Positions 1 to 64,000 of a stretch of DNA of 64,000 nt are shown in pieces. The notes under the pieces are model-generated. The model did no database searches. It saw only the letters and a program-made list of their open reading frames with translations, and was not told where the DNA came from. Position 1 is the stretch's first letter. Every line of letters starts with the position of its first letter. The stretch spans positions 23,351 to 87,350 of the forward strand of contig JAFGON010000021.1 in NCBI GenBank assembly GCA_016926475.1, in the 5' to 3' direction. The DNA comes from a candidate division WOR-3 bacterium (GTDB lineage: Bacteria; SDB-A). Position numbers and translations under genes: made by a program.

Positions 1-43
1 CGCTCTCACTAAAACACGTTACTTGTCATAGGCTCAGATTTCG

Positions 44-72
44 TTTACAAACGCCGTATTTTATGGTTTAAT
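44..72 (+). promoter_or_regulatory. sigma70-type promoter for the mltD-like gene
   Basis: The -35 element TTTACA (44-49) and the -10 element TTTAAT (67-72) each match consensus at 5 of 6 positions and are separated by exactly 17 bases. Transcription would begin near 79, leaving a leader of about 32 bases before the ATG at 111. The leader contains an AGGGGTG ribosome-binding site. The first 43 bases of the window hold nothing I can identify. Confidence 0.55.
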
Positions 73-110
73 CTGGAAATAAAACCTCATATTATTGTAA
101 AGGGGTGTGA

Positions 111-1484
111 ATGAACCGAAAAATATTATTTTCCTTGTCTTTATCGGTTTTGTTTTTTTGTTCACCTTACAGGGGAACTTCAACCGACAGTCAAGTAACG
201 GCGGTAGAAGACGATTATCCCTACGTCGAAGCGGTCTCCGCTGACACTCTGGCCTCGATAATGCTGACGATAGCCGAAGAACAATTCACACAGGCGAACG
301 AAGCTCTGAAAAGTTCAAATTTTCTTCTCGCGCACCAGTTCGCCAACGACGGCATGCGGTACCTTCTGGACATTCCCATAGAAGACGTGGAGGATTCATT
401 TCTAATAAGCAGGTACAACATCAACCTCAGAAGGCTGTCTTCGGCTCAGATAAGGGCGGCGAACTCACTCTGGGGCTACCCGGTCATCGAGACATCCGAC
501 TTCAGGCTGATACCTATAAACCCCGACGAGTCCGAAAGGCTGAGGCAGTCATTGAACACGTGGACAGGTCCAAGCAGAAACACACTTATAGGCTGCTTGA
601 GAAGGGGCGGTCAATACTTGCCGCTGATAGAAGAAGTTCTCGAGGACTACAACCTGCCTCATGATATTGCGTATCTACCGATAATCGAAAGTGGATACAA
701 TACTGGCGCTATTTCACCCGCTTCAGCGGTCGGAATGTGGCAGTTCATACCAGGAACAGCGCGGACTTTCGGTTTGACCATAAACAACTACGTCGATGAA
801 AGACGCGACCCGTATAAATCGACTATAGCCGCGGCGAGATACCTCTCGTCACTTTACGAGAGGTTCGGAGACTGGAAGCTCGCTTTTGCTGCTTACAACT
901 GCGGCGAGGGGACCGTTGAAAGAGCAATAAACAACGCGGGAACAAACGATTTCTGGAAGCTCTCCCTTCCGAGCGAGACCATGATCTATGTACCCTATGC
1001 TCTCGCTGTCATGCTCGTCGCGAGAGAACCCGAGATTTACGGAATGTCGATTGATTACGCTGCGCCACTGGAATACGACACAATACACCTCAACGGCCCG
1101 GTTCAGCTCTCTGTAATAGCCAATTCAACCGGTTCTTCAAAAGACGATATAAAGAAACTCAACCCGCACATTCTTCAGGATTTTACGCCTCCGGGCGATT
1201 ATCCTTTCGTTTTGAAGATCCCCTCGGGCACAAGAGACATGTTCAAAGCGAGTTTCGACATTTTACCTGACTCTCTGAAATACCTTTCTTCCACACAGAT
1301 AAGCTCACGGACAGCCCCTGTTGTAACTACCCCGACTTGGAAATATTACACAATAAGGTCCGGTGACACGCTTTCGAGAATAGCCAGGAGGCTCGGGGTC
1401 ACCGTCGAAGAGCTGAAGAGATGGAATCCAAACGACGCCGGCGGAAGGTACCTTCAGATCGGCGCGAAACTCAGATATCGTTGA
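111..1484 (+). CDS. mltD: MltD-like lytic murein transglycosylase with LysM domain
   Basis: A 457-aa secreted or membrane-anchored enzyme that cleaves the MurNAc-GlcNAc bond of peptidoglycan to give 1,6-anhydro ends. A hydrophobic N-terminal segment (residues 5-18) acts as a signal; a Cys lies at its end, but the lipobox is not canonical. The SLT/lysozyme-like domain covers about residues 160-300, with PIIESGYN carrying the catalytic Glu (E193), followed by SAVGMWQF and YNCGEG, hallmarks of family 1 transglycosylases. A degenerate LysM-like linker (about 325-355) precedes a clear C-terminal LysM (about 414-457, YYTIRSGDTLSRIARRLG). The ATG has an AGGGGTG ribosome site. A lipoprotein gene follows after 27 bases, so the two are probably cotranscribed. 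The family call is firm; the exact MltD name is by domain order. Confidence 0.9.
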   Translation: MNRKILFSLSLSVLFFCSPYRGTSTDSQVTAVEDDYPYVEAVSADTLASIMLTIAEEQFTQANEALKSSNFLLAHQFANDGMRYLLDIPIEDVEDSFLISRYNINLRRLSSAQIRAANSLWGYPVIETSDFRLIPINPDESERLRQSLNTWTGPSRNTLIGCLRRGGQYLPLIEEVLEDYNLPHDIAYLPIIESGYNTGAISPASAVGMWQFIPGTARTFGLTINNYVDERRDPYKSTIAAARYLSSLYERFGDWKLAFAAYNCGEGTVERAINNAGTNDFWKLSLPSETMIYVPYALAVMLVAREPEIYGMSIDYAAPLEYDTIHLNGPVQLSVIANSTGSSKDDIKKLNPHILQDFTPPGDYPFVLKIPSGTRDMFKASFDILPDSLKYLSSTQISSRTAPVVTTPTWKYYTIRSGDTLSRIARRLGVTVEELKRWNPNDAGGRYLQIGAKLRYR

Positions 1485-1511
1485 TAGAATAGCATTCAAC
1501 CAGGAGGGCTG

Positions 1512-3005
1512 ATGACTAGAAAAGAATTGACCGTAATCCTGCTCCTCGGTATTTTGTCTGTCTTTATCGGCTGCACAAAAAAACCGCAGGTCGAACAGAT
1601 CGAATTGGCCGAATTAGTTCCAAATGACATCCCCATGTTTTTATACGTCGACCTTCAGAAAATAAATGCGGATGCGATATTGACGAAAGTTTTTAAAGAT
1701 GAAACAGAGGACTTCGACTACCAGGAATTCAAAGACAACGGATTCGACCCGACGGGTAAAATCGGGATGGCGATGCTAGATCTGGAGTTTTCAAACCAGG
1801 AAGACATGAAACCGCCTACTTTTGTCCTTTTAATTCCTTCTACGAATCCTGAAAAACTCCTTGAATACATCATATCCAAGACCAAAGAAGAAGGAGACCA
1901 GGAAATAACACAAGACGGTGATTTCACGGTGATAAAGGACGAAGACGGCGAGAACATTTATTTCACCGAATTTGAGAGCTATGTACTTTTTGGAATGGGG
2001 GAAAAATTCAAAGACCTGCACCAGAAGATGGCTCAGACAAAACCTGAAAACTCCCTCGCTCAATGTCCTGAATTCAAAGAATCGTATTTATCCATCGGGA
2101 TGGAATCTCCTGCTCTCTACGCCTACATCGGAGGAAGTTTTTACGATGTACTCGAAAAAAGTTTGAAAGAAAGTGCCGACACACTGGATGAGATAGCTTC
2201 CGCTTTCATGGATATGCCGGAAGTAGAATACGCTGTTATCGGCGGTGACATCGAACAAAAAAGGATCGTTCTCAAATCATACGCCAAATACGGGGAAGAT
2301 ATTTCAAATCACCCCATGGTGGCTCTGTATCTTGCCGAGTTGCCGAGCGGAGTCGCGGATTTAAGCGAATTAAGCGGAGACCTGACGCTTTACATGCGGC
2401 TTGTAATGGATTTTATGGTTCTCAAAGAAATGGTCTCTCCTTTCATGGAAGGGCAAATCGATTTCTCCCAATTCGGCATGACCGAAGACGAATTCTGGGG
2501 CATGCTTAGAGGCGATATACAGTTGATGATCGGGAACTTCAACATGACAGCTCCGGAAGCCGGTGGGATAGTCGGTCTAAACAACAAGGAAACGCTGATA
2601 AAAATCATGACAATAGCCGTTGCGGGAGCAGGAGGAGCCCTCAAGGGAGAGAACGATTCCTACACGTTCACTCAGGGTAACAACGTCGTCGACATTAAAA
2701 TAAACGAAAACGAAGCGGTCGTTCTCTTGAACACCCAGTCATTTTCAGCTTCGGGAACAACCTTGAAACAGAAGCTTGAGGAAGCCGGAATAGAAAATCC
2801 CGATCAATACCCGGTTATTATATATATAGACGCCCAGAAAATACTTCCTATGATGAGAATGTTCGCGCCTGAAGCGGGTGAGAAACTCTCCTTCATCGGG
2901 ACGGTAGCTTCAGCCAGCAAGATCGAAGACATGACTTCAACAGGGATATTTATCGTAAACGGTTCGGGTGAAAATATTCTCGAAGACATAATCTCGGCCT
3001 TTTAA
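1512..3005 (+). CDS. predicted lipoprotein, DUF3352-like, function unknown
   Basis: A 497-aa protein that starts with a lipoprotein signal: a hydrophobic run ending in FIGC, so Cys21 would be lipidated. The mature part is acidic and shows alternating strand/helix patterns, for example VPNDIPMFLYVDLQKI near the start and YPVIIYIDAQKILPMM near the end. These look like two related copies of one fold, as in the loosely defined DUF3352-type secreted proteins. I see no catalytic motif. The ATG follows a strong CAGGAGGG ribosome site, and a GC-rich hairpin lies directly downstream, so this is the last gene of a two-gene unit with the murein hydrolase. An envelope role is inferred from location and signal only. 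Confidence 0.8.
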   Translation: MTRKELTVILLLGILSVFIGCTKKPQVEQIELAELVPNDIPMFLYVDLQKINADAILTKVFKDETEDFDYQEFKDNGFDPTGKIGMAMLDLEFSNQEDMKPPTFVLLIPSTNPEKLLEYIISKTKEEGDQEITQDGDFTVIKDEDGENIYFTEFESYVLFGMGEKFKDLHQKMAQTKPENSLAQCPEFKESYLSIGMESPALYAYIGGSFYDVLEKSLKESADTLDEIASAFMDMPEVEYAVIGGDIEQKRIVLKSYAKYGEDISNHPMVALYLAELPSGVADLSELSGDLTLYMRLVMDFMVLKEMVSPFMEGQIDFSQFGMTEDEFWGMLRGDIQLMIGNFNMTAPEAGGIVGLNNKETLIKIMTIAVAGAGGALKGENDSYTFTQGNNVVDIKINENEAVVLLNTQSFSASGTTLKQKLEEAGIENPDQYPVIIYIDAQKILPMMRMFAPEAGEKLSFIGTVASASKIEDMTSTGIFIVNGSGENILEDIISAF

Positions 3006-3012
3006 CACTTTT

Positions 3013-3037
3013 CCCGGGGCGAAATTATCGCCCCGGG
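3013..3037. terminator. GC-rich hairpin between convergent genes
   Basis: A perfect 10-bp stem, CCCGGGGCGA / TCGCCCCGGG, with the 5-base loop AATTA, sits in the 35-bp gap between the plus-strand lipoprotein gene and the minus-strand glycosyltransferase gene. It can form on both strands and is placed to end both transcripts. There is no clean T-run directly after the stem on either strand, so termination efficiency is uncertain. Confidence 0.6.
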
Positions 3038-3040
3038 ATT

Positions 3041-4045
3041 TCAAACACTTTTAATCCATTCACCATTTTTGATTTTTCCCGAGTCAATAAACGTTGACCT
3101 GGTGAAATATCTTTCAATAGCCTTTTTCAAAACATCATATTCCCTGAACGGACCTCGGTCGCAATAAATCGTCCTTTTCTCAAAGCCAAGCATTTTCAAA
3201 AAGGTCAATTCCGACACAATTCCATAACCGGGTTTCGTGACAACGCAGTCTGATGCGAGCAATACATCGGGAAGCCTATGTATATGCGTAGATATCATCC
3301 TGACGTTTTTTGTAATAAACTTATCTTCAAATCCAGGAATCAAAACCGTATATGCATCCCCCCTGTTCTTGAAATCCGAAAAAACGTTGAAGCCTCCGAA
3401 AGCAAAGACCACCGTCTTTCTACCCTTTTCCACTCCCAAGTGTTCCTTCGCTTCAACAGGGTTTGACAATAAAGGTCTCCTTCCAACGAGTCCAGTCCTA
3501 ATTTTTTTTTTGAAATTATCCAGACCCCCTGAAAAAGGGAGCTCGAAGACAACGTCAGTTTCCGAATACTTTTTCCTGTAGAATTTCTCCAAAGTTGAAT
3601 ATTTTGAATCTACCCGGGCAAAACCTCCATAAATCCAGTCCCATGTGAAATTTCCCACTATATAACCTGGAATGCCGAGTTTTCTTGCGGCTGAAATAGG
3701 AACAGGAGATACGTCGGAAAAAACAGCTTCGATTTTGTTTTTTGAAATGAAATCTAATTCTCTTTGGACCAATTTTTCGTATTCTGATATGTATGCGAAG
3801 TTCTCTTTTAGGGTTTTTTCCAAATCCATTTCAAGCGCGTCTTTTTGAGCTACACCTATATCGGTACATTGCTCTGTGTAGGACTTAGCCCCGATGTCGC
3901 AATACCCGAAATTTTTTGCGATTTCAAAAGGGTACCCGCACACTACACGGGTATCGAAACTGGAAAATTTTTTTATTATCTCAAAACTTCTCGTAATGTG
4001 GCCGAAACCGTGAGAAGAAATGTAATAAGCGGTTTGAATTCTCAA
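3041..4045 (-). CDS. GT-B fold glycosyltransferase (family 28/MurG-like)
   Basis: A cytoplasmic or membrane-associated transferase of about 334 aa. The N-terminus reads YYISSHGFGHITRS, the glycine- and histidine-rich nucleotide-sugar loop typical of MurG/GT28-like proteins and of the N-terminal half of L-arabinokinase-like proteins. The C-terminal half has the matching signature SDCVVTKPGYGIVSE (about residues 265-280), which normally contacts the UDP-sugar. I chose the TTG at 4045 because its TTGA overlaps the stop of the upstream gene and the conserved loop begins a few residues later; the reading frame continues upstream to 4105 without homology. It is the last gene of the nrdR operon. Donor and acceptor sugars cannot be told from sequence. 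Confidence 0.72.
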   Translation of the reverse strand: MRIQTAYYISSHGFGHITRSFEIIKKFSSFDTRVVCGYPFEIAKNFGYCDIGAKSYTEQCTDIGVAQKDALEMDLEKTLKENFAYISEYEKLVQRELDFISKNKIEAVFSDVSPVPISAARKLGIPGYIVGNFTWDWIYGGFARVDSKYSTLEKFYRKKYSETDVVFELPFSGGLDNFKKKIRTGLVGRRPLLSNPVEAKEHLGVEKGRKTVVFAFGGFNVFSDFKNRGDAYTVLIPGFEDKFITKNVRMISTHIHRLPDVLLASDCVVTKPGYGIVSELTFLKMLGFEKRTIYCDRGPFREYDVLKKAIERYFTRSTFIDSGKIKNGEWIKSV

Positions 4046-6069
4046 ATTTGAAGGTCTATGAGCATTATTTCGGTGTCTTTGAGACCCGATGCATTTACAG
4101 CCCACGCGTCAATTTCGCTGTAGACTTTTTGGGCGAAATCATCAAAATTCTCATGTTGGTGGGAAGAAAGAATGCTGACAATCCTTTCTTTTCCTATCTT
4201 TTCGTATTTGACGTTTCTCAATTCAAAAATGTCAGTAGAACTCAAAAACAGCCGTTTTGCAGTTGTCTGAAGATCGGGAGTGTAGTTTGTCACTCCTTCA
4301 GGGGTCAAACAAAATAAAGATTCGCAGTTTTCTGAAATTGCATCAAAACTTTTAGAACCGATTACAATCAAAGCAGACTGGGTAACAACCAGAGAAGTGA
4401 TTTTTTCGAAAAAAGAGTTTAAACCGTTGTTGTCTTTTAACTCATAGGTCAGGTTTTCAAGTCTGCTTATTTTCAGCCAGTCGAGTTCATCAGGAACCCA
4501 CTTCAAATATCCGCAGAACGTTTTATCCTGATACTTGAAAAGGAAAAAAGCGCATTCGCCGGCGTCGTCGCCGTTTATTTTTTTTATCTCAACCCTTTCA
4601 TCTCTACCTTTTTTAAAACTTTCAAAAACCTCTTCCCTTATTTTCTTTTTCTCTTCTCTTTTTATCTCTTCGGATAAATTATCAATTTTTAAGAGAGCGG
4701 TTAAAACGCCGGAAACTCTTCTCGAGAAAACCGTCAGAGCATCCATAATGGTCTTGTCCATCGGTTTTCGCGGTTTGGTTCCCATCGCAAACGCGATCAT
4801 CTCCCATCCGGAGAAAAAAGGCAGAATCCAATAACCTTCTTCTTTTTTTACCTGCAGCATATCTTCGACGGAAAGGTTTCTAAAACCCGGACTTGTCTCT
4901 TCCTCAAATACCACCGGTTTTGTAGTGCTTTCGAGAAAATTGACCAATCCGTCCTTTCGAGAAGCGTCAAATACACCGCAGGACGTGTTCTTTGAACCTG
5001 AAAGGCACGCAAATGATTGCTTTCTTCTCGCGTATACCCAGCATTTTTCGCAGCCGACAGACTGCAAAAGGGTCTCGCCAAGTCTTTTCGCGAATTCCAC
5101 TGTGCTTTCGTTTATGCTGATGGTTTTCTCAAAATTCATGAGGTTTTGAATTCTTTTATCGGGATTGCCGTAGAAAGCCATATACATAAGTGAGAAAGAA
5201 TATTTGAAAGACCATGCCAAAAATAGCGACCCGAGCATACCCATGACGAATATCTTCCATTTGCCGAGGTTCAAAAACGACGCTGGCATAATTGAAATCA
5301 AAAAGAAAGATGCTGATGAAACCAGAATAGACAGCAAAAACACAACAAGTTTTCTCGAAGGAACGTTTTTCAAATTCGGGATTAAATCTTCAAGAAGAAA
5401 AAATAAAGCGAACAGGACAGAATACAGGGGTTTTTTATCCGGTGCAAACAATACGAAGACAACCCATAAAAATACCGAGAGAAACGCCCCCATGACAAAG
5501 TGTTCGGATTTCCTCTTGTGTGTGACCGAACATTTTTTTGAAACGAAACGGCTGGTAGCCAGAACGAGGAAAACGGATGCTGACAATGCCAAAATGTAAA
5601 GTCCCTTCAATAAAACAGCCTCGAAGCTTCCGCCCAAAAAAGCGCTGACGAAAAAAAAGAAAGATGAGAAGACAAAAGAAAGTAGATAGAAAATTCTGAC
5701 AAAGAGAAAGCCCGACTTGCTGTAAAAGGGTTTCTCTTCCGGGAAAACCATGGAAAGATGAAAAAGTAACGAGGTTATGAAAGAGAGGCTTATCGCCTTA
5801 AGAGAATTCAACGAGTTTCCGTGTCCACAAAAAAGAAGAGCCGTAAAAAGCGAGAGGAAACACGATACGACCAAATACTTCGGCATTTTAGACCTGGGAA
5901 ATTTGGTCAACAAAAGAAAAATGGGGATGACAGGAGAAAACAGTATTGACGGGTTCATTACTCCTCTGGACAAAGAAAAGACAGCTGGCAAAACAGTCAG
6001 GATAAAAACTAAAACTGCCGAGATTTTGATTATTCTTTTAAAGTTCCTGTCTCTGGAGTTTCTCATCAT
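4042..6069 (-). CDS. polytopic membrane protein with GAF domain and possible decayed PP2C/SpoIIE domain
   Basis: About 675 aa. Residues about 10-310 form roughly 9-10 hydrophobic membrane segments. A GAF-like domain follows (about 320-475; CEKCWVYARRKQSF, then GYWILPFFSGWEMIAFAMG) and a short charged coiled linker (about 475-505, SEEIKREEKKKIREEV). The last 170 residues resemble a SpoIIE/RsbU-type PP2C phosphatase in outline (SLFCLTPEGVTN, ending DTEIMLIDLQI), but the metal-binding Asp residues are not evident, so I call it degenerate and tentative. I chose the ATG at 6069, whose ATGA overlaps the nrdJ stop; an ATG at 6087 is also possible. It lies in the nrdR operon and overlaps the glycosyltransferase. 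It may be a membrane signalling protein; no function is established. Confidence 0.7.
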   Translation of the reverse strand: MMRNSRDRNFKRIIKISAVLVFILTVLPAVFSLSRGVMNPSILFSPVIPIFLLLTKFPRSKMPKYLVVSCFLSLFTALLFCGHGNSLNSLKAISLSFITSLLFHLSMVFPEEKPFYSKSGFLFVRIFYLLSFVFSSFFFFVSAFLGGSFEAVLLKGLYILALSASVFLVLATSRFVSKKCSVTHKRKSEHFVMGAFLSVFLWVVFVLFAPDKKPLYSVLFALFFLLEDLIPNLKNVPSRKLVVFLLSILVSSASFFLISIMPASFLNLGKWKIFVMGMLGSLFLAWSFKYSFSLMYMAFYGNPDKRIQNLMNFEKTISINESTVEFAKRLGETLLQSVGCEKCWVYARRKQSFACLSGSKNTSCGVFDASRKDGLVNFLESTTKPVVFEEETSPGFRNLSVEDMLQVKKEEGYWILPFFSGWEMIAFAMGTKPRKPMDKTIMDALTVFSRRVSGVLTALLKIDNLSEEIKREEKKKIREEVFESFKKGRDERVEIKKINGDDAGECAFFLFKYQDKTFCGYLKWVPDELDWLKISRLENLTYELKDNNGLNSFFEKITSLVVTQSALIVIGSKSFDAISENCESLFCLTPEGVTNYTPDLQTTAKRLFLSSTDIFELRNVKYEKIGKERIVSILSSHQHENFDDFAQKVYSEIDAWAVNASGLKDTEIMLIDLQI

Positions 6070-8126
6070 ACCCCGCACTCTTCGCATCCGCCTGAATACT
6101 CAGAGTCCACGGTTTTGAGGCGGCAAACTTTGTCCCTCGGTTTGACGAGAACCTGGCTGTCTTTACTTCCGTCTCTGTATATTGTGATTCCTTTGCACCC
6201 GAAATCGTAAGCGTTGAGGTAAACCTCTTCTATTTGTTTCCGCGTGGCGTCGCTCGCGAAATTGACGGTCTTGCTCACCGCGTTGTCCGTGTACTTCTGG
6301 AAAGCAGCCTGTATTCTGACGTGCCAGACAGGATCTATATCGTGAGCTGTTACAAATAGATTTTTCAGCTTTTCTGGTACTGTATCTATATCTTTGAGTT
6401 TTTCACCTTCGCTAATTCGGGATATTATGTATTTTTCGTCCAACCCTTCGATTTTTAGCGCTCTGCTGAGCTGTTCGTTGACTTCCAAAAATTGAGTTCC
6501 GTCCAAAACATTTCTGATAAATACCAGATCAAAAAAAGGCTCTATACCGCTAGAAGTTCCGGCTATTATGCTTATCGAACCAGTTGGTGCGATAGTAGTC
6601 AGAGTGGCGTTTCTTCTCGGTTTTTCACCTCTTTTCGCCATCTCGCTTAATGCAAAACTAGGAAAAGCGCCTTTTTCCAAAGCGATTTCTTTTGAGGTCA
6701 TGTCGGCTTCGGCGGTGATGAATTTCATCACTTCTTCGGCGGTGTTTTCTGCCTCTTTGGAGTCATACCTGATTCCTAGAGACACAAGAAAATCGGCGAA
6801 ACCCATAAGTCCCAATCCGATTTTTCTGTTCATCTTTACGGTCTTTTCAATAATCGGAAGGGGGTATTTGGATACTTCTATGACGTCATCGAGAAACCGA
6901 ACGCATAATGACACGACTTGACCCAAAGAATCCCAGTCCACGCTTTTGTTTTTTACGAATTTCGAAAGGTTTATCGAACCGAGATTGCATGCCTCATTCG
7001 GAAGCAGGGGCTGTTCGCCGCAGGGGTTCGTGGATTCAATCAACCCCAAATCCTTCAAACTGTGCAGTCGGTTTATCCTGTCTATAAAAAGAATTCCCGG
7101 ATCGCCTCTTTCCCATGCTTTTGAAACTATCAGCTGAAAAATTTCATGGGCGTCAGCTTTCGCCGTCTCCCTTCCGTTTCTGGGGTTGACCAGTGAATAC
7201 TTTCTGCTTTTTTTTACCGCCTCCAGAAAAGAATCTGTCAGAGCAACGGAGATATTGAAATTCGAGAATTGTCCGTCGATGGATTTCGAAGTTATAAAAG
7301 ATACTATGTCAGGATGGTCAACCCTCAGAACCCCCATGTTCGCGCCTCTTCTTTTACCCCCTTGTTTGATAACTTCGGTCGCGACATCGAAAACTCTCAT
7401 GAAGGAAACGGGTCCGGAAGCGATTCCTCCCGTAGACCTGACTTCGTCGTTTGCAGGCCTGAGTCTGGAAAACGAGAACCCTGTGCCTCCACCAGTCTTG
7501 TGAATCAAAGCCGCGTATTTAACCGCGTCGAAAATATCTTCTATCGAATCCTCCACGGGTATGACAAAACAAGCTGAAAGTTGAGGGAAATCAGTACCCG
7601 CGTTCATCAGCGTCGGTGAATTCGGCAGAAATATTTTTTCTTTCATAATCTCGTAAAACTTTTCTCTCCATTGTCCCGGTTTATCCTCCGCTGAAGATAC
7701 ATATTTCGCAACTCTTTCGAACATTTCGCAGGGAGATTCTTTTATGTTTCCAACAGCGTCTTTGAGAAGGTACCTTGATTTTAAAACTTCGAGAGCGTTT
7801 ATCGGAAGTTTTGTCTCATCTCCTTCAATGCCCAAAATAACTTTTTTCGCGGTTCTTAATGAAGCCCTCTCCTGCCTGTATATGATGTATGCTTTAGCCA
7901 CATCGAAATAACCAGCTTTCATCAGCTCATTTTCTACCAAGTCCTGTATTTTCTCGATGTCCACGATTTCATCGAAGGTTTTATCGATTTCTTCAACGAC
8001 GCTTTTTGTTATCAGTGCAGCCGGACCTGGATCCAAGCCTTTTGCTTTAAAGGCTTTTGATACAGCTCTGTCAATTTTTTCCGGGTCGAATTGAACGATT
8101 GTGCCGGATCTTTTTTTTACTTTCAT
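6066..8126 (-). CDS. nrdJ: class II (adenosylcobalamin-dependent) ribonucleotide reductase
   Basis: A 686-aa cytoplasmic enzyme reducing ribonucleotides to deoxyribonucleotides through a B12-generated thiyl radical, independent of oxygen. An ATP-cone starts the protein (KRSGTIVQFDPEKIDRAV), followed by the ten-stranded barrel. NPCGEQPLLPNEACNLGS near residue 366 carries the active-site Cys and Glu of class II enzymes, and TLTTIAPTGSISIIAGTSSG is the phosphate-binding loop region. The C-terminus GGCEECGV supplies the cysteine pair that passes electrons from thioredoxin. No small radical-generating subunit is encoded nearby, as expected for class II. The ATG has a GAGGT ribosome site and overlaps the nrdG stop (ATGA). 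It is transcribed from the NrdR-box promoter about 3.3 kb upstream. Confidence 0.95.
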   Translation of the reverse strand: MKVKKRSGTIVQFDPEKIDRAVSKAFKAKGLDPGPAALITKSVVEEIDKTFDEIVDIEKIQDLVENELMKAGYFDVAKAYIIYRQERASLRTAKKVILGIEGDETKLPINALEVLKSRYLLKDAVGNIKESPCEMFERVAKYVSSAEDKPGQWREKFYEIMKEKIFLPNSPTLMNAGTDFPQLSACFVIPVEDSIEDIFDAVKYAALIHKTGGGTGFSFSRLRPANDEVRSTGGIASGPVSFMRVFDVATEVIKQGGKRRGANMGVLRVDHPDIVSFITSKSIDGQFSNFNISVALTDSFLEAVKKSRKYSLVNPRNGRETAKADAHEIFQLIVSKAWERGDPGILFIDRINRLHSLKDLGLIESTNPCGEQPLLPNEACNLGSINLSKFVKNKSVDWDSLGQVVSLCVRFLDDVIEVSKYPLPIIEKTVKMNRKIGLGLMGFADFLVSLGIRYDSKEAENTAEEVMKFITAEADMTSKEIALEKGAFPSFALSEMAKRGEKPRRNATLTTIAPTGSISIIAGTSSGIEPFFDLVFIRNVLDGTQFLEVNEQLSRALKIEGLDEKYIISRISEGEKLKDIDTVPEKLKNLFVTAHDIDPVWHVRIQAAFQKYTDNAVSKTVNFASDATRKQIEEVYLNAYDFGCKGITIYRDGSKDSQVLVKPRDKVCRLKTVDSEYSGGCEECGV

Positions 8127-8818
8127 ATAAAACCTCTTGCGCTGACTTTTGAAAAATATTTCTTTGCGGTTTGAACCATTTCTTCAATGACTTCCCTTTT
8201 GTGTGGCTTGATTTTTTTGTAATCTTCTGAAAAGGTCTTATCAGGGATAAAATTTTGAATCACGTATCTTCTGTCTCCCCCGAGAACAGAGCCAATCCAG
8301 GTGATGTCCCCTATTTCGACAAGTCCGGGGACGGCCGTAGTCCTCAATTCATAGGCTATATGTTCAGAATCTAAAATTTTCACAATTTCAGCAATACCTT
8401 CAAAATTGAATTTTACTCCGGTTGCAGCGTCATATTTTTCAGGTGAACTTTTGACGTCCATGGAAACATAGTCCACAATTCTTTTTCTTGCAATCTCTTC
8501 TATCTTTACGGGGTTCGTGCCGTTTGTGTCAAGTTTTACCTGAAACCCTTTTTGTTTGAGATCAGACATGAAATCAGCCAAATCATTTTGTAGAGTCGGT
8601 TCACCTCCGGTAATCGCGACCGAATCTATAAGCTTCTTTCTGGCTTCAAGAATTTTGAACGCCTCATCTAAACTCATGAAATTTTCATTTTTGAAAGGTA
8701 TGAGTTCCGGGTTATGGCAGTAAGGGCATCTGCAATTGCAGCCCTGAGTAAAAAACACCGAGCTCAGATGTTCTGGATAATCAATCGCTGAAAACGGGAG
8801 AAATCCTCCAAAGACCAT
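8123..8818 (-). CDS. nrdG: anaerobic ribonucleoside-triphosphate reductase activating protein (radical SAM)
   Basis: A cytoplasmic radical SAM enzyme of about 231 aa that installs the glycyl radical on NrdD using a [4Fe-4S] cluster and S-adenosylmethionine. The cluster motif C-x3-C-x2-C is seen in FTQGCNCRCPYCHNPEL near residues 22-38, followed by SVAITGGEPTLQ, the SAM-contacting GGE motif. I chose the ATG at 8818 because MVFGGFLPFSAIDYP then aligns with the usual N-terminus; a TTG three codons earlier (8827) is open. It lies 21 bases after nrdD and overlaps nrdJ by 4 bases, so it is translated as part of the operon. Confidence 0.93.
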   Translation of the reverse strand: MVFGGFLPFSAIDYPEHLSSVFFTQGCNCRCPYCHNPELIPFKNENFMSLDEAFKILEARKKLIDSVAITGGEPTLQNDLADFMSDLKQKGFQVKLDTNGTNPVKIEEIARKRIVDYVSMDVKSSPEKYDAATGVKFNFEGIAEIVKILDSEHIAYELRTTAVPGLVEIGDITWIGSVLGGDRRYVIQNFIPDKTFSEDYKKIKPHKREVIEEMVQTAKKYFSKVSARGFI

Positions 8819-8839
8819 TTCTGACAACCGTTCTTTCTA

Positions 8840-10975
8840 TCACGCAGGGACAGCAGCCATTTTTGTGTTATCTCTCCGCTTGGATTCGTCGGTATTTTGC
8901 CGCGAATCTTTTTCGACCTTGTATGTGATCCTCTCCGAAAATTCTTCCTTTTTGCCCTTGTTCCAATTCTTCACCGGTCTGTAGTACCCAACGACTCTGC
9001 TGTAAATCTCTGTCTCTCTGCCGCACTTAGGGCAGGTTTCGACTTTCCCTTTTATGTAACCGTCTACAGGGCACACAGAAAAGGTCGGTGATATGGTGAA
9101 GTAAGGTAAAGTGTATCCGTAGGCGACCTTTCTTACAAGGTTTTTAATGCTGGATGAATCGCCACTCTCTCCAAGAAATATATGCAGGACGGTTCCACCG
9201 GTGTATTTTGTCTGCAGTTCTTCCTGATGCTCTAAAACTTCAAATACGTCCTGAGAAAAATCGACCGGAAGAAGGCTTGAGTTAGTATAGTATGGGTTTT
9301 CGCTTCCGCTGGTTATTATATTTCTGAACATTTTCTTGTCTATTTTCGGCAGTCTGTAAGATGCTCCTTCGGCAGGAGTGGCTTCTAAATTGTACATACT
9401 ACCAGTCTGCTGCTGGAACGACATCAGTTTTTCGCGCATAAAATCCAGAACTCTTGCCGCAAAAGCTTTGCCTTTGGGCGTCGAAATATCGTTTTCAGGA
9501 CCCATGAAATTCAACACGGCTTCATTCATGCCTACCAGCCCTATGGTAGAGAAATGATTTTCGAGCGTACCCAGATAAACCTTAGTATAGGGAAAAAGCC
9601 CTTTCTCCATGTTTTTTTCCACGATTTTCCTCTTTATTTCAAGGCTGTCCCTGGCAATATTCATGACAGACGACAGTCTTTTAAAAAATTCATCTTCATT
9701 CGACGAAAGGTATCCAATTCTCGGCATATTGATAGTCACTACGCCTATGGATCCGGTTTGCTCTCCGCTTCCGAAAAGTCCTCCTGTTTTGTTTTTGAGC
9801 TCTCTTATATCGAGCTGCAGCCTGCAACACATGGATCTTACATCGGAGGGTTTAAGAGAACTGTTTACGAAATTCTGGAAATAGGGAATTCCGTATTTTG
9901 CAGTCAATTCAAATAGCAAATCGACATTTTCATCTTCCCAGTCGAAATCCCTTGTTATGTTGTATGTGGGGATGGGAAAAGTGAATATTCTGCCTGTCGA
10001 GTCGCCTTCCATCATCACTTCTATAAAGGCTTTGTTGATGATATTCATCTCTTTTTGAAAATCTCCGTATACGAAATCCGTGAATTCGGTGCCTATCTGA
10101 ACGGACTGGTCTTTCAAGTCTTCGGGGACAACCCAGTCAAAAGTCAGGTTAGTGAAAGGGGTCTGCCCTCCCCACCTTGAAGCCACGTTGAGGTTGAATA
10201 CAAACGCCTGTATAGCCTGTTTAACTTGCTGGTAATTGAGGTTGTCAAACCTGACATAAGGAGCAAGATACGTGTCAAAAGAGCTGAAAGCCTGCGCTCC
10301 GGCCCACTCGTTTTGAGCTGTGCCCAAAAAGTTAACTATCTGACCGAGAGCGGAGAGTAAATGCCTGGGAGGTTGGGCGGAAACTTTGGCTTCTACCCCG
10401 CCAAAACCTTGGGTCAAGAGGTTTCTTATCGACCAACCCGCGCAGTACCCAGCAATCCCCATCGAAAGATCGTGGATGTGTATGTCCCCATGCCTGTGAG
10501 CATAGGACACTTCCGGCGGGTATATTTTGTTTAGAGTGTAATTTGCGACCACGCTTCCAGCGGCGTGAAGAAGAAGCCCGGAAAAGGAGTAATCCGAGTT
10601 GGAATTTTCGTTGACACGCCAATCGCTCTGCTGGACGTAACTGTCGAGTGTGTCTACGACGTCGAGCAGAGATTTTCTGACGTCTCTTAAGCTTTTATGC
10701 TGTTCTCTGTAGAGTATGTATGCTTTCGCGGCGTCGTATTCGTTGTTTTCAAAAAGTTTTTTCTCGACTATATCCTGTGTTTCTTCGACTTCAGGATAAT
10801 ATCCTCTCTGAGATGATTTCAAAATACTATAGGTCTCTTCGGAAATTTTCTTTACCTTTTCCTGGTCAGACACTCCGACGGCTGCAAGAGCTTTGCTTAT
10901 AGCATTTTCTATTCTCGAAATCTCAAACGGCATAATCCTGCCGTCTCTTTTTTTCATGTAATTCATGTCTCTCAT
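8840..10975 (-). CDS. nrdD: class III anaerobic ribonucleoside-triphosphate reductase
   Basis: A 711-aa oxygen-sensitive glycyl-radical enzyme that makes dNTPs during anaerobic growth. An N-terminal ATP-cone (KKRDGRIMPFEISRIENAI) is followed by the catalytic barrel. Near the C-terminus a four-cysteine zinc site (SVCPVDG ... ETCPKCGRE) precedes the radical loop VVGYYRPVKNW, where Gly663 would carry the radical; this is the Thermotoga-like form rather than the E. coli RVCGY form. The start ATG directly follows the nrdR stop (TAGATG) with a GGAGG site 10 bases upstream. The activase nrdG lies downstream. Having both class II and class III enzymes in one operon is noted under findings. Confidence 0.95.
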   Translation of the reverse strand: MRDMNYMKKRDGRIMPFEISRIENAISKALAAVGVSDQEKVKKISEETYSILKSSQRGYYPEVEETQDIVEKKLFENNEYDAAKAYILYREQHKSLRDVRKSLLDVVDTLDSYVQQSDWRVNENSNSDYSFSGLLLHAAGSVVANYTLNKIYPPEVSYAHRHGDIHIHDLSMGIAGYCAGWSIRNLLTQGFGGVEAKVSAQPPRHLLSALGQIVNFLGTAQNEWAGAQAFSSFDTYLAPYVRFDNLNYQQVKQAIQAFVFNLNVASRWGGQTPFTNLTFDWVVPEDLKDQSVQIGTEFTDFVYGDFQKEMNIINKAFIEVMMEGDSTGRIFTFPIPTYNITRDFDWEDENVDLLFELTAKYGIPYFQNFVNSSLKPSDVRSMCCRLQLDIRELKNKTGGLFGSGEQTGSIGVVTINMPRIGYLSSNEDEFFKRLSSVMNIARDSLEIKRKIVEKNMEKGLFPYTKVYLGTLENHFSTIGLVGMNEAVLNFMGPENDISTPKGKAFAARVLDFMREKLMSFQQQTGSMYNLEATPAEGASYRLPKIDKKMFRNIITSGSENPYYTNSSLLPVDFSQDVFEVLEHQEELQTKYTGGTVLHIFLGESGDSSSIKNLVRKVAYGYTLPYFTISPTFSVCPVDGYIKGKVETCPKCGRETEIYSRVVGYYRPVKNWNKGKKEEFSERITYKVEKDSRQNTDESKRRDNTKMAAVPA

Positions 10976-11437
10976 CTACTTCTTACCTCCGTCTGACATT
11001 TTCTCGAGTTCTTTCAAGAACTCTTCTTTATCTTTAAACTGTCTGTAAACAGATGCGAATCTGACGTAAGAGACTTCGTCGATGTCTTTCAGCGCTTTCA
11101 TAACCTTCTCTCCAATTTCTTCAGAGGGGACTTCGACCTTCGACAGCGTGTAGACATCAGCTTCTATGTCGTCCACAATTTTTTCAATTTGATCCCTCGA
11201 AATCGGCCTTTTCTTGCAAGCCAATTCTATGCCTTCTAAAAGTTTTTCCCGGCTGAAAGGTTCTCGTCTGTCATCTTTTTTTACCACCATCAAAGGGACT
11301 TTCTCGACGTATTCATAAGTTGTGAACCTTTTTGAACAGTTGAGACATTCCCTTCTTCTCCTGACAGAATGTCCCTCTTTGCTCGGTCTAGAATCGACAA
11401 CTTTATTGTCTTCACTTCCACAAAATGGACACCTCAT
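10976..11437 (-). CDS. nrdR: transcriptional repressor NrdR
   Basis: A 153-aa repressor of ribonucleotide reductase genes that senses ATP/dATP. The N-terminal zinc ribbon is complete (MRCPFCGSEDNKVVDSRP, then CLNCSKRFTTYE), and an ATP-cone fills residues about 49-139 (VVKKDDRREPFSREKLLEGI). The length matches the family. The ATG follows AGGAGG. It is the first gene of the operon, and its own promoter carries NrdR-box-like palindromes, so it probably autoregulates and controls both downstream reductases. Confidence 0.96.
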   Translation of the reverse strand: MRCPFCGSEDNKVVDSRPSKEGHSVRRRRECLNCSKRFTTYEYVEKVPLMVVKKDDRREPFSREKLLEGIELACKKRPISRDQIEKIVDDIEADVYTLSKVEVPSEEIGEKVMKALKDIDEVSYVRFASVYRQFKDKEEFLKELEKMSDGGKK

Positions 11438-11459
11438 ATTGCCTCCTATGAATTAGTCG

Positions 11460-11505
11460 AGACTATATTTTGTGGTATCTGTACTCATTTGTCAAGGGAT
11501 AGTAT
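11460..11505 (-). promoter_or_regulatory. two NrdR-box-like operators
   Basis: Read on the minus strand, 11475-11460 matches the 16-bp NrdR box consensus ACACWATATATWGTGT at 13 of 16 positions. A weaker copy at 11505-11490 matches about 9 of 16. Their offset is 30 bp, close to the roughly three-turn spacing usual for NrdR box pairs. The better box covers the -10 element and the weaker one covers the -35 element of the nrdR promoter. The consensus and the repressor family are established knowledge; occupancy here is inferred. Confidence 0.6.
11467..11495 (-). promoter_or_regulatory. sigma70-type promoter of the nrdR-nrdD-nrdG-nrdJ operon
   Basis: A perfect -35 TTGACA (11495-11490) and a -10 CAAAAT (11472-11467, 4 of 6) are separated by exactly 17 bases on the minus strand. 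Transcription would start near 11460, giving a leader of about 22 bases that contains the AGGAGG site of nrdR. The rest of the 150-bp gap up to the buk stop is AT-rich, with no other signal I trust and no clear terminator. Confidence 0.6.
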
Positions 11506-11587
11506 AAAAATATTTTTCACTAAAAAATAAAGTTATAAGATTCGATAAATCGCAGTATACAATAAATAATTAAAGTTATGGTTTAAA

Positions 11588-12721
11588 TTAATAGGTCTGA
11601 GGCGGAACAGAGCCTTTCTGCGCCAAAAATGCCGCGTCTTTCAAGGCTTTCATCTCGTCTCCTCCAGGCAGGCAAAAGAAACTGCCCATCCATTGGACTC
11701 TATTTTTTATGAATTCGACTATGAAATCGCAATAAGCGATTCCCCCTGTGAGCACAATAGCGTCAGGTCTTTCGCCAAGAGCGCCACAGAGAGAACCCGT
11801 CTCTTTGCATATCTGATAAGCCATTGCCTCAATTACATCTTTAGCATATTCAACAGTCACGGAAGGCAATATTTGAGATTTCTCTTTATCCGTCAAATCC
11901 CTGTTTTCTATGAACTTCTCAAGAATTATCAGGTCTGAAGTTCCCAGGTAAGCAACGAGGCCGCCTCTGCCTTTGATTTTAAGCTTAATCTCTTGATGGG
12001 TGAAATTACCCGAAAAGCACATTTTTGCCAATCCTCCCGAAGGAACGCCTCCGCTTCTTTGAGGTGTAAAAGGTCCATCCCCGTCGAGTGCGTTGTTGAC
12101 ATCGACGACTCTTCCCTTTCTGTGAAGCCCAACTGAAATCCCTCCTCCACCGTGTATTATTATCATGTTCAATTCTTCGTATTTTTTACCCATATTTTCA
12201 GCGACGTTTCTCCCCACCCTCCTCTGGTTGAGAGCGTGAAAAATTGAAATTCTCGGGTTTTCCGGCATGCCTGAATACCTCGACCATTTCCACATTTCAT
12301 CGACTACGACAGGATCGGATATGTAAGCATCGATTTCTTTTCCGGAAAATTCCTTTACCCTGTCAGCCAACGCTTTGGCTAGTATTCCTCCAAGATTCGA
12401 AGGGTGATCACCGTTCAGCCCATTTTTTAGGTCTTCGAGCATATCATCGGTGACGAGATAAGTTCCTCCGGGAATCGGCTTGAGCAAACCTCCCCTTCCT
12501 ATAACAGCGTCTATTTGTCCAATGTCCACGTTCTTTTCTTCGAGTGTTTTCATTATGAGGGCAAACCTTAACTCGTACTGAGAAATTACAGACTTTGATT
12601 CGTAAGGTTTCATTTCTTCTGCGGAATACCTGGTCACCGCGTGAAATATCTCTTCATCTCCGTCAAAAAAACTCAATTCGTCGCTTGTAGATCCAGGGTT
12701 TATGACAAAAATTTTCAACAT
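11588..12721 (-). CDS. buk: butyrate kinase
   Basis: A cytoplasmic acetokinase-family enzyme of about 377 aa that interconverts butyryl phosphate and butyrate (or branched-chain analogues) with ATP formation. The first phosphate-binding motif FVINPGSTSDELSFF opens the protein. IIIHGGGGISVGLH and the later IVLTGGIAY are the nucleotide-binding loops of the ASKHA fold, and GRGGLLKPIPGGTY is the butyrate kinase form of the substrate region. I chose the ATG at 12721, which has GGGGAG seven bases upstream; an ATG five codons earlier (12736) overlaps that site. Its usual partner ptb is about 40 kb away in this window (51963) instead of adjacent. It ends the long dnaE-containing transcription unit. 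Confidence 0.93.
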   Translation of the reverse strand: MLKIFVINPGSTSDELSFFDGDEEIFHAVTRYSAEEMKPYESKSVISQYELRFALIMKTLEEKNVDIGQIDAVIGRGGLLKPIPGGTYLVTDDMLEDLKNGLNGDHPSNLGGILAKALADRVKEFSGKEIDAYISDPVVVDEMWKWSRYSGMPENPRISIFHALNQRRVGRNVAENMGKKYEELNMIIIHGGGGISVGLHRKGRVVDVNNALDGDGPFTPQRSGGVPSGGLAKMCFSGNFTHQEIKLKIKGRGGLVAYLGTSDLIILEKFIENRDLTDKEKSQILPSVTVEYAKDVIEAMAYQICKETGSLCGALGERPDAIVLTGGIAYCDFIVEFIKNRVQWMGSFFCLPGGDEMKALKDAAFLAQKGSVPPQTY

Positions 12722-12757
12722 ACATTCACTCCCCATTCAATGGCTAAAACGCCCCCT

Positions 12758-13513
12758 TTAAAACAAGCCTTCGTAAGTGATCTCCATACACCTCGCTATT
12801 TTCGACCACCTGGTGCCGCTTTGCCCATTTTCGGTGACGTTGATAAAATAAAAGGCGACGCTCAAATCGTTTGAAGGCCAAACCTTCAGTCCTGCGTTCA
12901 AGTATCCTCTGCCCTCCCCGAAAATGCCGTCATTCTCCATATCGTTGAGAGCGAATCTGTAATCAGCCAACAATTCAACTATTCTCTCGAAGCAAACCTG
13001 GCCACCCGCAAAAATGTCGACGGCGTTTTCCGTGCTGTCTGCGTCCGGTTCAAAAGAAAGTCCTCCGTGAAGCCCTAAATAATCGAACACTGCGAAGGCC
13101 TTGCTGCCTACGAGATAAAACTCCGATGGTTTTCTGTCAAACCTGCTGTATCCCCTTTCGTAAGAACCGTAGCCAAAAGAGCTGTAACCTACGGCGACAG
13201 CCGGAAAATAGATGTTTTCTTCAAAAATCCTGAAACGAGCTTCTATGAAAGGATAAGGGTTCCAGTCCGGATCCCCTTCTCCGATGATGTTCCCTCCCCC
13301 GTAACCCAAAATTACGTAAAACCTGTTGATAAAAGCCACTCCGGTATACCCCGTGAGTCTTCCGCCGGGATCTTGTCGAAGGTCGAATACATAACCACCG
13401 TGTGGAGGGACCCCTGCTGTGGGCACTTCTATGACTTTAAGAGGTTGAAAATCCGCGTAAGAACAACTAAAAGCTGCAGTTAAAATCAAAAAAGCAGATA
13501 TAAAATATCTCAT
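12758..13513 (-). CDS. small predicted outer-membrane beta-barrel protein (YjbH-like)
   Basis: A 251-aa secreted protein with a clear N-terminal signal peptide (MRYFISAFLILTAAFSCSYA). The mature part is rich in Gly, Tyr and Phe with alternating hydrophobic strands (GYTGVAFINRFYVILGYGGG, FPAVAVGYSSFGYGSYERGY, GYLNAGLKVWPSNDLSVAFY), the pattern of a transmembrane beta-barrel of about 10-12 strands. It is reminiscent of YjbH/outer-membrane usher-like proteins; that is a weak likeness. The ATG follows GGGAGGG. It lies 9 bases after dnaE and 36 before buk in the same unit, which tells little about its role. Confidence 0.75.
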   Translation of the reverse strand: MRYFISAFLILTAAFSCSYADFQPLKVIEVPTAGVPPHGGYVFDLRQDPGGRLTGYTGVAFINRFYVILGYGGGNIIGEGDPDWNPYPFIEARFRIFEENIYFPAVAVGYSSFGYGSYERGYSRFDRKPSEFYLVGSKAFAVFDYLGLHGGLSFEPDADSTENAVDIFAGGQVCFERIVELLADYRFALNDMENDGIFGEGRGYLNAGLKVWPSNDLSVAFYFINVTENGQSGTRWSKIARCMEITYEGLF

Positions 13514-13522
13514 GAACCCTCC

Positions 13523-16500
13523 CTAGCAGCTGATTTCAGCCACGTATTTTACTTTACCCCTGTAATCAACAATATTCTCCAATTCATTCACCAGAGATCT
13601 GTCGAAACACACGCTTAGACCGCTCTTTATTTTTATCTTCCTGTTTCTCTCTCTCAGCAAAAAAAACACTTCACATTCTCCATTGTGCAAATCAATTGCT
13701 TCTTTGATGTTATTCAAAACAGAGTCTTTCATGTCTTCTTCTTTGATTTCAATTTGCAGAAATTTTTTGCTCTGTGAAATAGCGTCATCAATTGGTTTCG
13801 CTTCATCGGCGTAGAGAATTTTTTTTCCGTCGACTTTTTTTGTCACACCCCTTACGGCGATTATCTTCCCTATATATTTTCTCGACAAAAAACCAGAATG
13901 AATCTTGCTGTCGGGATTGACTAAAACGACTTCCATAACAGTATTCTTGTCCTCAAGGGTCAAATTGAGGCTTTCTTTTCCATTCTCGACTTTTATTAGC
14001 ATTCCGGCGGCATAGCAATTTTCATCCTTGACGTTGGGCAGTTCACATATTTCGCAGAGTCCTTTGAAATTTATGAATTTTTTGTATTCTTCGAGTGGGT
14101 AGGCGTCAATTTTAAACCCGAAAGCCTCCTGCTCCGCATCCACCTTTTCCCTGTAAGACCATGGGTCCACAGAGATACTGTCAATTTCATGCCGGTCGAG
14201 TTCTCCGTTGCCGAAGAGTTCTATCTGCCCCATAAGCTTGTGTTTTTTCTTAGAAGCCGCTTTTTCAATTCCTTTGTCGAAGTAGTCGAGAAGCTTTTTT
14301 CTGTCCGGATCTAAATCGTCAAAAGCCCCTGCTTTTACTAGATACTCCACAGTTCTTTTGGTTGCGGAATCGAAATTTATCCTGTTTAAAAAATCGTCAA
14401 AATCTTTGAACAGCCCTCTCTCCTCCCTCTCATGGACTATCTCGTTCGCAGCCTTTTCACCTACATTTTTTATCGCTCCGAGGGCGTACCTGATGTACTT
14501 GTTTTCAACGGAGAAGGCGACCTCGGAATAATTAACCTGAGGCGGGAGTATATTTATCTTCAAACGCCTCGCTTCTTCGACGAATTCGGCAATTTTGTCG
14601 GTGTTTGAAATCTCCGTTGTCAAGGTCGCTGTAATGAATTCGACAGGATAGTGCGTTTTGAGATATGCAGTGTAATAGGCTAAAAAAGCGTATCCTGCTC
14701 CATGGGATTTATTGAAGCCGTACCCGGCGAAAGGTTCTATCATTTCCCAAATTTTCTGCGCTGTTTTTTTGTCTATTCCCCTTTCACGGGCTCCATTAAA
14801 AAAATTTTCCTTTTCGCTTTCCATCACTTCCTTTTTTTTCTTTCCCATAGCTCTTCTTAGAATGTCGGCTTTTCCGAGGTTGTAACCCGCGACCGCGCTT
14901 GTAATCTGCATCACCTGTTCCTGATATATCGGTATCCCGTATGTCTCTTCGAGAATAGGTTTAAGGCATTCGTGCAAAAAATCGGTTTTCTCTTTTCTGT
15001 TTTTTCTCGCAATGAATTTGTCTATGTGATCCATCGGACCCGGTCTGTAGAGAGATATTATAGCAATTACTTCCTGTATGGATTCCGGCTTGAGTTGAAC
15101 GCAGAGATTTTTCATACCTTTCGATTCAAGTTGAAAAATGCCCTTCGTCTGACCGGAAGAAAGCAGTTTAAAAGTCTTTTTGTCTTCTAGAGAAATCTTT
15201 TCCATATCGACAGGGTTGTTTCTCGACTTTTCGATGAGATCAACCGTCTTGTCTATTGTCGTCAGAGCTGTGAGGCCGAGAATATCTACTTTTATGAGTC
15301 CAACATCGGTAATTGAATCCATGTCATACTGGCATACTATTTGACCGAATTTGTCTTTTCTTAGAGGGACAAAATCGGTGAGGTTTCCTGGCGCTATGAT
15401 GAATCCGGCGGCGTGAATCCCGGGTTGTCTTTTCAGACCTTCGAGCTTAGAAGCAATTTGGACGAGTTTTACAAGTCTTGCGTCAGAATCGACTTTTTCT
15501 CTGAATCCGTTTAAATTGTTTTCATAAACCCATTCGACATCAGATCTTGAATCTTCCGAAGGTTTGTCGATGAAGTAAGTTTCAGGCATATTCGAGGACA
15601 ATTCATCTATTTCTTTTGGGGTGAGACCGAGAACTTTGGCGACGTCTCTGACAACTTGTCTTGCTCCAAGACTCGCGGCGGTACCTATGTAGCAAACAGC
15701 GTCTCTTCCGAATCTTCTCACCATGTATTCTATTACTTCGTTTCTCCTGTCGTCGGCAAAGTCGAGGTCGATATCTGGAGCCGTCACCCTTTCGGGGTTC
15801 AAAAACCGTTCGAAAAGAAGAGAATATTCCATCGGATTTATCGTCACTATGTCGAGACAGTAAAGGACCATGCTGCCGACAGCCGATCCTCTTCCCGGTC
15901 CGACTCGGATCTTGTTTTTTTTCGCTTCTCTGACTATATCCGCAATTATTAGAAAATAACCAGCGTATCCAGTCTGTTCAATTACACTCAATTCTTCTTC
16001 TATTCTCGAAACAATTTTCTCTGTCATACCCCCTTTAAATTTTTGCTTCGCCCCTTCCCATGTCAGATGTTTCAAGTATTCCTCCGGTCTTTTAAACCCC
16101 GGGGGTATGTCAAAATCAGGCAGTCTCGGAGAATTTGGGTCAAGCGTCATCTCAAAAACGCATTTTTCGGCAATTTTAACGGTGTTTTCCAACGCCTCCG
16201 GCACTTCACGAAAACTTTCGTACATTTCTGCTTGTGATTTGAAATATATCCCTTTCGGGCTCGTCATTCTGTCTTCATCAGTGAATGTCTTCTTCGTGTT
16301 TATGCACAAAAGAGCTTCATGAGCCAAATGATCCTGTTTATCAATAAAATGGACATCATTTGTGGCGACAACTCCTATTCCGGCTTTCTTGGCAAGTTCA
16401 ATTTGAGCTCTGTTGAGCGAATCGTTTTGAGGAAGGCCTATATCCATGAGTTCGAGATAGAAATCGCCATGAAAAATTTCAGAGAGTATTCCGGCGAATT

Positions 16501-16969
16501 TTTCGGCTCCCTTTTCGTCTCCAGCCAAAAGTCTTCTGGGTATCTCCCCGCTCATGCATCCTCCAAGCGCTATCAACCCTTCGGAATAGCTGCCGAGGAT
16601 ATCAATATCTTGCCTTGCTCTGCCCCAGAAATACCCTTCGATAAAGCCTAGCGAAGAGAGCTTGACGAGGTTTTTATACCCTGCTTCATTCTTGCAAAGA
16701 AGGGTGAGGTGCCTGAAATCCGAAACTTTGCTTTTTGCCCTAATCCCAGCAGGATCAATGTAAGCTTCCATCCCTATTATCGGTTTTACGCTGGCTTTTT
16801 TGCACTTTTTGTAAAACTCAACCGCTCCTGACATATTCCCATGGTCGGTCAGAGCCAAAGCCTTCATCCCGAGAAACGAGGCCTTTTTTACCAGTTTTGT
16901 TATAGATGCGGCTCCGTCTAAAAAACTGTAATCCGAGTGGACGTGGAGATGGACAAAATCTTTGACCAA
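13523..16969 (-). CDS. dnaE: DNA polymerase III alpha subunit
   Basis: The 1148-aa replicative polymerase, standard size for DnaE. An N-terminal PHP domain begins at about residue 6 (FVHLHVHSDYSFLDGAASI), with HVHSDYS intact. The polymerase core follows: RVGPGRGSAVGSMVLYCL, then APDIDLDFADDRR with the catalytic Asp pair near residue 400, and later GFIIAPG and YQEQVMQI. The helix-hairpin-helix region (GAIKNVGEKAANEIV) and an OB-fold domain are at the C-terminal end. The start is a TTG directly after the upstream stop (TAGTTG), with AGGAAG as ribosome site. It sits between a CorC-like gene and a beta-barrel gene in a long cotranscribed block. Confidence 0.96.
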   Translation of the reverse strand: MVKDFVHLHVHSDYSFLDGAASITKLVKKASFLGMKALALTDHGNMSGAVEFYKKCKKASVKPIIGMEAYIDPAGIRAKSKVSDFRHLTLLCKNEAGYKNLVKLSSLGFIEGYFWGRARQDIDILGSYSEGLIALGGCMSGEIPRRLLAGDEKGAEKFAGILSEIFHGDFYLELMDIGLPQNDSLNRAQIELAKKAGIGVVATNDVHFIDKQDHLAHEALLCINTKKTFTDEDRMTSPKGIYFKSQAEMYESFREVPEALENTVKIAEKCVFEMTLDPNSPRLPDFDIPPGFKRPEEYLKHLTWEGAKQKFKGGMTEKIVSRIEEELSVIEQTGYAGYFLIIADIVREAKKNKIRVGPGRGSAVGSMVLYCLDIVTINPMEYSLLFERFLNPERVTAPDIDLDFADDRRNEVIEYMVRRFGRDAVCYIGTAASLGARQVVRDVAKVLGLTPKEIDELSSNMPETYFIDKPSEDSRSDVEWVYENNLNGFREKVDSDARLVKLVQIASKLEGLKRQPGIHAAGFIIAPGNLTDFVPLRKDKFGQIVCQYDMDSITDVGLIKVDILGLTALTTIDKTVDLIEKSRNNPVDMEKISLEDKKTFKLLSSGQTKGIFQLESKGMKNLCVQLKPESIQEVIAIISLYRPGPMDHIDKFIARKNRKEKTDFLHECLKPILEETYGIPIYQEQVMQITSAVAGYNLGKADILRRAMGKKKKEVMESEKENFFNGARERGIDKKTAQKIWEMIEPFAGYGFNKSHGAGYAFLAYYTAYLKTHYPVEFITATLTTEISNTDKIAEFVEEARRLKINILPPQVNYSEVAFSVENKYIRYALGAIKNVGEKAANEIVHEREERGLFKDFDDFLNRINFDSATKRTVEYLVKAGAFDDLDPDRKKLLDYFDKGIEKAASKKKHKLMGQIELFGNGELDRHEIDSISVDPWSYREKVDAEQEAFGFKIDAYPLEEYKKFINFKGLCEICELPNVKDENCYAAGMLIKVENGKESLNLTLEDKNTVMEVVLVNPDSKIHSGFLSRKYIGKIIAVRGVTKKVDGKKILYADEAKPIDDAISQSKKFLQIEIKEEDMKDSVLNNIKEAIDLHNGECEVFFLLRERNRKIKIKSGLSVCFDRSLVNELENIVDYRGKVKYVAEISC

Positions 16970-17797
16970 CTATTTCTTCCTGACCCTGAGTTTGATAATT
17001 TTTTGCCTTGTGGCTTCGACAACTTCAAAATCCAGTCCATGAGCTGAAAATTCATCCCCTTTTTTGGGGATTTTCTCCTGGTTGTCGAGGACAAATCCGC
17101 CCACCGTGTTGTAGTCCTCCGATTCGAGATTCAAACCCAGTAGTTCGTTGAAATCGGAGAATTCCATCCTCGCGTTTACAAGATACCACCCATCTTCCTG
17201 CTCTATGTAGTCATCTTCTTCCCCTTCCCTCGAATCCTCGATTTCTCCAATAATTTCTTCTATGAGGTCTTCGAGAGTGACAATGCCGCATACACCGCCG
17301 TATTCGTCGACGACCATCGCAATGGAGAGATGCCTTTCCTGTAGGTCTTTAATAGTCTCGAGGACTGTTTTGCTCTCAGGGATAAAATGAGGCAAAAGAG
17401 CGAAGTCTATCGCTTTGTAAGGAACTTCCATTATCTCGTGGAGAAATGGTATAACGTCTTTTACCTTTAAAATCCCAACGACATCGTCAATGTTGTTACC
17501 GTAGAGAGGAATTTTCCCAAATCGGTGAAGAGTGTAGTTTTCAATAATCTCTTCAACAATGGCTGTTGCCGGCAAAAAAACAGTCTCAACCCTCGGAACC
17601 ATAATCTCTTCAACTCTTGTGCTAGTGAGGTATATGACCCCTTTTAGTATGTCGGCTTCGGCTTCAGAAATTATACCTGATTCTTTCCCCTGTTCAATTA
17701 TTGTTTCGGCTTCTTTTTGTTTGTTCTCTTTTCTGTTTTTTATCAGTTCTCTTATGAATTCAATGATTTTTTTCCGCCTTGTTGTTTTTCCGTCCAT
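16970..17797 (-). CDS. CBS-domain CorC/HlyC-family protein
   Basis: A 275-aa cytoplasmic protein with the layout of CorC/TlyC: a charged N-terminal helix (RKKIIEFIRELIKNRKENK), a pair of CBS domains (about residues 60-185; VEEIMVPRVETVFLP, VVDEYGGVCGIVTLEDL) and a CorC/HlyC C-terminal domain (about 200-272; DGWYLVNARMEFSDFNELLG). CorC proteins modulate magnesium/cobalt efflux; full-length HlyC relatives have a DUF21 membrane domain that is absent here. It starts with ATG 7 bases after the DUF502 gene and abuts dnaE. The family is certain; the transported ion is not determinable. Confidence 0.88.
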   Translation of the reverse strand: MDGKTTRRKKIIEFIRELIKNRKENKQKEAETIIEQGKESGIISEAEADILKGVIYLTSTRVEEIMVPRVETVFLPATAIVEEIIENYTLHRFGKIPLYGNNIDDVVGILKVKDVIPFLHEIMEVPYKAIDFALLPHFIPESKTVLETIKDLQERHLSIAMVVDEYGGVCGIVTLEDLIEEIIGEIEDSREGEEDDYIEQEDGWYLVNARMEFSDFNELLGLNLESEDYNTVGGFVLDNQEKIPKKGDEFSAHGLDFEVVEATRQKIIKLRVRKK

Positions 17798-17804
17798 TTC
17801 CTTT

Positions 17805-18464
17805 TTATCCCTCTCTTATTTTTACTATTTTTTTCGGCGTAATTATGCCACCTGACACTATAATCCTCAACCCCTCTTCTATGGTCAGATCCGTCATTTT
17901 TATCTCCTTCTCCGGTAAAAGCAAATAAAACCCCGATGTCGGGTTGGGAGTCGTCGGAATAAAAACTGAACTCAGTTTTGTGCCATTCCCCTCCGCGCAA
18001 GTTTTTTCAACCCATGATTCTGTGTTGGTCAAAAATCCGAGTGACCAACATCCGGTTCTTGGATATTCAATCATGACAACTTTTTGAAAAGCCCTTTTAT
18101 CGAGAAAAAAAGTCTCCGTGAGTTCTTTGACACCGTTGTAGACTATCTTGACAAGAGGGAGTTTAGTCATAACCGAATGTGTCCAGTTAATCAACATTTT
18201 ACCTAAAAAAGTTCTCGCCACCGCACCTATCAAAAAAACGAATCCGACCAATATGGAAAAACCGATAATATCTTCAACAATTTCGGGTAAGTTCAAATAA
18301 TCGGCGAAAGGTTTCAGGACATTTCCGCCCAATTCAATTATGAATTTGAACGCTATCAGGGTTAAGCCCAACGGCAAAACAGTCACAATTCCGGTCACAA
18401 AGATGTTTCTTATCTTGGATTTAAACCCCAGCCCAGGGTGAGGCAGGTCGTCTTTGTCTTCCAT
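17805..18464 (-). CDS. DUF502 family membrane protein
   Basis: A 219-aa protein. Two long hydrophobic helices near the N-terminus (about residues 20-45, IFVTGIVTVLPLGLTLIAFKFI; about 70-90, IIGFSILVGFVFLIGAVA) are followed by a soluble part with the family signatures VKIVYNGVKELTETFFLD, YPRTGCWSLGFLTN and FIPTTPNPTSGFYLLLP. The function of DUF502 is not known, although it is widespread and has been linked to membrane-associated processes. It lies 3 bases after the preceding membrane gene and 7 before the CorC-like gene. Confidence 0.88.
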   Translation of the reverse strand: MEDKDDLPHPGLGFKSKIRNIFVTGIVTVLPLGLTLIAFKFIIELGGNVLKPFADYLNLPEIVEDIIGFSILVGFVFLIGAVARTFLGKMLINWTHSVMTKLPLVKIVYNGVKELTETFFLDKRAFQKVVMIEYPRTGCWSLGFLTNTESWVEKTCAEGNGTKLSSVFIPTTPNPTSGFYLLLPEKEIKMTDLTIEEGLRIIVSGGIITPKKIVKIREG

Positions 18465-18467
18465 CTT

Positions 18468-19085
18468 CTATTTCATTATTCCGAGCCAGTCGTGAAGCAG
18501 AAAATAAAACCTTCCGATCAGCAAAGATATTCTCGCCATTACAGTGTAACCAAAAGAAGCGCCAAATGTGATCATCAAAAATATCATTCCCAACCTTCCT
18601 CCCGCCCTGAAAATTCCTCTGTGCTCGATAGAAAAAAAGAAGTAGAAAAGTCCGGTCGCGGTCCCTAAAAGAAGGATTATCTGCCCCAAAGAAATCCAGA
18701 TGTTTCCGTTCCAAAGAGGGACGATGGCTGAAAAGACCTGTTCGTAAAGATTTGATTTCAAAAAAGTGACAAATCCGTAGCCAGCTCCGATTCCGACCAC
18801 AAAAGCTATAGACAAATGAGAAAACCACCTGGTCTTGTTAAAAAGTTGCAACATCATGAAAACAGAGAGAATCGCCGGAAACACGTAGATCCAGTTGCCG
18901 GTTTTAAGGGGAATTATCAGGTTCGGTATGACAACGTCATGCCAGCCTTGGACCAACAGGTATCCGGCTGAAACTCCGACGTATATAGACTCGGCGATTT
19001 TATAAAATACATTGTCTCTGTATAAAAAGCTAAATATCGCCAAGGTCAGGAAGCCGGCGATCCAAATTCCAATTGTCTCAACCAT
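18468..19085 (-). CDS. polytopic membrane protein of the DUF6754 cluster, function unknown
   Basis: About 205 aa with six or so predicted membrane helices spread over the whole length (IGIWIAGFLTLAIFSFLY, FPAILSVFMMLQLF, LSIAFVVGIGAGYGFVTFL, ISLGQIILLLGTATGLFYFF, MIFLMITFGASFGYTVMARI). No catalytic motif is visible. I chose the ATG at 19085, which overlaps the upstream stop and is preceded by GGGAAAG; an upstream TTG (19118) is open but would overlap the neighbour by 41 bases. The three genes upstream encode further membrane proteins, so this is probably one subunit of a membrane complex. Confidence 0.75.
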   Translation of the reverse strand: MVETIGIWIAGFLTLAIFSFLYRDNVFYKIAESIYVGVSAGYLLVQGWHDVVIPNLIIPLKTGNWIYVFPAILSVFMMLQLFNKTRWFSHLSIAFVVGIGAGYGFVTFLKSNLYEQVFSAIVPLWNGNIWISLGQIILLLGTATGLFYFFFSIEHRGIFRAGGRLGMIFLMITFGASFGYTVMARISLLIGRFYFLLHDWLGIMK

Positions 19086-19914
19086 CTTTCCCGTCTCGTT
19101 TTCCAATAAAATATACAACGTTGCCGAAAAGTATAAATACTATTATGCACACATGCGCTATTGATTGTGCTCCCATGCCGCTAGAAGCCATGCCCGGGTT
19201 TTCGAGCAGCTGTTCGTAATCAGCCGCTCCCGCCATTCCGCCGATCAAGCCCTGGAGTTGTCCTGAATTGAAATACGGAGTGTACGCCGGAGCGCTCACA
19301 GCAGTGCAACCGGCTATTATCTGCTTTTCGTATTTGTCTTTACCTATCTGAACCCAACCAATAACTCCTGGATCACCCGCTGAAAGTGTCACAATTACGG
19401 AAACCCTGTCGAGGTTGAAGTTGACCCCTTGGAGCAGTTCGATTTCATCGGCGCTCTTTCCTGTCAGATCTCTGGGGCAGGTTTTCCTGATATCTCCAAT
19501 TATGTTGTCAATGGCTACAATTCCGCCTGATTTGTATCCGAGGTTCACGTAGTTTTTCCATCTCTCTTTTCCGTATTTGGAAGCTCCTTCGTTGAGGGCG
19601 TTCTCGGCGAATCGCACACCTTGAGGCCAAAGAGCTACAACTATCACATCGATGTCTTTTGAAAAAGCGTGTTCGATTATCGACTTACCCATCGGATAAA
19701 GTTCCGGTGCCGCCGCGGGATCAAAATCAAAAGAGACGAGAATTATTGAATTTTCAGGCAGGCTGTCAATAAAAGAATACGCTTCCCAAACAGCTTTGGA
19801 GTCATTTTTGTTTACGATGATCGGTATATTGAGAGGGAGAACTAAAGGTACAGCGACTGCCAGTGCGATAAAAAGGAAAATTATCCTCCTGTCTAGTTCA
19901 AAAAACCTTTTCAA
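19078..19914 (-). CDS. membrane-anchored protein of the DUF6754 cluster, function unknown
   Basis: A 278-aa protein with an N-terminal membrane anchor (IIFLFIALAVAVPLVLPL) and a C-terminal one (AHVCIIVFILFGNVVYFIG). Between them is a soluble alpha/beta domain with Rossmann-like strands (SIILVSFDFDPAAAPELYP, IDVIVVALWPQGVRFAENAL, VSVIVTLSAGDPGVIGWVQI). The stretch SFDFDPAAAPEL resembles phosphate-binding loops, but no known family motif is certain. The start is TTG, with its TTGA overlapping the stop of the upstream gene. It shares the operon with two other membrane proteins and the DUF6754 protein. A partner domain for that complex is a plausible guess. Confidence 0.75.
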   Translation of the reverse strand: MKRFFELDRRIIFLFIALAVAVPLVLPLNIPIIVNKNDSKAVWEAYSFIDSLPENSIILVSFDFDPAAAPELYPMGKSIIEHAFSKDIDVIVVALWPQGVRFAENALNEGASKYGKERWKNYVNLGYKSGGIVAIDNIIGDIRKTCPRDLTGKSADEIELLQGVNFNLDRVSVIVTLSAGDPGVIGWVQIGKDKYEKQIIAGCTAVSAPAYTPYFNSGQLQGLIGGMAGAADYEQLLENPGMASSGMGAQSIAHVCIIVFILFGNVVYFIGKRDGKDG

Positions 19915-20525
19915 TTGAGGTATGACCTTTCAATTCCGAAAATAATTCTCAGAGATGTCGAAATTACTCCGAGAGCTGCGCCTATCATTATTGCTCTTTG
20001 CCCCGCCGTGTTTGGTATCTCCATAATCCAGGCTTGAACAGAGGGAAGATACGGGAATATCATTTTTCCTATCGGTACCCTGCCCAACATGACCAAAATC
20101 GCCGCCAAAAGAAGCAGTCCCGCTTCAAGGTTTCTCGCTCTGAAAGCCCTGAAAGAAGCCGAAGCGACAAAAAAAGCAAGAAGGGAAAACATAGTGGCAT
20201 TCAGGGGGGTGTAGAAATGGCTGAAAATATAATCAAAAGCCGACCCTTCTTCCATTCCACCACCCCAACCGGCGAAAACAGTCACCAAAAGAGAAAATAT
20301 TATAATGGAAGAATAAATCCACCCTTTTCTTTTTTTCATTATTTTAATGGAATTCACTCTGATGAGGTTTAAAATACCGAGTATCATTGAAAACACCGCA
20401 ACGACCATGTACCAATTTTTAAGCGTGTTCGCCGCTTCTCCTATGGGATACCTCGGTACGTAAAAAGACGCTATTATCATCATACCGCTTAAAAAAGTTA
20501 TCGCGAGAGGAATATACCTTTTCAT
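19911..20525 (-). CDS. polytopic membrane protein of the DUF6754 cluster, function unknown
   Basis: A 204-aa protein with about six hydrophobic helices (IPLAITFLSGMMIIASFY, WYMVVAVFSMILGILNLI, YSSIIIFSLLVTVFAGWG, ATMFSLLAFFVASASFRAF, LLLLAAILVMLGRVPIG, AIMIGAALGVISTSLRIIFG). No enzymatic signature is seen. The ATG is 18 bases after the DUF6754 gene, and the stop overlaps the TTG start of the next gene. Overlap on one side and a short gap on the other indicate a fixed operon. Confidence 0.75.
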   Translation of the reverse strand: MKRYIPLAITFLSGMMIIASFYVPRYPIGEAANTLKNWYMVVAVFSMILGILNLIRVNSIKIMKKRKGWIYSSIIIFSLLVTVFAGWGGGMEEGSAFDYIFSHFYTPLNATMFSLLAFFVASASFRAFRARNLEAGLLLLAAILVMLGRVPIGKMIFPYLPSVQAWIMEIPNTAGQRAIMIGAALGVISTSLRIIFGIERSYLN

Positions 20526-20543
20526 GCCTGTTGGTTTCCCTTT

Positions 20544-21830
20544 CTAACCAGTGAAAAAAATGTTTTTGACGAAATCGATTCCAAATGAACTGAGAATGCT
20601 CCCGAGAATCAGCGCGATGATAGCAGCCGCTTTGCCGAAGTCTTGCGCTTTAAGACTGCCTACAAGACGAGGGTCGTCTGACAAGTATGCGCTTGCAGCG
20701 AAAAATTCTTCTCCGATTAGAGTATAGTCGCATGCGGCGACAAAGAATGGCAACTGAGAGGGGTCGGCGGTACCTGAAATCTGGATAGCTCCAATGGAAT
20801 GACCCGTTTCGGCTAATATCAGAGATTCTGCGTAAAAATGACCCATCAAAAAAACCGTGGCTGGTTTTTCTCTAACCATTATGCCGTCGACAGCTGCGGC
20901 GTAGCCGAATTGGTCTCCCGTAAGGTAGAAAACCGAATTTTCGTCGTAGGAATCGGGCTTGCCCTCCTGAATATAAGCTTGCCTGACTATTTCCTTCGCA
21001 GTGTTATAAGCCACCGGAGCTATGGAAGGAACAGAAAGTTTACTCTCGTAGTTGGCGACTTTTTTCGCTACTCTGCCCAGAATTATCATACCTGCTATCG
21101 TCTGAACGTCGTCCATATCCATAATTCCGGGTATAAAAAGAACATCTTTTCCCATTTCAGTTGCTCTGCCTATCGCTTCATCTACCGCATCTATTCCGCT
21201 CAATTTTCTTATAAAAAAGTTTTTGCCCCTGCCTGCGCTCACAATGAAAAAAACCAAAAGAGATGCAAATACCAGGCTTCCGGCAAACATTGAAACATTC
21301 GCCTTTAAAAACCATGGTTTGTAGTAGCTCATATATTCGGTCACCGACGAGGTCAATGCTTTTGAACCTTTGAAATAAGCCATTGCATAATAACTGTACT
21401 TTCTACCTTCAAGTATATTTTCGTCAAACACAACCAGGGAATCCGCCCTGATGACAGCGGTGTCTCGGCCACATATTTTAAACAAGACCAAGCTGTCGGG
21501 GCGTCTCCATTGCGCCTGTTCATCGGGGAAGGGGATTTCCGTAATTATTCCATTTTCCACAGTTGAAAGGCAGAGGCGAATCTCAAAAACCGTCGTCGAA
21601 GTCTCCGTCAGTTTTTTTTTCGTCACTTCCACCGTAATAGTGTCTGGAATCTTCCAAGCGTAATAATTCTCAGCGATATTCGAACAGGTATCGACGACAT
21701 TTTCCTGAGTTTTCGATTCTTCAAAAATCCCGGGCAGGATGGAATTCTTCGTCTTCCTGGCTACAAAATAAGATACACCGGCTGAAAAGAAAAAAAATAT
21801 AGCGAGAAGAATCCCCATGGTCTTTGACAT
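20544..21830 (-). CDS. DUF6754 domain membrane protein
   Basis: A 428-aa protein. An N-terminal helix (GILLAIFFFFSAGVSYFVA) leads into an external region of about 160 residues that looks like a fibronectin-type beta domain (TITVEVTKKKLTETSTTVFE, YSYYAMAYF). A second helix (VSMFAGSLVFASLLVFFIV) precedes a conserved domain: IDAVDEAIGRATEMG, VLFIPGIMDMDDVQTIAGM, YVTGDQ-like and HFYAESLILAETGHSIGA segments. The last helix is near the C-terminus. The combination GRATEMG/DDVQTIAG is how I recognise DUF6754, whose function is unknown. The ATG at 21830 has no clear ribosome site. It heads the long unit running through dnaE to buk. Confidence 0.75.
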   Translation of the reverse strand: MSKTMGILLAIFFFFSAGVSYFVARKTKNSILPGIFEESKTQENVVDTCSNIAENYYAWKIPDTITVEVTKKKLTETSTTVFEIRLCLSTVENGIITEIPFPDEQAQWRRPDSLVLFKICGRDTAVIRADSLVVFDENILEGRKYSYYAMAYFKGSKALTSSVTEYMSYYKPWFLKANVSMFAGSLVFASLLVFFIVSAGRGKNFFIRKLSGIDAVDEAIGRATEMGKDVLFIPGIMDMDDVQTIAGMIILGRVAKKVANYESKLSVPSIAPVAYNTAKEIVRQAYIQEGKPDSYDENSVFYLTGDQFGYAAAVDGIMVREKPATVFLMGHFYAESLILAETGHSIGAIQISGTADPSQLPFFVAACDYTLIGEEFFAASAYLSDDPRLVGSLKAQDFGKAAAIIALILGSILSSFGIDFVKNIFFTG

Positions 21831-21854
21831 ATTTTTAGATTATTTTAAAAAAAA

Positions 21855-21871
21855 AATCCCGTCAAGGGATT
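21855..21871 (-). terminator. rho-independent terminator
   Basis: On the minus strand the stem AATCCC / GGGATT with loop TTGAC runs directly into a T-tract (ten T's at 21856-21847, the last two of the stem included). It lies just upstream of the DUF6754 gene, so it would stop transcription arriving from the two-component gene group. The stem is short but the T-tract is strong. Confidence 0.6.
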
Positions 21872-21972
21872 CTTGCTTTGTATAAGGATATAAAATCATG
21901 TAAGGGTCAATTAAATACCAGATGAAAAAACTTACAGATCCTCTTCAAATCAACCCATTCCTCTTCCTCGCA

Positions 21973-22014
21973 AAAAGCTTGGAGCGAATTGTCTCATATT
22001 CGCTCCTCGCTTTT
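21973..22014. terminator. long bidirectional hairpin after the signalling operon
   Basis: A perfect 9-bp stem, GGAGCGAAT (21981-21989) / ATTCGCTCC (21998-22006), with an 8-base loop is flanked by an outer stem AAAAGC / GCTTTT across a 2x2 internal loop. On the minus strand the inner stem is followed by AAGCTTTTT. It lies 40 bases after the 69-aa gene. The rest of the 224-bp gap (21831-22054) holds only this hairpin and the second terminator at 21855. Confidence 0.65.
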
Positions 22015-22054
22015 GTTTATTTTCGAGTTTCAACAAACCGTGGTTTTAAAAAAA

Positions 22055-22264
22055 TCAACCCAATTTGTCCCTCAAATACTCGTCTATGTTCCTTTTGAGA
22101 ATTTCTTCAGCTATTTTCTTCATTCTGTCTAAGAATTCCTGTTTGTCCTCAATCGCTTTGGCTTGGCTCATACTCAGCCCGGACTTCTTCGCAAGTAAAA
22201 GCCTGCCTTCTGTTCCGCCATGTTCTTCGACAATTTTGTAAATCGCCTCAAGTTTGTCTCCCAT
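22055..22264 (-). CDS. 69-aa protein of unknown function in signalling operon
   Basis: A short, highly charged protein predicted to be all-helical (MGDKLEAIYKIVEEHGGTEG ... KIAEEILKRNIDEYLRDKLG). The middle segment LLLAKKSGLSMSQAKAIEDK resembles a small helix-turn-helix or helical hairpin, but I recognise no family. The ATG has an excellent ribosome site (GGGAGGAATCC) 13 bases after the response-regulator stop, and a terminator follows, so it is very likely a real last gene of the kinase/regulator operon. Confidence 0.7.
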   Translation of the reverse strand: MGDKLEAIYKIVEEHGGTEGRLLLAKKSGLSMSQAKAIEDKQEFLDRMKKIAEEILKRNIDEYLRDKLG

Positions 22265-22277
22265 GGATTCCTCCCTG

Positions 22278-23375
22278 TCAGCCGATTAAGGCTTCTTCGA
22301 AACCCGAAAGCGCTTTAGGCATTATGACATTGAGTAAAAGACCCATCGGCGCTTTTTTCGAATCTAAAAGCATTCCCCACATGAAATCCCCCATTGGTAT
22401 GACGACAACCATTTTGTCGTCGACCAAATCTATTAAGTAGTATTTTCCCAGAGGGGGAAATTTGGATTCTTGAAGGGCCTTTTTTAAATAGTTTGTCATC
22501 TGATTGAACATAGCGCTTGCGGCAGGTTGGGTGTTAAATCCCGCTACAGACTGTCCGTCTTCTGCCGTGAAAATATCTGTCGCCAACAAACCATCTCCGA
22601 CATCCTTTTTCAGAACTTCTACAGCTTTGTTCAAACCTTGAACATCCATGTTATCCTCCTTTTCCAAGTCTAAATTTTCAAAAGCGTTCACCATGTCAGC
22701 AACTTCGTCTTTTCTCTTGAAAGCCTCGAGCAACAGGTTCTCAAGAGTCATTGACACTTTGTCTTCGACCCCTTCGCCCAGGTCACCGATGTCTATTGTC
22801 ACGTTCTCCCACGTCACTACATCCAGAGCCGCTTCGAGACCTTTTTTGTATTTTGTGTTCGCGTCTATTATCTCCCCCGCCCGCAACGACAACCCTCCCC
22901 TCTTGTCGCCGGAAGACACCGCCAAAGCGCAGGTCATCTTCTCCATGCCCACAATCTGAAGAAAAGTCGACAAATTGATGCCTTTCAAAGTCCCTCTTTT
23001 CCTCACCGACAGCTCTGATGTGATTATCTTCAGAAGCTGCTCGAAATCGATCGGCTTCTCTATGTAATGTAGTATCCCGCTGCTCTTCACCTTCTTTTCT
23101 ATGTCGCTTGTCCCGAATGCCGTCATGACGATTATAGGAATAGCTGAAAATTTCCTGCTCATGTGGGCTATCAATTTGAAACCGTCTACCTCAGGCATCC
23201 TCAGGTCCGTTATGACGAGGTCTATGTCCTGGTTCTTCTCAAGAATACCTATGGCGACCCTCCCATTTTCGGCCGTTATTATCTCCGCGCCTTTCATTTT
23301 CTTGCTTATCTTCAAACCGTCAGATAGGCTTTTAAGAAAAAGCGCCTCGTCGTCGACAATCAAAACTTTACTCAT
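22278..23375 (-). CDS. response regulator with DUF4388 (PATAN) and roadblock-like domains
   Basis: A 365-aa cytoplasmic protein with three parts. Residues 1-125 form a receiver domain: VDDEALF acidic pocket, DLVITDLRMP with phosphoacceptor Asp57, and the IEKPID lysine. Residues about 130-235 form a DUF4388/PATAN domain (GTLKGINLSTFLQIVGME ... GGLSLRAGEIIDA). The remainder looks like a roadblock/LC7 domain (ATDIFTAEDGQSVAGFNTQP, YYLIDLVDDKMVVVIPMGD). There is no DNA-binding output, so it should act through protein contacts, for instance with a small GTPase or the polarity machinery; none is encoded nearby. The ATG follows AGGGAAG. It is downstream of an NtrC-type regulator and kinase. Confidence 0.85.
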   Translation of the reverse strand: MSKVLIVDDEALFLKSLSDGLKISKKMKGAEIITAENGRVAIGILEKNQDIDLVITDLRMPEVDGFKLIAHMSRKFSAIPIIVMTAFGTSDIEKKVKSSGILHYIEKPIDFEQLLKIITSELSVRKRGTLKGINLSTFLQIVGMEKMTCALAVSSGDKRGGLSLRAGEIIDANTKYKKGLEAALDVVTWENVTIDIGDLGEGVEDKVSMTLENLLLEAFKRKDEVADMVNAFENLDLEKEDNMDVQGLNKAVEVLKKDVGDGLLATDIFTAEDGQSVAGFNTQPAASAMFNQMTNYLKKALQESKFPPLGKYYLIDLVDDKMVVVIPMGDFMWGMLLDSKKAPMGLLLNVIMPKALSGFEEALIG

Positions 23376-23556
23376 ACTTCCCTATTAATCAAATTCAGTG
23401 CCAAAACATTCAACTCTGCGATTGCCCTGCATATTGCGGTCTTCGCTGTCTTAACTACAAAATGCTTTATAGTATTTAAAACGCTCATTTCGAAAAGCTT
23501 AATAAAATTCAAAATGAACGGTTCAAAATAGACAAGTGGGCTATTTGATGCATAAT

Positions 23557-24903
23557 TTACTGACATTTATAACCACGCAGTTTTCTCTTGAGGGTGGAAA
23601 GAGAAATTCCAAGGTCTCTCGCGGTCTTGGCTAAATTTCCTCTGTTTTCTTCCAAAACGCTTTTTATATGCTCGGTCTCCACATCTATGAGCTTAACGGT
23701 TTTTTGTCTTGACATCTCGGGGATTCCAAATTTTTTTTCGATACCCAGCAACAGCATCTTCGAAGGAAATATCTCGTCGCCAGTCGCCAAAATGACAGCC
23801 CTTTCTATTATATTCCTCATTTCTCTCGCGTTTCCATTCCACCCGTAAGCCATGAGTATTTGGATTTCGCTTTCAGGGATTTTCAGTTCTTTACCGCCGT
23901 CAATACTGTTTAAAAAATACAGCGCCAGGTCTCTTATATCCTGCCTTCTCTCTCTGAGAGGTGGTATTTCGATTCTAATGACATTCAGCCTGTAATAGAG
24001 GTCTTTTCTAAAGAGGTTAACTTCCTGGTTCGCGTCTATGTCCGAATTTGTCGCTGCGATAATTCTCGCGTCGGTTTTTCTCATAACGACGTCACCGAGC
24101 CGTCTGAATTTTTTTTCCTCGAGAACCCCTAAAAGTTTCGATTGAAGCGTCAGGGGCATCTCTCCAATTTCATCGAGAAGAAGTGTCCCTTGATCCGCGA
24201 CTTCAAAAAGCCCTTTTTTATCCCCTTCGGCTCCCGTGAAAGCCCCTTTCTTATATCCAAAAAGCTCCGCTTCCACAAGGCTTTCCGGCAGAGCCGAACA
24301 GTTGACGCTGACAAAAGGTCCTTTCTTTCTGCTTTTTTTGTGTATTGTTTTTGCCAATAGCGTCTTACCGGTTCCTGTCTCGCCTGTAATCAGAACGGGA
24401 GAATCTGATTTTGCTGCAAAATCTGCCAGTTCCTCAATTTTTGTTTTAACCTCCGATGAACCTGCAAAGACAAGATCATCCTCTTCCTTCTGCTTTAAGT
24501 ACCTCAAGTCTTCAATCCCTCTTTCGAGGTCGATGTGTTTAAGGCTTCTTTCAACGACGAGGATCAATTCTTCCAAGTTGAAAGGTTTGGACAAATACCA
24601 GAAAGCACCGACTTCTATGGCTTTGACAGCATTATCGAAACTCGGGAAAGCTGTCGAAAATATTATTTTCGCCTTATCGTTGTAACCGAGTATTTTTTCG
24701 CATATTTTATATCCCTCTACATCAGGGAGTTTCTGGTCTAAAACCACTACATCAACAGCTTCTTTTGAACATATCTCAAGGCCTTTTCCGCCTGTTTCAG
24801 CGGTGAATACTCTCATCCCTCTGCCGCTGAAAAGATCGGAAAGGGTCGAAGAAAAAATCTCATCGTCGTCTATGACGAGCAGGCTTTTGTCTTTCAGCAG
24901 CAT
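23557..24903 (-). CDS. sigma54-dependent response regulator (NtrC family)
   Basis: 448 aa. The receiver domain (DDDEIF, DVVVLDQKLPDVEGY with Asp56, SKPF) is followed by an AAA+ domain with Walker A GETGTGKTLLAKT, the sigma54 contact loop GAFTGA, Walker B TLLLDEIGEM and the arginine region PLRERRQDIRDL. It ends with a Fis-type helix-turn-helix (GNLAKTARDLGISLSTLKRK). All elements needed to open sigma54 promoters are intact. The ATG directly follows the stop of the histidine kinase (TAGATG) with a GAGGGTG site, so the two form a cognate pair. Target promoters are not obvious in this window. Confidence 0.94.
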   Translation of the reverse strand: MLLKDKSLLVIDDDEIFSSTLSDLFSGRGMRVFTAETGGKGLEICSKEAVDVVVLDQKLPDVEGYKICEKILGYNDKAKIIFSTAFPSFDNAVKAIEVGAFWYLSKPFNLEELILVVERSLKHIDLERGIEDLRYLKQKEEDDLVFAGSSEVKTKIEELADFAAKSDSPVLITGETGTGKTLLAKTIHKKSRKKGPFVSVNCSALPESLVEAELFGYKKGAFTGAEGDKKGLFEVADQGTLLLDEIGEMPLTLQSKLLGVLEEKKFRRLGDVVMRKTDARIIAATNSDIDANQEVNLFRKDLYYRLNVIRIEIPPLRERRQDIRDLALYFLNSIDGGKELKIPESEIQILMAYGWNGNAREMRNIIERAVILATGDEIFPSKMLLLGIEKKFGIPEMSRQKTVKLIDVETEHIKSVLEENRGNLAKTARDLGISLSTLKRKLRGYKCQ

Positions 24904-25896
24904 CTATTCACCCTCGGTGAGTTGTATCAGCGCTTCAGTCCCCTTTTTCCCGCTCCTTATTTGGATTGAACCTCCCATTTTGAACAGGAGGTTTTTTACT
25001 ATTGTCAAACCCATGCCGGTGCCTTTGGGTTTTATGGTGTAAAAAGGAAAAAATATCTTTTCGCTTAAATCTTCTGAAATTCCTATTCCGTTGTCTGTAA
25101 TTTTCAGAAATACCCCTGACTCAGAGAGCGACACTTCAATTTCAATTTTCGGGTCCTGGGAGCCTTCTACGGCATCCATCGCGTTAGTTATCACGTTCAA
25201 GAGGACCTGCTGCAGGGCTCTTTCGTCAGCTTTTGCGAAAATAAACGGTTCGGTGTATTTAATGCTGAAGCCTATCCGTCTCTTGGTCATGTCTGTGATA
25301 ATCAACTTGGAAAACTTTTCAAAAAATGACCTCAAACTGAAAGTCTTCATCTTGATGTCCTCATGGGCGTTGAAGACTTTAAACATCCTCAACAGATACT
25401 CAATTCTGTTAATCTCGGTCAAGACGCTTTCGAGATACTCCAATGTTTTTTTTTCCGGGAAATTCTGAATGTTTTCTCTTAGAACACTGGCCATCGTCTT
25501 TATAGAATTGAGAGGGTTTCCCACTTCATGAGAAAAGCCCGAGAAAATATATCCTATGTTGTCCATGGTCGCGGATGCTTCGGCTATCTTTTGAAGTCTT
25601 TCTTTCTCGGTGATATCGTTGACAAGTATTGCCGCGTTTCCCTTCGGCGTCGAGTATATAGAATAGCCGAGGGTCTTTTCTCCGTAACGGATTTCTCTCT
25701 GTCTTTTCTCCGGCCACAGAAGGTTTTTCCCGCTGATGCCGAGAATCTCTAAAATTTCATCACAGGAAGATGTCTGAAGGATATTTAGCGCGAAATTGTT
25801 TACGAAAAGAGTCTTTCTTTTCTCCGCGTCTATCAGGATAAAACCTGTTTCAATCTTTTCGATGATCTCGACGCATTCGATCTTTTCTAAATCCAA
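24904..25896 (-). CDS. cytoplasmic PAS-type sensor histidine kinase
   Basis: 330 aa with no membrane segment. A short PAS-like domain (about residues 1-105; GFILIDAEKRKTLFVNNFAL) precedes a HisKA domain with GFSHEVGNPLNSIKT (phosphoacceptor His123) and an HATPase domain: N-box NVITNAMDAVEGS, G1 ITDNGIGI, F-box FFPFYT and G2 GTGMGLTIVKNL. The layout is that of NtrB/ZraS-like kinases that phosphorylate NtrC-type regulators, matching the next gene. The start is TTG with an AGGGGG site five bases upstream. It lies 40 bases downstream of the giant outer-membrane protein gene and may sense an internal or envelope-linked signal. Confidence 0.92.
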   Translation of the reverse strand: MDLEKIECVEIIEKIETGFILIDAEKRKTLFVNNFALNILQTSSCDEILEILGISGKNLLWPEKRQREIRYGEKTLGYSIYSTPKGNAAILVNDITEKERLQKIAEASATMDNIGYIFSGFSHEVGNPLNSIKTMASVLRENIQNFPEKKTLEYLESVLTEINRIEYLLRMFKVFNAHEDIKMKTFSLRSFFEKFSKLIITDMTKRRIGFSIKYTEPFIFAKADERALQQVLLNVITNAMDAVEGSQDPKIEIEVSLSESGVFLKITDNGIGISEDLSEKIFFPFYTIKPKGTGMGLTIVKNLLFKMGGSIQIRSGKKGTEALIQLTEGE

Positions 25897-25936
25897 AAAA
25901 ACCCCCTGGCCTAATTCTAACAGAAGTTACAGGTAT

Positions 25937-28900
25937 TTAAAACAGGACTTTTATTCCCGTGGAGAGTTTTTGGTAAGTGCTTTCTTCAAACCTCTTTTCC
26001 CCTCCGTAAGAGAAGAAGAATTGTAAATTAGCAGATAAATAGGCGTTGGAGGTCAAATCCCAGTGCAAGACATAACCCTGACAGTCGGTCGCCCTGAGTT
26101 GAGCCGGAATTGTTTTTGTAGAATAGAAGTTATACGTCAGCCCCAATGAAAAATCAGATCTTAAAGCCCCTGAAAGCGACAAGCCGCCTGACAGATCTGT
26201 TTTGTAAAGGTTGAATTCACCTATTCCCGGGTAATTCAGGTAACCCCTGTATTTTCTCGCCTCCAATTCGAAGACAAGTCTTGGTTCAAGGCGGCCGAAT
26301 TCCGCCCCTGCCAAAGTCTTTGTCGTAAACTCTTCGTAACTCGCCGTTTCGTCCAAAGAAAGCTTTCTGGAAGCATGCCTGTAAAAAGATAAATCCTCCC
26401 GGAAGCGAAAATTGGAATCGAATTCGTATCCGGCTGACAAACCGCCCTTCGATCTTGAAATATCCTCTTCTTCGGGAGAGCTGAAATAGTTCTCTATTTC
26501 AAGATACCCCCATATTTCTGAAATTTCACGGATGTATCTCCGGAAACCTGCGCGTAAAATCCTCGAACCTTTTACTGTGAAGTCTTGCTTCATGGTCTCT
26601 TCAGGATGAAAAACAGCCACGGCGAAGGAATTCTCTGAAGAATTTTGCTCAACAGCTTTTAATGAAAACAAGAAAAGAGTATTTCCTATCTCGGGAGAAA
26701 AATCTAAAACAAAGGAAACATCCGTCACCGGTAGAGAAGCGCCTGTCCGCTCCCACCTTCTTATGTATCTACCCCGAGGGTCAGGATAATAGAAATGGCC
26801 TGAGCTGTCATAACTGTAATTTCCTTCGTTTTCTTCAACCTCTTCGAAAATAGCCCTTCGAATATAATGTCTCGTTCTGGATAGAGAGTATTCCGTTTTC
26901 AGAAAAACTCTTCCCGAACTTGTCATCTGAAACACCGCTTTTCCCAAATAGAAAGAACTCTGCGGCGATGGGTTCAGGCGTCCGGGAAATTCCCTCTTTT
27001 TCGAAGCGTAAAACTCAGAAACGATACTGCTGCTTCTGTAAGACCCCTGAACACCCTCTTCCCTTCCGAGGCTGTATCCTTCTTTTCTGTCCGCTGTACA
27101 TATAATTTTGTCGTCGAAAAGCGCGAATACGCTGAAAACGAACCTTTCTGAGAGCAAAAAAGCAATTTTAGCCCTGGCTCTGTCCGTGACAAACTTCATT
27201 GAATCTTCAGCGTTCTCTCTTGAAAGAGTAAGTTCCGGCCTGAAAATAGAATACGCGCATCCGCCAGTCAAAGAAGTATTAACCATGTTTCTTGAATGCT
27301 CATACAATTCCGTGGTGGAGTCGATTCTCTGTTCGATCCTGCCCAAAGAAATATATTTTGAAGAGTTTCCCAAGATAAGCGAAAGATATATTCTGCTCTT
27401 GTCGAAATCTCTGTTTTTTAGAACCCCGGCGTCGCCCCTAAAGACTATTACATTTTTCAAAGATAAGCTCAATTCCGATTTCCCCCAAAAACCTCCAGGA
27501 CACAAAAATGACGAAAAATATTCAATTGGTGATTTATGTCCGTAATCATCAATCGGCGAAAATCTGTCTTCAAGAGAAACGATTTCCGATCCAAAACTGA
27601 AATTATCCCCTGACAGAGAAAGGTTTACGCCAGATGCGTAACCTTGGTTGTCCTCGTCGTCATCCCCGGAAAATAAATTTTTGTCGTATTCAGACATCGC
27701 TCCAGTAACAGAAAACTCGATGTTTCTGTTGCCGAATCCGGCAGACAAAGCTTCTACAGACTTGCTCTTTGCAGGGCTCACGCGTATCTTTGGGGTATAG
27801 TCGCCTGAATTTTCCCCTACATATCTGTACCCGGGAAGAGCGTCATCGTAAACATAATCCCCTTCGGTCGTATCGACCTTAAGAAATGAAACTTCGTAAG
27901 AACCTTTTTCGTATCCTTTGTAAACGTATACTCCGCCTTCCAATTCGTATGACCCTCTTCTCTGACCCACAAAAACACCGGCGTCGATCCATGCCTTGTC
28001 TATTGAGTCGCCGAGGTTCTCCAGGATTCCTATTGTCCTGTCGCTTAAGCTGAATCCGAAAGGCGCTTCTTTGACGTCGAAAAGTCCGGCTCTGTCGTAT
28101 TTGACAAAAAAATCTCCTAAAAGAGCTTTTAGCGATACTGAATGAGAAAACCTTCTAAAAGCGTTTCCCGAAGCTTTATAAAAAACGACCACTCTGTCTT
28201 CGTCTTCGAGTTCTACATCCGATGAAAACGTTATAAAAGCTCCGTTGAGGTTTACAATTCTGTAATCTTCCGAACCGAGAGGTAGCCCGTTAAGATAAAC
28301 CCTTTCACTTCCAGGGACTAAATTCCTGTTGTCTGAACTCTCTAGAATCGCGTAAGGTCCCTGAAAACCGAACTGGACCTCTATTGTGACAACTCTCGAC
28401 TCCTCTTTAACTTCCCCGTAAGATGCCCCCGCCGAGAAATTCGAGCTGTTTATCTCTGCACGAGCTCCTAAAATATCGTCGGATAACTCTCCCGCCAGAC
28501 CTAAATACCTTTGTTCTTCGATATCTCCGAGTGAAGCGCAAAACACAGGAGATTCGAGGGAAAGAAGAATTTTATCTAAATCTCCAAGCGGAACTGGGCC
28601 TTCATCTCCTCTACTGCTTATCTGTCCTCCGATCGACCAGTAGTCGTCTACTTCACCTGTGAAATTTACCGCCAAATCCTGTCTGATTTCTCCTTTTCCG
28701 GCACCGTTCCAAGAAAAACCGAAAGTTTTTTCCCCGCCAATTTCAATTTCCTCATTTTCTTCCAGTGCATTTACAGCCTCCAAGTCCAAAACATTGGTTG
28801 TGTCTTGAATCTGAACAGGTGAAAAAACCGCGTAAACTCTTTGAGAAAACTCAAAAACAGGCACGTATTTAATCGTCAGTGTTTCCATAAACGTATCTGG

Positions 28901-29083
28901 GAAAAATATAGTTCCATTGACAGGGTCTATTTCAGCAGTTGGAACGAAGGGATCTATCTGAACCGAATTTATTACAGCCGGTCCGTCGCTAAAATAGTGC
29001 AAACCCTGAAACGGCGGATAAATTGTATCTTGAGAAAAAACGAAAGCTTCGATAAGTAAAAAAAACGTCTGCACTATATCCAA
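25937..29083 (-). CDS. giant predicted outer-membrane beta-barrel protein
   Basis: 1048 aa with a short N-terminal signal (about residues 5-17, QTFFLLIEAFVFS). The N-terminal 300 residues carry a domain ending in the recurring pattern GSERVYLNGLPLGSEDYRIV followed by NGAFITFSSDVELEDEDRVV, which I associate with large surface/translocon-like proteins such as the SprA type. The remaining 700 residues are dense in alternating aromatic strands (YELEGGVYVYKGYEKGSYEV, YRGYLNYPGIGEFNLYKTDL) and end in aromatic-rich STGIKVLF, as outer-membrane barrels do. The start is TTG at 29083 or GTG at 29074; the gene overlaps the ndk stop. Its job is unknown; it may be a transport or assembly barrel. Confidence 0.78.
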   Translation of the reverse strand: MDIVQTFFLLIEAFVFSQDTIYPPFQGLHYFSDGPAVINSVQIDPFVPTAEIDPVNGTIFFPDTFMETLTIKYVPVFEFSQRVYAVFSPVQIQDTTNVLDLEAVNALEENEEIEIGGEKTFGFSWNGAGKGEIRQDLAVNFTGEVDDYWSIGGQISSRGDEGPVPLGDLDKILLSLESPVFCASLGDIEEQRYLGLAGELSDDILGARAEINSSNFSAGASYGEVKEESRVVTIEVQFGFQGPYAILESSDNRNLVPGSERVYLNGLPLGSEDYRIVNLNGAFITFSSDVELEDEDRVVVFYKASGNAFRRFSHSVSLKALLGDFFVKYDRAGLFDVKEAPFGFSLSDRTIGILENLGDSIDKAWIDAGVFVGQRRGSYELEGGVYVYKGYEKGSYEVSFLKVDTTEGDYVYDDALPGYRYVGENSGDYTPKIRVSPAKSKSVEALSAGFGNRNIEFSVTGAMSEYDKNLFSGDDDEDNQGYASGVNLSLSGDNFSFGSEIVSLEDRFSPIDDYGHKSPIEYFSSFLCPGGFWGKSELSLSLKNVIVFRGDAGVLKNRDFDKSRIYLSLILGNSSKYISLGRIEQRIDSTTELYEHSRNMVNTSLTGGCAYSIFRPELTLSRENAEDSMKFVTDRARAKIAFLLSERFVFSVFALFDDKIICTADRKEGYSLGREEGVQGSYRSSSIVSEFYASKKREFPGRLNPSPQSSFYLGKAVFQMTSSGRVFLKTEYSLSRTRHYIRRAIFEEVEENEGNYSYDSSGHFYYPDPRGRYIRRWERTGASLPVTDVSFVLDFSPEIGNTLFLFSLKAVEQNSSENSFAVAVFHPEETMKQDFTVKGSRILRAGFRRYIREISEIWGYLEIENYFSSPEEEDISRSKGGLSAGYEFDSNFRFREDLSFYRHASRKLSLDETASYEEFTTKTLAGAEFGRLEPRLVFELEARKYRGYLNYPGIGEFNLYKTDLSGGLSLSGALRSDFSLGLTYNFYSTKTIPAQLRATDCQGYVLHWDLTSNAYLSANLQFFFSYGGEKRFEESTYQKLSTGIKVLF

Positions 29084-29517
29084 GAGCGCGTGGCGAGAGA
29101 ATATTCGATGATTTCATCTTCATCGAAAAATATTCCTATTTCGCGCGAAGCTGATCTGTCGGAATCAGAAGCGTGAATGATATTCTGCCTTATCCTCATT
29201 CCGAAATCTCCCCTTATGGTCCCAGAATCAGCCTTCATCGGGTCGGTTGCCCCGCACATCATTCTCACCACTTCTATCACGTTTTCTCCCTCCAGGACCA
29301 TGACAACCGAAGGTCCGGAGGTGATAAATTCGACTAGAGAATCGTAAAAATCCTTCCCCTGATGTTCTTTGTAATGCTCCTGAGCTTTTTCTTTGGTTAT
29401 GACAGTGAGTTTCATTGCGACTATTTTCAGTCCTCTTTTTTCAAACCTTGATATTATCTCGCCGATAAGTTCTCTCTGTAAAGCATTAGGTTTGATTATC
29501 ACAAGCGTCCTCTTCAA
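29074..29517 (-). CDS. ndk: nucleoside diphosphate kinase
   Basis: A 147-aa enzyme transferring the gamma phosphate among NTPs and NDPs. It opens with TLVIIKPNALQRELIGEIIS, and the catalytic histidine is in NIIHASDSDRSASREI (His115). The active-site frame KxxN and RxxxG residues are present, and the length is normal. The start is TTG with an AGGAGGG ribosome site. It lies between a membrane protein gene (13-base gap) and the giant outer-membrane protein (10-base overlap), a placement that says little about role. Confidence 0.96.
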   Translation of the reverse strand: MKRTLVIIKPNALQRELIGEIISRFEKRGLKIVAMKLTVITKEKAQEHYKEHQGKDFYDSLVEFITSGPSVVMVLEGENVIEVVRMMCGATDPMKADSGTIRGDFGMRIRQNIIHASDSDRSASREIGIFFDEDEIIEYSLATRSWI

Positions 29518-29530
29518 AAATCCCTCCTTT

Positions 29531-31135
29531 TCATCTTAAATCGCCGCATGATCTTAAGGTTCTGGCGAAGTCCGCTTTTGTGGGCAAGTTTTTCTCGTCA
29601 AAAGCGAATACGTCTCCACTTTCCAAATCAGACAAAAAAACCCCTTCTTCTTGCTGTTTTGAGACAAAATGCCTTTTAGCAAAAAAAAGCAGCCATTCAT
29701 CTTGTTCGCATATTACTGTTATAGAAGATCTCGCGAGTTCATGCCGTACAATGCGGTTAATATCCTCTCTTTGAGTTAGGACTGAGGCAGTGTGAGGGGA
29801 ACCGATTATACTCTTGGTCGAAGAAATGGAAATCAACGTGGGGTATAAAATGCAGAATAAACCGGTAAACAAAAAACATTTATCTGAAAAGATTGTTGAG
29901 ATCAAGAAAAATAAGTATGAGCAAAATAATCCCACTATAAATCCGATGATTACACCCTCTCCTTTTTCAATATAATTCAACAACAAAAAGAACGCCGACA
30001 ATTTCCCGTAAATTCTTCCTGAAGAAAGCGCTTCCGGGTTCGAAAAAAGGTATAGGCCTCCTTTTCCCACATCGATTTTATGTATTATTGGCGTAGAGGC
30101 ATAACGCCTTTGACCACTTGGAACCAGTGAAATCATTCCATTCGTCAATGTCATATTCAAAGGCGTCAACTCTGTAATCATTGAGTTGACGCTGCCGGTA
30201 ATCACCGGGAAAAATTGAGAGCTCTTTTTGATGTCCCAAACAGTATCTCCCTCTTTAAATTCAATGGAAGAAATAGAAAAAATTCGACGGGTGCTATCGG
30301 TGCGGAAAATTATAGCTGTTGAAAGTTCTGTCTGCGGCAGCAAATTGGAAAGCAGAATCAGGTTCCATGAGTTCGGTTTTACTACAAACACCCCTTTGTT
30401 TCCATTTTCAATCCAATCCAGTATTTTTTTTGTTTTCTCCGTCTCCAGTGATTCTGATACCACCCACACCTGATCGAATATTTGATTTTTACCGAGGGTG
30501 CTGATTTTAAAAACATCACATCTGCCGGCTTTCAAAAAGTTCTCTGCGTTCAAAAAAGTTCTGTCGAACTCATGGTCTGGTATATGATAAACGGAAGAGT
30601 GCTTTTTCAGGTTTTCATCTCCAAGAAACAGTATTTTTGGATTTTTTTTCACTTGACCAAAAAAGGGTATGACGCTGGAAAACAGCAACATCGTACCTAT
30701 GAAGAGGGAAAGCCTGGATCTTTTTTGAACGTCGCTCCATGATAAAAAGAAACTGCAGGCAAAAAAGCCTATCAGGCAAGCCAGTGGATTTAAGGGTAAA
30801 ACAACCAAAAGCGACAAAAGAGAAAAATAACTCTTTTTTCCATATCCCTTGAGGCTAAATGAAAGCCCGTAGAGCAAAGCTGAAAAATCAAAAATTATGG
30901 GATCTGCGTTCAGGTTAAAACCAGAAAGAATCCCCATAGTAGTCTTCATGAACATAAAACCAACTGCGATCAAAGCGAGGGTTTTTCTTTTTTCCCCTTC
31001 AAAAAACGCAATTGCTGAAAACAAGGCGACTAATTCGAAATAGTTGCCCAAAGGTGTCAAGAAAAGGAAAATGACAAAAAAGCAGGAAACCCACCTTCCA
31101 GAACAAACCGAAAGAACGCAAATGGACAGAGCCAT
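29531..31135 (-). CDS. polytopic membrane protein of unknown function
   Basis: At least 534 aa. The N-terminal third has about seven hydrophobic helices (CFFVIFLFLTPLGNYFELVA, YFSLLSLLVVLPLNPLACLI). The middle (about 165-390) is a soluble alpha/beta domain (KNPKILFLGDENL, VFVVKPNSWNLILLSNLLP) reminiscent of the glutamine-amidotransferase-like domains in BatA-type membrane proteins. Two more helices follow near 400-450, then a short soluble tail. The ATG used here has no ribosome site, and the frame stays open and hydrophobic back to 31249, so the real start is probably an upstream non-ATG codon (CTG at 31231 with AGGA). It sits directly after the amidohydrolase. Confidence 0.7.
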   Translation of the reverse strand: MALSICVLSVCSGRWVSCFFVIFLFLTPLGNYFELVALFSAIAFFEGEKRKTLALIAVGFMFMKTTMGILSGFNLNADPIIFDFSALLYGLSFSLKGYGKKSYFSLLSLLVVLPLNPLACLIGFFACSFFLSWSDVQKRSRLSLFIGTMLLFSSVIPFFGQVKKNPKILFLGDENLKKHSSVYHIPDHEFDRTFLNAENFLKAGRCDVFKISTLGKNQIFDQVWVVSESLETEKTKKILDWIENGNKGVFVVKPNSWNLILLSNLLPQTELSTAIIFRTDSTRRIFSISSIEFKEGDTVWDIKKSSQFFPVITGSVNSMITELTPLNMTLTNGMISLVPSGQRRYASTPIIHKIDVGKGGLYLFSNPEALSSGRIYGKLSAFFLLLNYIEKGEGVIIGFIVGLFCSYLFFLISTIFSDKCFLFTGLFCILYPTLISISSTKSIIGSPHTASVLTQREDINRIVRHELARSSITVICEQDEWLLFFAKRHFVSKQQEEGVFLSDLESGDVFAFDEKNLPTKADFARTLRSCGDLR

Positions 31136-31252
31136 GAAAATCGCCGACAGCCCATATACTTCAATTTGCTGGAAGAGGAGAAAAACTGAAAGAGCCGAAA
31201 TCGTTAAAATCGGGTTTTTAATTTTTTTCAGTTCAATCCTGGAAATGCTTTA

Positions 31253-32419
31253 TCAGCCTCCGAGTCTTTCTTTGAGCAAGTTTAAAAACATCCCAACCCC
31301 GAGCGTCAGAGCATCTTCGTCGATGTCAAAATAAGGAGAATGATGAGGGTGTGAGGCGGCTTTATCCTTGTTTCCCGACCCCAGAAACGACATCGCGCCT
31401 GGATATTTTTGAAGGTAGAAAGAAAAATCCTCCGCGACAGCGAGTTTTTTGTCGCTTACAACCTTTTTAATACCATCGGTTCTAAGCGCCGCGTTTCGAA
31501 AATACTCGGAATTTTCCGTATGGTTGACCGTCGGAGGGTAGCTCGCAAAAAGTTTGAAAAGGGTTTTGACTCTGTAAGCACGTCCGATATTCTCCGTCAA
31601 TTCTCTTACTCTTTTCAGGATCATGTCTCTTGTCGATTCGTTGAAAGCTCTGAATGTTCCGCTCAAAACAGCCAATTCAGGGATGATGTTGTGGGCATCT
31701 CCCGCCTTAAACTGACCAACTGTTACGACCGAGCTCTCCAAAGGATCAGTGTTTCTGCTTACGACAGACTGCAACGCGAGGACTATATTGGAAGCGGCTA
31801 CAATGGGGTCGTCCCCGAGGTGAGGTTGAGCTCCATGAGATCCTTTTCCACTGATGATTATCTCGAATTCGTCCGCGGAAGCTAAAAATTCTCCTGACGG
31901 ACAGATAAGAGTTCCTGTTTCCACACCAGAATAAAGATGTATGCTGTAAGCTTCTTTTGCTTTGTATTTTTCGAGAATTCCGCTTTCGACCACTTTTTGA
32001 CCTCCGGCTCCGCCTTCTTCGGCAGGCTGAAAAACCAGAAGAACCGAACCTCTTAAGCCAAGGTCTTTCCGGGCCAGTATATCCGCTACTCCCAGCAGCA
32101 TAGCCATATGCCCGTCGTGTCCGCAAGCATGCATGACGTTGTCGTTTTTGGAAGAATACGAAGCGCCGGTCTTCTCTTGAATTGGAAGGGCATCCATATC
32201 CGCCCTCAGAACAACACAAGGTCCTTCTCCGTAACTTTTGTATCCCGCGACAGACGTAGACACGAAATTATTTTCTACCTTGAATTCTCTTTCTATCAAA
32301 TACTTCGAAATAAAACCGGCCGTCTCAACTTCCTTCCACGACAACTCGGGATTCATGTGAAAGTGCCTTCTCAGTTGGATCAAGTGGTTTTTAAAATTTT
32401 CAGAAATATAAGATTTCAT
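31253..32419 (-). CDS. M20-family amidohydrolase (hippurate/N-acyl-amino-acid hydrolase type)
   Basis: A metal-dependent cytoplasmic hydrolase of about 388 aa. It shows VVLRADMDALPIQE with the HMACGHDGHMAMLLG zinc motif, VFQPAEEGGAGGQKVVE with the catalytic Glu, the dimerisation-domain signature GKGSHGAQPHLGDDPI and the late AEDFSFYLQKYPG motif. This is the set used by IAA-amino acid, hippurate and N-acetyl-amino acid hydrolases; the actual substrate is not decidable. I chose the ATG at 32419, preceded by AGAAGGAA, because upstream codons fall in a tRNA gene. The start is only 12 bases after the tRNA-Leu 3' end, so it is likely read from the tRNA promoter. Confidence 0.9.
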   Translation of the reverse strand: MKSYISENFKNHLIQLRRHFHMNPELSWKEVETAGFISKYLIEREFKVENNFVSTSVAGYKSYGEGPCVVLRADMDALPIQEKTGASYSSKNDNVMHACGHDGHMAMLLGVADILARKDLGLRGSVLLVFQPAEEGGAGGQKVVESGILEKYKAKEAYSIHLYSGVETGTLICPSGEFLASADEFEIIISGKGSHGAQPHLGDDPIVAASNIVLALQSVVSRNTDPLESSVVTVGQFKAGDAHNIIPELAVLSGTFRAFNESTRDMILKRVRELTENIGRAYRVKTLFKLFASYPPTVNHTENSEYFRNAALRTDGIKKVVSDKKLAVAEDFSFYLQKYPGAMSFLGSGNKDKAASHPHHSPYFDIDEDALTLGVGMFLNLLKERLGG

Positions 32420-32431
32420 ACTTTTCCTTCT

Positions 32432-32513
32432 TGCCGGGAGTGGGAATCGAACCCACATGGTGTAAACCGGCGGATTTTAAGTCCGCTGCGTATACCGATT
32501 TCGCCATCCCGGC
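32432..32513 (-). tRNA. tRNA-Leu (UAA)
   Basis: On the minus strand the gene folds with a 7-bp acceptor GCCGGGA/TCCCGGC, an anticodon stem GCGGA/TCCGC holding loop CTTAAAA (anticodon TAA), a long class II variable arm and a T-arm GTGGG/CCCAC around TTCGATT. The discriminator is A; CCA is not encoded. It is the third member of a Gly-Cys-Leu cluster. Confidence 0.97.
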
Positions 32514-32519
32514 TTTTTT

Positions 32520-32591
32520 AGGCGGCGTCCGGACTTGAACCGGAGAATAGCGGTTTTGCAGACCGCCGCCTTACCGCTTGGCTACGCCGCC
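32520..32591 (-). tRNA. tRNA-Cys (GCA)
   Basis: On the minus strand the gene has acceptor GGCGGCG/CGCCGCC, anticodon stem GCGGT/ACCGC with loop CTGCAAA (anticodon GCA), T-arm TCCGG/CCGGA around TTCAAG and discriminator T, as usual for cysteine. CCA is not encoded. Only 6 bases separate it from tRNA-Leu. Confidence 0.97.
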
Positions 32592-32600
32592 ACAAAAAAA

Positions 32601-32673
32601 AGCGGGAGACGGGATTCGAACCCGCGACATCCACCTTGGCAAGGTGGCGCTCTACCAACTGAGCTACTCCCGC
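32601..32673 (-). tRNA. tRNA-Gly (GCC)
   Basis: On the minus strand the gene has acceptor GCGGGAG/CTCCCGC, D-arm GCTC/GAGC, anticodon stem CCACC/GGTGG with loop TTGCCAA (anticodon GCC), T-arm GCGGG/CCCGT around TTCGAAT and discriminator T. CCA is not encoded. It is the first gene of the cluster, about five bases from the predicted start of transcription. Confidence 0.97.
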
Positions 32674-32684
32674 GATTATTTTTG

Positions 32685-32712
32685 ATTTTATCAGAGGCAA
32701 ACTTTGTGTCAA
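32685..32712 (-). promoter_or_regulatory. strong promoter of the tRNA cluster
   Basis: On the minus strand there is a perfect -35 TTGACA (32712-32707), a 16-base spacer and a -10 TAAAAT (32690-32685, 5 of 6). Transcription would start near 32678, just ahead of tRNA-Gly. This is one of the two best promoters in the window, fitting a stable-RNA operon. Confidence 0.7.
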
Positions 32713-32715
32713 GTT

Positions 32716-33492
32716 CTATCTAAAACCCATCGCTGTCGAAGCGTCTTTACCGAGAATCAAGATAACTCTGTCTTCCTTTAAAACTTCGGAAGGCAAAGAG
32801 ACGCCGAGTGATTCATCTCCTGTGAAACGATCGCTGAGAATATTCATGTATTGAGGAAGGGTTTCCTCTGCTCTTGAAGAAGCTACTGAAATATCGTTCA
32901 GACAAGACATAAACAAAATATTGTCATCCCATTCCTTTCTATGCCTTGGCCAAAGCGCTCCTCTCTCCTTCTCTATGGATCTGCAAGACGCGTGGATAAA
33001 TATCGGTTTTTCTGTATTGGAAGAATATATATCCGACGGCCTGAAAAAAATCCTCCCTGGTGAAAAATAGAGGCATTTGTGAAAAGGCGCTTCCAGGGAA
33101 TATTTCCTCAAAAAAATTTCGCTTAAATAAGCCAGACATTCCATAATATCAGAAGTATCTTCATCTCGGGCTGTTGTATAGAAAATCCGGGTGGCAAAAT
33201 TTTCAGGAGGAGAGAAGAAACTGTTTGCTTTTTCTATTTTGTAAATTCTGCCCGTCATGCTCAGAAAAGAGTCTATTTCCCTGAGGTTTTGGTCAATAAA
33301 ACCCGTAGCGACTGGCTGAAAAAGACTTGCATTGTTCACCACTATAACCCGCAACGTGTCTGAATGAATTTGCTGTTCTGGATCCAAAAAACCTCTTTTT
33401 TCACCTGTCAAATCGACGGGTTCGGGAACAGAACAGCCAAAAAGAACCGTCAACAGAAATAAAACCGCTGATTTGTCAATTCTCGATGACAA
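32716..33492 (-). CDS. predicted lipoprotein, function unknown
   Basis: 258 aa with a lipoprotein signal ending in LFGC (SAVLFLLTVLFGCSVPEPVD), so the Cys near residue 20 would be lipidated. The mature domain is mixed alpha/beta with repeated aromatic strands (LRVIVVNNASLFQPVATGF, ATRIFYTTARDEDTSDIMEC, CLYFSPGRIFFRPSDIY). It vaguely recalls the DUF4837-type lipoproteins, but I would not assign it. The start is TTG with AAGGA five bases upstream, overlapping the end of the previous gene by 17 bases. It is the last gene of the topA unit. Confidence 0.7.
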   Translation of the reverse strand: MSSRIDKSAVLFLLTVLFGCSVPEPVDLTGEKRGFLDPEQQIHSDTLRVIVVNNASLFQPVATGFIDQNLREIDSFLSMTGRIYKIEKANSFFSPPENFATRIFYTTARDEDTSDIMECLAYLSEIFLRKYSLEAPFHKCLYFSPGRIFFRPSDIYSSNTEKPIFIHASCRSIEKERGALWPRHRKEWDDNILFMSCLNDISVASSRAEETLPQYMNILSDRFTGDESLGVSLPSEVLKEDRVILILGKDASTAMGFR

Positions 33493-34219
33493 TTATATCC
33501 TTTATGTTTTCGTTTTCGTAAATCCTCTTGCCTTCAGAATCCAAAAACCTGTAAAAAGGAATGAGAACAGGCAGTGGATTTTTTTGAATTGCAGACCTGA
33601 TAACACTCGGTTTGAATTTCTTCTTGCCTTTTTTCACCGTGTTTACACCTACTGGATTTTCGTATGATTTAGCCCATCCGCTCGAATGGACGGCTTTAAA
33701 AATTTCGGTGAAGGGGCCTTCTCTTTTAGCAATGTAATCCCAGTCAATGGGTATTTTTTTTATATTTTTGTCGTCGAGGTTGTTGAAAGATTCTATGGTT
33801 TTTATCCATTTTCCCAGCCATTTCTTTTCCCTGTCTTCAAAAATGTGGTCCCTTGAAGCTTCCTCGTCAAGCCAGTCGAAAAAAAGATTTTCCGCGATTT
33901 GGTCTCCTTTCGCCAGAGTGATTTTCACGACTCCTTTGATTTCAACAGAGACTTTTTTCCCGGTCACTTTCACGTTGGCTCGTGCGGCGAGAAAAAATTC
34001 GTTGTTCTTGATCGAAGAAAGGTTGAGGTCTCCTGAGGCGTAGAGGATACAGTCTTTATATAAAGATGAAGATCTCTCTTTTTTTGGGGGTATTTTTTTG
34101 TCGTTGAGAACAGGCGCTTTTTTGTTGTTTTTCGTTTTACCAGCCGCAGTCCCGACGGTTTTTTTCGCGGGTTTTTTTATATTCTTTTTAACTGCTTTCA
34201 GCGATTTTTTACTTTTCAA
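33476..34219 (-). CDS. lysine-tailed protein with decayed alkyltransferase (MGMT-like) domain
   Basis: About 247 aa. The first 50 residues are a histone-H1-like basic tail rich in Lys, Ala and Pro (KAVKKNIKKPAKKTVGTAAG). The last 80 residues align by eye with the O6-alkylguanine-DNA transferase C-terminal domain: GPFTEIFKAV, SYENPVGV, PSVIRSAIQKNPLPVLIP and then PFYRFLDSEGK. In active enzymes the last motif is PCHR. Here residues 221-224 read PFYR, and the Arg-finger position is Ser, so methyl transfer is not possible; alkyltransferase-like proteins have PWHR. I infer a DNA-binding, non-catalytic role. The TTG at 34219 is preceded by AGAGGTGG. It sits between GH13 and lipoprotein genes. Confidence 0.65.
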   Translation of the reverse strand: MKSKKSLKAVKKNIKKPAKKTVGTAAGKTKNNKKAPVLNDKKIPPKKERSSSLYKDCILYASGDLNLSSIKNNEFFLAARANVKVTGKKVSVEIKGVVKITLAKGDQIAENLFFDWLDEEASRDHIFEDREKKWLGKWIKTIESFNNLDDKNIKKIPIDWDYIAKREGPFTEIFKAVHSSGWAKSYENPVGVNTVKKGKKKFKPSVIRSAIQKNPLPVLIPFYRFLDSEGKRIYENENIKDIIVIEN

Positions 34220-34233
34220 AATTCCACCTCTTT

Positions 34234-35685
34234 TCAGCAAATTCTGTATACTTTAAACTCATACGGTTCCAAGTCAAAATACAGACCCGCGCTTTTTATC
34301 GCCTCCTTATCCCTTTCCCAAACTTTACCAGTGAAAACATCTTTGAAAACTATCGTGTTTTCAGAGGCTTGAATCCTGTCAACCCTCGCGTACCCGTTTT
34401 TATGGAACAGTGTGTTGTTCATTATTATGACCACATCTACTCCTTTGTTCGACCAATGGTACGAAAACACTCCTGAAAAATCAGGTTCTTCCGGTATATA
34501 AATGTCGAGCAGGCACCATTTTCCGAAGTGAAAAACATCATCGGAAAGAATTTCCAAAAGTTTTTCGAAAAAACCCATCAGGACAGGATTCGGTTCTTCT
34601 TCAGGCCATCTTTTGAACTGAATTGGCATCCTTTTTTTTCTGCCTTGAAACTGACCCTGGAAAAAAAGTCTCATGCCGGGTAAAAAGTACGTGAGAACCG
34701 CCGCGGTTAAAAGTTTGTCTTTTCCAAACACGAATAGTGATCTCTCCTCGTCGTGATTTTCAAGAAACCTTACGAGCTTTTCGTAATATACTTTCTCGGC
34801 GTGTAGATGACCGTAAACAGAAGAGTTTTCTCCGTATTTAAGCCTGTCATAAAGCGTTTTATCGTAAGTGTAGTCAAACCCCTGCTGTTGAAGATCCCAC
34901 TCCATCCCCCAGTAAACCTCGGCTATGAAAAGGAAATCATCTTTCTGTTTTTTGACGTCCCTTATAACCGATTTCCAAAATTCTTCAAGGCCGGAGACGT
35001 CTTTTCCCCAAGTTTTGGAAAAAACCGAGTTAGTGACCAGCATCGCCATGTCGCATCTTAAACCATCAGAAAATTTGGCGATATTTTCAACAACTTCTTT
35101 CATCTTTTCTCTTGTCAGTGTTTTGGAATAGTCAAGCTGAGCGGTGTCGTTCCATGGCGGAAAATTCGGATCTTTTCCCATAGCGAAAATTTTATCCCCT
35201 CTCACGAAAGCGGAATTGTTTTCAACCATATCTGAGTCTCCCTGCATGTAAATTTGGGGGAAATTTTCAATCCAGACACTGTCTCGTGAAGTATGATTCG
35301 GAACAAAATCCAGGATTATCTTTTTAGGCTCTAACCTTTTTTTGAATTCCGTAAATCCATCCAAGCTTCCAAATGTTTTATCTACGGAATAATCGCAAAC
35401 AGAATAAGCCGAAGCGTCGATGTCGATTTCGGGGTTGAAGTTCTCAAAAGTTTCTTTCCCCGCCGAGACAAGATTTTCGCAGTTCAGGGCTATCTCTCGC
35501 GCTTCCGAACTTCTTTTCCAAACGCCCATAAGCCAAAAAGCGTCAAAATTGCTGTCTCTCATTCTATTCAACTCTTCTTCGGGAAAATCGTCGAAATTTA
35601 TTGTTCTGCCGTGTTTTTTTGATATTTCTTCCAGCCATATTCTCGTGTGCAACTCGAGAATATCAGGGTATTTTCTCCATTTCAC
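34234..35685 (-). CDS. GH13-family alpha-amylase-type glycosidase/glucanotransferase
   Basis: A 483-aa protein without a signal peptide. The (beta/alpha)8 barrel motifs are in order: KIILDFVPNHTS (region I), GLRCDMAML with nucleophile Asp212 (region II), FIAEVYW with acid/base Glu256 (region III) and FLENHDEERS with Asp312 (region IV). The catalytic triad is complete, so it should act on alpha-1,4- or related glucosides; the subfamily (amylase, sucrose phosphorylase or trehalose synthase-like) cannot be fixed. A C-terminal beta domain ends the protein. The start is GTG whose GTGA overlaps the topA stop. A glycosidase coupled to topA is an odd pairing. Confidence 0.88.
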   Translation of the reverse strand: MKWRKYPDILELHTRIWLEEISKKHGRTINFDDFPEEELNRMRDSNFDAFWLMGVWKRSSEAREIALNCENLVSAGKETFENFNPEIDIDASAYSVCDYSVDKTFGSLDGFTEFKKRLEPKKIILDFVPNHTSRDSVWIENFPQIYMQGDSDMVENNSAFVRGDKIFAMGKDPNFPPWNDTAQLDYSKTLTREKMKEVVENIAKFSDGLRCDMAMLVTNSVFSKTWGKDVSGLEEFWKSVIRDVKKQKDDFLFIAEVYWGMEWDLQQQGFDYTYDKTLYDRLKYGENSSVYGHLHAEKVYYEKLVRFLENHDEERSLFVFGKDKLLTAAVLTYFLPGMRLFFQGQFQGRKKRMPIQFKRWPEEEPNPVLMGFFEKLLEILSDDVFHFGKWCLLDIYIPEEPDFSGVFSYHWSNKGVDVVIIMNNTLFHKNGYARVDRIQASENTIVFKDVFTGKVWERDKEAIKSAGLYFDLEPYEFKVYRIC

Positions 35686-37892
35686 TGGTCTTGCGATCCT
35701 TCCTCTTCAGATTTGACGACAGCTCCACATACAGGGCAAGTATAAACTGTGCCGTTCTTCGATTTTTTTTCAAGCATCGCCGGACTTGAACATTCCTGGC
35801 ATACTTTTTTTACCGGCTTTGTCCAATACACTGATTTACATTTATCGCAAATCCAGTAGGTTTTCCCCCTTGAACTTGTCTTTTCAATTATTTTACCATC
35901 GCATTCTTTTTGAGGACAGTCGACACCTATGTAATAAGGCATGGTTGTCGGACAATCCGGATAATTTTGGCATTTTAAGTACTTCCCGAATCTGCCGTTG
36001 ACCAACATCATTGCTCCGCCGCATTTTGGGCATTTCAAGTCTGTTTCAGCGTTAGACACGTCTTCTGAAAATATGTCTTTTTTTCCTTTGCATTTCGGAT
36101 AGTCAACACAGCCTAGAAAAGAGCCGTACCTGCTGCTTTTCAAAATCATCTGTTTTCCGCATAAAGGGCAGATCTTGTCCTCTTCGGGAATTTCGATAGG
36201 AATTTTTGAATTTTTCAGATGTTCCATTCTCGTTTGAAAAGGGGAATAAAACTCTTTGAGGACTTTTTCCTTTTTCGATTTTCCCTCTTCAATTTCATCG
36301 AGTCTTTCCTCCATTAATGCCGTAAATTTCTCGTCGAATATGTCGGGAAACGATTTTATTAAATATTTAAGAACTATGCTGCCGAGTTTAGTGGGAATCA
36401 GACTTCTGTTGTTTTTTTTAACATACCCGCGCTGGATCAGAATAGATATTATCGGTGCGTAAGTACTCGGTCTTCCGATGCCGAGAGAATCTAGTTCTTT
36501 TATGAGAGAGGCTTCCGTAAATCTCGACGGGGGCTGAGTGAAATGTTGCTCGGATCTTTCAGAAAGAACTTTCATCTCTTCGCCTTTTTTCAACTCCGGA
36601 AATTCCTTTAGGGCAGAAGCTTCTTCGCCGTTGAAATCGTAAAAATATTTGAATCCGTCAAAAACAGTCTCGGTTCTCGAAGATCTCAGTTCTAAATCCG
36701 TGCCGGCAAAAAACGTGACAGTGTAAGTTTTTTCCAAAGAATCCCTGCATTGTGAAGCTAAAAACCTTCTCCAGATCATGGTATACAAAAGCAGCATGTC
36801 TTTGTCTATCTTGCCCTTTAAACTCTCTGGAGTTATTGAGACGAAAGTCGGCCTAACAGCTTCATGCGCGCTCTGGACGTTTTTTTTGGTGTCGGAATAC
36901 TTGTTGGGCTTATCAGGCACAAGTCTTTTCAATCCCTGCTCTTTTAGATAATCCCTTGCCTGAGAGACGGATTCCGAAGACACCCTCACCGAGTCTGTCC
37001 TCATATAGGTAATCAAACCTATGGTCTCGTCTTCAATGTCGACTCCTTCAAAAAGCCGCTGTGCTTTCATCATTGTCTTGTTCGCGCTGAATCCTAATCT
37101 GGTCGCGGCATCTTGCTGCATCGTGCTTGTGGTATAGGGGGGTTTGGGCTTTTTTTTCTTTTCAACGCTGAATATGTCTTTGACCTTTACTGGGTTGTTT
37201 TTGACCTCTTTTACCATTCTGGATGCCTGTTCTTCGGTTTCTATCTTGATTTTTTTATCGCCTTTTTTTACAAGAGCAGCTTCTATTCGCGCGCTTTCTT
37301 TTCCCAGTTCAAACAAGACGTCCCAGTATTCCTGCGAAACGAATTTGTCTCTTTCGTCTTCTCTTTTGCATATCAGCTTCAAGGCGACGGTCTGCACCCT
37401 TCCCGCTGAAAGACCGCTTTTTATGGCTCTCCACAGAATAGGGCTGACTTGATAACCCACCAACCTGTCGAGTATTCTTCTCGCGTTCTGCGAGTCTACT
37501 TTAAGAGAGTCAATTTTACCCGGTTTTTTTATTGATTCTTCTATTGCCTTAGGAGTTATCTCGAAAAACAACAGTCTTTTTACGGTTTTTTCCTGAGGCA
37601 GTTCTTCCTTGATGTGCTGTGCGATTGCTTCGCCTTCTCTGTCGGGGTCGGTGGCTATGTATATAGTGACGGCTTTTTTCGCGGATTCTTTTATTTTATT
37701 TATCTGTTTCATCTTCGACTTGTTCAAAAGATACGTCGTCTTGAAGTTATCGGCGATGTCGACCCCCAACCTAGAAACCGGCATGTCCTTTATGTGTCCG
37801 TAAGTGGATAAAACGGAAAAATCCTTACCCACAATTTTCGTTATTGTCTTCGCCTTTGTCGGCGATTCAACTATCAATAAATTTTTAGCCAC
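35682..37892 (-). CDS. topA: DNA topoisomerase I
   Basis: A 736-aa type IA topoisomerase that relaxes negative supercoils. The TOPRIM domain opens the protein (LLIVESPTKAKTITKIVG, then ATDPDREGEAIAQHI), and the catalytic tyrosine is in ITYMRTDSVRVS (Tyr296). Three clear topoisomerase zinc-ribbon repeats follow from about residue 585 (CPLCGKQMILKSSRYGSFLG, CPKCGGAMMLVNGRFGKYLK, CPQKECDGKIIEK), with a fourth four-cysteine segment (CQECSSPAMLEKK) at the end. The start is GTG with AAGGAT upstream. It lies 1 base after the Smg-like gene and overlaps the GH13 gene. Confidence 0.96.
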   Translation of the reverse strand: MAKNLLIVESPTKAKTITKIVGKDFSVLSTYGHIKDMPVSRLGVDIADNFKTTYLLNKSKMKQINKIKESAKKAVTIYIATDPDREGEAIAQHIKEELPQEKTVKRLLFFEITPKAIEESIKKPGKIDSLKVDSQNARRILDRLVGYQVSPILWRAIKSGLSAGRVQTVALKLICKREDERDKFVSQEYWDVLFELGKESARIEAALVKKGDKKIKIETEEQASRMVKEVKNNPVKVKDIFSVEKKKKPKPPYTTSTMQQDAATRLGFSANKTMMKAQRLFEGVDIEDETIGLITYMRTDSVRVSSESVSQARDYLKEQGLKRLVPDKPNKYSDTKKNVQSAHEAVRPTFVSITPESLKGKIDKDMLLLYTMIWRRFLASQCRDSLEKTYTVTFFAGTDLELRSSRTETVFDGFKYFYDFNGEEASALKEFPELKKGEEMKVLSERSEQHFTQPPSRFTEASLIKELDSLGIGRPSTYAPIISILIQRGYVKKNNRSLIPTKLGSIVLKYLIKSFPDIFDEKFTALMEERLDEIEEGKSKKEKVLKEFYSPFQTRMEHLKNSKIPIEIPEEDKICPLCGKQMILKSSRYGSFLGCVDYPKCKGKKDIFSEDVSNAETDLKCPKCGGAMMLVNGRFGKYLKCQNYPDCPTTMPYYIGVDCPQKECDGKIIEKTSSRGKTYWICDKCKSVYWTKPVKKVCQECSSPAMLEKKSKNGTVYTCPVCGAVVKSEEEGSQDQ

Positions 37893-37893
37893 T

Positions 37894-38274
37894 TTAATCC
37901 TTGTTTATTAGAAATCCGTTCAAAATTATCTCAACAGCTTTTTCGCTCATTTTTTCCTCTCTCCTGTTTTCAACCATATCGATGAAGGAGTCGACGTCCC
38001 TTTCATCGAGCATCCCGCTGTCCCATACCTGAAGAAAATGCATCATTCCTCCGTCCGTGAGGTTGTCCATCAGTAAAAGGAGTCTATCATCGCTGATCGA
38101 TTCGCCCTTTACGCTATGGTAAAAGCGAGGTATCAAACTGAAAACATCCTGTTCGAGTTCTTCTTGTGATATTCCGACCACATCAAGATAGGACATTATC
38201 TCGCCGATATTTTCACCTTTGAGGTTTTTTCTCAAAAAATCAACTAAAATTTTCGTTTTGAGTTTTTTGTCCAT
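37894..38274 (-). CDS. Smg/DUF494-like small protein (tentative)
   Basis: A 126-aa acidic, helical protein. The C-terminal half (FLQVWDSGMLDERDVDSFID, then MSEKAVEIILNGFLIN) follows the pattern of the Smg/DUF494 family, whose genes usually lie next to topA and dprA, and topA is directly downstream here by 1 base. Similarity elsewhere is weak, so the call leans on context. No enzymatic motif is seen. The ATG follows GGAGGCAATTTAAA. It is the first gene of the unit whose promoter candidate is at 38338-38366. Confidence 0.5.
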   Translation of the reverse strand: MDKKLKTKILVDFLRKNLKGENIGEIMSYLDVVGISQEELEQDVFSLIPRFYHSVKGESISDDRLLLLMDNLTDGGMMHFLQVWDSGMLDERDVDSFIDMVENRREEKMSEKAVEIILNGFLINKD

Positions 38275-38337
38275 TTTAAATTGCCTCCTTTTGATCCAGC
38301 AACAGAGGGCGTTTGATAATCCGCATGATCTGACCTA

Positions 38338-38366
38338 AATATATTCAAATCAATTGATGACTGCAA
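38338..38366 (-). promoter_or_regulatory. candidate promoter of the Smg-topA unit
   Basis: On the minus strand, TTGCAG (38366-38361, 3 of 6) and TATATT (38343-38338, 5 of 6) are separated by 17 bases. The leader would be about 57 bases, ending in GGAGG. The facing plus-strand gene shares this 183-bp gap, but I could not find a convincing promoter for it. Confidence 0.4.
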
Positions 38367-38457
38367 ATACGTTATGCTTTATATTTACACAATCATAATT
38401 TAAAATGAAGGTTTATAGAACTTTCTTCATAAAATCAAGGGAAAAAAGGAGGTAACG

Positions 38458-39372
38458 ATGACTTTTCTTTCGTTTCTTTTTCTCATCTTCGCGATTTCAG
38501 GAGGCATTGCTCTTATCTCGATGAAAAAAAAAGGCCTTGGCATTTTGGTTTTAATTTCCCTGCTTATGCTTTCGTTTTTTGCCCAGACACTCACTGTGAT
38601 AGACGCGGGAGAAATTGGCCTTCAGGTTCTTTTTGGAAAAGTTCTTCCGAATCCTATGATGCAGGGACTTCATGTAAAAAACCCTCTGGCAAAAATAGTC
38701 ACTTATTCTATAAGGCTGCAGGAATACACCATGAGCATTGCTCCGGGAGAAGGAGCAAGATACAACCCGGACCCCATAACTGCGAGAACGCTCGACAACT
38801 CTGAGATCACGGTCGACATAACAATCTGGTGGTCTGTCAATCCCGATTCCGCTGCAAAAATATATTCCGCGGTAGCCACGAATACCGACCAGCTGAGGGA
38901 TCTTTTGGTCAGACCAGCATCAAGGGCTGTCCTTAGGGACGTCATAAGCAAATACAAACTTGACGACTGTTTTAAAAAAAGAGACGACATCCGGGTCCGA
39001 CTCCTCGAGGAATTATCCCTGTATATGAATCCCAAAGGGGTCAAAGTCGACAACGTCCTTTTGAGAAACATCACTCCTCCCGCGAGTGTCGATTTGGCTA
39101 TACAGGAAAAGTTGGCCGCAGAACAACAACTCCAGAAAAGAGAATACGAAATCGCAATAGCAAGGCAAGACTCTGTGAAGAGGGTAGTCGAAGCAGGAGG
39201 GATAGCTTCGGCCCAGTTTATAATTTCTTCAAACTTGACCGAAAAATACCTCCAGTGGAACGCTATAGAGGCAATTAAAACGCTGAGTGAGAAGGGGAAT
39301 TCGGTTTTTTACGTAATACCCACAAGTTCTTCTTCATCCGGCATCCCCTTGATTTTGAACACGCCACAGTAA
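38458..39372 (+). CDS. SPFH/prohibitin-like membrane protein
   Basis: 304 aa. Two N-terminal hydrophobic helices (FLSFLFLIFAISGGIALIS, LGILVLISLLMLSFFAQTL) are followed by a Band-7/SPFH domain (VIDAGEIGLQVLFGKVLP, NSEITVDITIWWSVNPDSA) and a helical region with alternating charge (EKLAAEQQLQKREYEIAIAR), then a hydrophobic tail. This is the layout of prohibitin/HflC-type scaffold proteins that oligomerise at membranes and often bind FtsH or other proteases. No NfeD or FtsH partner is nearby. The ATG has a strong GGAGGTAACG site; hutH follows after 10 bases. Confidence 0.88.
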   Translation: MTFLSFLFLIFAISGGIALISMKKKGLGILVLISLLMLSFFAQTLTVIDAGEIGLQVLFGKVLPNPMMQGLHVKNPLAKIVTYSIRLQEYTMSIAPGEGARYNPDPITARTLDNSEITVDITIWWSVNPDSAAKIYSAVATNTDQLRDLLVRPASRAVLRDVISKYKLDDCFKKRDDIRVRLLEELSLYMNPKGVKVDNVLLRNITPPASVDLAIQEKLAAEQQLQKREYEIAIARQDSVKRVVEAGGIASAQFIISSNLTEKYLQWNAIEAIKTLSEKGNSVFYVIPTSSSSSGIPLILNTPQ

Positions 39373-39382
39373 GGAGATAAAA

Positions 39383-40909
39383 TTGCATCACGAACTCAAC
39401 GGAAAAAACTTGACGGTAGAGACGGTTGTCGACGTCGCTCGAAAAAAAGGAACCATATCTCTCAACCCTGACAGCCTCGACAAAATAACCAAATGCAGGA
39501 AAATGCTCGAAGAAAAAATTTCATCCGGCGAAATAATGTATGGAATAAACACGGGAATAGGAGAATTTTCTGAAATCGTATTGGACGAAAGTCAGATAAA
39601 AGAATTCCAGAAGTACCTGATATACAACCATTCAGCCGGAATAGGCGAACCTATGCCAGAAGAATGGGTCAGGGGGGCCATGCTCGGAAGGATAAACGTT
39701 CATTGCAATGGGAATTCAGCCTGCAGACCCGAAATCACCAAGACAATTGTCGAGATGATCAACAAAGAAGTCACTCCGCAAGTATGCAAGAAGGGATCAG
39801 TAGGAGCATGCGGAGACCTCGCTCCAATGTCACAGATTGCCCTGCTTTTGATGGGTGAAGGAAAAGCGTATCACAGAGGTGAGCTCTTGAACGGGAAAAC
39901 GGCTATGGAAAGAGCCGGAATAACAATCCCCGGTTTGCAGGCAAGAGACGGCTTGGCGATGATAAACGGCTCGAATTTCATAACCGCTATGAGTGCTCTT
40001 TTCATACAAGACGCGGAAAATTTTCTTAAACAGGCTGAAATTGCCGCAGCGATGTCTCTCGAAGCCCTGAAAGCAAACCCGTCGCCCTACGACGAAAGGA
40101 TTCACAAAGCCAGAGGTTTCAAAGGATCCATAAAAAGCGCTAAATCACTGAGAAGAATTATGTCCGGTGGAGACGTTTTTGAAAAGAGAATAAAAAGCAA
40201 AGTTCAAGACGCCTACTCAATGCGGTCCACTCCACAGGTCATCGGAGCGGCTCATGACGCCTTGGCGTACGCGAAAAGCCAGGTCGAGATTGAGCTAAAT
40301 GGAGTCGGGGACAACCCTCTTTTTTTTCCTGAAGAAAACCTGCAATTGTCTGGAGCGAATTTTCAAGGCACCCCCGTATCGGTTCCAATGGAACTCGCTG
40401 GTTCTGTTCTGACAATGGTCTGCGTCTTGTCCGAAAGGAGGATGAACAGGCTGAACAATCCGGCTTTGAGCGTAGGCCTGCCGGCTTTTTTGACAAAAGG
40501 AGCGGGTATGTTTTCAGGGCTCATGCTGAGCCAGTACACCGCGGACTCACTTATAGTCGAACAAAAAATTCTCTCAACCCCAGCAAGCATTCAATCCATT
40601 CCAGCAGCAGCCGACCAGGAAGATTTTGTGTCGATGGGCATGAACACGGCTTTGAAAAATTTCCAGATTCTCGACAACGCTTGGGGGATACTGGGTATAG
40701 AATTCATGGCGGCTGCACAAGCCCTTGACTTCAGGGAATACAAACTCGGCAGAGGCACCGAAGCGGCAAAAAAAACAATACGCAGACACGTCGATTTTCT
40801 CGACGTAGACCGGCCGCTTTTCGACGATCACAATAAAATGAAGGAACTTGTCAAGTCTTGCGAGATACTTAAAGAAGTAGAAAAGGAAATCGGCAGTATG
40901 TCTGAATGA
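39383..40909 (+). CDS. hutH: histidine ammonia-lyase family enzyme with Cys at the MIO site
   Basis: A 508-aa aromatic amino-acid lyase, normally deaminating histidine to urocanate. The motifs YGINTGIGEFSE, the active-site loop GSVGACGDLAPMSQ, and GDNPLFFPEENL/SLSV-region helices are all present. The prosthetic group arises from Ala-Ser-Gly in known enzymes; here codon 143 is TGC, giving Ala142-Cys143-Gly144, at exactly the residue number used for Pseudomonas HutH. Also unusual is RDGLAMINGSNF, where KEGLALINGT is common. The start is TTG with an AAGGAG site. No other histidine-degradation gene (hutU, hutI, hutF) is in the window, so a different aromatic substrate is possible. Confidence 0.85.
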   Translation: MHHELNGKNLTVETVVDVARKKGTISLNPDSLDKITKCRKMLEEKISSGEIMYGINTGIGEFSEIVLDESQIKEFQKYLIYNHSAGIGEPMPEEWVRGAMLGRINVHCNGNSACRPEITKTIVEMINKEVTPQVCKKGSVGACGDLAPMSQIALLLMGEGKAYHRGELLNGKTAMERAGITIPGLQARDGLAMINGSNFITAMSALFIQDAENFLKQAEIAAAMSLEALKANPSPYDERIHKARGFKGSIKSAKSLRRIMSGGDVFEKRIKSKVQDAYSMRSTPQVIGAAHDALAYAKSQVEIELNGVGDNPLFFPEENLQLSGANFQGTPVSVPMELAGSVLTMVCVLSERRMNRLNNPALSVGLPAFLTKGAGMFSGLMLSQYTADSLIVEQKILSTPASIQSIPAAADQEDFVSMGMNTALKNFQILDNAWGILGIEFMAAAQALDFREYKLGRGTEAAKKTIRRHVDFLDVDRPLFDDHNKMKELVKSCEILKEVEKEIGSMSE

Positions 40910-40921
40910 GAAACTCTGCTG

Positions 40922-41527
40922 TCAAAGGGAAAAAATGTATTTTTTTTCTCTGTACAGCTTCGTCTCTTCGCCGTGCCCTGGAAGCACTTTAAAGTTTGAT
41001 TTCAGGTCGAATAACGATCTAAGCGATTTTTTTATTTTGTTGAAGTCTCCACAAGGCAGGTCACATCTTCCTATTCCTCCCCTAAAAAGAGTGTCTCCGG
41101 AAAAAAGCGTGTCCCCTGCCGTCAACGAGATCGATCCCTCGGTGTGCCCTGGAGTGTGTAAAACCCTGAATTCGGAGGTTCCGAGAATTATTTTATCGTC
41201 TTTGTTTAAAATGACATCAGGATAAATCTCCTGAATTTTCATACCGAAAAGAAATGATCCGTTTATCATTGGGTCGTTTAGGTTTTGGGCGTCTTTTTCG
41301 TGAATAGCGATTCTCGCTTCAGGAAACAGCCTTTTCAACTCCGGAACCGCCGCGATATGATCGTAGTGATTGTGGGTTAGGATGATGTATTTGCATACGT
41401 AGTCTTCTCTGAAACCGAGCATCTCCTCTGAATACCCCCCTGGATCAATCACGGCGAGTTCTCTGTGATCTTCCACAAAATAGCAATTTGTCTGGATTTC
41501 ACCTACGATAAAACGCTTTGTATTCAT
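40922..41527 (-). CDS. metallo-beta-lactamase-fold hydrolase (glyoxalase II-like)
   Basis: A 201-aa cytoplasmic protein. Zinc-binding motifs are intact: THNHYDHIAAVPEL (HxHxDH), HTPGHTEGS, FSGDTLFRGGIGRCDLP and PGHGEET. The GRCD(L/F)P segment is typical of YcbL/glyoxalase-II-like hydrolases that cleave thioesters such as S-lactoylglutathione or related adducts; the natural substrate is not known. The ATG is preceded by AAAGG. The gene converges with hutH (12-base gap) and diverges from cmk. Confidence 0.88.
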   Translation of the reverse strand: MNTKRFIVGEIQTNCYFVEDHRELAVIDPGGYSEEMLGFREDYVCKYIILTHNHYDHIAAVPELKRLFPEARIAIHEKDAQNLNDPMINGSFLFGMKIQEIYPDVILNKDDKIILGTSEFRVLHTPGHTEGSISLTAGDTLFSGDTLFRGGIGRCDLPCGDFNKIKKSLRSLFDLKSNFKVLPGHGEETKLYREKKYIFSL

Positions 41528-41547
41528 ATCCGATTACCTTTGTCTGA

Positions 41548-41575
41548 ATTCTACCATCTCAATTTTATAAAGCAA
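41548..41575 (-). promoter_or_regulatory. candidate promoter of the metallo-hydrolase gene
   Basis: On the minus strand, TTGCTT (41575-41570, 3 of 6) and TAGAAT (41553-41548, 5 of 6) are 16 bases apart. Transcription would start near 41541, about 14 bases before the ATG at 41527. It shares the 193-bp divergent gap with the cmk promoter. Confidence 0.4.
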
Positions 41576-41682
41576 AGCCGGCCTTCGAAATCCATTCTAT
41601 TCCATGTATTCGTATCTAAGTCATTTGCTTGGATGTTTATTACACCATCTGGGAAACGTCAGCTTTTTGGATAAAACAGCAA

Positions 41683-41711
41683 TTGACAAAGCCGGTTTCA
41701 ATAAATAAACT
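41683..41711 (+). promoter_or_regulatory. promoter of the cmk-to-murU gene run
   Basis: A perfect -35 TTGACA (41683-41688) is followed after 17 bases by TAAACT (41706-41711, 4 of 6). Transcription would start near 41718, only about three bases before the cmk ATG at 41721, and no ribosome site is seen, so the first message may be leaderless or nearly so. Confidence 0.5.
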
Positions 41712-41716
41712 GGCTT
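41689..41716. repeat. inverted repeat overlapping the cmk promoter
   Basis: The arms AAGCCGGTTT (41689-41698) and AAACTGGCTT (41707-41716) are complementary at 9 of 10 positions (the exception can pair as G-U in RNA), with an 8-base AT-rich loop. The repeat fills the spacer and covers the -10 element, so it reads more like an operator than a terminator. A related 9-mer, caaagccgg, occurs about 115 bases upstream. Confidence 0.45.
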
Positions 41717-41720
41717 AGAA

Positions 41721-42365
41721 ATGATTGTTGTGACAATAGACGGACCCTCTGCGGCGGGGAAAAGCACCGTCGCGAAAATAGTTGCCCGGGAATTGGCTTA
41801 TATGTATCTTGACACCGGCGCCATGTACAGAGCGGCCACTCTCTACTTCATCGAAAACAGAATTGACATAGAAGACAGAATTTCGGTGGTCTCCGCGCTC
41901 GATTCGGTCGAAATCGAATACGGGGAAAGGGGTGTTATTCTCAATGGATCGAATGTCGAATCGAAAATCAGAAACCCCGAAGTGACCAAAACTGTGAGCC
42001 CAATAAGCGCTATTAGGGAAGTCAGAGAAAAACTCGTCGAAATTCAAAGAGGCGTAAAACACCCAATGGGCTTGGTCTGCGAAGGAAGAGACATGGGCTC
42101 CGTCGTGTTCCCAGGGGCTCAGTATAAATTTTTCCTTACTGCATCTCTCTACGAACGAGCGAAAAGAAGAAGAAAAGATCTCGAAAAAATAGGTGTTCAA
42201 ATGAAAGACGAAGAGGTGGGTATAGATTTGTCTTTGAGAGATAAATACGATTCCGAAAGGGAAATATCCCCTATGGTCATCCCTCAAGGCGCTCATGTCA
42301 TTGACACTACAGATATGACAATAAGCCAAGTGGTAGAAAAAATTTTGCTTGAAATAGAAAAATGA
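41721..42365 (+). CDS. cmk: cytidylate kinase
   Basis: 214 aa. It phosphorylates CMP and dCMP to the diphosphates. The P-loop IDGPSAAGKSTVAKIVA begins at residue 5, followed by YLDTGAMYRAATLYF and the CMP-site CEGRDMGSVVFPGA, with lid arginines in RAKRRRKDLEKIG. The length is normal. The ATG lies right at the promoter and has no ribosome site. It is the first gene of an 18-gene run and overlaps plsC by 4 bases (ATGA); a cmk-plsC-ispH-rpsA order is common in anaerobic bacteria. Confidence 0.95.
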   Translation: MIVVTIDGPSAAGKSTVAKIVARELAYMYLDTGAMYRAATLYFIENRIDIEDRISVVSALDSVEIEYGERGVILNGSNVESKIRNPEVTKTVSPISAIREVREKLVEIQRGVKHPMGLVCEGRDMGSVVFPGAQYKFFLTASLYERAKRRRKDLEKIGVQMKDEEVGIDLSLRDKYDSEREISPMVIPQGAHVIDTTDMTISQVVEKILLEIEK

Positions 42366-42979
42366 TCCCCAAACATTCTCTTTTCTGGTCTTTTTCTCAT
42401 CTGCTTGCCTACCCCCTGTTCAAAAATATTCTCGGACTCAGATCTATAGAAGGCAAAAAAAACCTTCCCCTTGACGAAAATTTCATTCTCGCGCCGAACC
42501 ATTTAAACAACTTCGATCCCCCTGCGGCGGCATTCAGCGTATATCCGCACGAATGTTATTTTCTCGCCAAAAAAGAGCTATTTGAAGTTCACCCTGTTTA
42601 CAGTTTTATCCTCAAAACATACAACGCGATCAAGATTGACAGAACAGGTAAAGATATATCCGCTATGAAAAAAGCCCTGAAGGTTCTTCACAAGGGGCAT
42701 ATTCTAATCGTTTTTCCGGAAGGAACAAGAAAAGCCCGACACAATTTCGAAGACATAAAAACCGGAGCGGCTTTTCTCTCGGCAAAAACAAGAAAACTTC
42801 TCATCCCCTGCTTCATAAGTTATACAAACCCAGGCATCGGCGATTTACTCAGAGGGAAAATGGAAACAGTGATAAAATTCGGCAGACCAATATCTCCGAC
42901 AAAAGACGGAAAGACAAAGTCAACGGAGGTTTTGGCTGAACTCTGGAAAATGGAAATGAAAAGGTTATGCGGGTCATAG
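42362..42979 (+). CDS. plsC: 1-acyl-sn-glycerol-3-phosphate acyltransferase
   Basis: A 205-aa membrane-associated enzyme that adds the second acyl chain to form phosphatidic acid. The acyltransferase motifs are NHLNNFDPPA (HX4D), KKELFEVHPVY and VFPEGTRKARHNF (EGTR), spaced as in PlsC. An N-terminal hydrophobic stretch (FWSFSHLLAYPLFKNILG) may dip into the membrane. It overlaps cmk (ATGA) and ispH (13 bases). Confidence 0.92.
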   Translation: MIPKHSLFWSFSHLLAYPLFKNILGLRSIEGKKNLPLDENFILAPNHLNNFDPPAAAFSVYPHECYFLAKKELFEVHPVYSFILKTYNAIKIDRTGKDISAMKKALKVLHKGHILIVFPEGTRKARHNFEDIKTGAAFLSAKTRKLLIPCFISYTNPGIGDLLRGKMETVIKFGRPISPTKDGKTKSTEVLAELWKMEMKRLCGS

Positions 42980-43824
42980 TCGCAAAAAACGCAGGTTTTT
43001 GTTTTGGAGTCAAAAGAGCCGTAAAAATGGCGGAAGAAGTTCTCGATTCTTCCCAATCGACAGAAAAGGTCTACATCCTGGGTGAAATCATTCACAATCC
43101 GCAGACTGTCAAAATGCTCGAAGAAATGGGAGCCGTGACAATAGACGAGAGCGACCTGGAAAAGGTCCAGCCGGGAAAACTCATCTTGAGAAGCCATGGA
43201 GTCCCACTCGAGGTCATTGAAAAGGCCAAAAAACTTAAATTCAGCATTGTTGACACGACATGTCCTTTTGTCAAAAAAGCCCAAATCATAGCAGACCAAA
43301 ATTCAAAAAAGGAAAACCAACTTATTATTATAGGAAAAAAAGAACACCCGGAAGTGAAAGCTTTGCTCTCTCACAGTCTGTATAACGCTTTTGTTATAGG
43401 CTCGATAGAAGAAGTCAAAAAATTGGACTTAAACCCCGACTTAAAAACCGTCATAATAGTCCAGACTACATTCTCAGAAAATAAATTCAAGAAAATTGTG
43501 GGTGAAATTATCTTGCTTTTCAAAGAAGTTTTGGTCTATAATACGATTTGCAACGCGACTTACATCAGAAGAACCGAATCTTTGAGTGTAGCTGAAAAGA
43601 CCGATGTAAATATAGTCGTCGGCGGAAAAAACAGCTCCAACACAAGAGAGTTGACAAACTTTTTAGTCGAAAAGGGCTATAAGGCTTTTCAAATAGAAAG
43701 CCCTGATGAAATCAGGGACGATTTTTTTGATGGATCGGAATGCATCGGAATTACTGGAGGAGCATCCACTCCTCTTTCAGTGATCGAGGAAGTAAAAAAG
43801 TTGATCGAAGATATCCGCGTTTAA
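42967..43824 (+). CDS. ispH: 4-hydroxy-3-methylbut-2-enyl diphosphate reductase
   Basis: A 285-aa iron-sulfur enzyme making IPP and DMAPP, the last step of the MEP isoprenoid pathway. It shows NAGFCFGVKRAVKMAEE with the first cluster Cys, GEIIHNPQTVKML, RSHGVP, DTTCPFVKKAQ with the second Cys, and VYNTICNATYIRR with the third. ITGGASTPLSVIEEV closes the protein. Some bacteria fuse IspH to ribosomal protein S1; here they are separate but adjacent. The ATG follows AAAAGG and overlaps the plsC end. Confidence 0.95.
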   Translation: MRVIVAKNAGFCFGVKRAVKMAEEVLDSSQSTEKVYILGEIIHNPQTVKMLEEMGAVTIDESDLEKVQPGKLILRSHGVPLEVIEKAKKLKFSIVDTTCPFVKKAQIIADQNSKKENQLIIIGKKEHPEVKALLSHSLYNAFVIGSIEEVKKLDLNPDLKTVIIVQTTFSENKFKKIVGEIILLFKEVLVYNTICNATYIRRTESLSVAEKTDVNIVVGGKNSSNTRELTNFLVEKGYKAFQIESPDEIRDDFFDGSECIGITGGASTPLSVIEEVKKLIEDIRV

Positions 43825-43892
43825 GAGCGGGTTTCGATATATAGTGCAGGCAAAGGTTTTGAACAATCTAACGTTATTTGTGCGGAGGAATA

Positions 43893-45536
43893 TTGGAAAA
43901 TCAGAATGTAGTGGAAGGTGAAAAAAACTTTGAAATCTGGGATATAACCGACGATGAGCTGTCCGTTTTAATTGACAAGTATTCCCCATCTCTCGAAGAG
44001 GGGAAAATCGTCAAAGGCACGGTTGTCAGAATTGGACCGAAAGACATCGTCCTCGATATTTGTCAAAAAAGTGAAGGGGTGCTTTCAGCATCCGAGTTCC
44101 CTGAAGATTACTCGCTCAAAGTTGGCGATGTTATAGATGTTTTTCTCGATGAACTCGAAGGTGAAGAAGGATTCGCCGTAGTCTCCAAACAAAAAGCCGA
44201 TTTCATCAAAGTATGGGATGACATCAAAGCGGCTTTCGACAACAGGTCTTCCGTGGAAGGCACAATTACAAAAAGGGTTAAAGGCGGCATGATAGTATCC
44301 GTGTTCGGGGTTGAAGCTTTTCTACCTGGAAGCCAGATAGACTTGAGGCCTTGCAAAGACATGGATCAGCTGCTTGGTAAAAAATTCCAGTTCAGGATCA
44401 TAAAGCTAAACTGGAAAAGAAGAAACATAGTCGTCTCGAGAAGACAGATACTTGAAGAGGACAGAGAACAGAAAAAGAACCAACTTTTCAACGATCTCGA
44501 CGTGAATTCAGTTCTCGAAGGAAAAGTCAAAAACATCACTCCATTCGGAGCTTTCATCGACCTCGGCGGAATCGACGGGCTTCTTCACATCACTGATATA
44601 TCCTGGGGAAGGATTCAGCACCCCAGCGAAGTTCTCTCTATCGGAGACTCGGTTCAAGTCATGGTCATAGGCATAGAAAAAGACAAAAACAGAGTGTCCC
44701 TCGGCATGAAACAGCTCGTACCCGATCCGTGGAAGAACATTACGGAAAAATACCCCGAAGGCACAAAAGTCCAGGGAAGAGTTGTTTCCATGACTGATTA
44801 CGGCGCTTTTGTAGAAATAGAAAAAGGTGTTGAAGGCCTTATTCACATATCAGAAATGTCTTGGACAAAGCATATCAAAAAACCATCCGACATACTCGAG
44901 GTGGATCAGACCATCGAGGCGGTTGTACTCAACATAGATCCGGAAAAACAAAGAATTTCTCTCGGTCTAAAACAAGTAAACCCCGACCCCTGGGAGACAA
45001 TCGAAAACAAGTACCCCGTCGGTTCCATCGTTGAAGGTAAAATCCGGACCATAACTAATTTTGGCGCGTTCATTCAGCTTGAAGAAGGAATAGACGGATT
45101 GATTCATGTCTCGGACATGTCATGGGTTGAGAGAATTGAAACCCCTCGTCAAATACTTAAAGAAGGAAAAAACGTCCAGTGTAAAGTCCTAAAAATAGAC
45201 AAGGAATCCAAGAAAATTTCCCTGGGGATAAAACAGTTGGAAGAAGATCCTGTTCAGAAATTCATATCTTCCCATCAGCCCGGCGATCAAATCACCGGAA
45301 CAATTGTCGAACTTAAAGACAGAGGTATCGTAGTCAAGATCGAAAACAACGCCAGAGGTTTTGTGCCTTTCTCTCATCTTCTAAGCGACAACATAAAAAA
45401 ACCTTCTGATATGTACAAAATCGGAGATAGTTTAGAATTGAAGATAATTGAGATGTCATCAGACGGACGCAGAATTCTTCTGTCGGAAAAAGAAGCGAAT
45501 CCAAATTACGAAGAGAGCAAGGACGCGGATTCCTGA
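43893..45536 (+). CDS. rpsA: 30S ribosomal protein S1
   Basis: About 547 aa with six S1 RNA-binding domains in tandem, opening with GKIVKGTVVRIGPKDIVLDI (about residue 34), SSVEGTITKRVKGGMIV, NSVLEGKVKNITPFGAFIDL, GTKVQGRVVSMTDYGAFVEI, GSIVEGKIRTITNFGAFIQL and GDQITGTIVELKDRGIVVKI. Six domains is the Gram-negative number. I chose the TTG at 43893, preceded by GGAGGAATA; a TTG at 43878 overlaps that site. The 68-base gap before it shows no promoter I trust. It lies between ispH and kdsB. Confidence 0.95.
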   Translation: MENQNVVEGEKNFEIWDITDDELSVLIDKYSPSLEEGKIVKGTVVRIGPKDIVLDICQKSEGVLSASEFPEDYSLKVGDVIDVFLDELEGEEGFAVVSKQKADFIKVWDDIKAAFDNRSSVEGTITKRVKGGMIVSVFGVEAFLPGSQIDLRPCKDMDQLLGKKFQFRIIKLNWKRRNIVVSRRQILEEDREQKKNQLFNDLDVNSVLEGKVKNITPFGAFIDLGGIDGLLHITDISWGRIQHPSEVLSIGDSVQVMVIGIEKDKNRVSLGMKQLVPDPWKNITEKYPEGTKVQGRVVSMTDYGAFVEIEKGVEGLIHISEMSWTKHIKKPSDILEVDQTIEAVVLNIDPEKQRISLGLKQVNPDPWETIENKYPVGSIVEGKIRTITNFGAFIQLEEGIDGLIHVSDMSWVERIETPRQILKEGKNVQCKVLKIDKESKKISLGIKQLEEDPVQKFISSHQPGDQITGTIVELKDRGIVVKIENNARGFVPFSHLLSDNIKKPSDMYKIGDSLELKIIEMSSDGRRILLSEKEANPNYEESKDADS

Positions 45537-45557
45537 TGTTTTAGGGATAGGACAATA

Positions 45558-46310
45558 ATGATCCTCGGCGTCATACCTGTGAGGATTGGTTCAAAAAGGC
45601 TTCCCTTCAAACCTCTTCTGAACCTCGGTGGGAAGCCTCTTTTCTTTTGGGCTGTCGAGAAAGCGCTTGAATGCAAAAAGCTCGACGAAGTTTTAGTGGC
45701 CACTGATTCAAAAGAAATAGCCGAAAAAACGACAGCTCTGAAAAGAGTAAAATGCGTTTTGACTCCTGATTTACCGAGCGGGTCTGACAGAGCGGCTTGG
45801 GTCAGCAGAAAAAGAGAAGACGTCGAAATAGTCGCGAACATCCAGGGGGACGAGCCTTTTATCTGCCCGGAAGACATCGACAGAACTATAGACTCTCTTT
45901 TAAAAGACCCCCTAGCAGACATGGCGACTCTTTACACTAAATTCGACGAAGACGATGACCCTTCTTCCCCCGACAAGGTGAAAATTGTATCGGACAGAAG
46001 GGGTTACGCCCTGTATTTTTCTAGGGCTAAAATCCCTTATCCAAGAGACGGCATGCGCTTCGCTTTTCTCAAACATTTGGGGCTTTATGTCTTCAGAATG
46101 CAATTCCTTATAAACTTCACCGAAAACCCTACAAGCACCCTTGAAAAGGTGGAAATGCTCGAACAGCTGAGGGCTTTGGAAATGGGCGCAAAAATAAAAC
46201 TAATAGAGGCAAAAAAACCTTCTTATGGAATTGACACAGAAGAAGATTACAAAAAAGCCCAAACAATTGTGAAGGGAGAGTCTCACAGATGGCACAAAAA
46301 TACGTCGTAG
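45558..46310 (+). CDS. kdsB: 3-deoxy-manno-octulosonate cytidylyltransferase
   Basis: A 250-aa cytoplasmic enzyme that activates KDO with CTP to give CMP-KDO for lipid A-core assembly. The nucleotidyltransferase loop is GVIPVRIGSKRLPFKPLL, where the usual form is IPARxxSxRxPGK. VANIQGDEPFI is the metal-binding motif, and VEMLEQLRALEMG and YGIDTEEDY at the C-terminus are typical of KdsB. Its presence is the best single sign that this organism makes LPS. It overlaps pyrG by 22 bases, placing the CTP supplier beside the CTP user. Confidence 0.94.
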   Translation: MILGVIPVRIGSKRLPFKPLLNLGGKPLFFWAVEKALECKKLDEVLVATDSKEIAEKTTALKRVKCVLTPDLPSGSDRAAWVSRKREDVEIVANIQGDEPFICPEDIDRTIDSLLKDPLADMATLYTKFDEDDDPSSPDKVKIVSDRRGYALYFSRAKIPYPRDGMRFAFLKHLGLYVFRMQFLINFTENPTSTLEKVEMLEQLRALEMGAKIKLIEAKKPSYGIDTEEDYKKAQTIVKGESHRWHKNTS

Positions 46311-48037
46311 TCGTCGGCGGTGTTATAAGCGGAGTCGGCAAGGGAATAGCTTCCGCTTCCATAGCTAAGATACTCGTTGAATACGGTTATAAAACAACAG
46401 CTATAAAAATCGATCCATACATCAATTTCGACGCCGGGACTTTAAGACCCACCGAGCACGGCGAAGTTTGGGTGACAGACGACGGTGGAGAAATCGACCA
46501 GGATCTCGGTAACTACGAAAGGTTTATCGGAGAACAGATCCCCAAAAAGAATAATATAACAACAGGGCAAGTTTACTGGGCGGTGATCGAAAAGGAAAGA
46601 AACGGAAAATTTTTGGGAGAAACAGTTCAATTCATCCCTCACATACCAGACGAAATAATACAAAGAATAGAAGAATCTTCCGCAGAACACGAAATAGCGG
46701 TAATTGAGATAGGCGGCACTATTGGCGACTACGAAAACATCCCCTTTCTTTTCGCACTAAAAAGCCTCGAGAAAAAATTAGGACAGGGAAGTTTTTCCTA
46801 TGTTCTTCTCACCTACCTTCCAATACCTGGAAACATAGGAGAGATGAAGACCAAACCGACACAGCAGGCAATTAAACTATTGTCTCAGCACGGAATATTC
46901 CCTGACATAATTCTCTGCCGTGCGAAAACTGAAATTGACCAGATAAGAAAAAAGAAAATTGAAATCTACGCTAACATCCCCGCGGAAATGGTGATTTCCG
47001 CTCCCGACGTCTCCTCTGTTTACTCTGTTCCCCTGAATTTCGAAAGAGAAAGCCTCGGAAAAAAAATTCTCATGACCCTCGATTTAAAACCGAAAAAAGA
47101 GGGGGACTGGTCGCAGTGGCAAAAACTCGTAACCCATATAATGAACCCATCCAAAGAGATTTCCATAGGAATGATTGGAAAATATATCGAAACCGGCAAT
47201 TATCAACTCGAAGACGCCTACATATCGGTCAAGCATGCGCTTGAACACGCGGGAGCCAATTCCGACTGCAGGGTTAAAATCTTGTGGATCAGCGCTTCAC
47301 ACGTGCAAACAGAGTCTGAAATAGCACAGTCCCTTGAAGATCTCGACGGAATAATCGTGCCTGGGGGATTCGGCAGACACGGAATTGAAGGTAAAATTAA
47401 GGCCATAAAAATAGCGAGAGAACTGAGAATCCCTTACCTTGGGCTTTGCCTGGGAATGCAGCTCGCTTTGGTTGAAATAGCGCGTAATATACTCGGGCTC
47501 GAAGGGGCTGATTCAACGGAAAACGAACCTCATACTCCGCACCCGGTCGTCACGCTTCTGCCTTCTCAGCAGGAAGCTATGCTGCATTCGAGATACGGAG
47601 CGAGCATGCGTCTCGGCGCGTATCTTGCAAACATCATAAACGGGACTAAAATATCCTCTCTTTACATTCGTTCAGACAGAGTCCAGAGAGACGCTCGCGT
47701 CATAGAATCATTCACCTCTGGCAAAGAAAAGTTCAGATTGGGCGTCAAACCAAAGAATGGGGACTTCATCGAAGTCATAGAAAGACACAGACACAGGTAC
47801 GAGATAAATCCGGCTTACATCAGGCGTTTTGAAGAGGCAGGTGTTGTTTTCTCGGGATTCCACATAAGACATGACAAAGAGGAACCTTTGATGGAGTTTA
47901 TAGAATTACAGGATCATCCATTTTTTATAGCCACACAGGCGCACCCGGAATTCAAGTCAAGCCTTGTGGACCCTTCCCCTTTATTCACCGGTTTTATCAG
48001 ATCCTGCCTGGAAAAACACTACGGAAAACCAGATTGA
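46289..48037 (+). CDS. pyrG: CTP synthase
   Basis: A 582-aa enzyme converting UTP plus glutamine to CTP. The synthase domain begins VVGGVISGVGKGIASASIAK, with IDPYINFDAGTLRPTEHGEV and DQDLGNYERF. The class I glutamine amidotransferase domain has the nucleophile in YLGLCLGMQLALVE, and the partner His and Glu are in AQAHPEFKS. It is about 35-40 residues longer than the E. coli enzyme. The ATG has GGGAGAG upstream. Its stop overlaps the TTG start of the next gene (TTGA). Confidence 0.96.
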   Translation: MAQKYVVVVGGVISGVGKGIASASIAKILVEYGYKTTAIKIDPYINFDAGTLRPTEHGEVWVTDDGGEIDQDLGNYERFIGEQIPKKNNITTGQVYWAVIEKERNGKFLGETVQFIPHIPDEIIQRIEESSAEHEIAVIEIGGTIGDYENIPFLFALKSLEKKLGQGSFSYVLLTYLPIPGNIGEMKTKPTQQAIKLLSQHGIFPDIILCRAKTEIDQIRKKKIEIYANIPAEMVISAPDVSSVYSVPLNFERESLGKKILMTLDLKPKKEGDWSQWQKLVTHIMNPSKEISIGMIGKYIETGNYQLEDAYISVKHALEHAGANSDCRVKILWISASHVQTESEIAQSLEDLDGIIVPGGFGRHGIEGKIKAIKIARELRIPYLGLCLGMQLALVEIARNILGLEGADSTENEPHTPHPVVTLLPSQQEAMLHSRYGASMRLGAYLANIINGTKISSLYIRSDRVQRDARVIESFTSGKEKFRLGVKPKNGDFIEVIERHRHRYEINPAYIRRFEEAGVVFSGFHIRHDKEEPLMEFIELQDHPFFIATQAHPEFKSSLVDPSPLFTGFIRSCLEKHYGKPD

Positions 48038-48675
48038 AATCAAGTTTTTCATCACCCGCGAAGATCTTTTTTGTCCCCTTCGCTTCGATTTTTTTGCTCG
48101 TTTCATCCGATCCCCTTTACTCGGCACTCGTCTTCTGCGTATCTTCTCTTCTGCTTGTCAGCATGGACAGACCTGAAAAGAGTGTCTTGTCCCTTTTAGG
48201 AGCCTTTTTATCTATTCTCGTCAAAAACATTTTTCCCGACGCGGTCATCAACTGCTTCAAGACGATATCAGTGATTTTTTTGCCTTTTTTATGGGCAAAA
48301 GAGATTTCGGCGGATGATCTTCTGTCTTTGCCCCTGGTGGGCAAAACTGCGTTTGCAAAAAGTCTATACATGATATCTGAAATATCATCAAGCTTCATAC
48401 CGTATATGCGATCCGAACTGGCACAGACAGTTTTCATTTTAAAAACATTCAAGCTTCCGAAAAATAGCATTTTTGTGAAAGTCCCTTCTTTGGTGGCTTG
48501 GAGCGTGATGAAAATTGAAAGACGAAAAATAAACCTCTATCTTTCCCTTAAATCAAGAGGTTTCAGAGACACCGATGATTTGGTTTTTTTGGGAAAACCG
48601 GTATTCTTCTCGCGAAAAGACATTTTGCCTTACTCAGCCCTAACCCTTCTTCTGCTTGTAAGGTTTATAACTTGA
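48034..48675 (+). CDS. EcfT/CbiQ-like membrane protein
   Basis: 213 aa, hydrophobic, with about four or five membrane helices in the N-terminal half (KIFFVPFASIFLLVSSDP, SALVFCVSSLLLVSMD, CFKTISVIFLPFLWAKEI) and one at the C-terminus. The segment LYLSLKSRGFRDTDD matches the Ala-Arg-Gly coupling motif of EcfT/CbiQ transmembrane subunits of energy-coupling-factor transporters. No EcfA ATPase or substrate-binding S-component is nearby, so it would have to work with distant partners, or it may have another role. The TTG start overlaps pyrG, and the TGA overlaps the TTG start of truA. Confidence 0.6.
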   Translation: MKSSFSSPAKIFFVPFASIFLLVSSDPLYSALVFCVSSLLLVSMDRPEKSVLSLLGAFLSILVKNIFPDAVINCFKTISVIFLPFLWAKEISADDLLSLPLVGKTAFAKSLYMISEISSSFIPYMRSELAQTVFILKTFKLPKNSIFVKVPSLVAWSVMKIERRKINLYLSLKSRGFRDTDDLVFLGKPVFFSRKDILPYSALTLLLLVRFIT

Positions 48676-49460
48676 GAAGAATAAAATTTGAAGTCTCCTA
48701 CGATGGGAGACAATTCAGCGGGTGGCAAATTCAAAAAGCCAAAAGAACCGCCCAGGAAGAGCTTGAAAAAGCGATTTTCTCGGTCACCAAAAACATTTCA
48801 AAAGTCACGGGAGCCGGTAGGACAGACGCCGGGGTTCATGCGATAGGACAGACAGCTCATTGTGACATTCAATGTGACATACAGGACTTAGACCTTCTCA
48901 GGGCTGTAAATTCGAATTTACCCTGTGATTTGAAGGTAAAAAATCTCTTGACGGTCGAACCTGATTTTCATTCGACCAAAGACGCAGGGGAAAGACAATA
49001 CGTTTACAGGATTGAGTACACTTCGGGCAATCCCTTCACCAGAGGATTCGCGTGGCAGTTGAGAAAGCGGCTCTCCGTTGAAAAGATGGCTAAAACCGCA
49101 TTGTTGTTGAAAGGTAAACACGATTTTTCAGCTTTTTGCATAAAAAAAAGCCTAAAACAGAACAACGAAGTAGATCTCAGAGCTGTTGAAATAGTCAGTT
49201 TACAAAATGGACTACTGCTTTTTTTCGCGGCTGACCGTTATCTTCACAAATTGATAAGGTCCATCGTAGGAATGCTCTACGACGTAGGAAGGGGTAAAGC
49301 GGACCCGGAAACGGCTGAAGTGGCGCTTTTACGGAAAAACAGAATATACGGCGGCTTCACGGCTCCAGCCCAAGGGCTTTACCTCTACAGAGTTCTTTAC
49401 TCAGGGGAAAACGCAAATTTTTCAAAAGAAGAATTTTTCAGCAACTTCACCGGGACATGA
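48672..49460 (+). CDS. truA: tRNA pseudouridine synthase A
   Basis: A 262-aa enzyme that makes pseudouridine at tRNA positions 38-40. It begins KFEVSYDGRQFSGWQIQK, with the catalytic aspartate in GAGRTDAGVHAIGQ (Asp52), RQYVYRI and the C-terminal RYLHKLIRSIVGMLYDVGRG. The length is standard. The start is TTG, overlapping the stop of the previous gene. PurB follows after 10 bases. Confidence 0.95.
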   Translation: MRRIKFEVSYDGRQFSGWQIQKAKRTAQEELEKAIFSVTKNISKVTGAGRTDAGVHAIGQTAHCDIQCDIQDLDLLRAVNSNLPCDLKVKNLLTVEPDFHSTKDAGERQYVYRIEYTSGNPFTRGFAWQLRKRLSVEKMAKTALLLKGKHDFSAFCIKKSLKQNNEVDLRAVEIVSLQNGLLLFFAADRYLHKLIRSIVGMLYDVGRGKADPETAEVALLRKNRIYGGFTAPAQGLYLYRVLYSGENANFSKEEFFSNFTGT

Positions 49461-49470
49461 GGGAGGATTT

Positions 49471-50784
49471 ATGGGCACCCTGGAAAGATACACGTTGCCA
49501 GAAATGAAGGAACTTTGGTCCGACGAAAACAGGTTTCGGACTTGGCTAAAAGTCGAGCTCGCCCAGTGCAGAGCGAGAATGGAATTAGACCAAATTCCTA
49601 AAGCAGAGTTCGGGGAAATCGAGAAAAAAGCGGATTTCGACCTGGAGAGAATCCGTGAAATAGAAGAAGAAGTCGAGCATGACGTCATAGCTTTTCTCAG
49701 TTCTGTAGCCGAGAAGGTAGGTGAACCTTCAAGGCATATCCATTACGGTATGACTTCATCTGACGTGCTCGACACATCTCTCGCCTTGCTCCTTTCAGAA
49801 GCCGGAGAGATGATTCAAAATGAGCTCAAATCGTTGATTCAAAAGACAAAAACCATGGCGCTGAAGACAAAGCACTTTGTAATGATGGGAAGGACACACG
49901 GCGTCCACGCGGAACCCATAACCCTCGGTCTGAAACTGCTCTCTCTCAGAGAAAATTTCAAACGTTCACTCTCCCTGTTGAAGAACGCGACTGAAAACAT
50001 TAAGTATGGAAAGATTTCGGGTCCGGTGGGGGCTTATGGGAACATCGACCCTTACGTCGAAAAAAGAACACTCGAAATTCTCGGGCTTAAAACCGAACCT
50101 GTTTCTACTCAAATCATACCGAGGGACAGACACATGCTATTCGTTATGGCTCTTGCGCACACAGCCTCAGGGATTGAAAGAGCGGCTCTACAGATAAGGC
50201 TGCTTCAGAGAACGGAGACAGGCGAAATATCAGAGCCGTTTTCATCTCGTCAAAAGGGGTCTTCCGCGATGCCTCACAAAAAAAATCCCGTTATTTGCGA
50301 GAGAATTTGCGGACTTTCAAGACTTTTCAGAGGCTTTACGACAGCGGCTATTGAAAACGTCTCTCTTTGGGACGAAAGAGATATAAGCCATTCTTCCGCT
50401 GAGAGAGTTGTTTTGCCAAACGCGACCAGTTTATTGCTTTATATACTAAAAAAAATGCAGTATATTATAGACAATCTTTCGGTTGACACAGTCAAAATGA
50501 CGAACAATAAAAATTTGTCCGGGCAGAGGTATTTGTCTGGAGCTTTTTTATTGAAGCTCTGTGAAAAGGGGATGAACAGAGACGAAGCGTACAGAATAAT
50601 ACAATCCGCGGCACTAAAGGCTCAAGAGGCAGAAAAATCCCTCGTGGAAATTCTTTCCTACGACGAGTTTTTCACCGGTTTTTTCAAAGAAAAGGAGGTT
50701 TTGCAAATTGCCGACGAAGAAAATCTTCTCAAGAATGTCGATTTTGTTTTTGATAGAGTATTTGACTCTGAAAAGGAGGAATAG
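49471..50784 (+). CDS. purB: adenylosuccinate lyase
   Basis: A 437-aa enzyme acting twice in purine synthesis, splitting SAICAR and adenylosuccinate with fumarate release. It is a fumarase/aspartase-superfamily protein, with HYGMTSSDVLDTSLALL, GRTHGVHAEPITLGLKLL and the family signature GSSAMPHKKNPVICERI. The ATG follows GGGAGGATTT. The stop abuts the ATG of the next gene (TAGATG). Confidence 0.95.
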   Translation: MGTLERYTLPEMKELWSDENRFRTWLKVELAQCRARMELDQIPKAEFGEIEKKADFDLERIREIEEEVEHDVIAFLSSVAEKVGEPSRHIHYGMTSSDVLDTSLALLLSEAGEMIQNELKSLIQKTKTMALKTKHFVMMGRTHGVHAEPITLGLKLLSLRENFKRSLSLLKNATENIKYGKISGPVGAYGNIDPYVEKRTLEILGLKTEPVSTQIIPRDRHMLFVMALAHTASGIERAALQIRLLQRTETGEISEPFSSRQKGSSAMPHKKNPVICERICGLSRLFRGFTTAAIENVSLWDERDISHSSAERVVLPNATSLLLYILKKMQYIIDNLSVDTVKMTNNKNLSGQRYLSGAFLLKLCEKGMNRDEAYRIIQSAALKAQEAEKSLVEILSYDEFFTGFFKEKEVLQIADEENLLKNVDFVFDRVFDSEKEE

Positions 50785-51954
50785 ATGATTTCACCGACCG
50801 AATTATTTTTTACCGAAGAACAAAATGAGATAAAGGAACTTTCGAGAAAAATTGCGGAAGAGAAAATACTCCCTGTAAGAGCCGAATACGATAATAAAGA
50901 TATTTTTCCAAGGGAAATTCTCGCCGAACTCGCCAAATCCGATCTATTCAGGGTTTTCATCCCCGAACAATACGACGGATTGGGAGGCGGCACAACAGAG
51001 CTTTCGATTGTAACAGAAGAACTCTCGAGAATTTGCGGCGGTATAGCCATTTGCTATGCGGCGAGCGGTTTAGGCGCGATGCCCATTCTGCTTCACGGCA
51101 GCGACGCTCAGAAGAAAAAATACCTCCCTCCCATAGCGAGCGGAGATAAACTTGCGGCGTTCGCGATAACTGAAGCGGAAGCAGGATCCGATTCCGCAAA
51201 CATAAAAACCAAAGCTGTGCGCAAGGGTGATCAATACATCCTCAACGGGACTAAGCAATTCATAACTTCAGGCAGCGAAGCCGACATCTACGTAGTCTTC
51301 GTCACGACAAATCCCAACAAAGGCATAAGAGGTCTTTCAGCTCTGATAGTCGAGAAAGGCGCCGAAGGTTTTACTTTCGGCAAAAAAGAGAAAAAAATGG
51401 GTATCAGGTCATCCATCACAACAGAACTTGTTTTCGACAACTGCCCTGTACCAAAAGAAAACATAATCGGCGGGGAAGGAAGAGGATTCAGAATAGCAAT
51501 GGACACTTTTGACAGATCGAGACCCGGTGTAGCCTCCCAGGCGATAGGAATAGCCCAGGGGGCTTTCGAAATCGCCCTTGAATACGCTTCAAAAAGAGTG
51601 CAGTTTGAACAGGCGATAATTAACTTTCAGGGAATAGGATTCATGCTCGCTGACATGGAGACTTCAATCCAAGCAGCTAGAAGCCTCAACTTCACGGTCG
51701 CCAAATACGTCGATTCCGGAGTCAAAGACATTGGAAAACTCTCGGCGATGACAAAAGTATTTGCCAGCGACGTCGCGATGAAAGTGACGACGGACGCGGT
51801 TCAAATCCTCGGAGGCTACGGTTATATGCGTGATTACCCCGTGGAGAAGATGATGCGTGACGCGAAAATTACCCAGATCTACGAAGGTACAAACCAGATA
51901 CAAAGATCCATAATAATGACCAAGCTCATACATGAAATGGCACAGAAAAAATAG
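50785..51954 (+). CDS. acyl-CoA dehydrogenase (short/branched-chain type)
   Basis: A 389-aa FAD enzyme that oxidises acyl-CoA to enoyl-CoA, or in fermenters runs with an electron-transfer flavoprotein in the reverse sense. FAITEAEAGSDSANIKT and FITSGSEADIYVVF are the two family signatures, and the catalytic Glu is in QIYEGTNQIQRS near the end. It resembles butyryl/isovaleryl-CoA dehydrogenases. ptb follows after 8 bases, tying it to short-chain acyl-CoA metabolism; no etfAB genes are in the window. Confidence 0.92.
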   Translation: MISPTELFFTEEQNEIKELSRKIAEEKILPVRAEYDNKDIFPREILAELAKSDLFRVFIPEQYDGLGGGTTELSIVTEELSRICGGIAICYAASGLGAMPILLHGSDAQKKKYLPPIASGDKLAAFAITEAEAGSDSANIKTKAVRKGDQYILNGTKQFITSGSEADIYVVFVTTNPNKGIRGLSALIVEKGAEGFTFGKKEKKMGIRSSITTELVFDNCPVPKENIIGGEGRGFRIAMDTFDRSRPGVASQAIGIAQGAFEIALEYASKRVQFEQAIINFQGIGFMLADMETSIQAARSLNFTVAKYVDSGVKDIGKLSAMTKVFASDVAMKVTTDAVQILGGYGYMRDYPVEKMMRDAKITQIYEGTNQIQRSIIMTKLIHEMAQKK

Positions 51955-51962
51955 GAGGTGAC

Positions 51963-52889
51963 ATGAAATTGATCCAGACTTTCGAAGAACTTGTAGATAA
52001 AGCCAAATCATGCCCAAAACAGACCGTTTCAGTCGCATGTGGAGATGACCCTGACACGATAGAAGCTATAGCGAGAGCCGTAAACGAAGGATTCGTTCAC
52101 GCCATAATGGTTGGGGACAAAAATCTCACCGAAGAATTGGCGAAAAAAGTGGGCATTGACCACAAAATATTTGAATATATAGACGAGGCAGACAGAAAGA
52201 CAGCCGGAAAGAAAGCTGTCGAACTCGTAAAGCAGAAAAAAGCCGATATCATAATGAAAGGCATGATTTCCACTTCGGATTACGCCAGGGCTGTTCTCGA
52301 TAAAGAAAAAGGCTTGATGCCTCCGAAATCGACTTTGTCTCACGTCACCATAGCCAAAGTTCCGTCTTATCCGAAATTTCTGATTTTGTCGGATGTGGCG
52401 ATCCTTCCTCAACCCGACCTTTCCCAGAAAGCCCTGATGATAGAATACTGCGTGGAAATCGCCAAATTTCTCGGTATAGACCTCCCGAAAATCGCCATAT
52501 TATCAGCCTCGGAAAAGGTCGAGCCGAAAATTCAATCTTCGATAGATGCCGCTCTTCTCACAAAAATGGCTGAAAGAGGGCAGATAAAAAATTGCATAGT
52601 AGACGGACCTCTCGCCCTCGACATATGTATAAGCAACCACTCCTTGAAAGCAAAAAAATTGTCTTCTCCCGTAAACGGCGAAGCGGACGTGATAATTTTC
52701 CCTAACATTGAGGCGGGGAACTCTTTTTATAAAGGTCTTGTATATCTGGCAAACGGAGTAGTGGCTGCTATTATCGTCGGCGCTACAGCGCCTGGAGTTC
52801 TGGTGTCGAGAGCCGATAGCGACGACACCAAGTTTTACTCAATAGCTTTAGCTTCTCTCGCGGCTTCTTCAAGAATGGGGGATAAATAA
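51963..52889 (+). CDS. ptb: phosphate butyryltransferase
   Basis: A 308-aa enzyme exchanging CoA for phosphate on butyryl or branched acyl groups. It shows SVACGDDPDTIEAIARAVNE, KGMISTSDYARAVLDKEKG, VEPKIQSSIDAALLTKMAE and DGPLALDICISNHSLKAK, which match Ptb rather than Pta. The ATG has an AGGAGGTGAC site. It lies after the acyl-CoA dehydrogenase and 3 bases before fabH; its kinase partner buk is about 40 kb away. Confidence 0.92.
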   Translation: MKLIQTFEELVDKAKSCPKQTVSVACGDDPDTIEAIARAVNEGFVHAIMVGDKNLTEELAKKVGIDHKIFEYIDEADRKTAGKKAVELVKQKKADIIMKGMISTSDYARAVLDKEKGLMPPKSTLSHVTIAKVPSYPKFLILSDVAILPQPDLSQKALMIEYCVEIAKFLGIDLPKIAILSASEKVEPKIQSSIDAALLTKMAERGQIKNCIVDGPLALDICISNHSLKAKKLSSPVNGEADVIIFPNIEAGNSFYKGLVYLANGVVAAIIVGATAPGVLVSRADSDDTKFYSIALASLAASSRMGDK

Positions 52890-52892
52890 AAA

Positions 52893-53873
52893 ATGTTTAA
52901 AGCAAAAATATACGGGACCGGCTCTTATGTTCCGGAGAGGGTAATTACAAATCAGGATTTTGAAAAATATCTCGACACTTCAGATAAATGGATAACCGAA
53001 AGATCAGGTATAAAAGAGAGACATTGGGTCAGAGACGATCAAGCGACGTCTGACATGGTGCTGGAATCTTCAAAGAAAGCCATCGAATCTTCAGGAATCG
53101 ACCCGGATAAAATTGACATGATCATAGTAGCGACCATATCACCCGACCATTTATTTCCTTCAACGGCATGCTTGGTCCAGCAGAAGCTGAACCTAAGAAC
53201 CATCCCTGCTTTTGATATTTCAGCCGCCTGCACCGGGTTCATATACGCAATGGAAATAGCCCGTAATTTCATAGCAAACAAAACAGCGCGGTACATTTTA
53301 GTGTCGGCGGCGGAGACTTTGTCGAAAATTTCAGACAAGGACGACAGGAGCACAGTCGTGCTTTTTGGGGACGGAGCAGGTTCGGTTTTGCTCGGACCGT
53401 CGGAAGGAAAAAGCGGTATCATCTCGACAAGAATTTATTCAGACGGAAACCTTTCAAAACTTTTAGAAATGCCAGCGGGGGGCTCCCGCTATCCAGCATC
53501 CGAAGAGACGGTAAAAAACAAGATGCATTATTTGAAAATGCAGGGAAACGAGACCTACAAGCACGCCGTGACCAAAATGGGCAACGTCGCCATCGAAGTT
53601 CTCAAACTCGCCGGTATCACCGGGAAGGAAGTCGACATTTTCATACCTCATCAGGCAAATTACAGAATAATGGAGTCAACTGCTCTCAGGGCAGGCGTTG
53701 CAGTCGAAAAGGTATACGTGACAATTCATAAATATGGGAATATGTCAGCGGCGACTATCCCTGTAGCTCTCGATGAAGCAGTCAGAGAGAACAAGATAAA
53801 ACCCGGCGATGTCGTTCTTCTCGACGCTTTTGGAGGAGGATTGACTTGGGGGGCAACGGTTTTGAGGTGGTGA
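52893..53873 (+). CDS. fabH: beta-ketoacyl-ACP synthase III
   Basis: A 326-aa enzyme that condenses an acyl-CoA primer with malonyl-ACP to start fatty-acid synthesis. The triad is intact: AFDISAACTGFIYAME (Cys113), FIPHQANYRIME (His) and KYGNMSAATIPVAL (Asn). The C-terminal FGGGLTWG is canonical. Only 3 bases separate it from ptb, which could supply butyryl- or branched acyl-CoA primers. No other fatty-acid synthesis gene is beside it. Confidence 0.95.
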   Translation: MFKAKIYGTGSYVPERVITNQDFEKYLDTSDKWITERSGIKERHWVRDDQATSDMVLESSKKAIESSGIDPDKIDMIIVATISPDHLFPSTACLVQQKLNLRTIPAFDISAACTGFIYAMEIARNFIANKTARYILVSAAETLSKISDKDDRSTVVLFGDGAGSVLLGPSEGKSGIISTRIYSDGNLSKLLEMPAGGSRYPASEETVKNKMHYLKMQGNETYKHAVTKMGNVAIEVLKLAGITGKEVDIFIPHQANYRIMESTALRAGVAVEKVYVTIHKYGNMSAATIPVALDEAVRENKIKPGDVVLLDAFGGGLTWGATVLRW

Positions 53874-56173
53874 TAAATGGTTTTGCGGAGATACTTTTCA
53901 AGGTAAAACATCCGACAAGATACATAGGAAACGAAATAAACTCAACGCTGAAAAGTACAGAACCGCTTTTTTTGTTGTGTTACCCGGATGTATACGAAAT
54001 CGGAATGTCCAATCTTGGAATTCAAATCCTAAGGCATATTCTCGCCTCGGAAGGTTATAATTCAGAGAGGGTTTTCAGTCCGGACAGAGACCTCGAAAGG
54101 GAACTGACCCTTAGAGATCTGCCTCTTTTTTCACTTGAATCCAAGACCCCCGTAAAAAATTTTCCGGTTCTCGGTTTTTCTCTTGAATGCGAACTCAACA
54201 TAACGAATATGATTAATGTCCTGACTCTCGGCAAAATACCTCTCTCGCGTTTAGAACGCGACGATGATGATCCCGTGGTTATAGCCGGAGGGGCGTCTGT
54301 CCTCAATCCTGAACCATGGTCTTTTTTCATTGACGCGTTCGTCGAGGGCGAAGCAGAATTCGTCATCCTCAAAATTGCCCTATTAGCTGAAGAATACAAG
54401 AAAAAAAGGATTACACGGCATGAGTTTTTAAAAGAATTGTCCCTTCTCCAAGGCGTCTACGTGCCGGAATTTCCATGCGAAATAGTCGAATATCTCAGGG
54501 TAGACGAGCTTTTGTTTGAACACGCTCCCCTTCCTCCCATCGTCCCTTTCATGAAAACCACACACGACAGACAAGCCGTCGAGATATCAAGAGGATGCCC
54601 TCGCTCATGTAAATTTTGCCAGGCAGGTTCTGTCTCGAGAAATGTAAGACACCGTCCGGCAAAAGACGTCATAGAAATCGCTAAAGCAGGAATAGAAATG
54701 TCCGGCTGGGAAGAACTGTCGCTTTTAAGCCTGTCAGTTTGCGACCATCCTGAACTGGATCTGATGGTCGCCGACCTCTATCCTTATCTGAAAAGAAACA
54801 GGACGAACCTCTCTCTTCCGTCTTTGAGGGCTGACAGCGTAAGCGAACATGTTCTCAAAATTGCAGGAGATCTGGGGCACAGAACACTCACCCTCGCCCC
54901 GGAAGCGGGAAACGAATCATTGAGAACTTCCATTGGCAAGACCATGAAAGACCAAGATATTTTGACCTCTGTGGAAAGAGCCGTCAAATACGGTTTTGAG
55001 AGAATTAAATTTTATTTTATGGTCGGTTTGCCTGGAGAGAAAGACAGGGACTTGGAAGACATAGCGGATCTCGTATTGGATGTCTCCAAAGCGATGAAAA
55101 AAAAAGACATCAGGGTTTCAATAGCTCCTTTCGTACCGAGACCTCACACTTTGTTTCAAAACGCACCACAGGAAAGCTACGAAGAAATCACCCGCAAATA
55201 CTGTCTTATCGCCAATAAACTCCAAAAAATGAGAAGAAACATAAATTTCAGAGATCCAAAAGTTTCGTTTGTCGAGGGTCTTTTGTCGAGAGGAGCAGAG
55301 AATATATCCGCCGCCGCTATTTACGCCTTCAACAGCGGTTCGAGATTCGATCAGTGGCACGAGAACTTCAACTTCGAATTATGGAAAGATTCCCTTGAAA
55401 GAGCAGGTGTGGACATTCACGGAGAATCCAAAAACCCGTCTTATATTCAAAAGCGCTGGGAAAGGATAAAAGTTCGGCACACCCCTTCAAAACCCCACAC
55501 AAGAGTTTATGAGAAACTTTCTTTTACCCCTCCCTCGTCAGGTTTCGTGCTTTCAAACCCGGGAAAGGTTTTTTATTACAGACTCAAATACTCCAAAGAA
55601 GAACCTCTTCGGCATATTTCACATCTGGAGCTCACAAATGCAGTTCTGCGATCTCTTAGAAGAGCCGGTTTGAAGCTGGATTACACCAGGGGTAAAAGGC
55701 CCAAACCGGACGTCAGTTTTGGACCTCCTCTCCCCTGCGGGGCTACATCGGATGCAGAACTGATGGATTTTTCGTCTCAGTTTTTTTTAGAAACAAGTAT
55801 TATAGAATCCCTGAAGTCTTTTTTCCCCAAGGGAATAAAACCTTTGGAATTGTTTTATTTTGATAAAAAACCGCCCCCCATAACTTCATCGGATCTTGAA
55901 ATAACATACATCTGTGAAAACTGCGAAATCGACGAAACTGCAAAGAAAAGATTTTATTCAGACGAATGTTGCTCTGTTGAAAGGATTCACAGGGGCAGGA
56001 CAAAAAAAATTGAATTGAAGAAATACGTCAAAAATATTGATACCGGAAGAGAGGGTTTTGTTTTCAAGATCAATTTCACCAGAGAGGGGTCTGTGAGATT
56101 GTCGGAATTGGAGAGTTATTTCCATATAAAAAAATTTTCAAACTGGAAAAGAACAGTTATAAATCAGAGGTAA
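53870..56173 (+). CDS. B12-binding-type radical SAM protein (TIGR03960) with fused TIGR03936 domain
   Basis: About 767 aa. An N-terminal B12-binding-like domain (FLLCYPDVYEIGMSNLGIQI, VLGFSLECELNITNMINV) precedes a radical SAM barrel with ISRGCPRSCKFCQAG (C-x3-C-x2-C) and GLPGEKDRDLEDIAD. A separate C-terminal domain of about 200 residues begins FYYRLKYSKEEPLRHISHLE, the TIGR03936 domain. This fusion is regularly found just before RNase G, as here. Its reaction is not established; a role in RNA or ribosome modification has been suggested from context. I chose the GTG at 53870, whose GTGA overlaps the fabH stop; a TTG at 53846 has a strong GGAGGAGGA site, but that lies in fabH conserved codons. 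Confidence 0.88.
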   Translation: MINGFAEILFKVKHPTRYIGNEINSTLKSTEPLFLLCYPDVYEIGMSNLGIQILRHILASEGYNSERVFSPDRDLERELTLRDLPLFSLESKTPVKNFPVLGFSLECELNITNMINVLTLGKIPLSRLERDDDDPVVIAGGASVLNPEPWSFFIDAFVEGEAEFVILKIALLAEEYKKKRITRHEFLKELSLLQGVYVPEFPCEIVEYLRVDELLFEHAPLPPIVPFMKTTHDRQAVEISRGCPRSCKFCQAGSVSRNVRHRPAKDVIEIAKAGIEMSGWEELSLLSLSVCDHPELDLMVADLYPYLKRNRTNLSLPSLRADSVSEHVLKIAGDLGHRTLTLAPEAGNESLRTSIGKTMKDQDILTSVERAVKYGFERIKFYFMVGLPGEKDRDLEDIADLVLDVSKAMKKKDIRVSIAPFVPRPHTLFQNAPQESYEEITRKYCLIANKLQKMRRNINFRDPKVSFVEGLLSRGAENISAAAIYAFNSGSRFDQWHENFNFELWKDSLERAGVDIHGESKNPSYIQKRWERIKVRHTPSKPHTRVYEKLSFTPPSSGFVLSNPGKVFYYRLKYSKEEPLRHISHLELTNAVLRSLRRAGLKLDYTRGKRPKPDVSFGPPLPCGATSDAELMDFSSQFFLETSIIESLKSFFPKGIKPLELFYFDKKPPPITSSDLEITYICENCEIDETAKKRFYSDECCSVERIHRGRTKKIELKKYVKNIDTGREGFVFKINFTREGSVRLSELESYFHIKKFSNWKRTVINQR

Positions 56174-56175
56174 AG

Positions 56176-57693
56176 GTGGAAAACGGAATATTTATTAATT
56201 CTTTCGACGAGGAATTGAGGGTTGCTGTAATCAGCAACGGGAGACTGCTGGATATATTTATCGAGACATTCGACAGAAAAAAATTTGTTGGAGACATCTA
56301 TAAAGGAGTGATAACCCAGGTCAACACTGGATTGAACGCCGCGTTCGTCGATATTGCCGGTGAAAAGTCGGCTTTTTTGCCGCTCTCCGAAGTGATGTCA
56401 GACTCGATAGATTTCGAGGGCGAGGAACCTAGCGAGAAAAGGCATCTTGAAAAAGGGCAGATTATTTATCTTCAAATCACAAAATCACCAATGGGTAAAA
56501 AGGGCCCCAGAGCGACGACTTACATTTCAATACCCGGCAAGTATTGTGTTATGATGCCAGGAAGGAAAATCGTCGGTATTTCGAGAAAAATCAAAAACAA
56601 AGACGAGAAAAAACGCCTGCGAGCACTGGGAAAAGATTTAATCACAGATGATTTCGGCATCATCATCAGAACCGAAGCGCAAAACAGGACAAAAGAAGAC
56701 ATACTTTCTGATCTCGCGGTTTTAAAAAACAAATGGAGAGAAATCGAGGACATCTCCAAAAAAAGGGAAGCCCCAACCCTGCTTTACACCGAAGACGATC
56801 CCACAATAAGGATTTTAAGAGACCATTTACTCATTTCGACCGAACAGCTCGTCATAGACAACTCTTCGCTGTTCAAGAAGATTCAGAAATATCTTACTTC
56901 GACGAATAAATCCGGAGACCTGCTGAAGAAAATAAAGCTTTACAACGACAAACTCCCCATATTCGAGTATTACGGAATAGAAGAAGAGATAACCAAGCTG
57001 TTTTCTCCCATAGTCCCCCTTTCTTCCGGAGCATACGTCATATTTCAGCATACCGAAGCGCTTGTGGCGATAGACGTCAACAGCGGCAAGTATTCAAACA
57101 TAAACAACCCTGAAGACCTCGCCTACAGAATCAACCTCGAAGCGGCACGCGAGATAGCAAAACAGGTCAGGTTGCGAAATTTGGGGGGATTGATAGTAAT
57201 AGATTTCATAGACATGCAGACCGAAGACCACAGAAGAGCCGTAAAAGCCGAAATCGACAAGCATATGTCGGGGGACAAAGCGAACTATTACACGCTTCCA
57301 ATAAGCGAACTTGGACTGTTGCAGATGACCCGCAAAAGAACTGGACCTTCAGTTGTTCAAAATCTGCAGAAAAATTGTCCTTTCTGCAAGGGTTCAGGCC
57401 TTCTTTTCGAAGACCATTACATATCGAGTTCTCTGAAAAGATGGCTGAGAAACGTCTCGGATAAACTGTCCGGAAAAACCATCCAGATTCGACTGCCGAG
57501 AAGGCTGTATGAATTTATTTCACACCAGCTCTCTTCTTTTTTTGTGTCTCTTTCAAAGGAGAAAAACATAAGCATCGAGACCGTTTTTGACCCGTCGGCA
57601 GCCGGCGACCAGATTTCGGTATGGTGTATAAACGACAACGTTGAAATAAGCCATTGGGAAGGAGGTCTTCTTCCCGACATCGAAGTAAAATAA
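56176..57693 (+). CDS. rng: ribonuclease G/E family endoribonuclease
   Basis: 505 aa, the size of RNase G. The N-terminal S1-like region (VGDIYKGVITQVNTGLNAAF) is followed by the RNase H-like/DNase I-like catalytic core with VAIDVNSGKYSN (metal-binding Asp) and GLIVIDFIDM. The zinc-link cysteines are in CPFCKGSGLL. It lacks the long C-terminal scaffold of RNase E. It matures rRNA and initiates mRNA decay. The GTG start comes directly after the radical SAM gene stop with AGAGG upstream. The rplU-rpmA genes often found after this pair are not here. Confidence 0.95.
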   Translation: MENGIFINSFDEELRVAVISNGRLLDIFIETFDRKKFVGDIYKGVITQVNTGLNAAFVDIAGEKSAFLPLSEVMSDSIDFEGEEPSEKRHLEKGQIIYLQITKSPMGKKGPRATTYISIPGKYCVMMPGRKIVGISRKIKNKDEKKRLRALGKDLITDDFGIIIRTEAQNRTKEDILSDLAVLKNKWREIEDISKKREAPTLLYTEDDPTIRILRDHLLISTEQLVIDNSSLFKKIQKYLTSTNKSGDLLKKIKLYNDKLPIFEYYGIEEEITKLFSPIVPLSSGAYVIFQHTEALVAIDVNSGKYSNINNPEDLAYRINLEAAREIAKQVRLRNLGGLIVIDFIDMQTEDHRRAVKAEIDKHMSGDKANYYTLPISELGLLQMTRKRTGPSVVQNLQKNCPFCKGSGLLFEDHYISSSLKRWLRNVSDKLSGKTIQIRLPRRLYEFISHQLSSFFVSLSKEKNISIETVFDPSAAGDQISVWCINDNVEISHWEGGLLPDIEVK

Positions 57694-57706
57694 GAAGGGA
57701 AAGTCT

Positions 57707-59095
57707 ATGACGGCAATACAGAAAAATATCGACGATCAGAGGGAAAATATCCTGTCTGACATAAGTGAATTGATCGAAATTCCGAGTGTTAAAAGCGAAG
57801 CTCTTCCCGGAGCTCCTTTCGGGGGGGAAGTGTCGAGGGTTTTTGATAAAGCGCTGGCTCTTGGAAAAAAATTGGGCCTTAAATCGTTTTCAGGCGACGG
57901 ACACTACGTGTATTTTGAAATCGGAGAAGGTTCAACCCTGGGTTCAATTTTATGCCATTTGGATGTAGTGCCGGCTGAATCAGGATGGAAGCACCCTCCC
58001 TTCAAAGGTACTCTTGAGAATGGAAACCTTTACGGAAGAGGAGTTGAAGACGACAAAGGACCAGCTGTCTGTTCTCTTTACGCCCTTCACATCCTGCAGA
58101 ACACTACAGGAGTCAAAGGCAGACTGAGGTTGATTCTGGGCGGGGACGAAGAATCGAGTTGGAAATGCATAGAAAAATACAAAGAAACCGAAGAAATACC
58201 CCTTTACGGAATAACCCCGGACTCCCAATTCCCGGTGATTTACGCTGAAAAAAATATTTTCAGGATAAACCTTACTGTTCCTTTTGAATCCAAGTATATC
58301 GATTCAGTCTTTGGTGGATCAGCGGTAAACATGGTTCCAGACAACGCTTGCGCGGTTTTAAAACAGGGGGTTTCCCTGCGGGGCGAAGAGGATATCATCA
58401 AGAAACACTTTTCGGACACGTTGACCGTCGGAGACAGAAAAGGGAAAAAATCATTTTTCGCCAGAGGTAAATCGGCACACGCCAGCACTCCAGATAAGGG
58501 GAAAAATGCCGTTTCCACTCTTTTTGACTTTTTGTCCAAGGTAATACCCCCTGACGATCCATTCAAGCTTTTCATAGACTTCTACGCTAAAAACATCGCT
58601 CATGACCACAGAGGAGAAAACCTCGGTATAGCTTTGGAAGACGAAGTCTCAGGCCACCTTACCATCAACCCCGGTTTGCTGCTATCAAAAGAAGGTCTTT
58701 TAAGAATTTCCAACGACATAAGATGCCCTATTAAATACAAGGTCGAAGAAGTTGTCGAAATTCTTGAGAAAATTGAATTTCCCGGATTTAAAATTGAAGT
58801 CGAAAAAACTGTTCCGGGGCTCTACGTCCCTAAGGATTCACCTCTTGTGTCCGTTTTGTTGGATGTCTACAGAAAAATCACCGGCGACACCTCCCCTCCC
58901 TTGGCAATCGGAGGCGGTACCTACGCGAGAGCTTTTCCCAACACGGTAGCTTTCGGCCCTGTTTTCCCAAAAAGAGAGATAATGGCACATCAACCCGACG
59001 AATTTATGCCTGTTGAAGATATTTTCTCCTTCACAGAAATCCTCACCCAAGCTCTTTTCGAACTCGACTACAAGTACGCCGGAGAAGGCAGATGA
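57707..59095 (+). CDS. M20-family dipeptidase (PepV/Sapep-like)
   Basis: A 462-aa zinc peptidase. It shows LCHLDVVPAE (first metal His and Asp), YGRGVEDDKGPAVCSL (bridging Asp), GGDEESSWKCIEKY (catalytic Glu pair), GKSAHASTPDKGKNAV in the lid domain and GGGTYARAFPNTVAFGP near the end. The long lid and these motifs fit PepV rather than the amidohydrolase encoded at 31253. It should split dipeptides in the cytoplasm. The ATG has a GAAGGGA site; the stop overlaps the next start (ATGA). Confidence 0.92.
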   Translation: MTAIQKNIDDQRENILSDISELIEIPSVKSEALPGAPFGGEVSRVFDKALALGKKLGLKSFSGDGHYVYFEIGEGSTLGSILCHLDVVPAESGWKHPPFKGTLENGNLYGRGVEDDKGPAVCSLYALHILQNTTGVKGRLRLILGGDEESSWKCIEKYKETEEIPLYGITPDSQFPVIYAEKNIFRINLTVPFESKYIDSVFGGSAVNMVPDNACAVLKQGVSLRGEEDIIKKHFSDTLTVGDRKGKKSFFARGKSAHASTPDKGKNAVSTLFDFLSKVIPPDDPFKLFIDFYAKNIAHDHRGENLGIALEDEVSGHLTINPGLLLSKEGLLRISNDIRCPIKYKVEEVVEILEKIEFPGFKIEVEKTVPGLYVPKDSPLVSVLLDVYRKITGDTSPPLAIGGGTYARAFPNTVAFGPVFPKREIMAHQPDEFMPVEDIFSFTEILTQALFELDYKYAGEGR

Positions 59096-60240
59096 AAACA
59101 ATCACGGTTCTCGGAGCGGGTTCTGTCGGGAGCCTTGTCGCAGAGGAGATGTCTCGTGATTACAGGGTAATCAGCGTCGACAGGGATTCAAAAAACTTGT
59201 CGAGAATCAAAGGCAAAAAAAACATCGTCGCCCTGCAGGGCGACCTCACCGATGAGGCGGAAACCCTCAGAGCGGTCTCAGGATCAGACCTCGCTATTTT
59301 GGCTTTGCCTGGTTCTTTTGGGTACCAGACTCTTAAAACTCTCATCAAAACCGGTGTTGACACTGTGGACATTTCTTTTTTTGAAGAAGACCCTTTCTCC
59401 CTCGAAGATCTCGCTAAAGACAAAGGGATTCAATTTTCAGTTGACTGCGGCGTCGCCCCCGGGCTCTGCAACATAATTCTCGGAAGACATGCTGCGATGG
59501 AAAACGTCCATTCATACAGCTGCATGGTAGGAGGCCTCGTCAGAGCCAGGCATTTGCCCTATGAATACAAATCCGTATTTTCGCCCTCCGACGTAATAGC
59601 CGAATATGTGAGAGAAGCGCGAATTGTCGAAGACAATCAACTGAAAATCAAACCCGCCCTTTCGGCCCCCGAGTTTCTGGAATTTGAAGGGGTGGGGACT
59701 CTCGTCGCTTTCAACACAGACGGTCTAAGGACCCTCATAAAAACCATGAAAATTCCTTTTATGTCTGAAAAAACTCTCCGATACCCAAAGACCTATGAAT
59801 ACCTAAAAGTTCTGAAAGATTCCGGATTTTTCTCAGATAGAGAAATCACCGTGCAAGGTAAATCCATAAAACCCTGTGATGTCAGCGAAATCCTGCTGTC
59901 CGGCATCTGGAAAATCAGCACCGAAGACAGGGACATGACTCTGATGAAAATTCAGATTGAAACCTCTGAAAAATCAGTTTACACATACACTATTTCAGAC
60001 TTCTATGACGAAAAAGAAAACCGTCTTTCTATGGCGAGGACTACCGGCTTTACTTGTTGCGCCGTCAGCAGATTGTTTTTGGAAGACAGAATTGAAGGAG
60101 AAGGATTAATTACCCCGGAGCAAATTGGAAGTTCAAAATCTAATTTCGAATTCGTGGTTGAATATTTAAAGAACAAAAACATCAAGATCGAACTGGACGA
60201 GTTTAAAAATTCAGTTAAGCTTGAAAACCTTGCGAAATAA
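59092..60240 (+). CDS. saccharopine dehydrogenase family protein
   Basis: A 382-aa NAD(P)-dependent oxidoreductase-like protein. The Rossmann loop VLGAGSVGSLVAEEM opens the protein, with VISVDRD as the acidic end of the second strand (favouring NAD). DCGVAPGLCNIILGRHA and GGLVRARHLPYEYK are typical of saccharopine or lysine-6-dehydrogenase relatives. The precise substrate is not clear; no other lysine pathway gene is near. It overlaps the dipeptidase by 4 bases and the kinase-RapZ fusion by 20. Confidence 0.88.
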   Translation: MKTITVLGAGSVGSLVAEEMSRDYRVISVDRDSKNLSRIKGKKNIVALQGDLTDEAETLRAVSGSDLAILALPGSFGYQTLKTLIKTGVDTVDISFFEEDPFSLEDLAKDKGIQFSVDCGVAPGLCNIILGRHAAMENVHSYSCMVGGLVRARHLPYEYKSVFSPSDVIAEYVREARIVEDNQLKIKPALSAPEFLEFEGVGTLVAFNTDGLRTLIKTMKIPFMSEKTLRYPKTYEYLKVLKDSGFFSDREITVQGKSIKPCDVSEILLSGIWKISTEDRDMTLMKIQIETSEKSVYTYTISDFYDEKENRLSMARTTGFTCCAVSRLFLEDRIEGEGLITPEQIGSSKSNFEFVVEYLKNKNIKIELDEFKNSVKLENLAK

Positions 60241-61612
60241 AGCGTTCTTTCTCTACAGGGGATGTTTTGGGAGACTTCCCGAAACCTTTGACATCCTCCA
60301 ATCCTCAGATCAGACCAAAATTTTCTACAAGATGAAAGACAGCGAAAACCGGGCGATTGCCGTTTGTTTTAAATCGGAAGAAGAAGCGCGGGTTTTTGAA
60401 TACCTCTCGGGAATCCTTCTGAAAAGCGAAGTCGGAATCCCCAAGATTTTCGATTTTAAAGACAAATGTTTTCTCTGCGAAGACGCCGGGGAGGACTCCC
60501 TTTTCAAACTATCGGAAAAAAAAGCGGATAAAGAAAACACCATAACTTTGTACAAAAAAGCTCTCGAGTTATTATACGTAATGCAGACCAGAGCAGACTG
60601 TTTAGTAGATTATTCAAGGTGCAGACCCGTCAGGGAGTTCGACTATGTGTCTGTCATGTGGGACCTTGATTATTTTAAATATCTTTTTCTGAAAATTTTC
60701 GGCTTAAAACCCGATGAATACAGACTCGAGAACGAGTTTAAAAAACTCGCTTCGACCATATCGGAAATCTCCGAGAAAACATTTGTCCACAGGGATTTTC
60801 AGAGCAGAAATATTTATTTTAAAGGTTCAAAGATTCTGCTGATCGACTACACCGGGGCGAGAAGAGGACCCGCTCACTACGACCTCGCCTCTCTGCTTTT
60901 CCAGACCAGGGCTGACCTTTCCGACGATATCGTCAGGCAAATGCTCGATTGTTACATTGACCTCGACAAAAAAAAAATGTACAGCGGGAATTTTGACTTC
61001 CTCGACCTTGTTTTCAGCAGCGCTCTCTTCAGGATTTTGCAGAATCTGGGAGCATACGGTTTTAGAGGCTACCACGGACAAAATCCGACTTTCAAAACCC
61101 ACATTAAACAAGCGGTTCAAAAAGCCCTGAAATTAGCGGCGGGAAAATTTCCCGAGATATCCCTTAATCTCGAAAAAGCTCTTGAAAAAGCAGTTTCCCT
61201 GACACCAGAGACCTCTCCTGGAAAATTAAAAGTCAGATTGAAGAGTTTTTCCTATAAAAAGGGAATTCCGAGAGACTTAAGCGTTCACGGGGGCGGTTTT
61301 GTTTTCGACTGCAGGTCTTTGCCCAACCCCGGCAGGTTTCAGGAATTCCAAAATCTTACCGGCAAAGACGTCTTGGTCTCTTCTTTCCTGAAAAGAGAGA
61401 AAAAAGTCCGGAATTTTCTCGAATACGCCGAAAACATAATTAAATTGGCTGTCGATGATTTTTTGAGCAGGAAATTCGAACTGCTCGATATATATTTTGG
61501 CTGCACCGGAGGTGTCCACAGATCTGTTTTCTGCGCTGAAGAGCTGAAGCGCTCTCTGGAATCGAGAAGCTGCTTGGCGGTCGAATTGAACCATACAGAA
61601 CTGGACGATTGA
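60221..61612 (+). CDS. fusion of AmgK-like sugar kinase and RapZ C-terminal domain
   Basis: 463 aa with two parts. Residues 1-320 are an aminoglycoside-phosphotransferase-fold kinase: FVHRDFQSRNIYF (His190, Asp192, Asn197) and LLIDYTGARRGPAHYDLASL, which closely matches the DFQDA-xxGPxxYDLASLL form of AmgK, the anomeric MurNAc/GlcNAc kinase. Residues about 335-460 match the RapZ C-terminal domain: LKSFSYKKGIPRD, FDCRSLPNPGRF and FGCTGGVHRSVFCAEEL (Cys428). The RapZ N-terminal P-loop domain is absent. The start is TTG at 60221, overlapping the previous gene, without a clear ribosome site. The next gene encodes a MurU-like uridylyltransferase, supporting an amino-sugar role. RapZ-C binds glucosamine-6-phosphate and RNA in enterics; whether that holds here is unknown. 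Confidence 0.85.
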   Translation: MKTLRNKAFFLYRGCFGRLPETFDILQSSDQTKIFYKMKDSENRAIAVCFKSEEEARVFEYLSGILLKSEVGIPKIFDFKDKCFLCEDAGEDSLFKLSEKKADKENTITLYKKALELLYVMQTRADCLVDYSRCRPVREFDYVSVMWDLDYFKYLFLKIFGLKPDEYRLENEFKKLASTISEISEKTFVHRDFQSRNIYFKGSKILLIDYTGARRGPAHYDLASLLFQTRADLSDDIVRQMLDCYIDLDKKKMYSGNFDFLDLVFSSALFRILQNLGAYGFRGYHGQNPTFKTHIKQAVQKALKLAAGKFPEISLNLEKALEKAVSLTPETSPGKLKVRLKSFSYKKGIPRDLSVHGGGFVFDCRSLPNPGRFQEFQNLTGKDVLVSSFLKREKKVRNFLEYAENIIKLAVDDFLSRKFELLDIYFGCTGGVHRSVFCAEELKRSLESRSCLAVELNHTELDD

Positions 61613-62326
61613 TTGAAAGCGATGATTCTCGCCGCCGGTCTCGGCACAAGACTTGGAGAAATGACAAAAAACACCCCAAAAGCTCTCGTCGAAGTCAGAG
61701 GGGTTTCACTGATAGAAAATGTGGCGACAAAACTCGTCTCCCAGGGTTTTGGTGAAATTGTAGTCAATTTGCACCACTTTCCCGAGAAAATAATCTCTTT
61801 TCTCGAATCAAACCATTTTTTCGGAGCTGAAATGAAATTTTCTGTAGAGAAGGATTTCCCCCTCGGAACAGGTGGCGGAATTTTCTTTGCGGCAGAACTT
61901 TTAAAAGATTCCGAAACTTTCCTCGTCCACAATGTCGATGTCATATCAGACACAGACCTAAAATCGCTTTTTGATAGCCATTTAAGGTTAAAAAACGACG
62001 CGACTCTATCCGTCAAAAAGAGAGAGACCACAAGACCTCTTTTGTTCGAAAAAGGGGGAACTCTTCTGAGAAGGTTAACCGAAGGCGAAGAAATCAATTC
62101 CGAAAACAGCTATGTTTATGCCTTTTCAGGCATCCAGTGCATAAGCTCCTCCGTTTTAGAGAAAAAGCCTCCTTCCAGCGTTTTTTCCATAATTGATTTT
62201 TATCTTGAAAACAAACAGAGCGTGAAAACGGGTTATTCAGAGGACATTGGAAATTACTGGTTTGACGCGGGTAAACCGGAGATTTTGAGGCATCTGGAAA
62301 ATAACCCGCCTTTCAAAATTCCGTAA
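61613..62326 (+). CDS. murU: MurU-like sugar-1-phosphate nucleotidyltransferase
   Basis: 237 aa. The nucleotidyltransferase loop AMILAAGLGTRLGEMT (with TPKALVEVRG) begins at residue 3, followed by LGTGGGIFFA and VHNVDVISDTDL (metal Asp). NYWFDAGKPEILRHLE closes the protein. The size and motifs fit MurU, which makes UDP-MurNAc from MurNAc-1-phosphate, although GlcNAc-1-P or mannose-1-P uridylyl/guanylyltransferases look alike. It starts with TTG directly after the kinase-RapZ stop, making an AmgK-MurU-type pair. It is the last gene of the cmk run; no terminator hairpin is visible in the 43-base gap behind it. Confidence 0.8.
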   Translation: MKAMILAAGLGTRLGEMTKNTPKALVEVRGVSLIENVATKLVSQGFGEIVVNLHHFPEKIISFLESNHFFGAEMKFSVEKDFPLGTGGGIFFAAELLKDSETFLVHNVDVISDTDLKSLFDSHLRLKNDATLSVKKRETTRPLLFEKGGTLLRRLTEGEEINSENSYVYAFSGIQCISSSVLEKKPPSSVFSIIDFYLENKQSVKTGYSEDIGNYWFDAGKPEILRHLENNPPFKIP

Positions 62327-62369
62327 GCAAATCGAAAATTTTCCCTTTAAAAAAAATATTGAAATATAT

Positions 62370-63008
62370 CTAAGCTTTTAAGATGCTGTCGATTATTCTC
62401 TTTATCTGTTCGGGCTTTTCTGCCGCGAATCTTGACGACTCAATTTCATCCCTTCCGTAACCATACAAAGCCGCCACAAAAACGAAACCGTTTTCTTCGG
62501 CTGCGGCCATATCGTGGTACCTGTCGCCTACCATGAATTTTCCGGAAGGTTTGAACTCACCCTCCAAATCCCTCAACATTTGTTTTTTGCTCTCCCCTCT
62601 GACCGGCACTCTAAGGGCGGAGAAGAGTTTATCGATTTTGAATTTCTCGACGACCGTCTTTATGTATATATCTGTGGCGTTTGAACATATCGCGAGAGTG
62701 AAATCCTTCAGACCATAGAGAAGTGGCAAAACTCCTTCATAGAGTTCCCCCTTCTCTCTGACCATTTCAAGTTCTCTTGTCTGAAATTCATCATACAATT
62801 CCAGCGCCTTCCCAGGGTTTGATATATCCTCAAGCCATTTAGCAAAGACGCTGTCGGGTTCGCCTATGAAAGAAAACAAAAATTCTTCCGGCGGTGTTTC
62901 TAATCTGTTGTTCGATAAAACTGTTTTGACAGCCTCAATAAATGAAGTTTCCGATCTGTAAAGGGTTCCGTCCATGTCAAAAACCGCCATGTTTAGTTTC
63001 TCCGTCAT
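62370..63008 (-). CDS. HAD-family phosphatase (Gph-like)
   Basis: About 212 aa. The HAD motifs are in order: AVFDMDGTLYRSETS (nucleophile Asp), LAICSNATD (motif II), and KKQMLRDLEGEF plus MVGDRYHDMAAAEENG (motifs III/IV). A helical cap lies between motifs I and II. It may hydrolyse phosphoglycolate or another small phosphoester. I chose the ATG at 63008, placed right after the GNAT stop with GGGGAG upstream; a TTG at 63038 would overlap that gene. It converges with the MurU-like gene. Confidence 0.85.
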   Translation of the reverse strand: MTEKLNMAVFDMDGTLYRSETSFIEAVKTVLSNNRLETPPEEFLFSFIGEPDSVFAKWLEDISNPGKALELYDEFQTRELEMVREKGELYEGVLPLLYGLKDFTLAICSNATDIYIKTVVEKFKIDKLFSALRVPVRGESKKQMLRDLEGEFKPSGKFMVGDRYHDMAAAEENGFVFVAALYGYGRDEIESSRFAAEKPEQIKRIIDSILKA

Positions 63009-63009
63009 A

Positions 63010-63444
63010 TTAAACTTCTCCCCAGGGTTTTTTGACAAAATACTTTATGTGTCCTTTTTTCACGTATCCTTTTTTCATAAAAGCCTTTTTGGACCATTCG
63101 TTGTCCTCATCTATCAGACAAGCGTATACTTTGATCTCTTTCTCCTTGAACCAGGCTTCGGCTTTTTCGATGAGCAGCTGGGCTATTCCTCTTCTTCCGA
63201 AATCTGGATCAACAGCCAGCCTGTTGACCCATCCTTTCCTGCCGTCGTGGGTTGCAAAAACGCTTCCGATTATTTTTCCATCGAATAAGGCAACGTAAAA
63301 ACACGTGTTTTCGAGAATACTCTGCTTTTTTATGATTTCTTTGGCATCTCTTCCATCGAGTTTGTAAGGCAACCCGCTCTTTTCCCAAAGCGCTATAAGG
63401 TTTTCGTGATCTTCGTCCACATATTTTTTGAAAACTATATCCAT
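63010..63444 (-). CDS. GNAT-family N-acetyltransferase
   Basis: About 144 aa. The acetyl-CoA loop is seen in VNRLAVDPDFGRRGIAQLL, after GKIIGSVFATHDG and before YACLIDEDNEWSKKAFMKKG, the usual GNAT order. The acceptor is unknown. I chose the ATG at 63444, preceded by GAGGGAAAA; the frame is open upstream to 63516 but without homology. The next gene, a HAD phosphatase, starts 1 base after its stop. Confidence 0.87.
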   Translation of the reverse strand: MDIVFKKYVDEDHENLIALWEKSGLPYKLDGRDAKEIIKKQSILENTCFYVALFDGKIIGSVFATHDGRKGWVNRLAVDPDFGRRGIAQLLIEKAEAWFKEKEIKVYACLIDEDNEWSKKAFMKKGYVKKGHIKYFVKKPWGEV

Positions 63445-63467
63445 TTTTCCCTCTTTTAAATATGACC

Positions 63468-63500
63468 TTAACTTATAGAGCAAAATATCATAAAATCCAA
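63468..63500. promoter_or_regulatory. overlapping divergent promoters (gdhA-like and GNAT genes)
   Basis: For the plus strand: TTAACT (63468-63473, 4 of 6) and TAAAAT (63491-63496, 5 of 6), 17 bases apart, with a start near 63503. For the minus strand: TTGGAT (63500-63495, 3 of 6) and TATAAG (63477-63472, 5 of 6), also 17 apart, with a start near 63465. The two overlap almost completely, so RNA polymerase would probably use one at a time. Confidence 0.4.
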
Positions 63501-63539
63501 ATATCTGTAAATTCATATTAATTTTTTCAGGAGGTGTTT

Positions 63540-64000
63540 GTGTCCGATAAGTCTTTCAACGCGTTCAAGATGGCTCAACAGCAATTCGACAACACAGCCG
63601 AAAAACTCGGCCTCGACCAGGGAACAAGAGACCTGTTGCGCACTCCGATGAGGGAGTATTCCTTCAACATTCCCGTGAGAATGGACGACAATTCGGTCAA
63701 AGTCTTCAAAGGATTCAGGGTACAGCACAACGACTCTAGGGGCCCATGCAAGGGAGGAATTCGTTTTCACCCCCTCGAAACCCTCGACACAGTCCGCGCT
63801 TTGGCAATGTGGATGACATGGAAATGTTCTGTCGTCGACATACCTCTCGGTGGAGGAAAAGGCGGAGTGATCTGCGACCCCCACCATCTCTCAGAAAGAG
63901 AACAGGAGGGCATTTGCAGGGGCTGGGTCCGTCAGATAGCATACGACATCGGACCTCTTCAGGATGTCCCCGCTCCCGACGTCATGACCCACGGCCAGCA
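63540..64000 (+). CDS. gdhA: glutamate (Glu/Leu/Phe/Val) dehydrogenase, 3' end cut by window
   Basis: The first 153 codons are present, starting at a GTG with a strong AGGAGGTG site. The translation carries GFRVQHNDSRGPCKGGIRFH with the substrate-binding Lys, PLGGGKGGVICDP with the catalytic Lys, and QDVPAPDVMT with the catalytic Asp. These are the hallmarks of NAD(P)-linked glutamate dehydrogenases. The NAD-binding domain lies beyond base 64000, so cofactor choice cannot be read. It is divergent from the GNAT gene and probably links amino acid fermentation to 2-oxoglutarate. Confidence 0.93.
   Translation, partial: MSDKSFNAFKMAQQQFDNTAEKLGLDQGTRDLLRTPMREYSFNIPVRMDDNSVKVFKGFRVQHNDSRGPCKGGIRFHPLETLDTVRALAMWMTWKCSVVDIPLGGGKGGVICDPHHLSEREQEGICRGWVRQIAYDIGPLQDVPAPDVMTHGQ

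Follow-up and report, generated by a model that had tools for sequence, protein, structure and literature searches.

The window, which is the whole stretch of DNA analysed (64,000 nucleotides), contains a gene joining a kinase domain to the C-terminal domain of RapZ (RapZ_C) and, behind it, a gene for a MurU-like nucleotidyltransferase (Table 1). The motifs HRDFQSRN, GPAHYDLASLL, FDCRSLPNPGRF, and GCTGGVHRS were all located in the single open reading frame of the fusion. The catalytic loop of most relatives reads YRDFQSRN.

Table 1. Features of the kinase/RapZ_C locus (positions in the window).
Feature	Position	Strand	Remarks
Saccharopine-dehydrogenase-like gene, upstream	59092..60240	+	Neighbour, overlaps the fusion start; no functional link to the fusion is inferred
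Kinase/RapZ_C fusion gene	60221..61612	+	463 aa; TTG start; 20-base overlap with the upstream gene
AmgK-like APH-fold kinase domain, residues 1-330	60221..61210	+	Pfam APH; Z 29.6 to 3csv
Catalytic loop HRDFQSRN, residues 190-197	60788..60811	+	ORF translation
RapZ_C domain, residues 336-463	61226..61609	+	PF22740, E 7.1e-30; Z 20.9, rmsd 1.3 Å to 5o5s
NPGR, residues 369-372	61325..61336	+	G371 at the E. coli H190 position (ligand pocket), R372 at the W191 position
Phosphate-binding loop GCTGGVHRS, residues 427-435	61499..61525	+	C-x5-R-S motif; alignment
MurU-like sugar-1-phosphate nucleotidyltransferase gene	61613..62326	+	237 aa; TTG start; first base directly follows the fusion stop codon; NCBIfam and solved-structure matches

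In the Pfam search, the RapZ C-terminal domain (PapZ_C, PF22740) matched residues 337-461 of the fusion protein with 104 bits (cut-off 27), and APH matched residues 166-242 with 34.7 bits, above its cut-off. In NCBIfam, the RapZ model reached 96.7 bits, far under its equivalog cut-off, and the top kinase model was AmgK (38 bits vs a cut-off of 550; also 31.8 vs 500). When PDB sequences were searched with phmmer, the C-terminal part matched E. coli RapZ and the kinase part matched 3csv, a putative APH. The AlphaFold model had a mean pLDDT of 89 (93 for the C-terminal domain alone). The predicted C-terminal domain matched the crystal structure of the E. coli RapZ C-terminal domain (RapZ-CTD; 5o5s; Z 20.9, 1.3 Å rmsd), and the kinase part matched 3csv (Z 29.6) and the APH-fold choline kinase LicA (Z 20.2). 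Because a 193-aa fragment of 3csv scored 176 bits on the AmgK model, this nearest solved kinase is itself AmgK-like. Both the HxDxxxxN catalytic loop and the APH fold expected of AmgK are present in the fusion. The sequence-only reading had placed an AmgK-like kinase and the RapZ C-terminal domain in one protein, on which Pfam, NCBIfam, and the AlphaFold folds agree; the profile search it had proposed as a check gave a significant RapZ-C match near residues 335-460 (104 bits, E 7.1e-30). It had also described a MurU-like gene directly after the fusion stop, and a reading frame with MurU as its top model does begin there, at 61613.

For this second protein (ORF 61613-62326), the MurU model scored 116 bits (E 1.9e-33, cut-off 250), and the top solved-structure matches included MurU enzymes (4y7t, 8hhd). 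It therefore shares length, top family model, and top solved matches with MurU, but reaches 116 bits vs 250, and is known here from sequence alone. The fusion resembles AmgK of Pseudomonas and Caulobacter in its APH fold, its top family model, and the adjoining MurU-like gene. It differs from AmgK in falling far under the curated cut-off, in carrying a C-terminal RapZ_C, and in that the upstream enzymes AnmK and NagZ were not found in the window's phylum. Since both proteins score well under the curated AmgK and MurU cut-offs, only the terms AmgK-like and MurU-like are warranted from sequence.

The same pair of genes was present in all four genomes of the window's phylum that were examined, with the fusion as the sole RapZ_C in each. 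A scan of species genomes yielded at least 527 relatives, the best 80 of which were from Bacteroidota, Elusimicrobiota, Marinimicrobiota, Ignavibacteriota, KSB1, and others. A MurU-like gene was located on the same strand within 400 bp downstream of 86/111 fusions (within 30 bp in 69/111) and was the only strongly recurrent neighbour, every other one being seen in 12 loci or fewer. The APH/RapZ_C architecture is real, widespread, and ordinary in its distribution. These counts come from the architecture search and neighbour table that had been suggested as a check, and the earlier guess of similar pairings in Bacteroidetes was right, as fusions with MurU-like neighbours were found in Bacteroidota. 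In a plasmid record of Parabacteroides distasonis, the fusion homologue WP_005858754.1, labelled 'RNase adapter RapZ' by NCBI, is followed by a nucleotidyltransferase gene with a 4-base overlap.

The fused RapZ_C domain has a single origin: in the tree, the fused domains and the split forms made up one clade (support 100/99) on a long branch. Kinase and RapZ_C are also co-inherited. In one Bacteroidota family, RapZ_C was present in 63/78 genomes, and the kinase was searched for in all 15 genomes lacking RapZ_C (absent in 15/15) and in 7 of the 63 having it (found in 7/7). In four genomes (G037, G051, G071, and G076), the boundary between the domains is also a gene boundary: kinase and RapZ_C are encoded by two adjacent genes, and the ATG of the RapZ_C gene overlaps the kinase stop or follows it by a few bases. 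The phosphate-binding loop was intact in the tabulated split forms. As three of the four split forms make up one clade (98/99) and two of these share just 65% identity in the kinase, the split dates back to an old fission rather than to a sequencing error. The fourth seems to stand apart from this clade, at a certainty lowered by long branches. At L097 (G066), the kinase is spread over several reading frames, and this case was excluded as a probable sequence error. Given the co-inheritance and the adjacency kept after fission, RapZ_C seems to be required together with the kinase, in cis or in trans.

To compare ligand pockets, 111 fused RapZ_C domains were aligned with 14 canonical RapZ domains (E. 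coli numbering is used). The loop GCTGGxHRS was invariant in the fusions, save for position x, and nearly so in canonical RapZ. Residues D182, R184, N188, and P189 showed little or no variation in either set, and C247, T248, G249, H252, and R253 were invariant in the fusions. The Cys of C-x5-R-S was present in 111/111 fusions, 14/14 canonical RapZ, and 1/1 stand-alone domain. The ligand pocket of E. coli RapZ is formed by H190, T248, G249, H252, and R253 (PMC5737377), and E. coli RapZ-CTD binds GlcN6P (PMC7073468). Of these five residues, the fusions keep T, G, H, and R and have lost H190. The changes H190G, W/Y191R/K, V183C, N/E236R, and R/K238F (W in two) were fixed in 111/111 fusions, which also have an (H/N)GGG insertion; outside E. 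coli, position 190 of canonical RapZ is Y or N in 6/14. As the pocket differs at positions 183, 190, 191, 236, and 238 in every fusion, GlcN6P cannot be assumed to be the ligand, and the fused domain may bind something else. The amino-sugar sensor proposed by the sequence-only reading was thus left standing in part: a binding site is plausible, with C247, T248, G249, H252, and R253 kept, but its pocket is changed in 111/111. The fusion shares with the E. coli RNase adapter RapZ the C-terminal domain fold and C247, T248, G249, H252, R253, D182, and R184. Apart from the pocket changes and the insertion, it differs in being joined to a kinase and in having neither the N-terminal NTPase-like domain nor the RNA-binding tail.

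The RNA-binding role that had also been claimed for the domain was not upheld. In a family search, the RapZ N-terminal domain (PF03668) was found nowhere in the window genome, and the kinase stands in its place. Of 33 other fusion genomes, 26 were without this domain and 7 (including Elusimicrobia) had a separate RapZ as well, so the fusion is no simple substitute for RapZ. Of the RNA-contact residues of E. coli RapZ (taken from PMC9841335 and PMC7073468), R196, R211, R238, K251, K270, and K281-283 were not kept in the 111 fusions, and K170 and R184 were mostly kept. The basic C-terminal RNA-binding tail (K270, K281-K283) was not conserved in the 111 fusions; it was also variable in canonical RapZ outside enterics, and is reported to be restricted to Enterobacteriaceae (PMC7073468). 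With the N-terminal domain, the basic tail, and most RNA contacts missing, RNA binding is unsupported. It is very improbable that the fused domain has retained RNA binding and regulates glmS-type transcripts via RNase E/G, as in enterics, even though K170 and R184 mostly persist, the same pocket contacts the RNA backbone in E. coli (PMC9841335), and RNase E/G (56176-57693) lies in the same gene cluster in genomes of the window's phylum. RNase E/G was not among the identified recurrent neighbour clusters in the other 80 loci, and it was rejected as a partner of the fusion because it was not seen to recur as a neighbour outside the window's phylum. In the window, it adjoins the TIGR03960/TIGR03936 radical SAM gene, a common housekeeping pairing.

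Gene absences were assessed by family searches and tblastn. MurA and MurB are present in the window genome. Searches of the four genomes of the window's phylum revealed no AnmK, true MurQ, or GH3/NagZ in any of them, and NagA went undetected in the same four (a weaker test). As no NagZ, AnmK, or MurQ turned up, the window genome lacks the textbook recycling route, and its fusion and MurU-like pair persists in the absence of the other steps of the Pseudomonas-type route. The recycling of peptidoglycan sugars, claimed earlier, is accordingly uncertain in the window genome, and the coupling of salvage to de novo supply proposed by the sequence-only reading is hypothetical. GlmS was clear in the three other genomes of the phylum (G001-G003) and a weak match in the window genome. 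A BadF-family kinase of the window genome had a MurNAc/GlcNAc kinase as its top solved match (E 3.7e-21; MurK/NagK-like, in a family in which the search cannot tell MurK apart from the rest) and is a possible supplier of hexosamine 6-phosphate. Among 37 fusion genomes, 7 had AnmK without MurQ and 10 had neither. With the MupP model, no genome scored over the cut-off, the Caulobacter control likewise falling under it. The convergent HAD gene at 62370-63038 was considered as MupP and rejected (top match phosphoglycolate phosphatase; MupP model 26 bits vs 359).

From the domain identities, the single origin, the MurU linkage, the co-inheritance, and the pocket conservation with its fixed changes, we infer a substrate, a ligand, an effect of that ligand on the kinase, and a mechanism. 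The explanation we favour, with somewhat better than even confidence, is that the two genes form a module that salvages a cell-wall amino sugar through its 1-phosphate, in the manner of AmgK and MurU, and that RapZ_C binds a hexosamine 6-phosphate, most likely as a sensor. The N-terminal domain would act as an AmgK-type anomeric kinase that makes a sugar 1-phosphate, with MurNAc-1-P and/or GlcNAc-1-P as the most likely products, and the MurU-like enzyme would convert this product to a UDP-sugar. The fused RapZ_C would be a hexosamine-6-phosphate-binding module built around GCTGGxHRS, and not an RNA adapter, that has to work together with the kinase; most likely it would monitor the pool of amino-sugar phosphates as an allosteric sensor and, next most likely, act as a phosphatase. 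This explanation draws on the domains and their folds, the AmgK-like 3csv, the MurU linkage, the one clade, the co-inheritance, and the adjacent split genes, as well as on GlcN6P binding by E. coli RapZ-CTD (PMC7073468) and the MurK/NagK-like kinase as a possible source of hexosamine 6-phosphate. Against it stand the low scores of both proteins (38 vs 550 for AmgK, 116 vs 250 for MurU), the missing AnmK, MurQ, GH3/NagZ, and detectable NagA in the window's phylum, and the G at position 190 in every fusion, by which GlcN6P binding is not a given. A further point for the explanation comes from Tannerella forsythia, a Bacteroidota species to which the AmgK/MurU route has been ascribed (PMC7670621): its AmgK (be it fused, split, or plain) and MurU, expressed in E. 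coli, allow MurNAc-probe labelling (PMC13041923). A literature search for ligand or activity data on any protein known to be such a fusion found none.

The sensor is rated more likely than a catalytic role for the same domain, in which RapZ_C would be a Cys-dependent hexosamine-6-phosphate phosphatase that takes the place of the HAD phosphatase MupP: it would strip the 6-phosphate from MurNAc-6-P or GlcNAc-6-P and pass the freed sugar to its fused kinase. Phosphatase, 1-kinase, and uridylyltransferase would then be packed in two genes. We hold this to be a tentative and rather unlikely alternative. In the domain model, GCTGGxHRS forms a C-x5-R-S motif between a predicted strand (91-98) and helix (104-117), as in Cys-dependent protein tyrosine phosphatases (PTP), and its Cys is the residue found in all fused, canonical, and stand-alone domains. 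Khan and Gorke described the RapZ loop as homologous to the PTP phosphate loop and suggested slow GlcN6P hydrolysis (PMC7199280). According to Islam et al., E. coli RapZ loses its activity with either C247A or C247S, and the RapZ-CTD crystallised with GlcN6P held what was probably a transformed product (PMC9841335). The combination of H190G, R/K191, and R236 would accommodate a larger ligand of higher acidity, for instance MurNAc-6-P; in the 7 fusion genomes with AnmK but without MurQ, MurNAc-6-P would be left to a phosphatase, and the split forms behave like two separate, coupled enzymes. On the other side, a whole-fold search, which does not settle the point, matched PTP folds with Z 4.9-5.2 (3ezz 4.9, 3emu 5.2), under phosphofructokinase (6.8), and so lent no support from the fold; the overall fold match to these phosphatases is weak (Z about 5), and phosphatase activity of RapZ_C is putative. 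No candidate general acid was identified in RapZ_C, 10/37 fusion genomes have neither AnmK nor MurQ, and other HAD phosphatases are present. MupP, the MurNAc-6-phosphate phosphatase of pseudomonads, would stand at the same step of the pathway as a catalytic RapZ_C, but its HAD fold is unrelated to RapZ_C. The broader idea that RapZ_C is an ancient Cys-dependent hexosamine-6-phosphate phosphatase, acting in the fusion as an unrelated MupP replacement, with the enteric RNA-adapter role a later use of the same pocket, is likewise doubtful. It is unlikely, too, that the pair acts on another substrate (for example, GlcNAc/GalNAc only, choline as in LicA-LicC, or another sugar), the phosphate sensed by RapZ_C then being an unrelated one. 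Such a substrate would agree with the scores under the AmgK and MurU cut-offs, with the match of the APH-fold choline kinase LicA (Z about 20), and with NagZ, AnmK, and MurQ not having been found in the window's phylum; however, AmgK and MurU are the top-scoring models for the two proteins, and the AmgK-like 3csv is well above LicA (Z 29.6 vs 20.2).

In the literature searched, no work joining RapZ with AmgK, Bacteroides cell-wall biology, or APH kinases was found. The kinase/RapZ_C architecture is therefore, as far as found, functionally undescribed, in keeping with the earlier remark that no functional description was known. Public records label at least one fusion protein 'RNase adapter RapZ', even though the kinase makes up most of it. 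Whether the phosphatase-like loop is catalytic is a question already raised in print (PMC7199280, PMC9841335). Work on RapZ_C has dealt almost solely with the RNA adapter of enterobacteria; in Bacteroidota and several other phyla, the domain occurs fused to a cell-wall-sugar kinase and without RNA-binding features. The fusion, including its naturally split pairs, is thus a simple in vitro system for the role of RapZ_C apart from RNA.

Matches to MurA and/or MurB were present in all four genomes of the window's phylum (G000-G003). GH3 (NagZ), AnmK, and MurQ, enzymes of known cell-wall-sugar recycling routes, were not found in these four genomes, and the AmgK/MurU-like pair was retained despite this.

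The linker of the kinase-RapZ_C fusion was a point of natural fission at four loci (L094, L105, L107, and L153, from genomes G076, G051, G037, and G071, respectively), where the kinase and RapZ_C were encoded by neighbouring separate genes; three of the four fell in a single clade. On actinobacterial plasmids, RapZ_C occurred as a stand-alone domain (locus L140 and Streptomyces plasmid matches); in Planobispora a NUDIX gene adjoined it, and the Cys loop of that copy was unbroken (GCAGGRHRS). The Desulfosarcina ovata plasmid locus looks like a decayed rapZ-ptsN cluster.

Coordinates of the neighbouring genes and the plasmid RapZ
Feature	Source	Position	Context
Radical-SAM protein gene (matches TIGR03960 and TIGR03936)	Window	53846-56173	Adjoins RNase E/G gene
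RNase E/G gene	Window	56176-57693	Cluster upstream of fusion
Sapep-type dipeptidase gene	Window	57707-59095	Near fusion/MurU pair
RapZ, annotated as two short pieces	L142, Desulfosarcina ovata plasmid	4567-5171	Adjoins PTS IIA gene

The RNase E/G and radical-SAM neighbours were conserved across genomes of the window's phylum. A Sapep-type dipeptidase likewise adjoined the fusion/MurU pair at L131, from a different genus of that phylum. The dipeptidase beside the pair may tie it to wall-peptide salvage.
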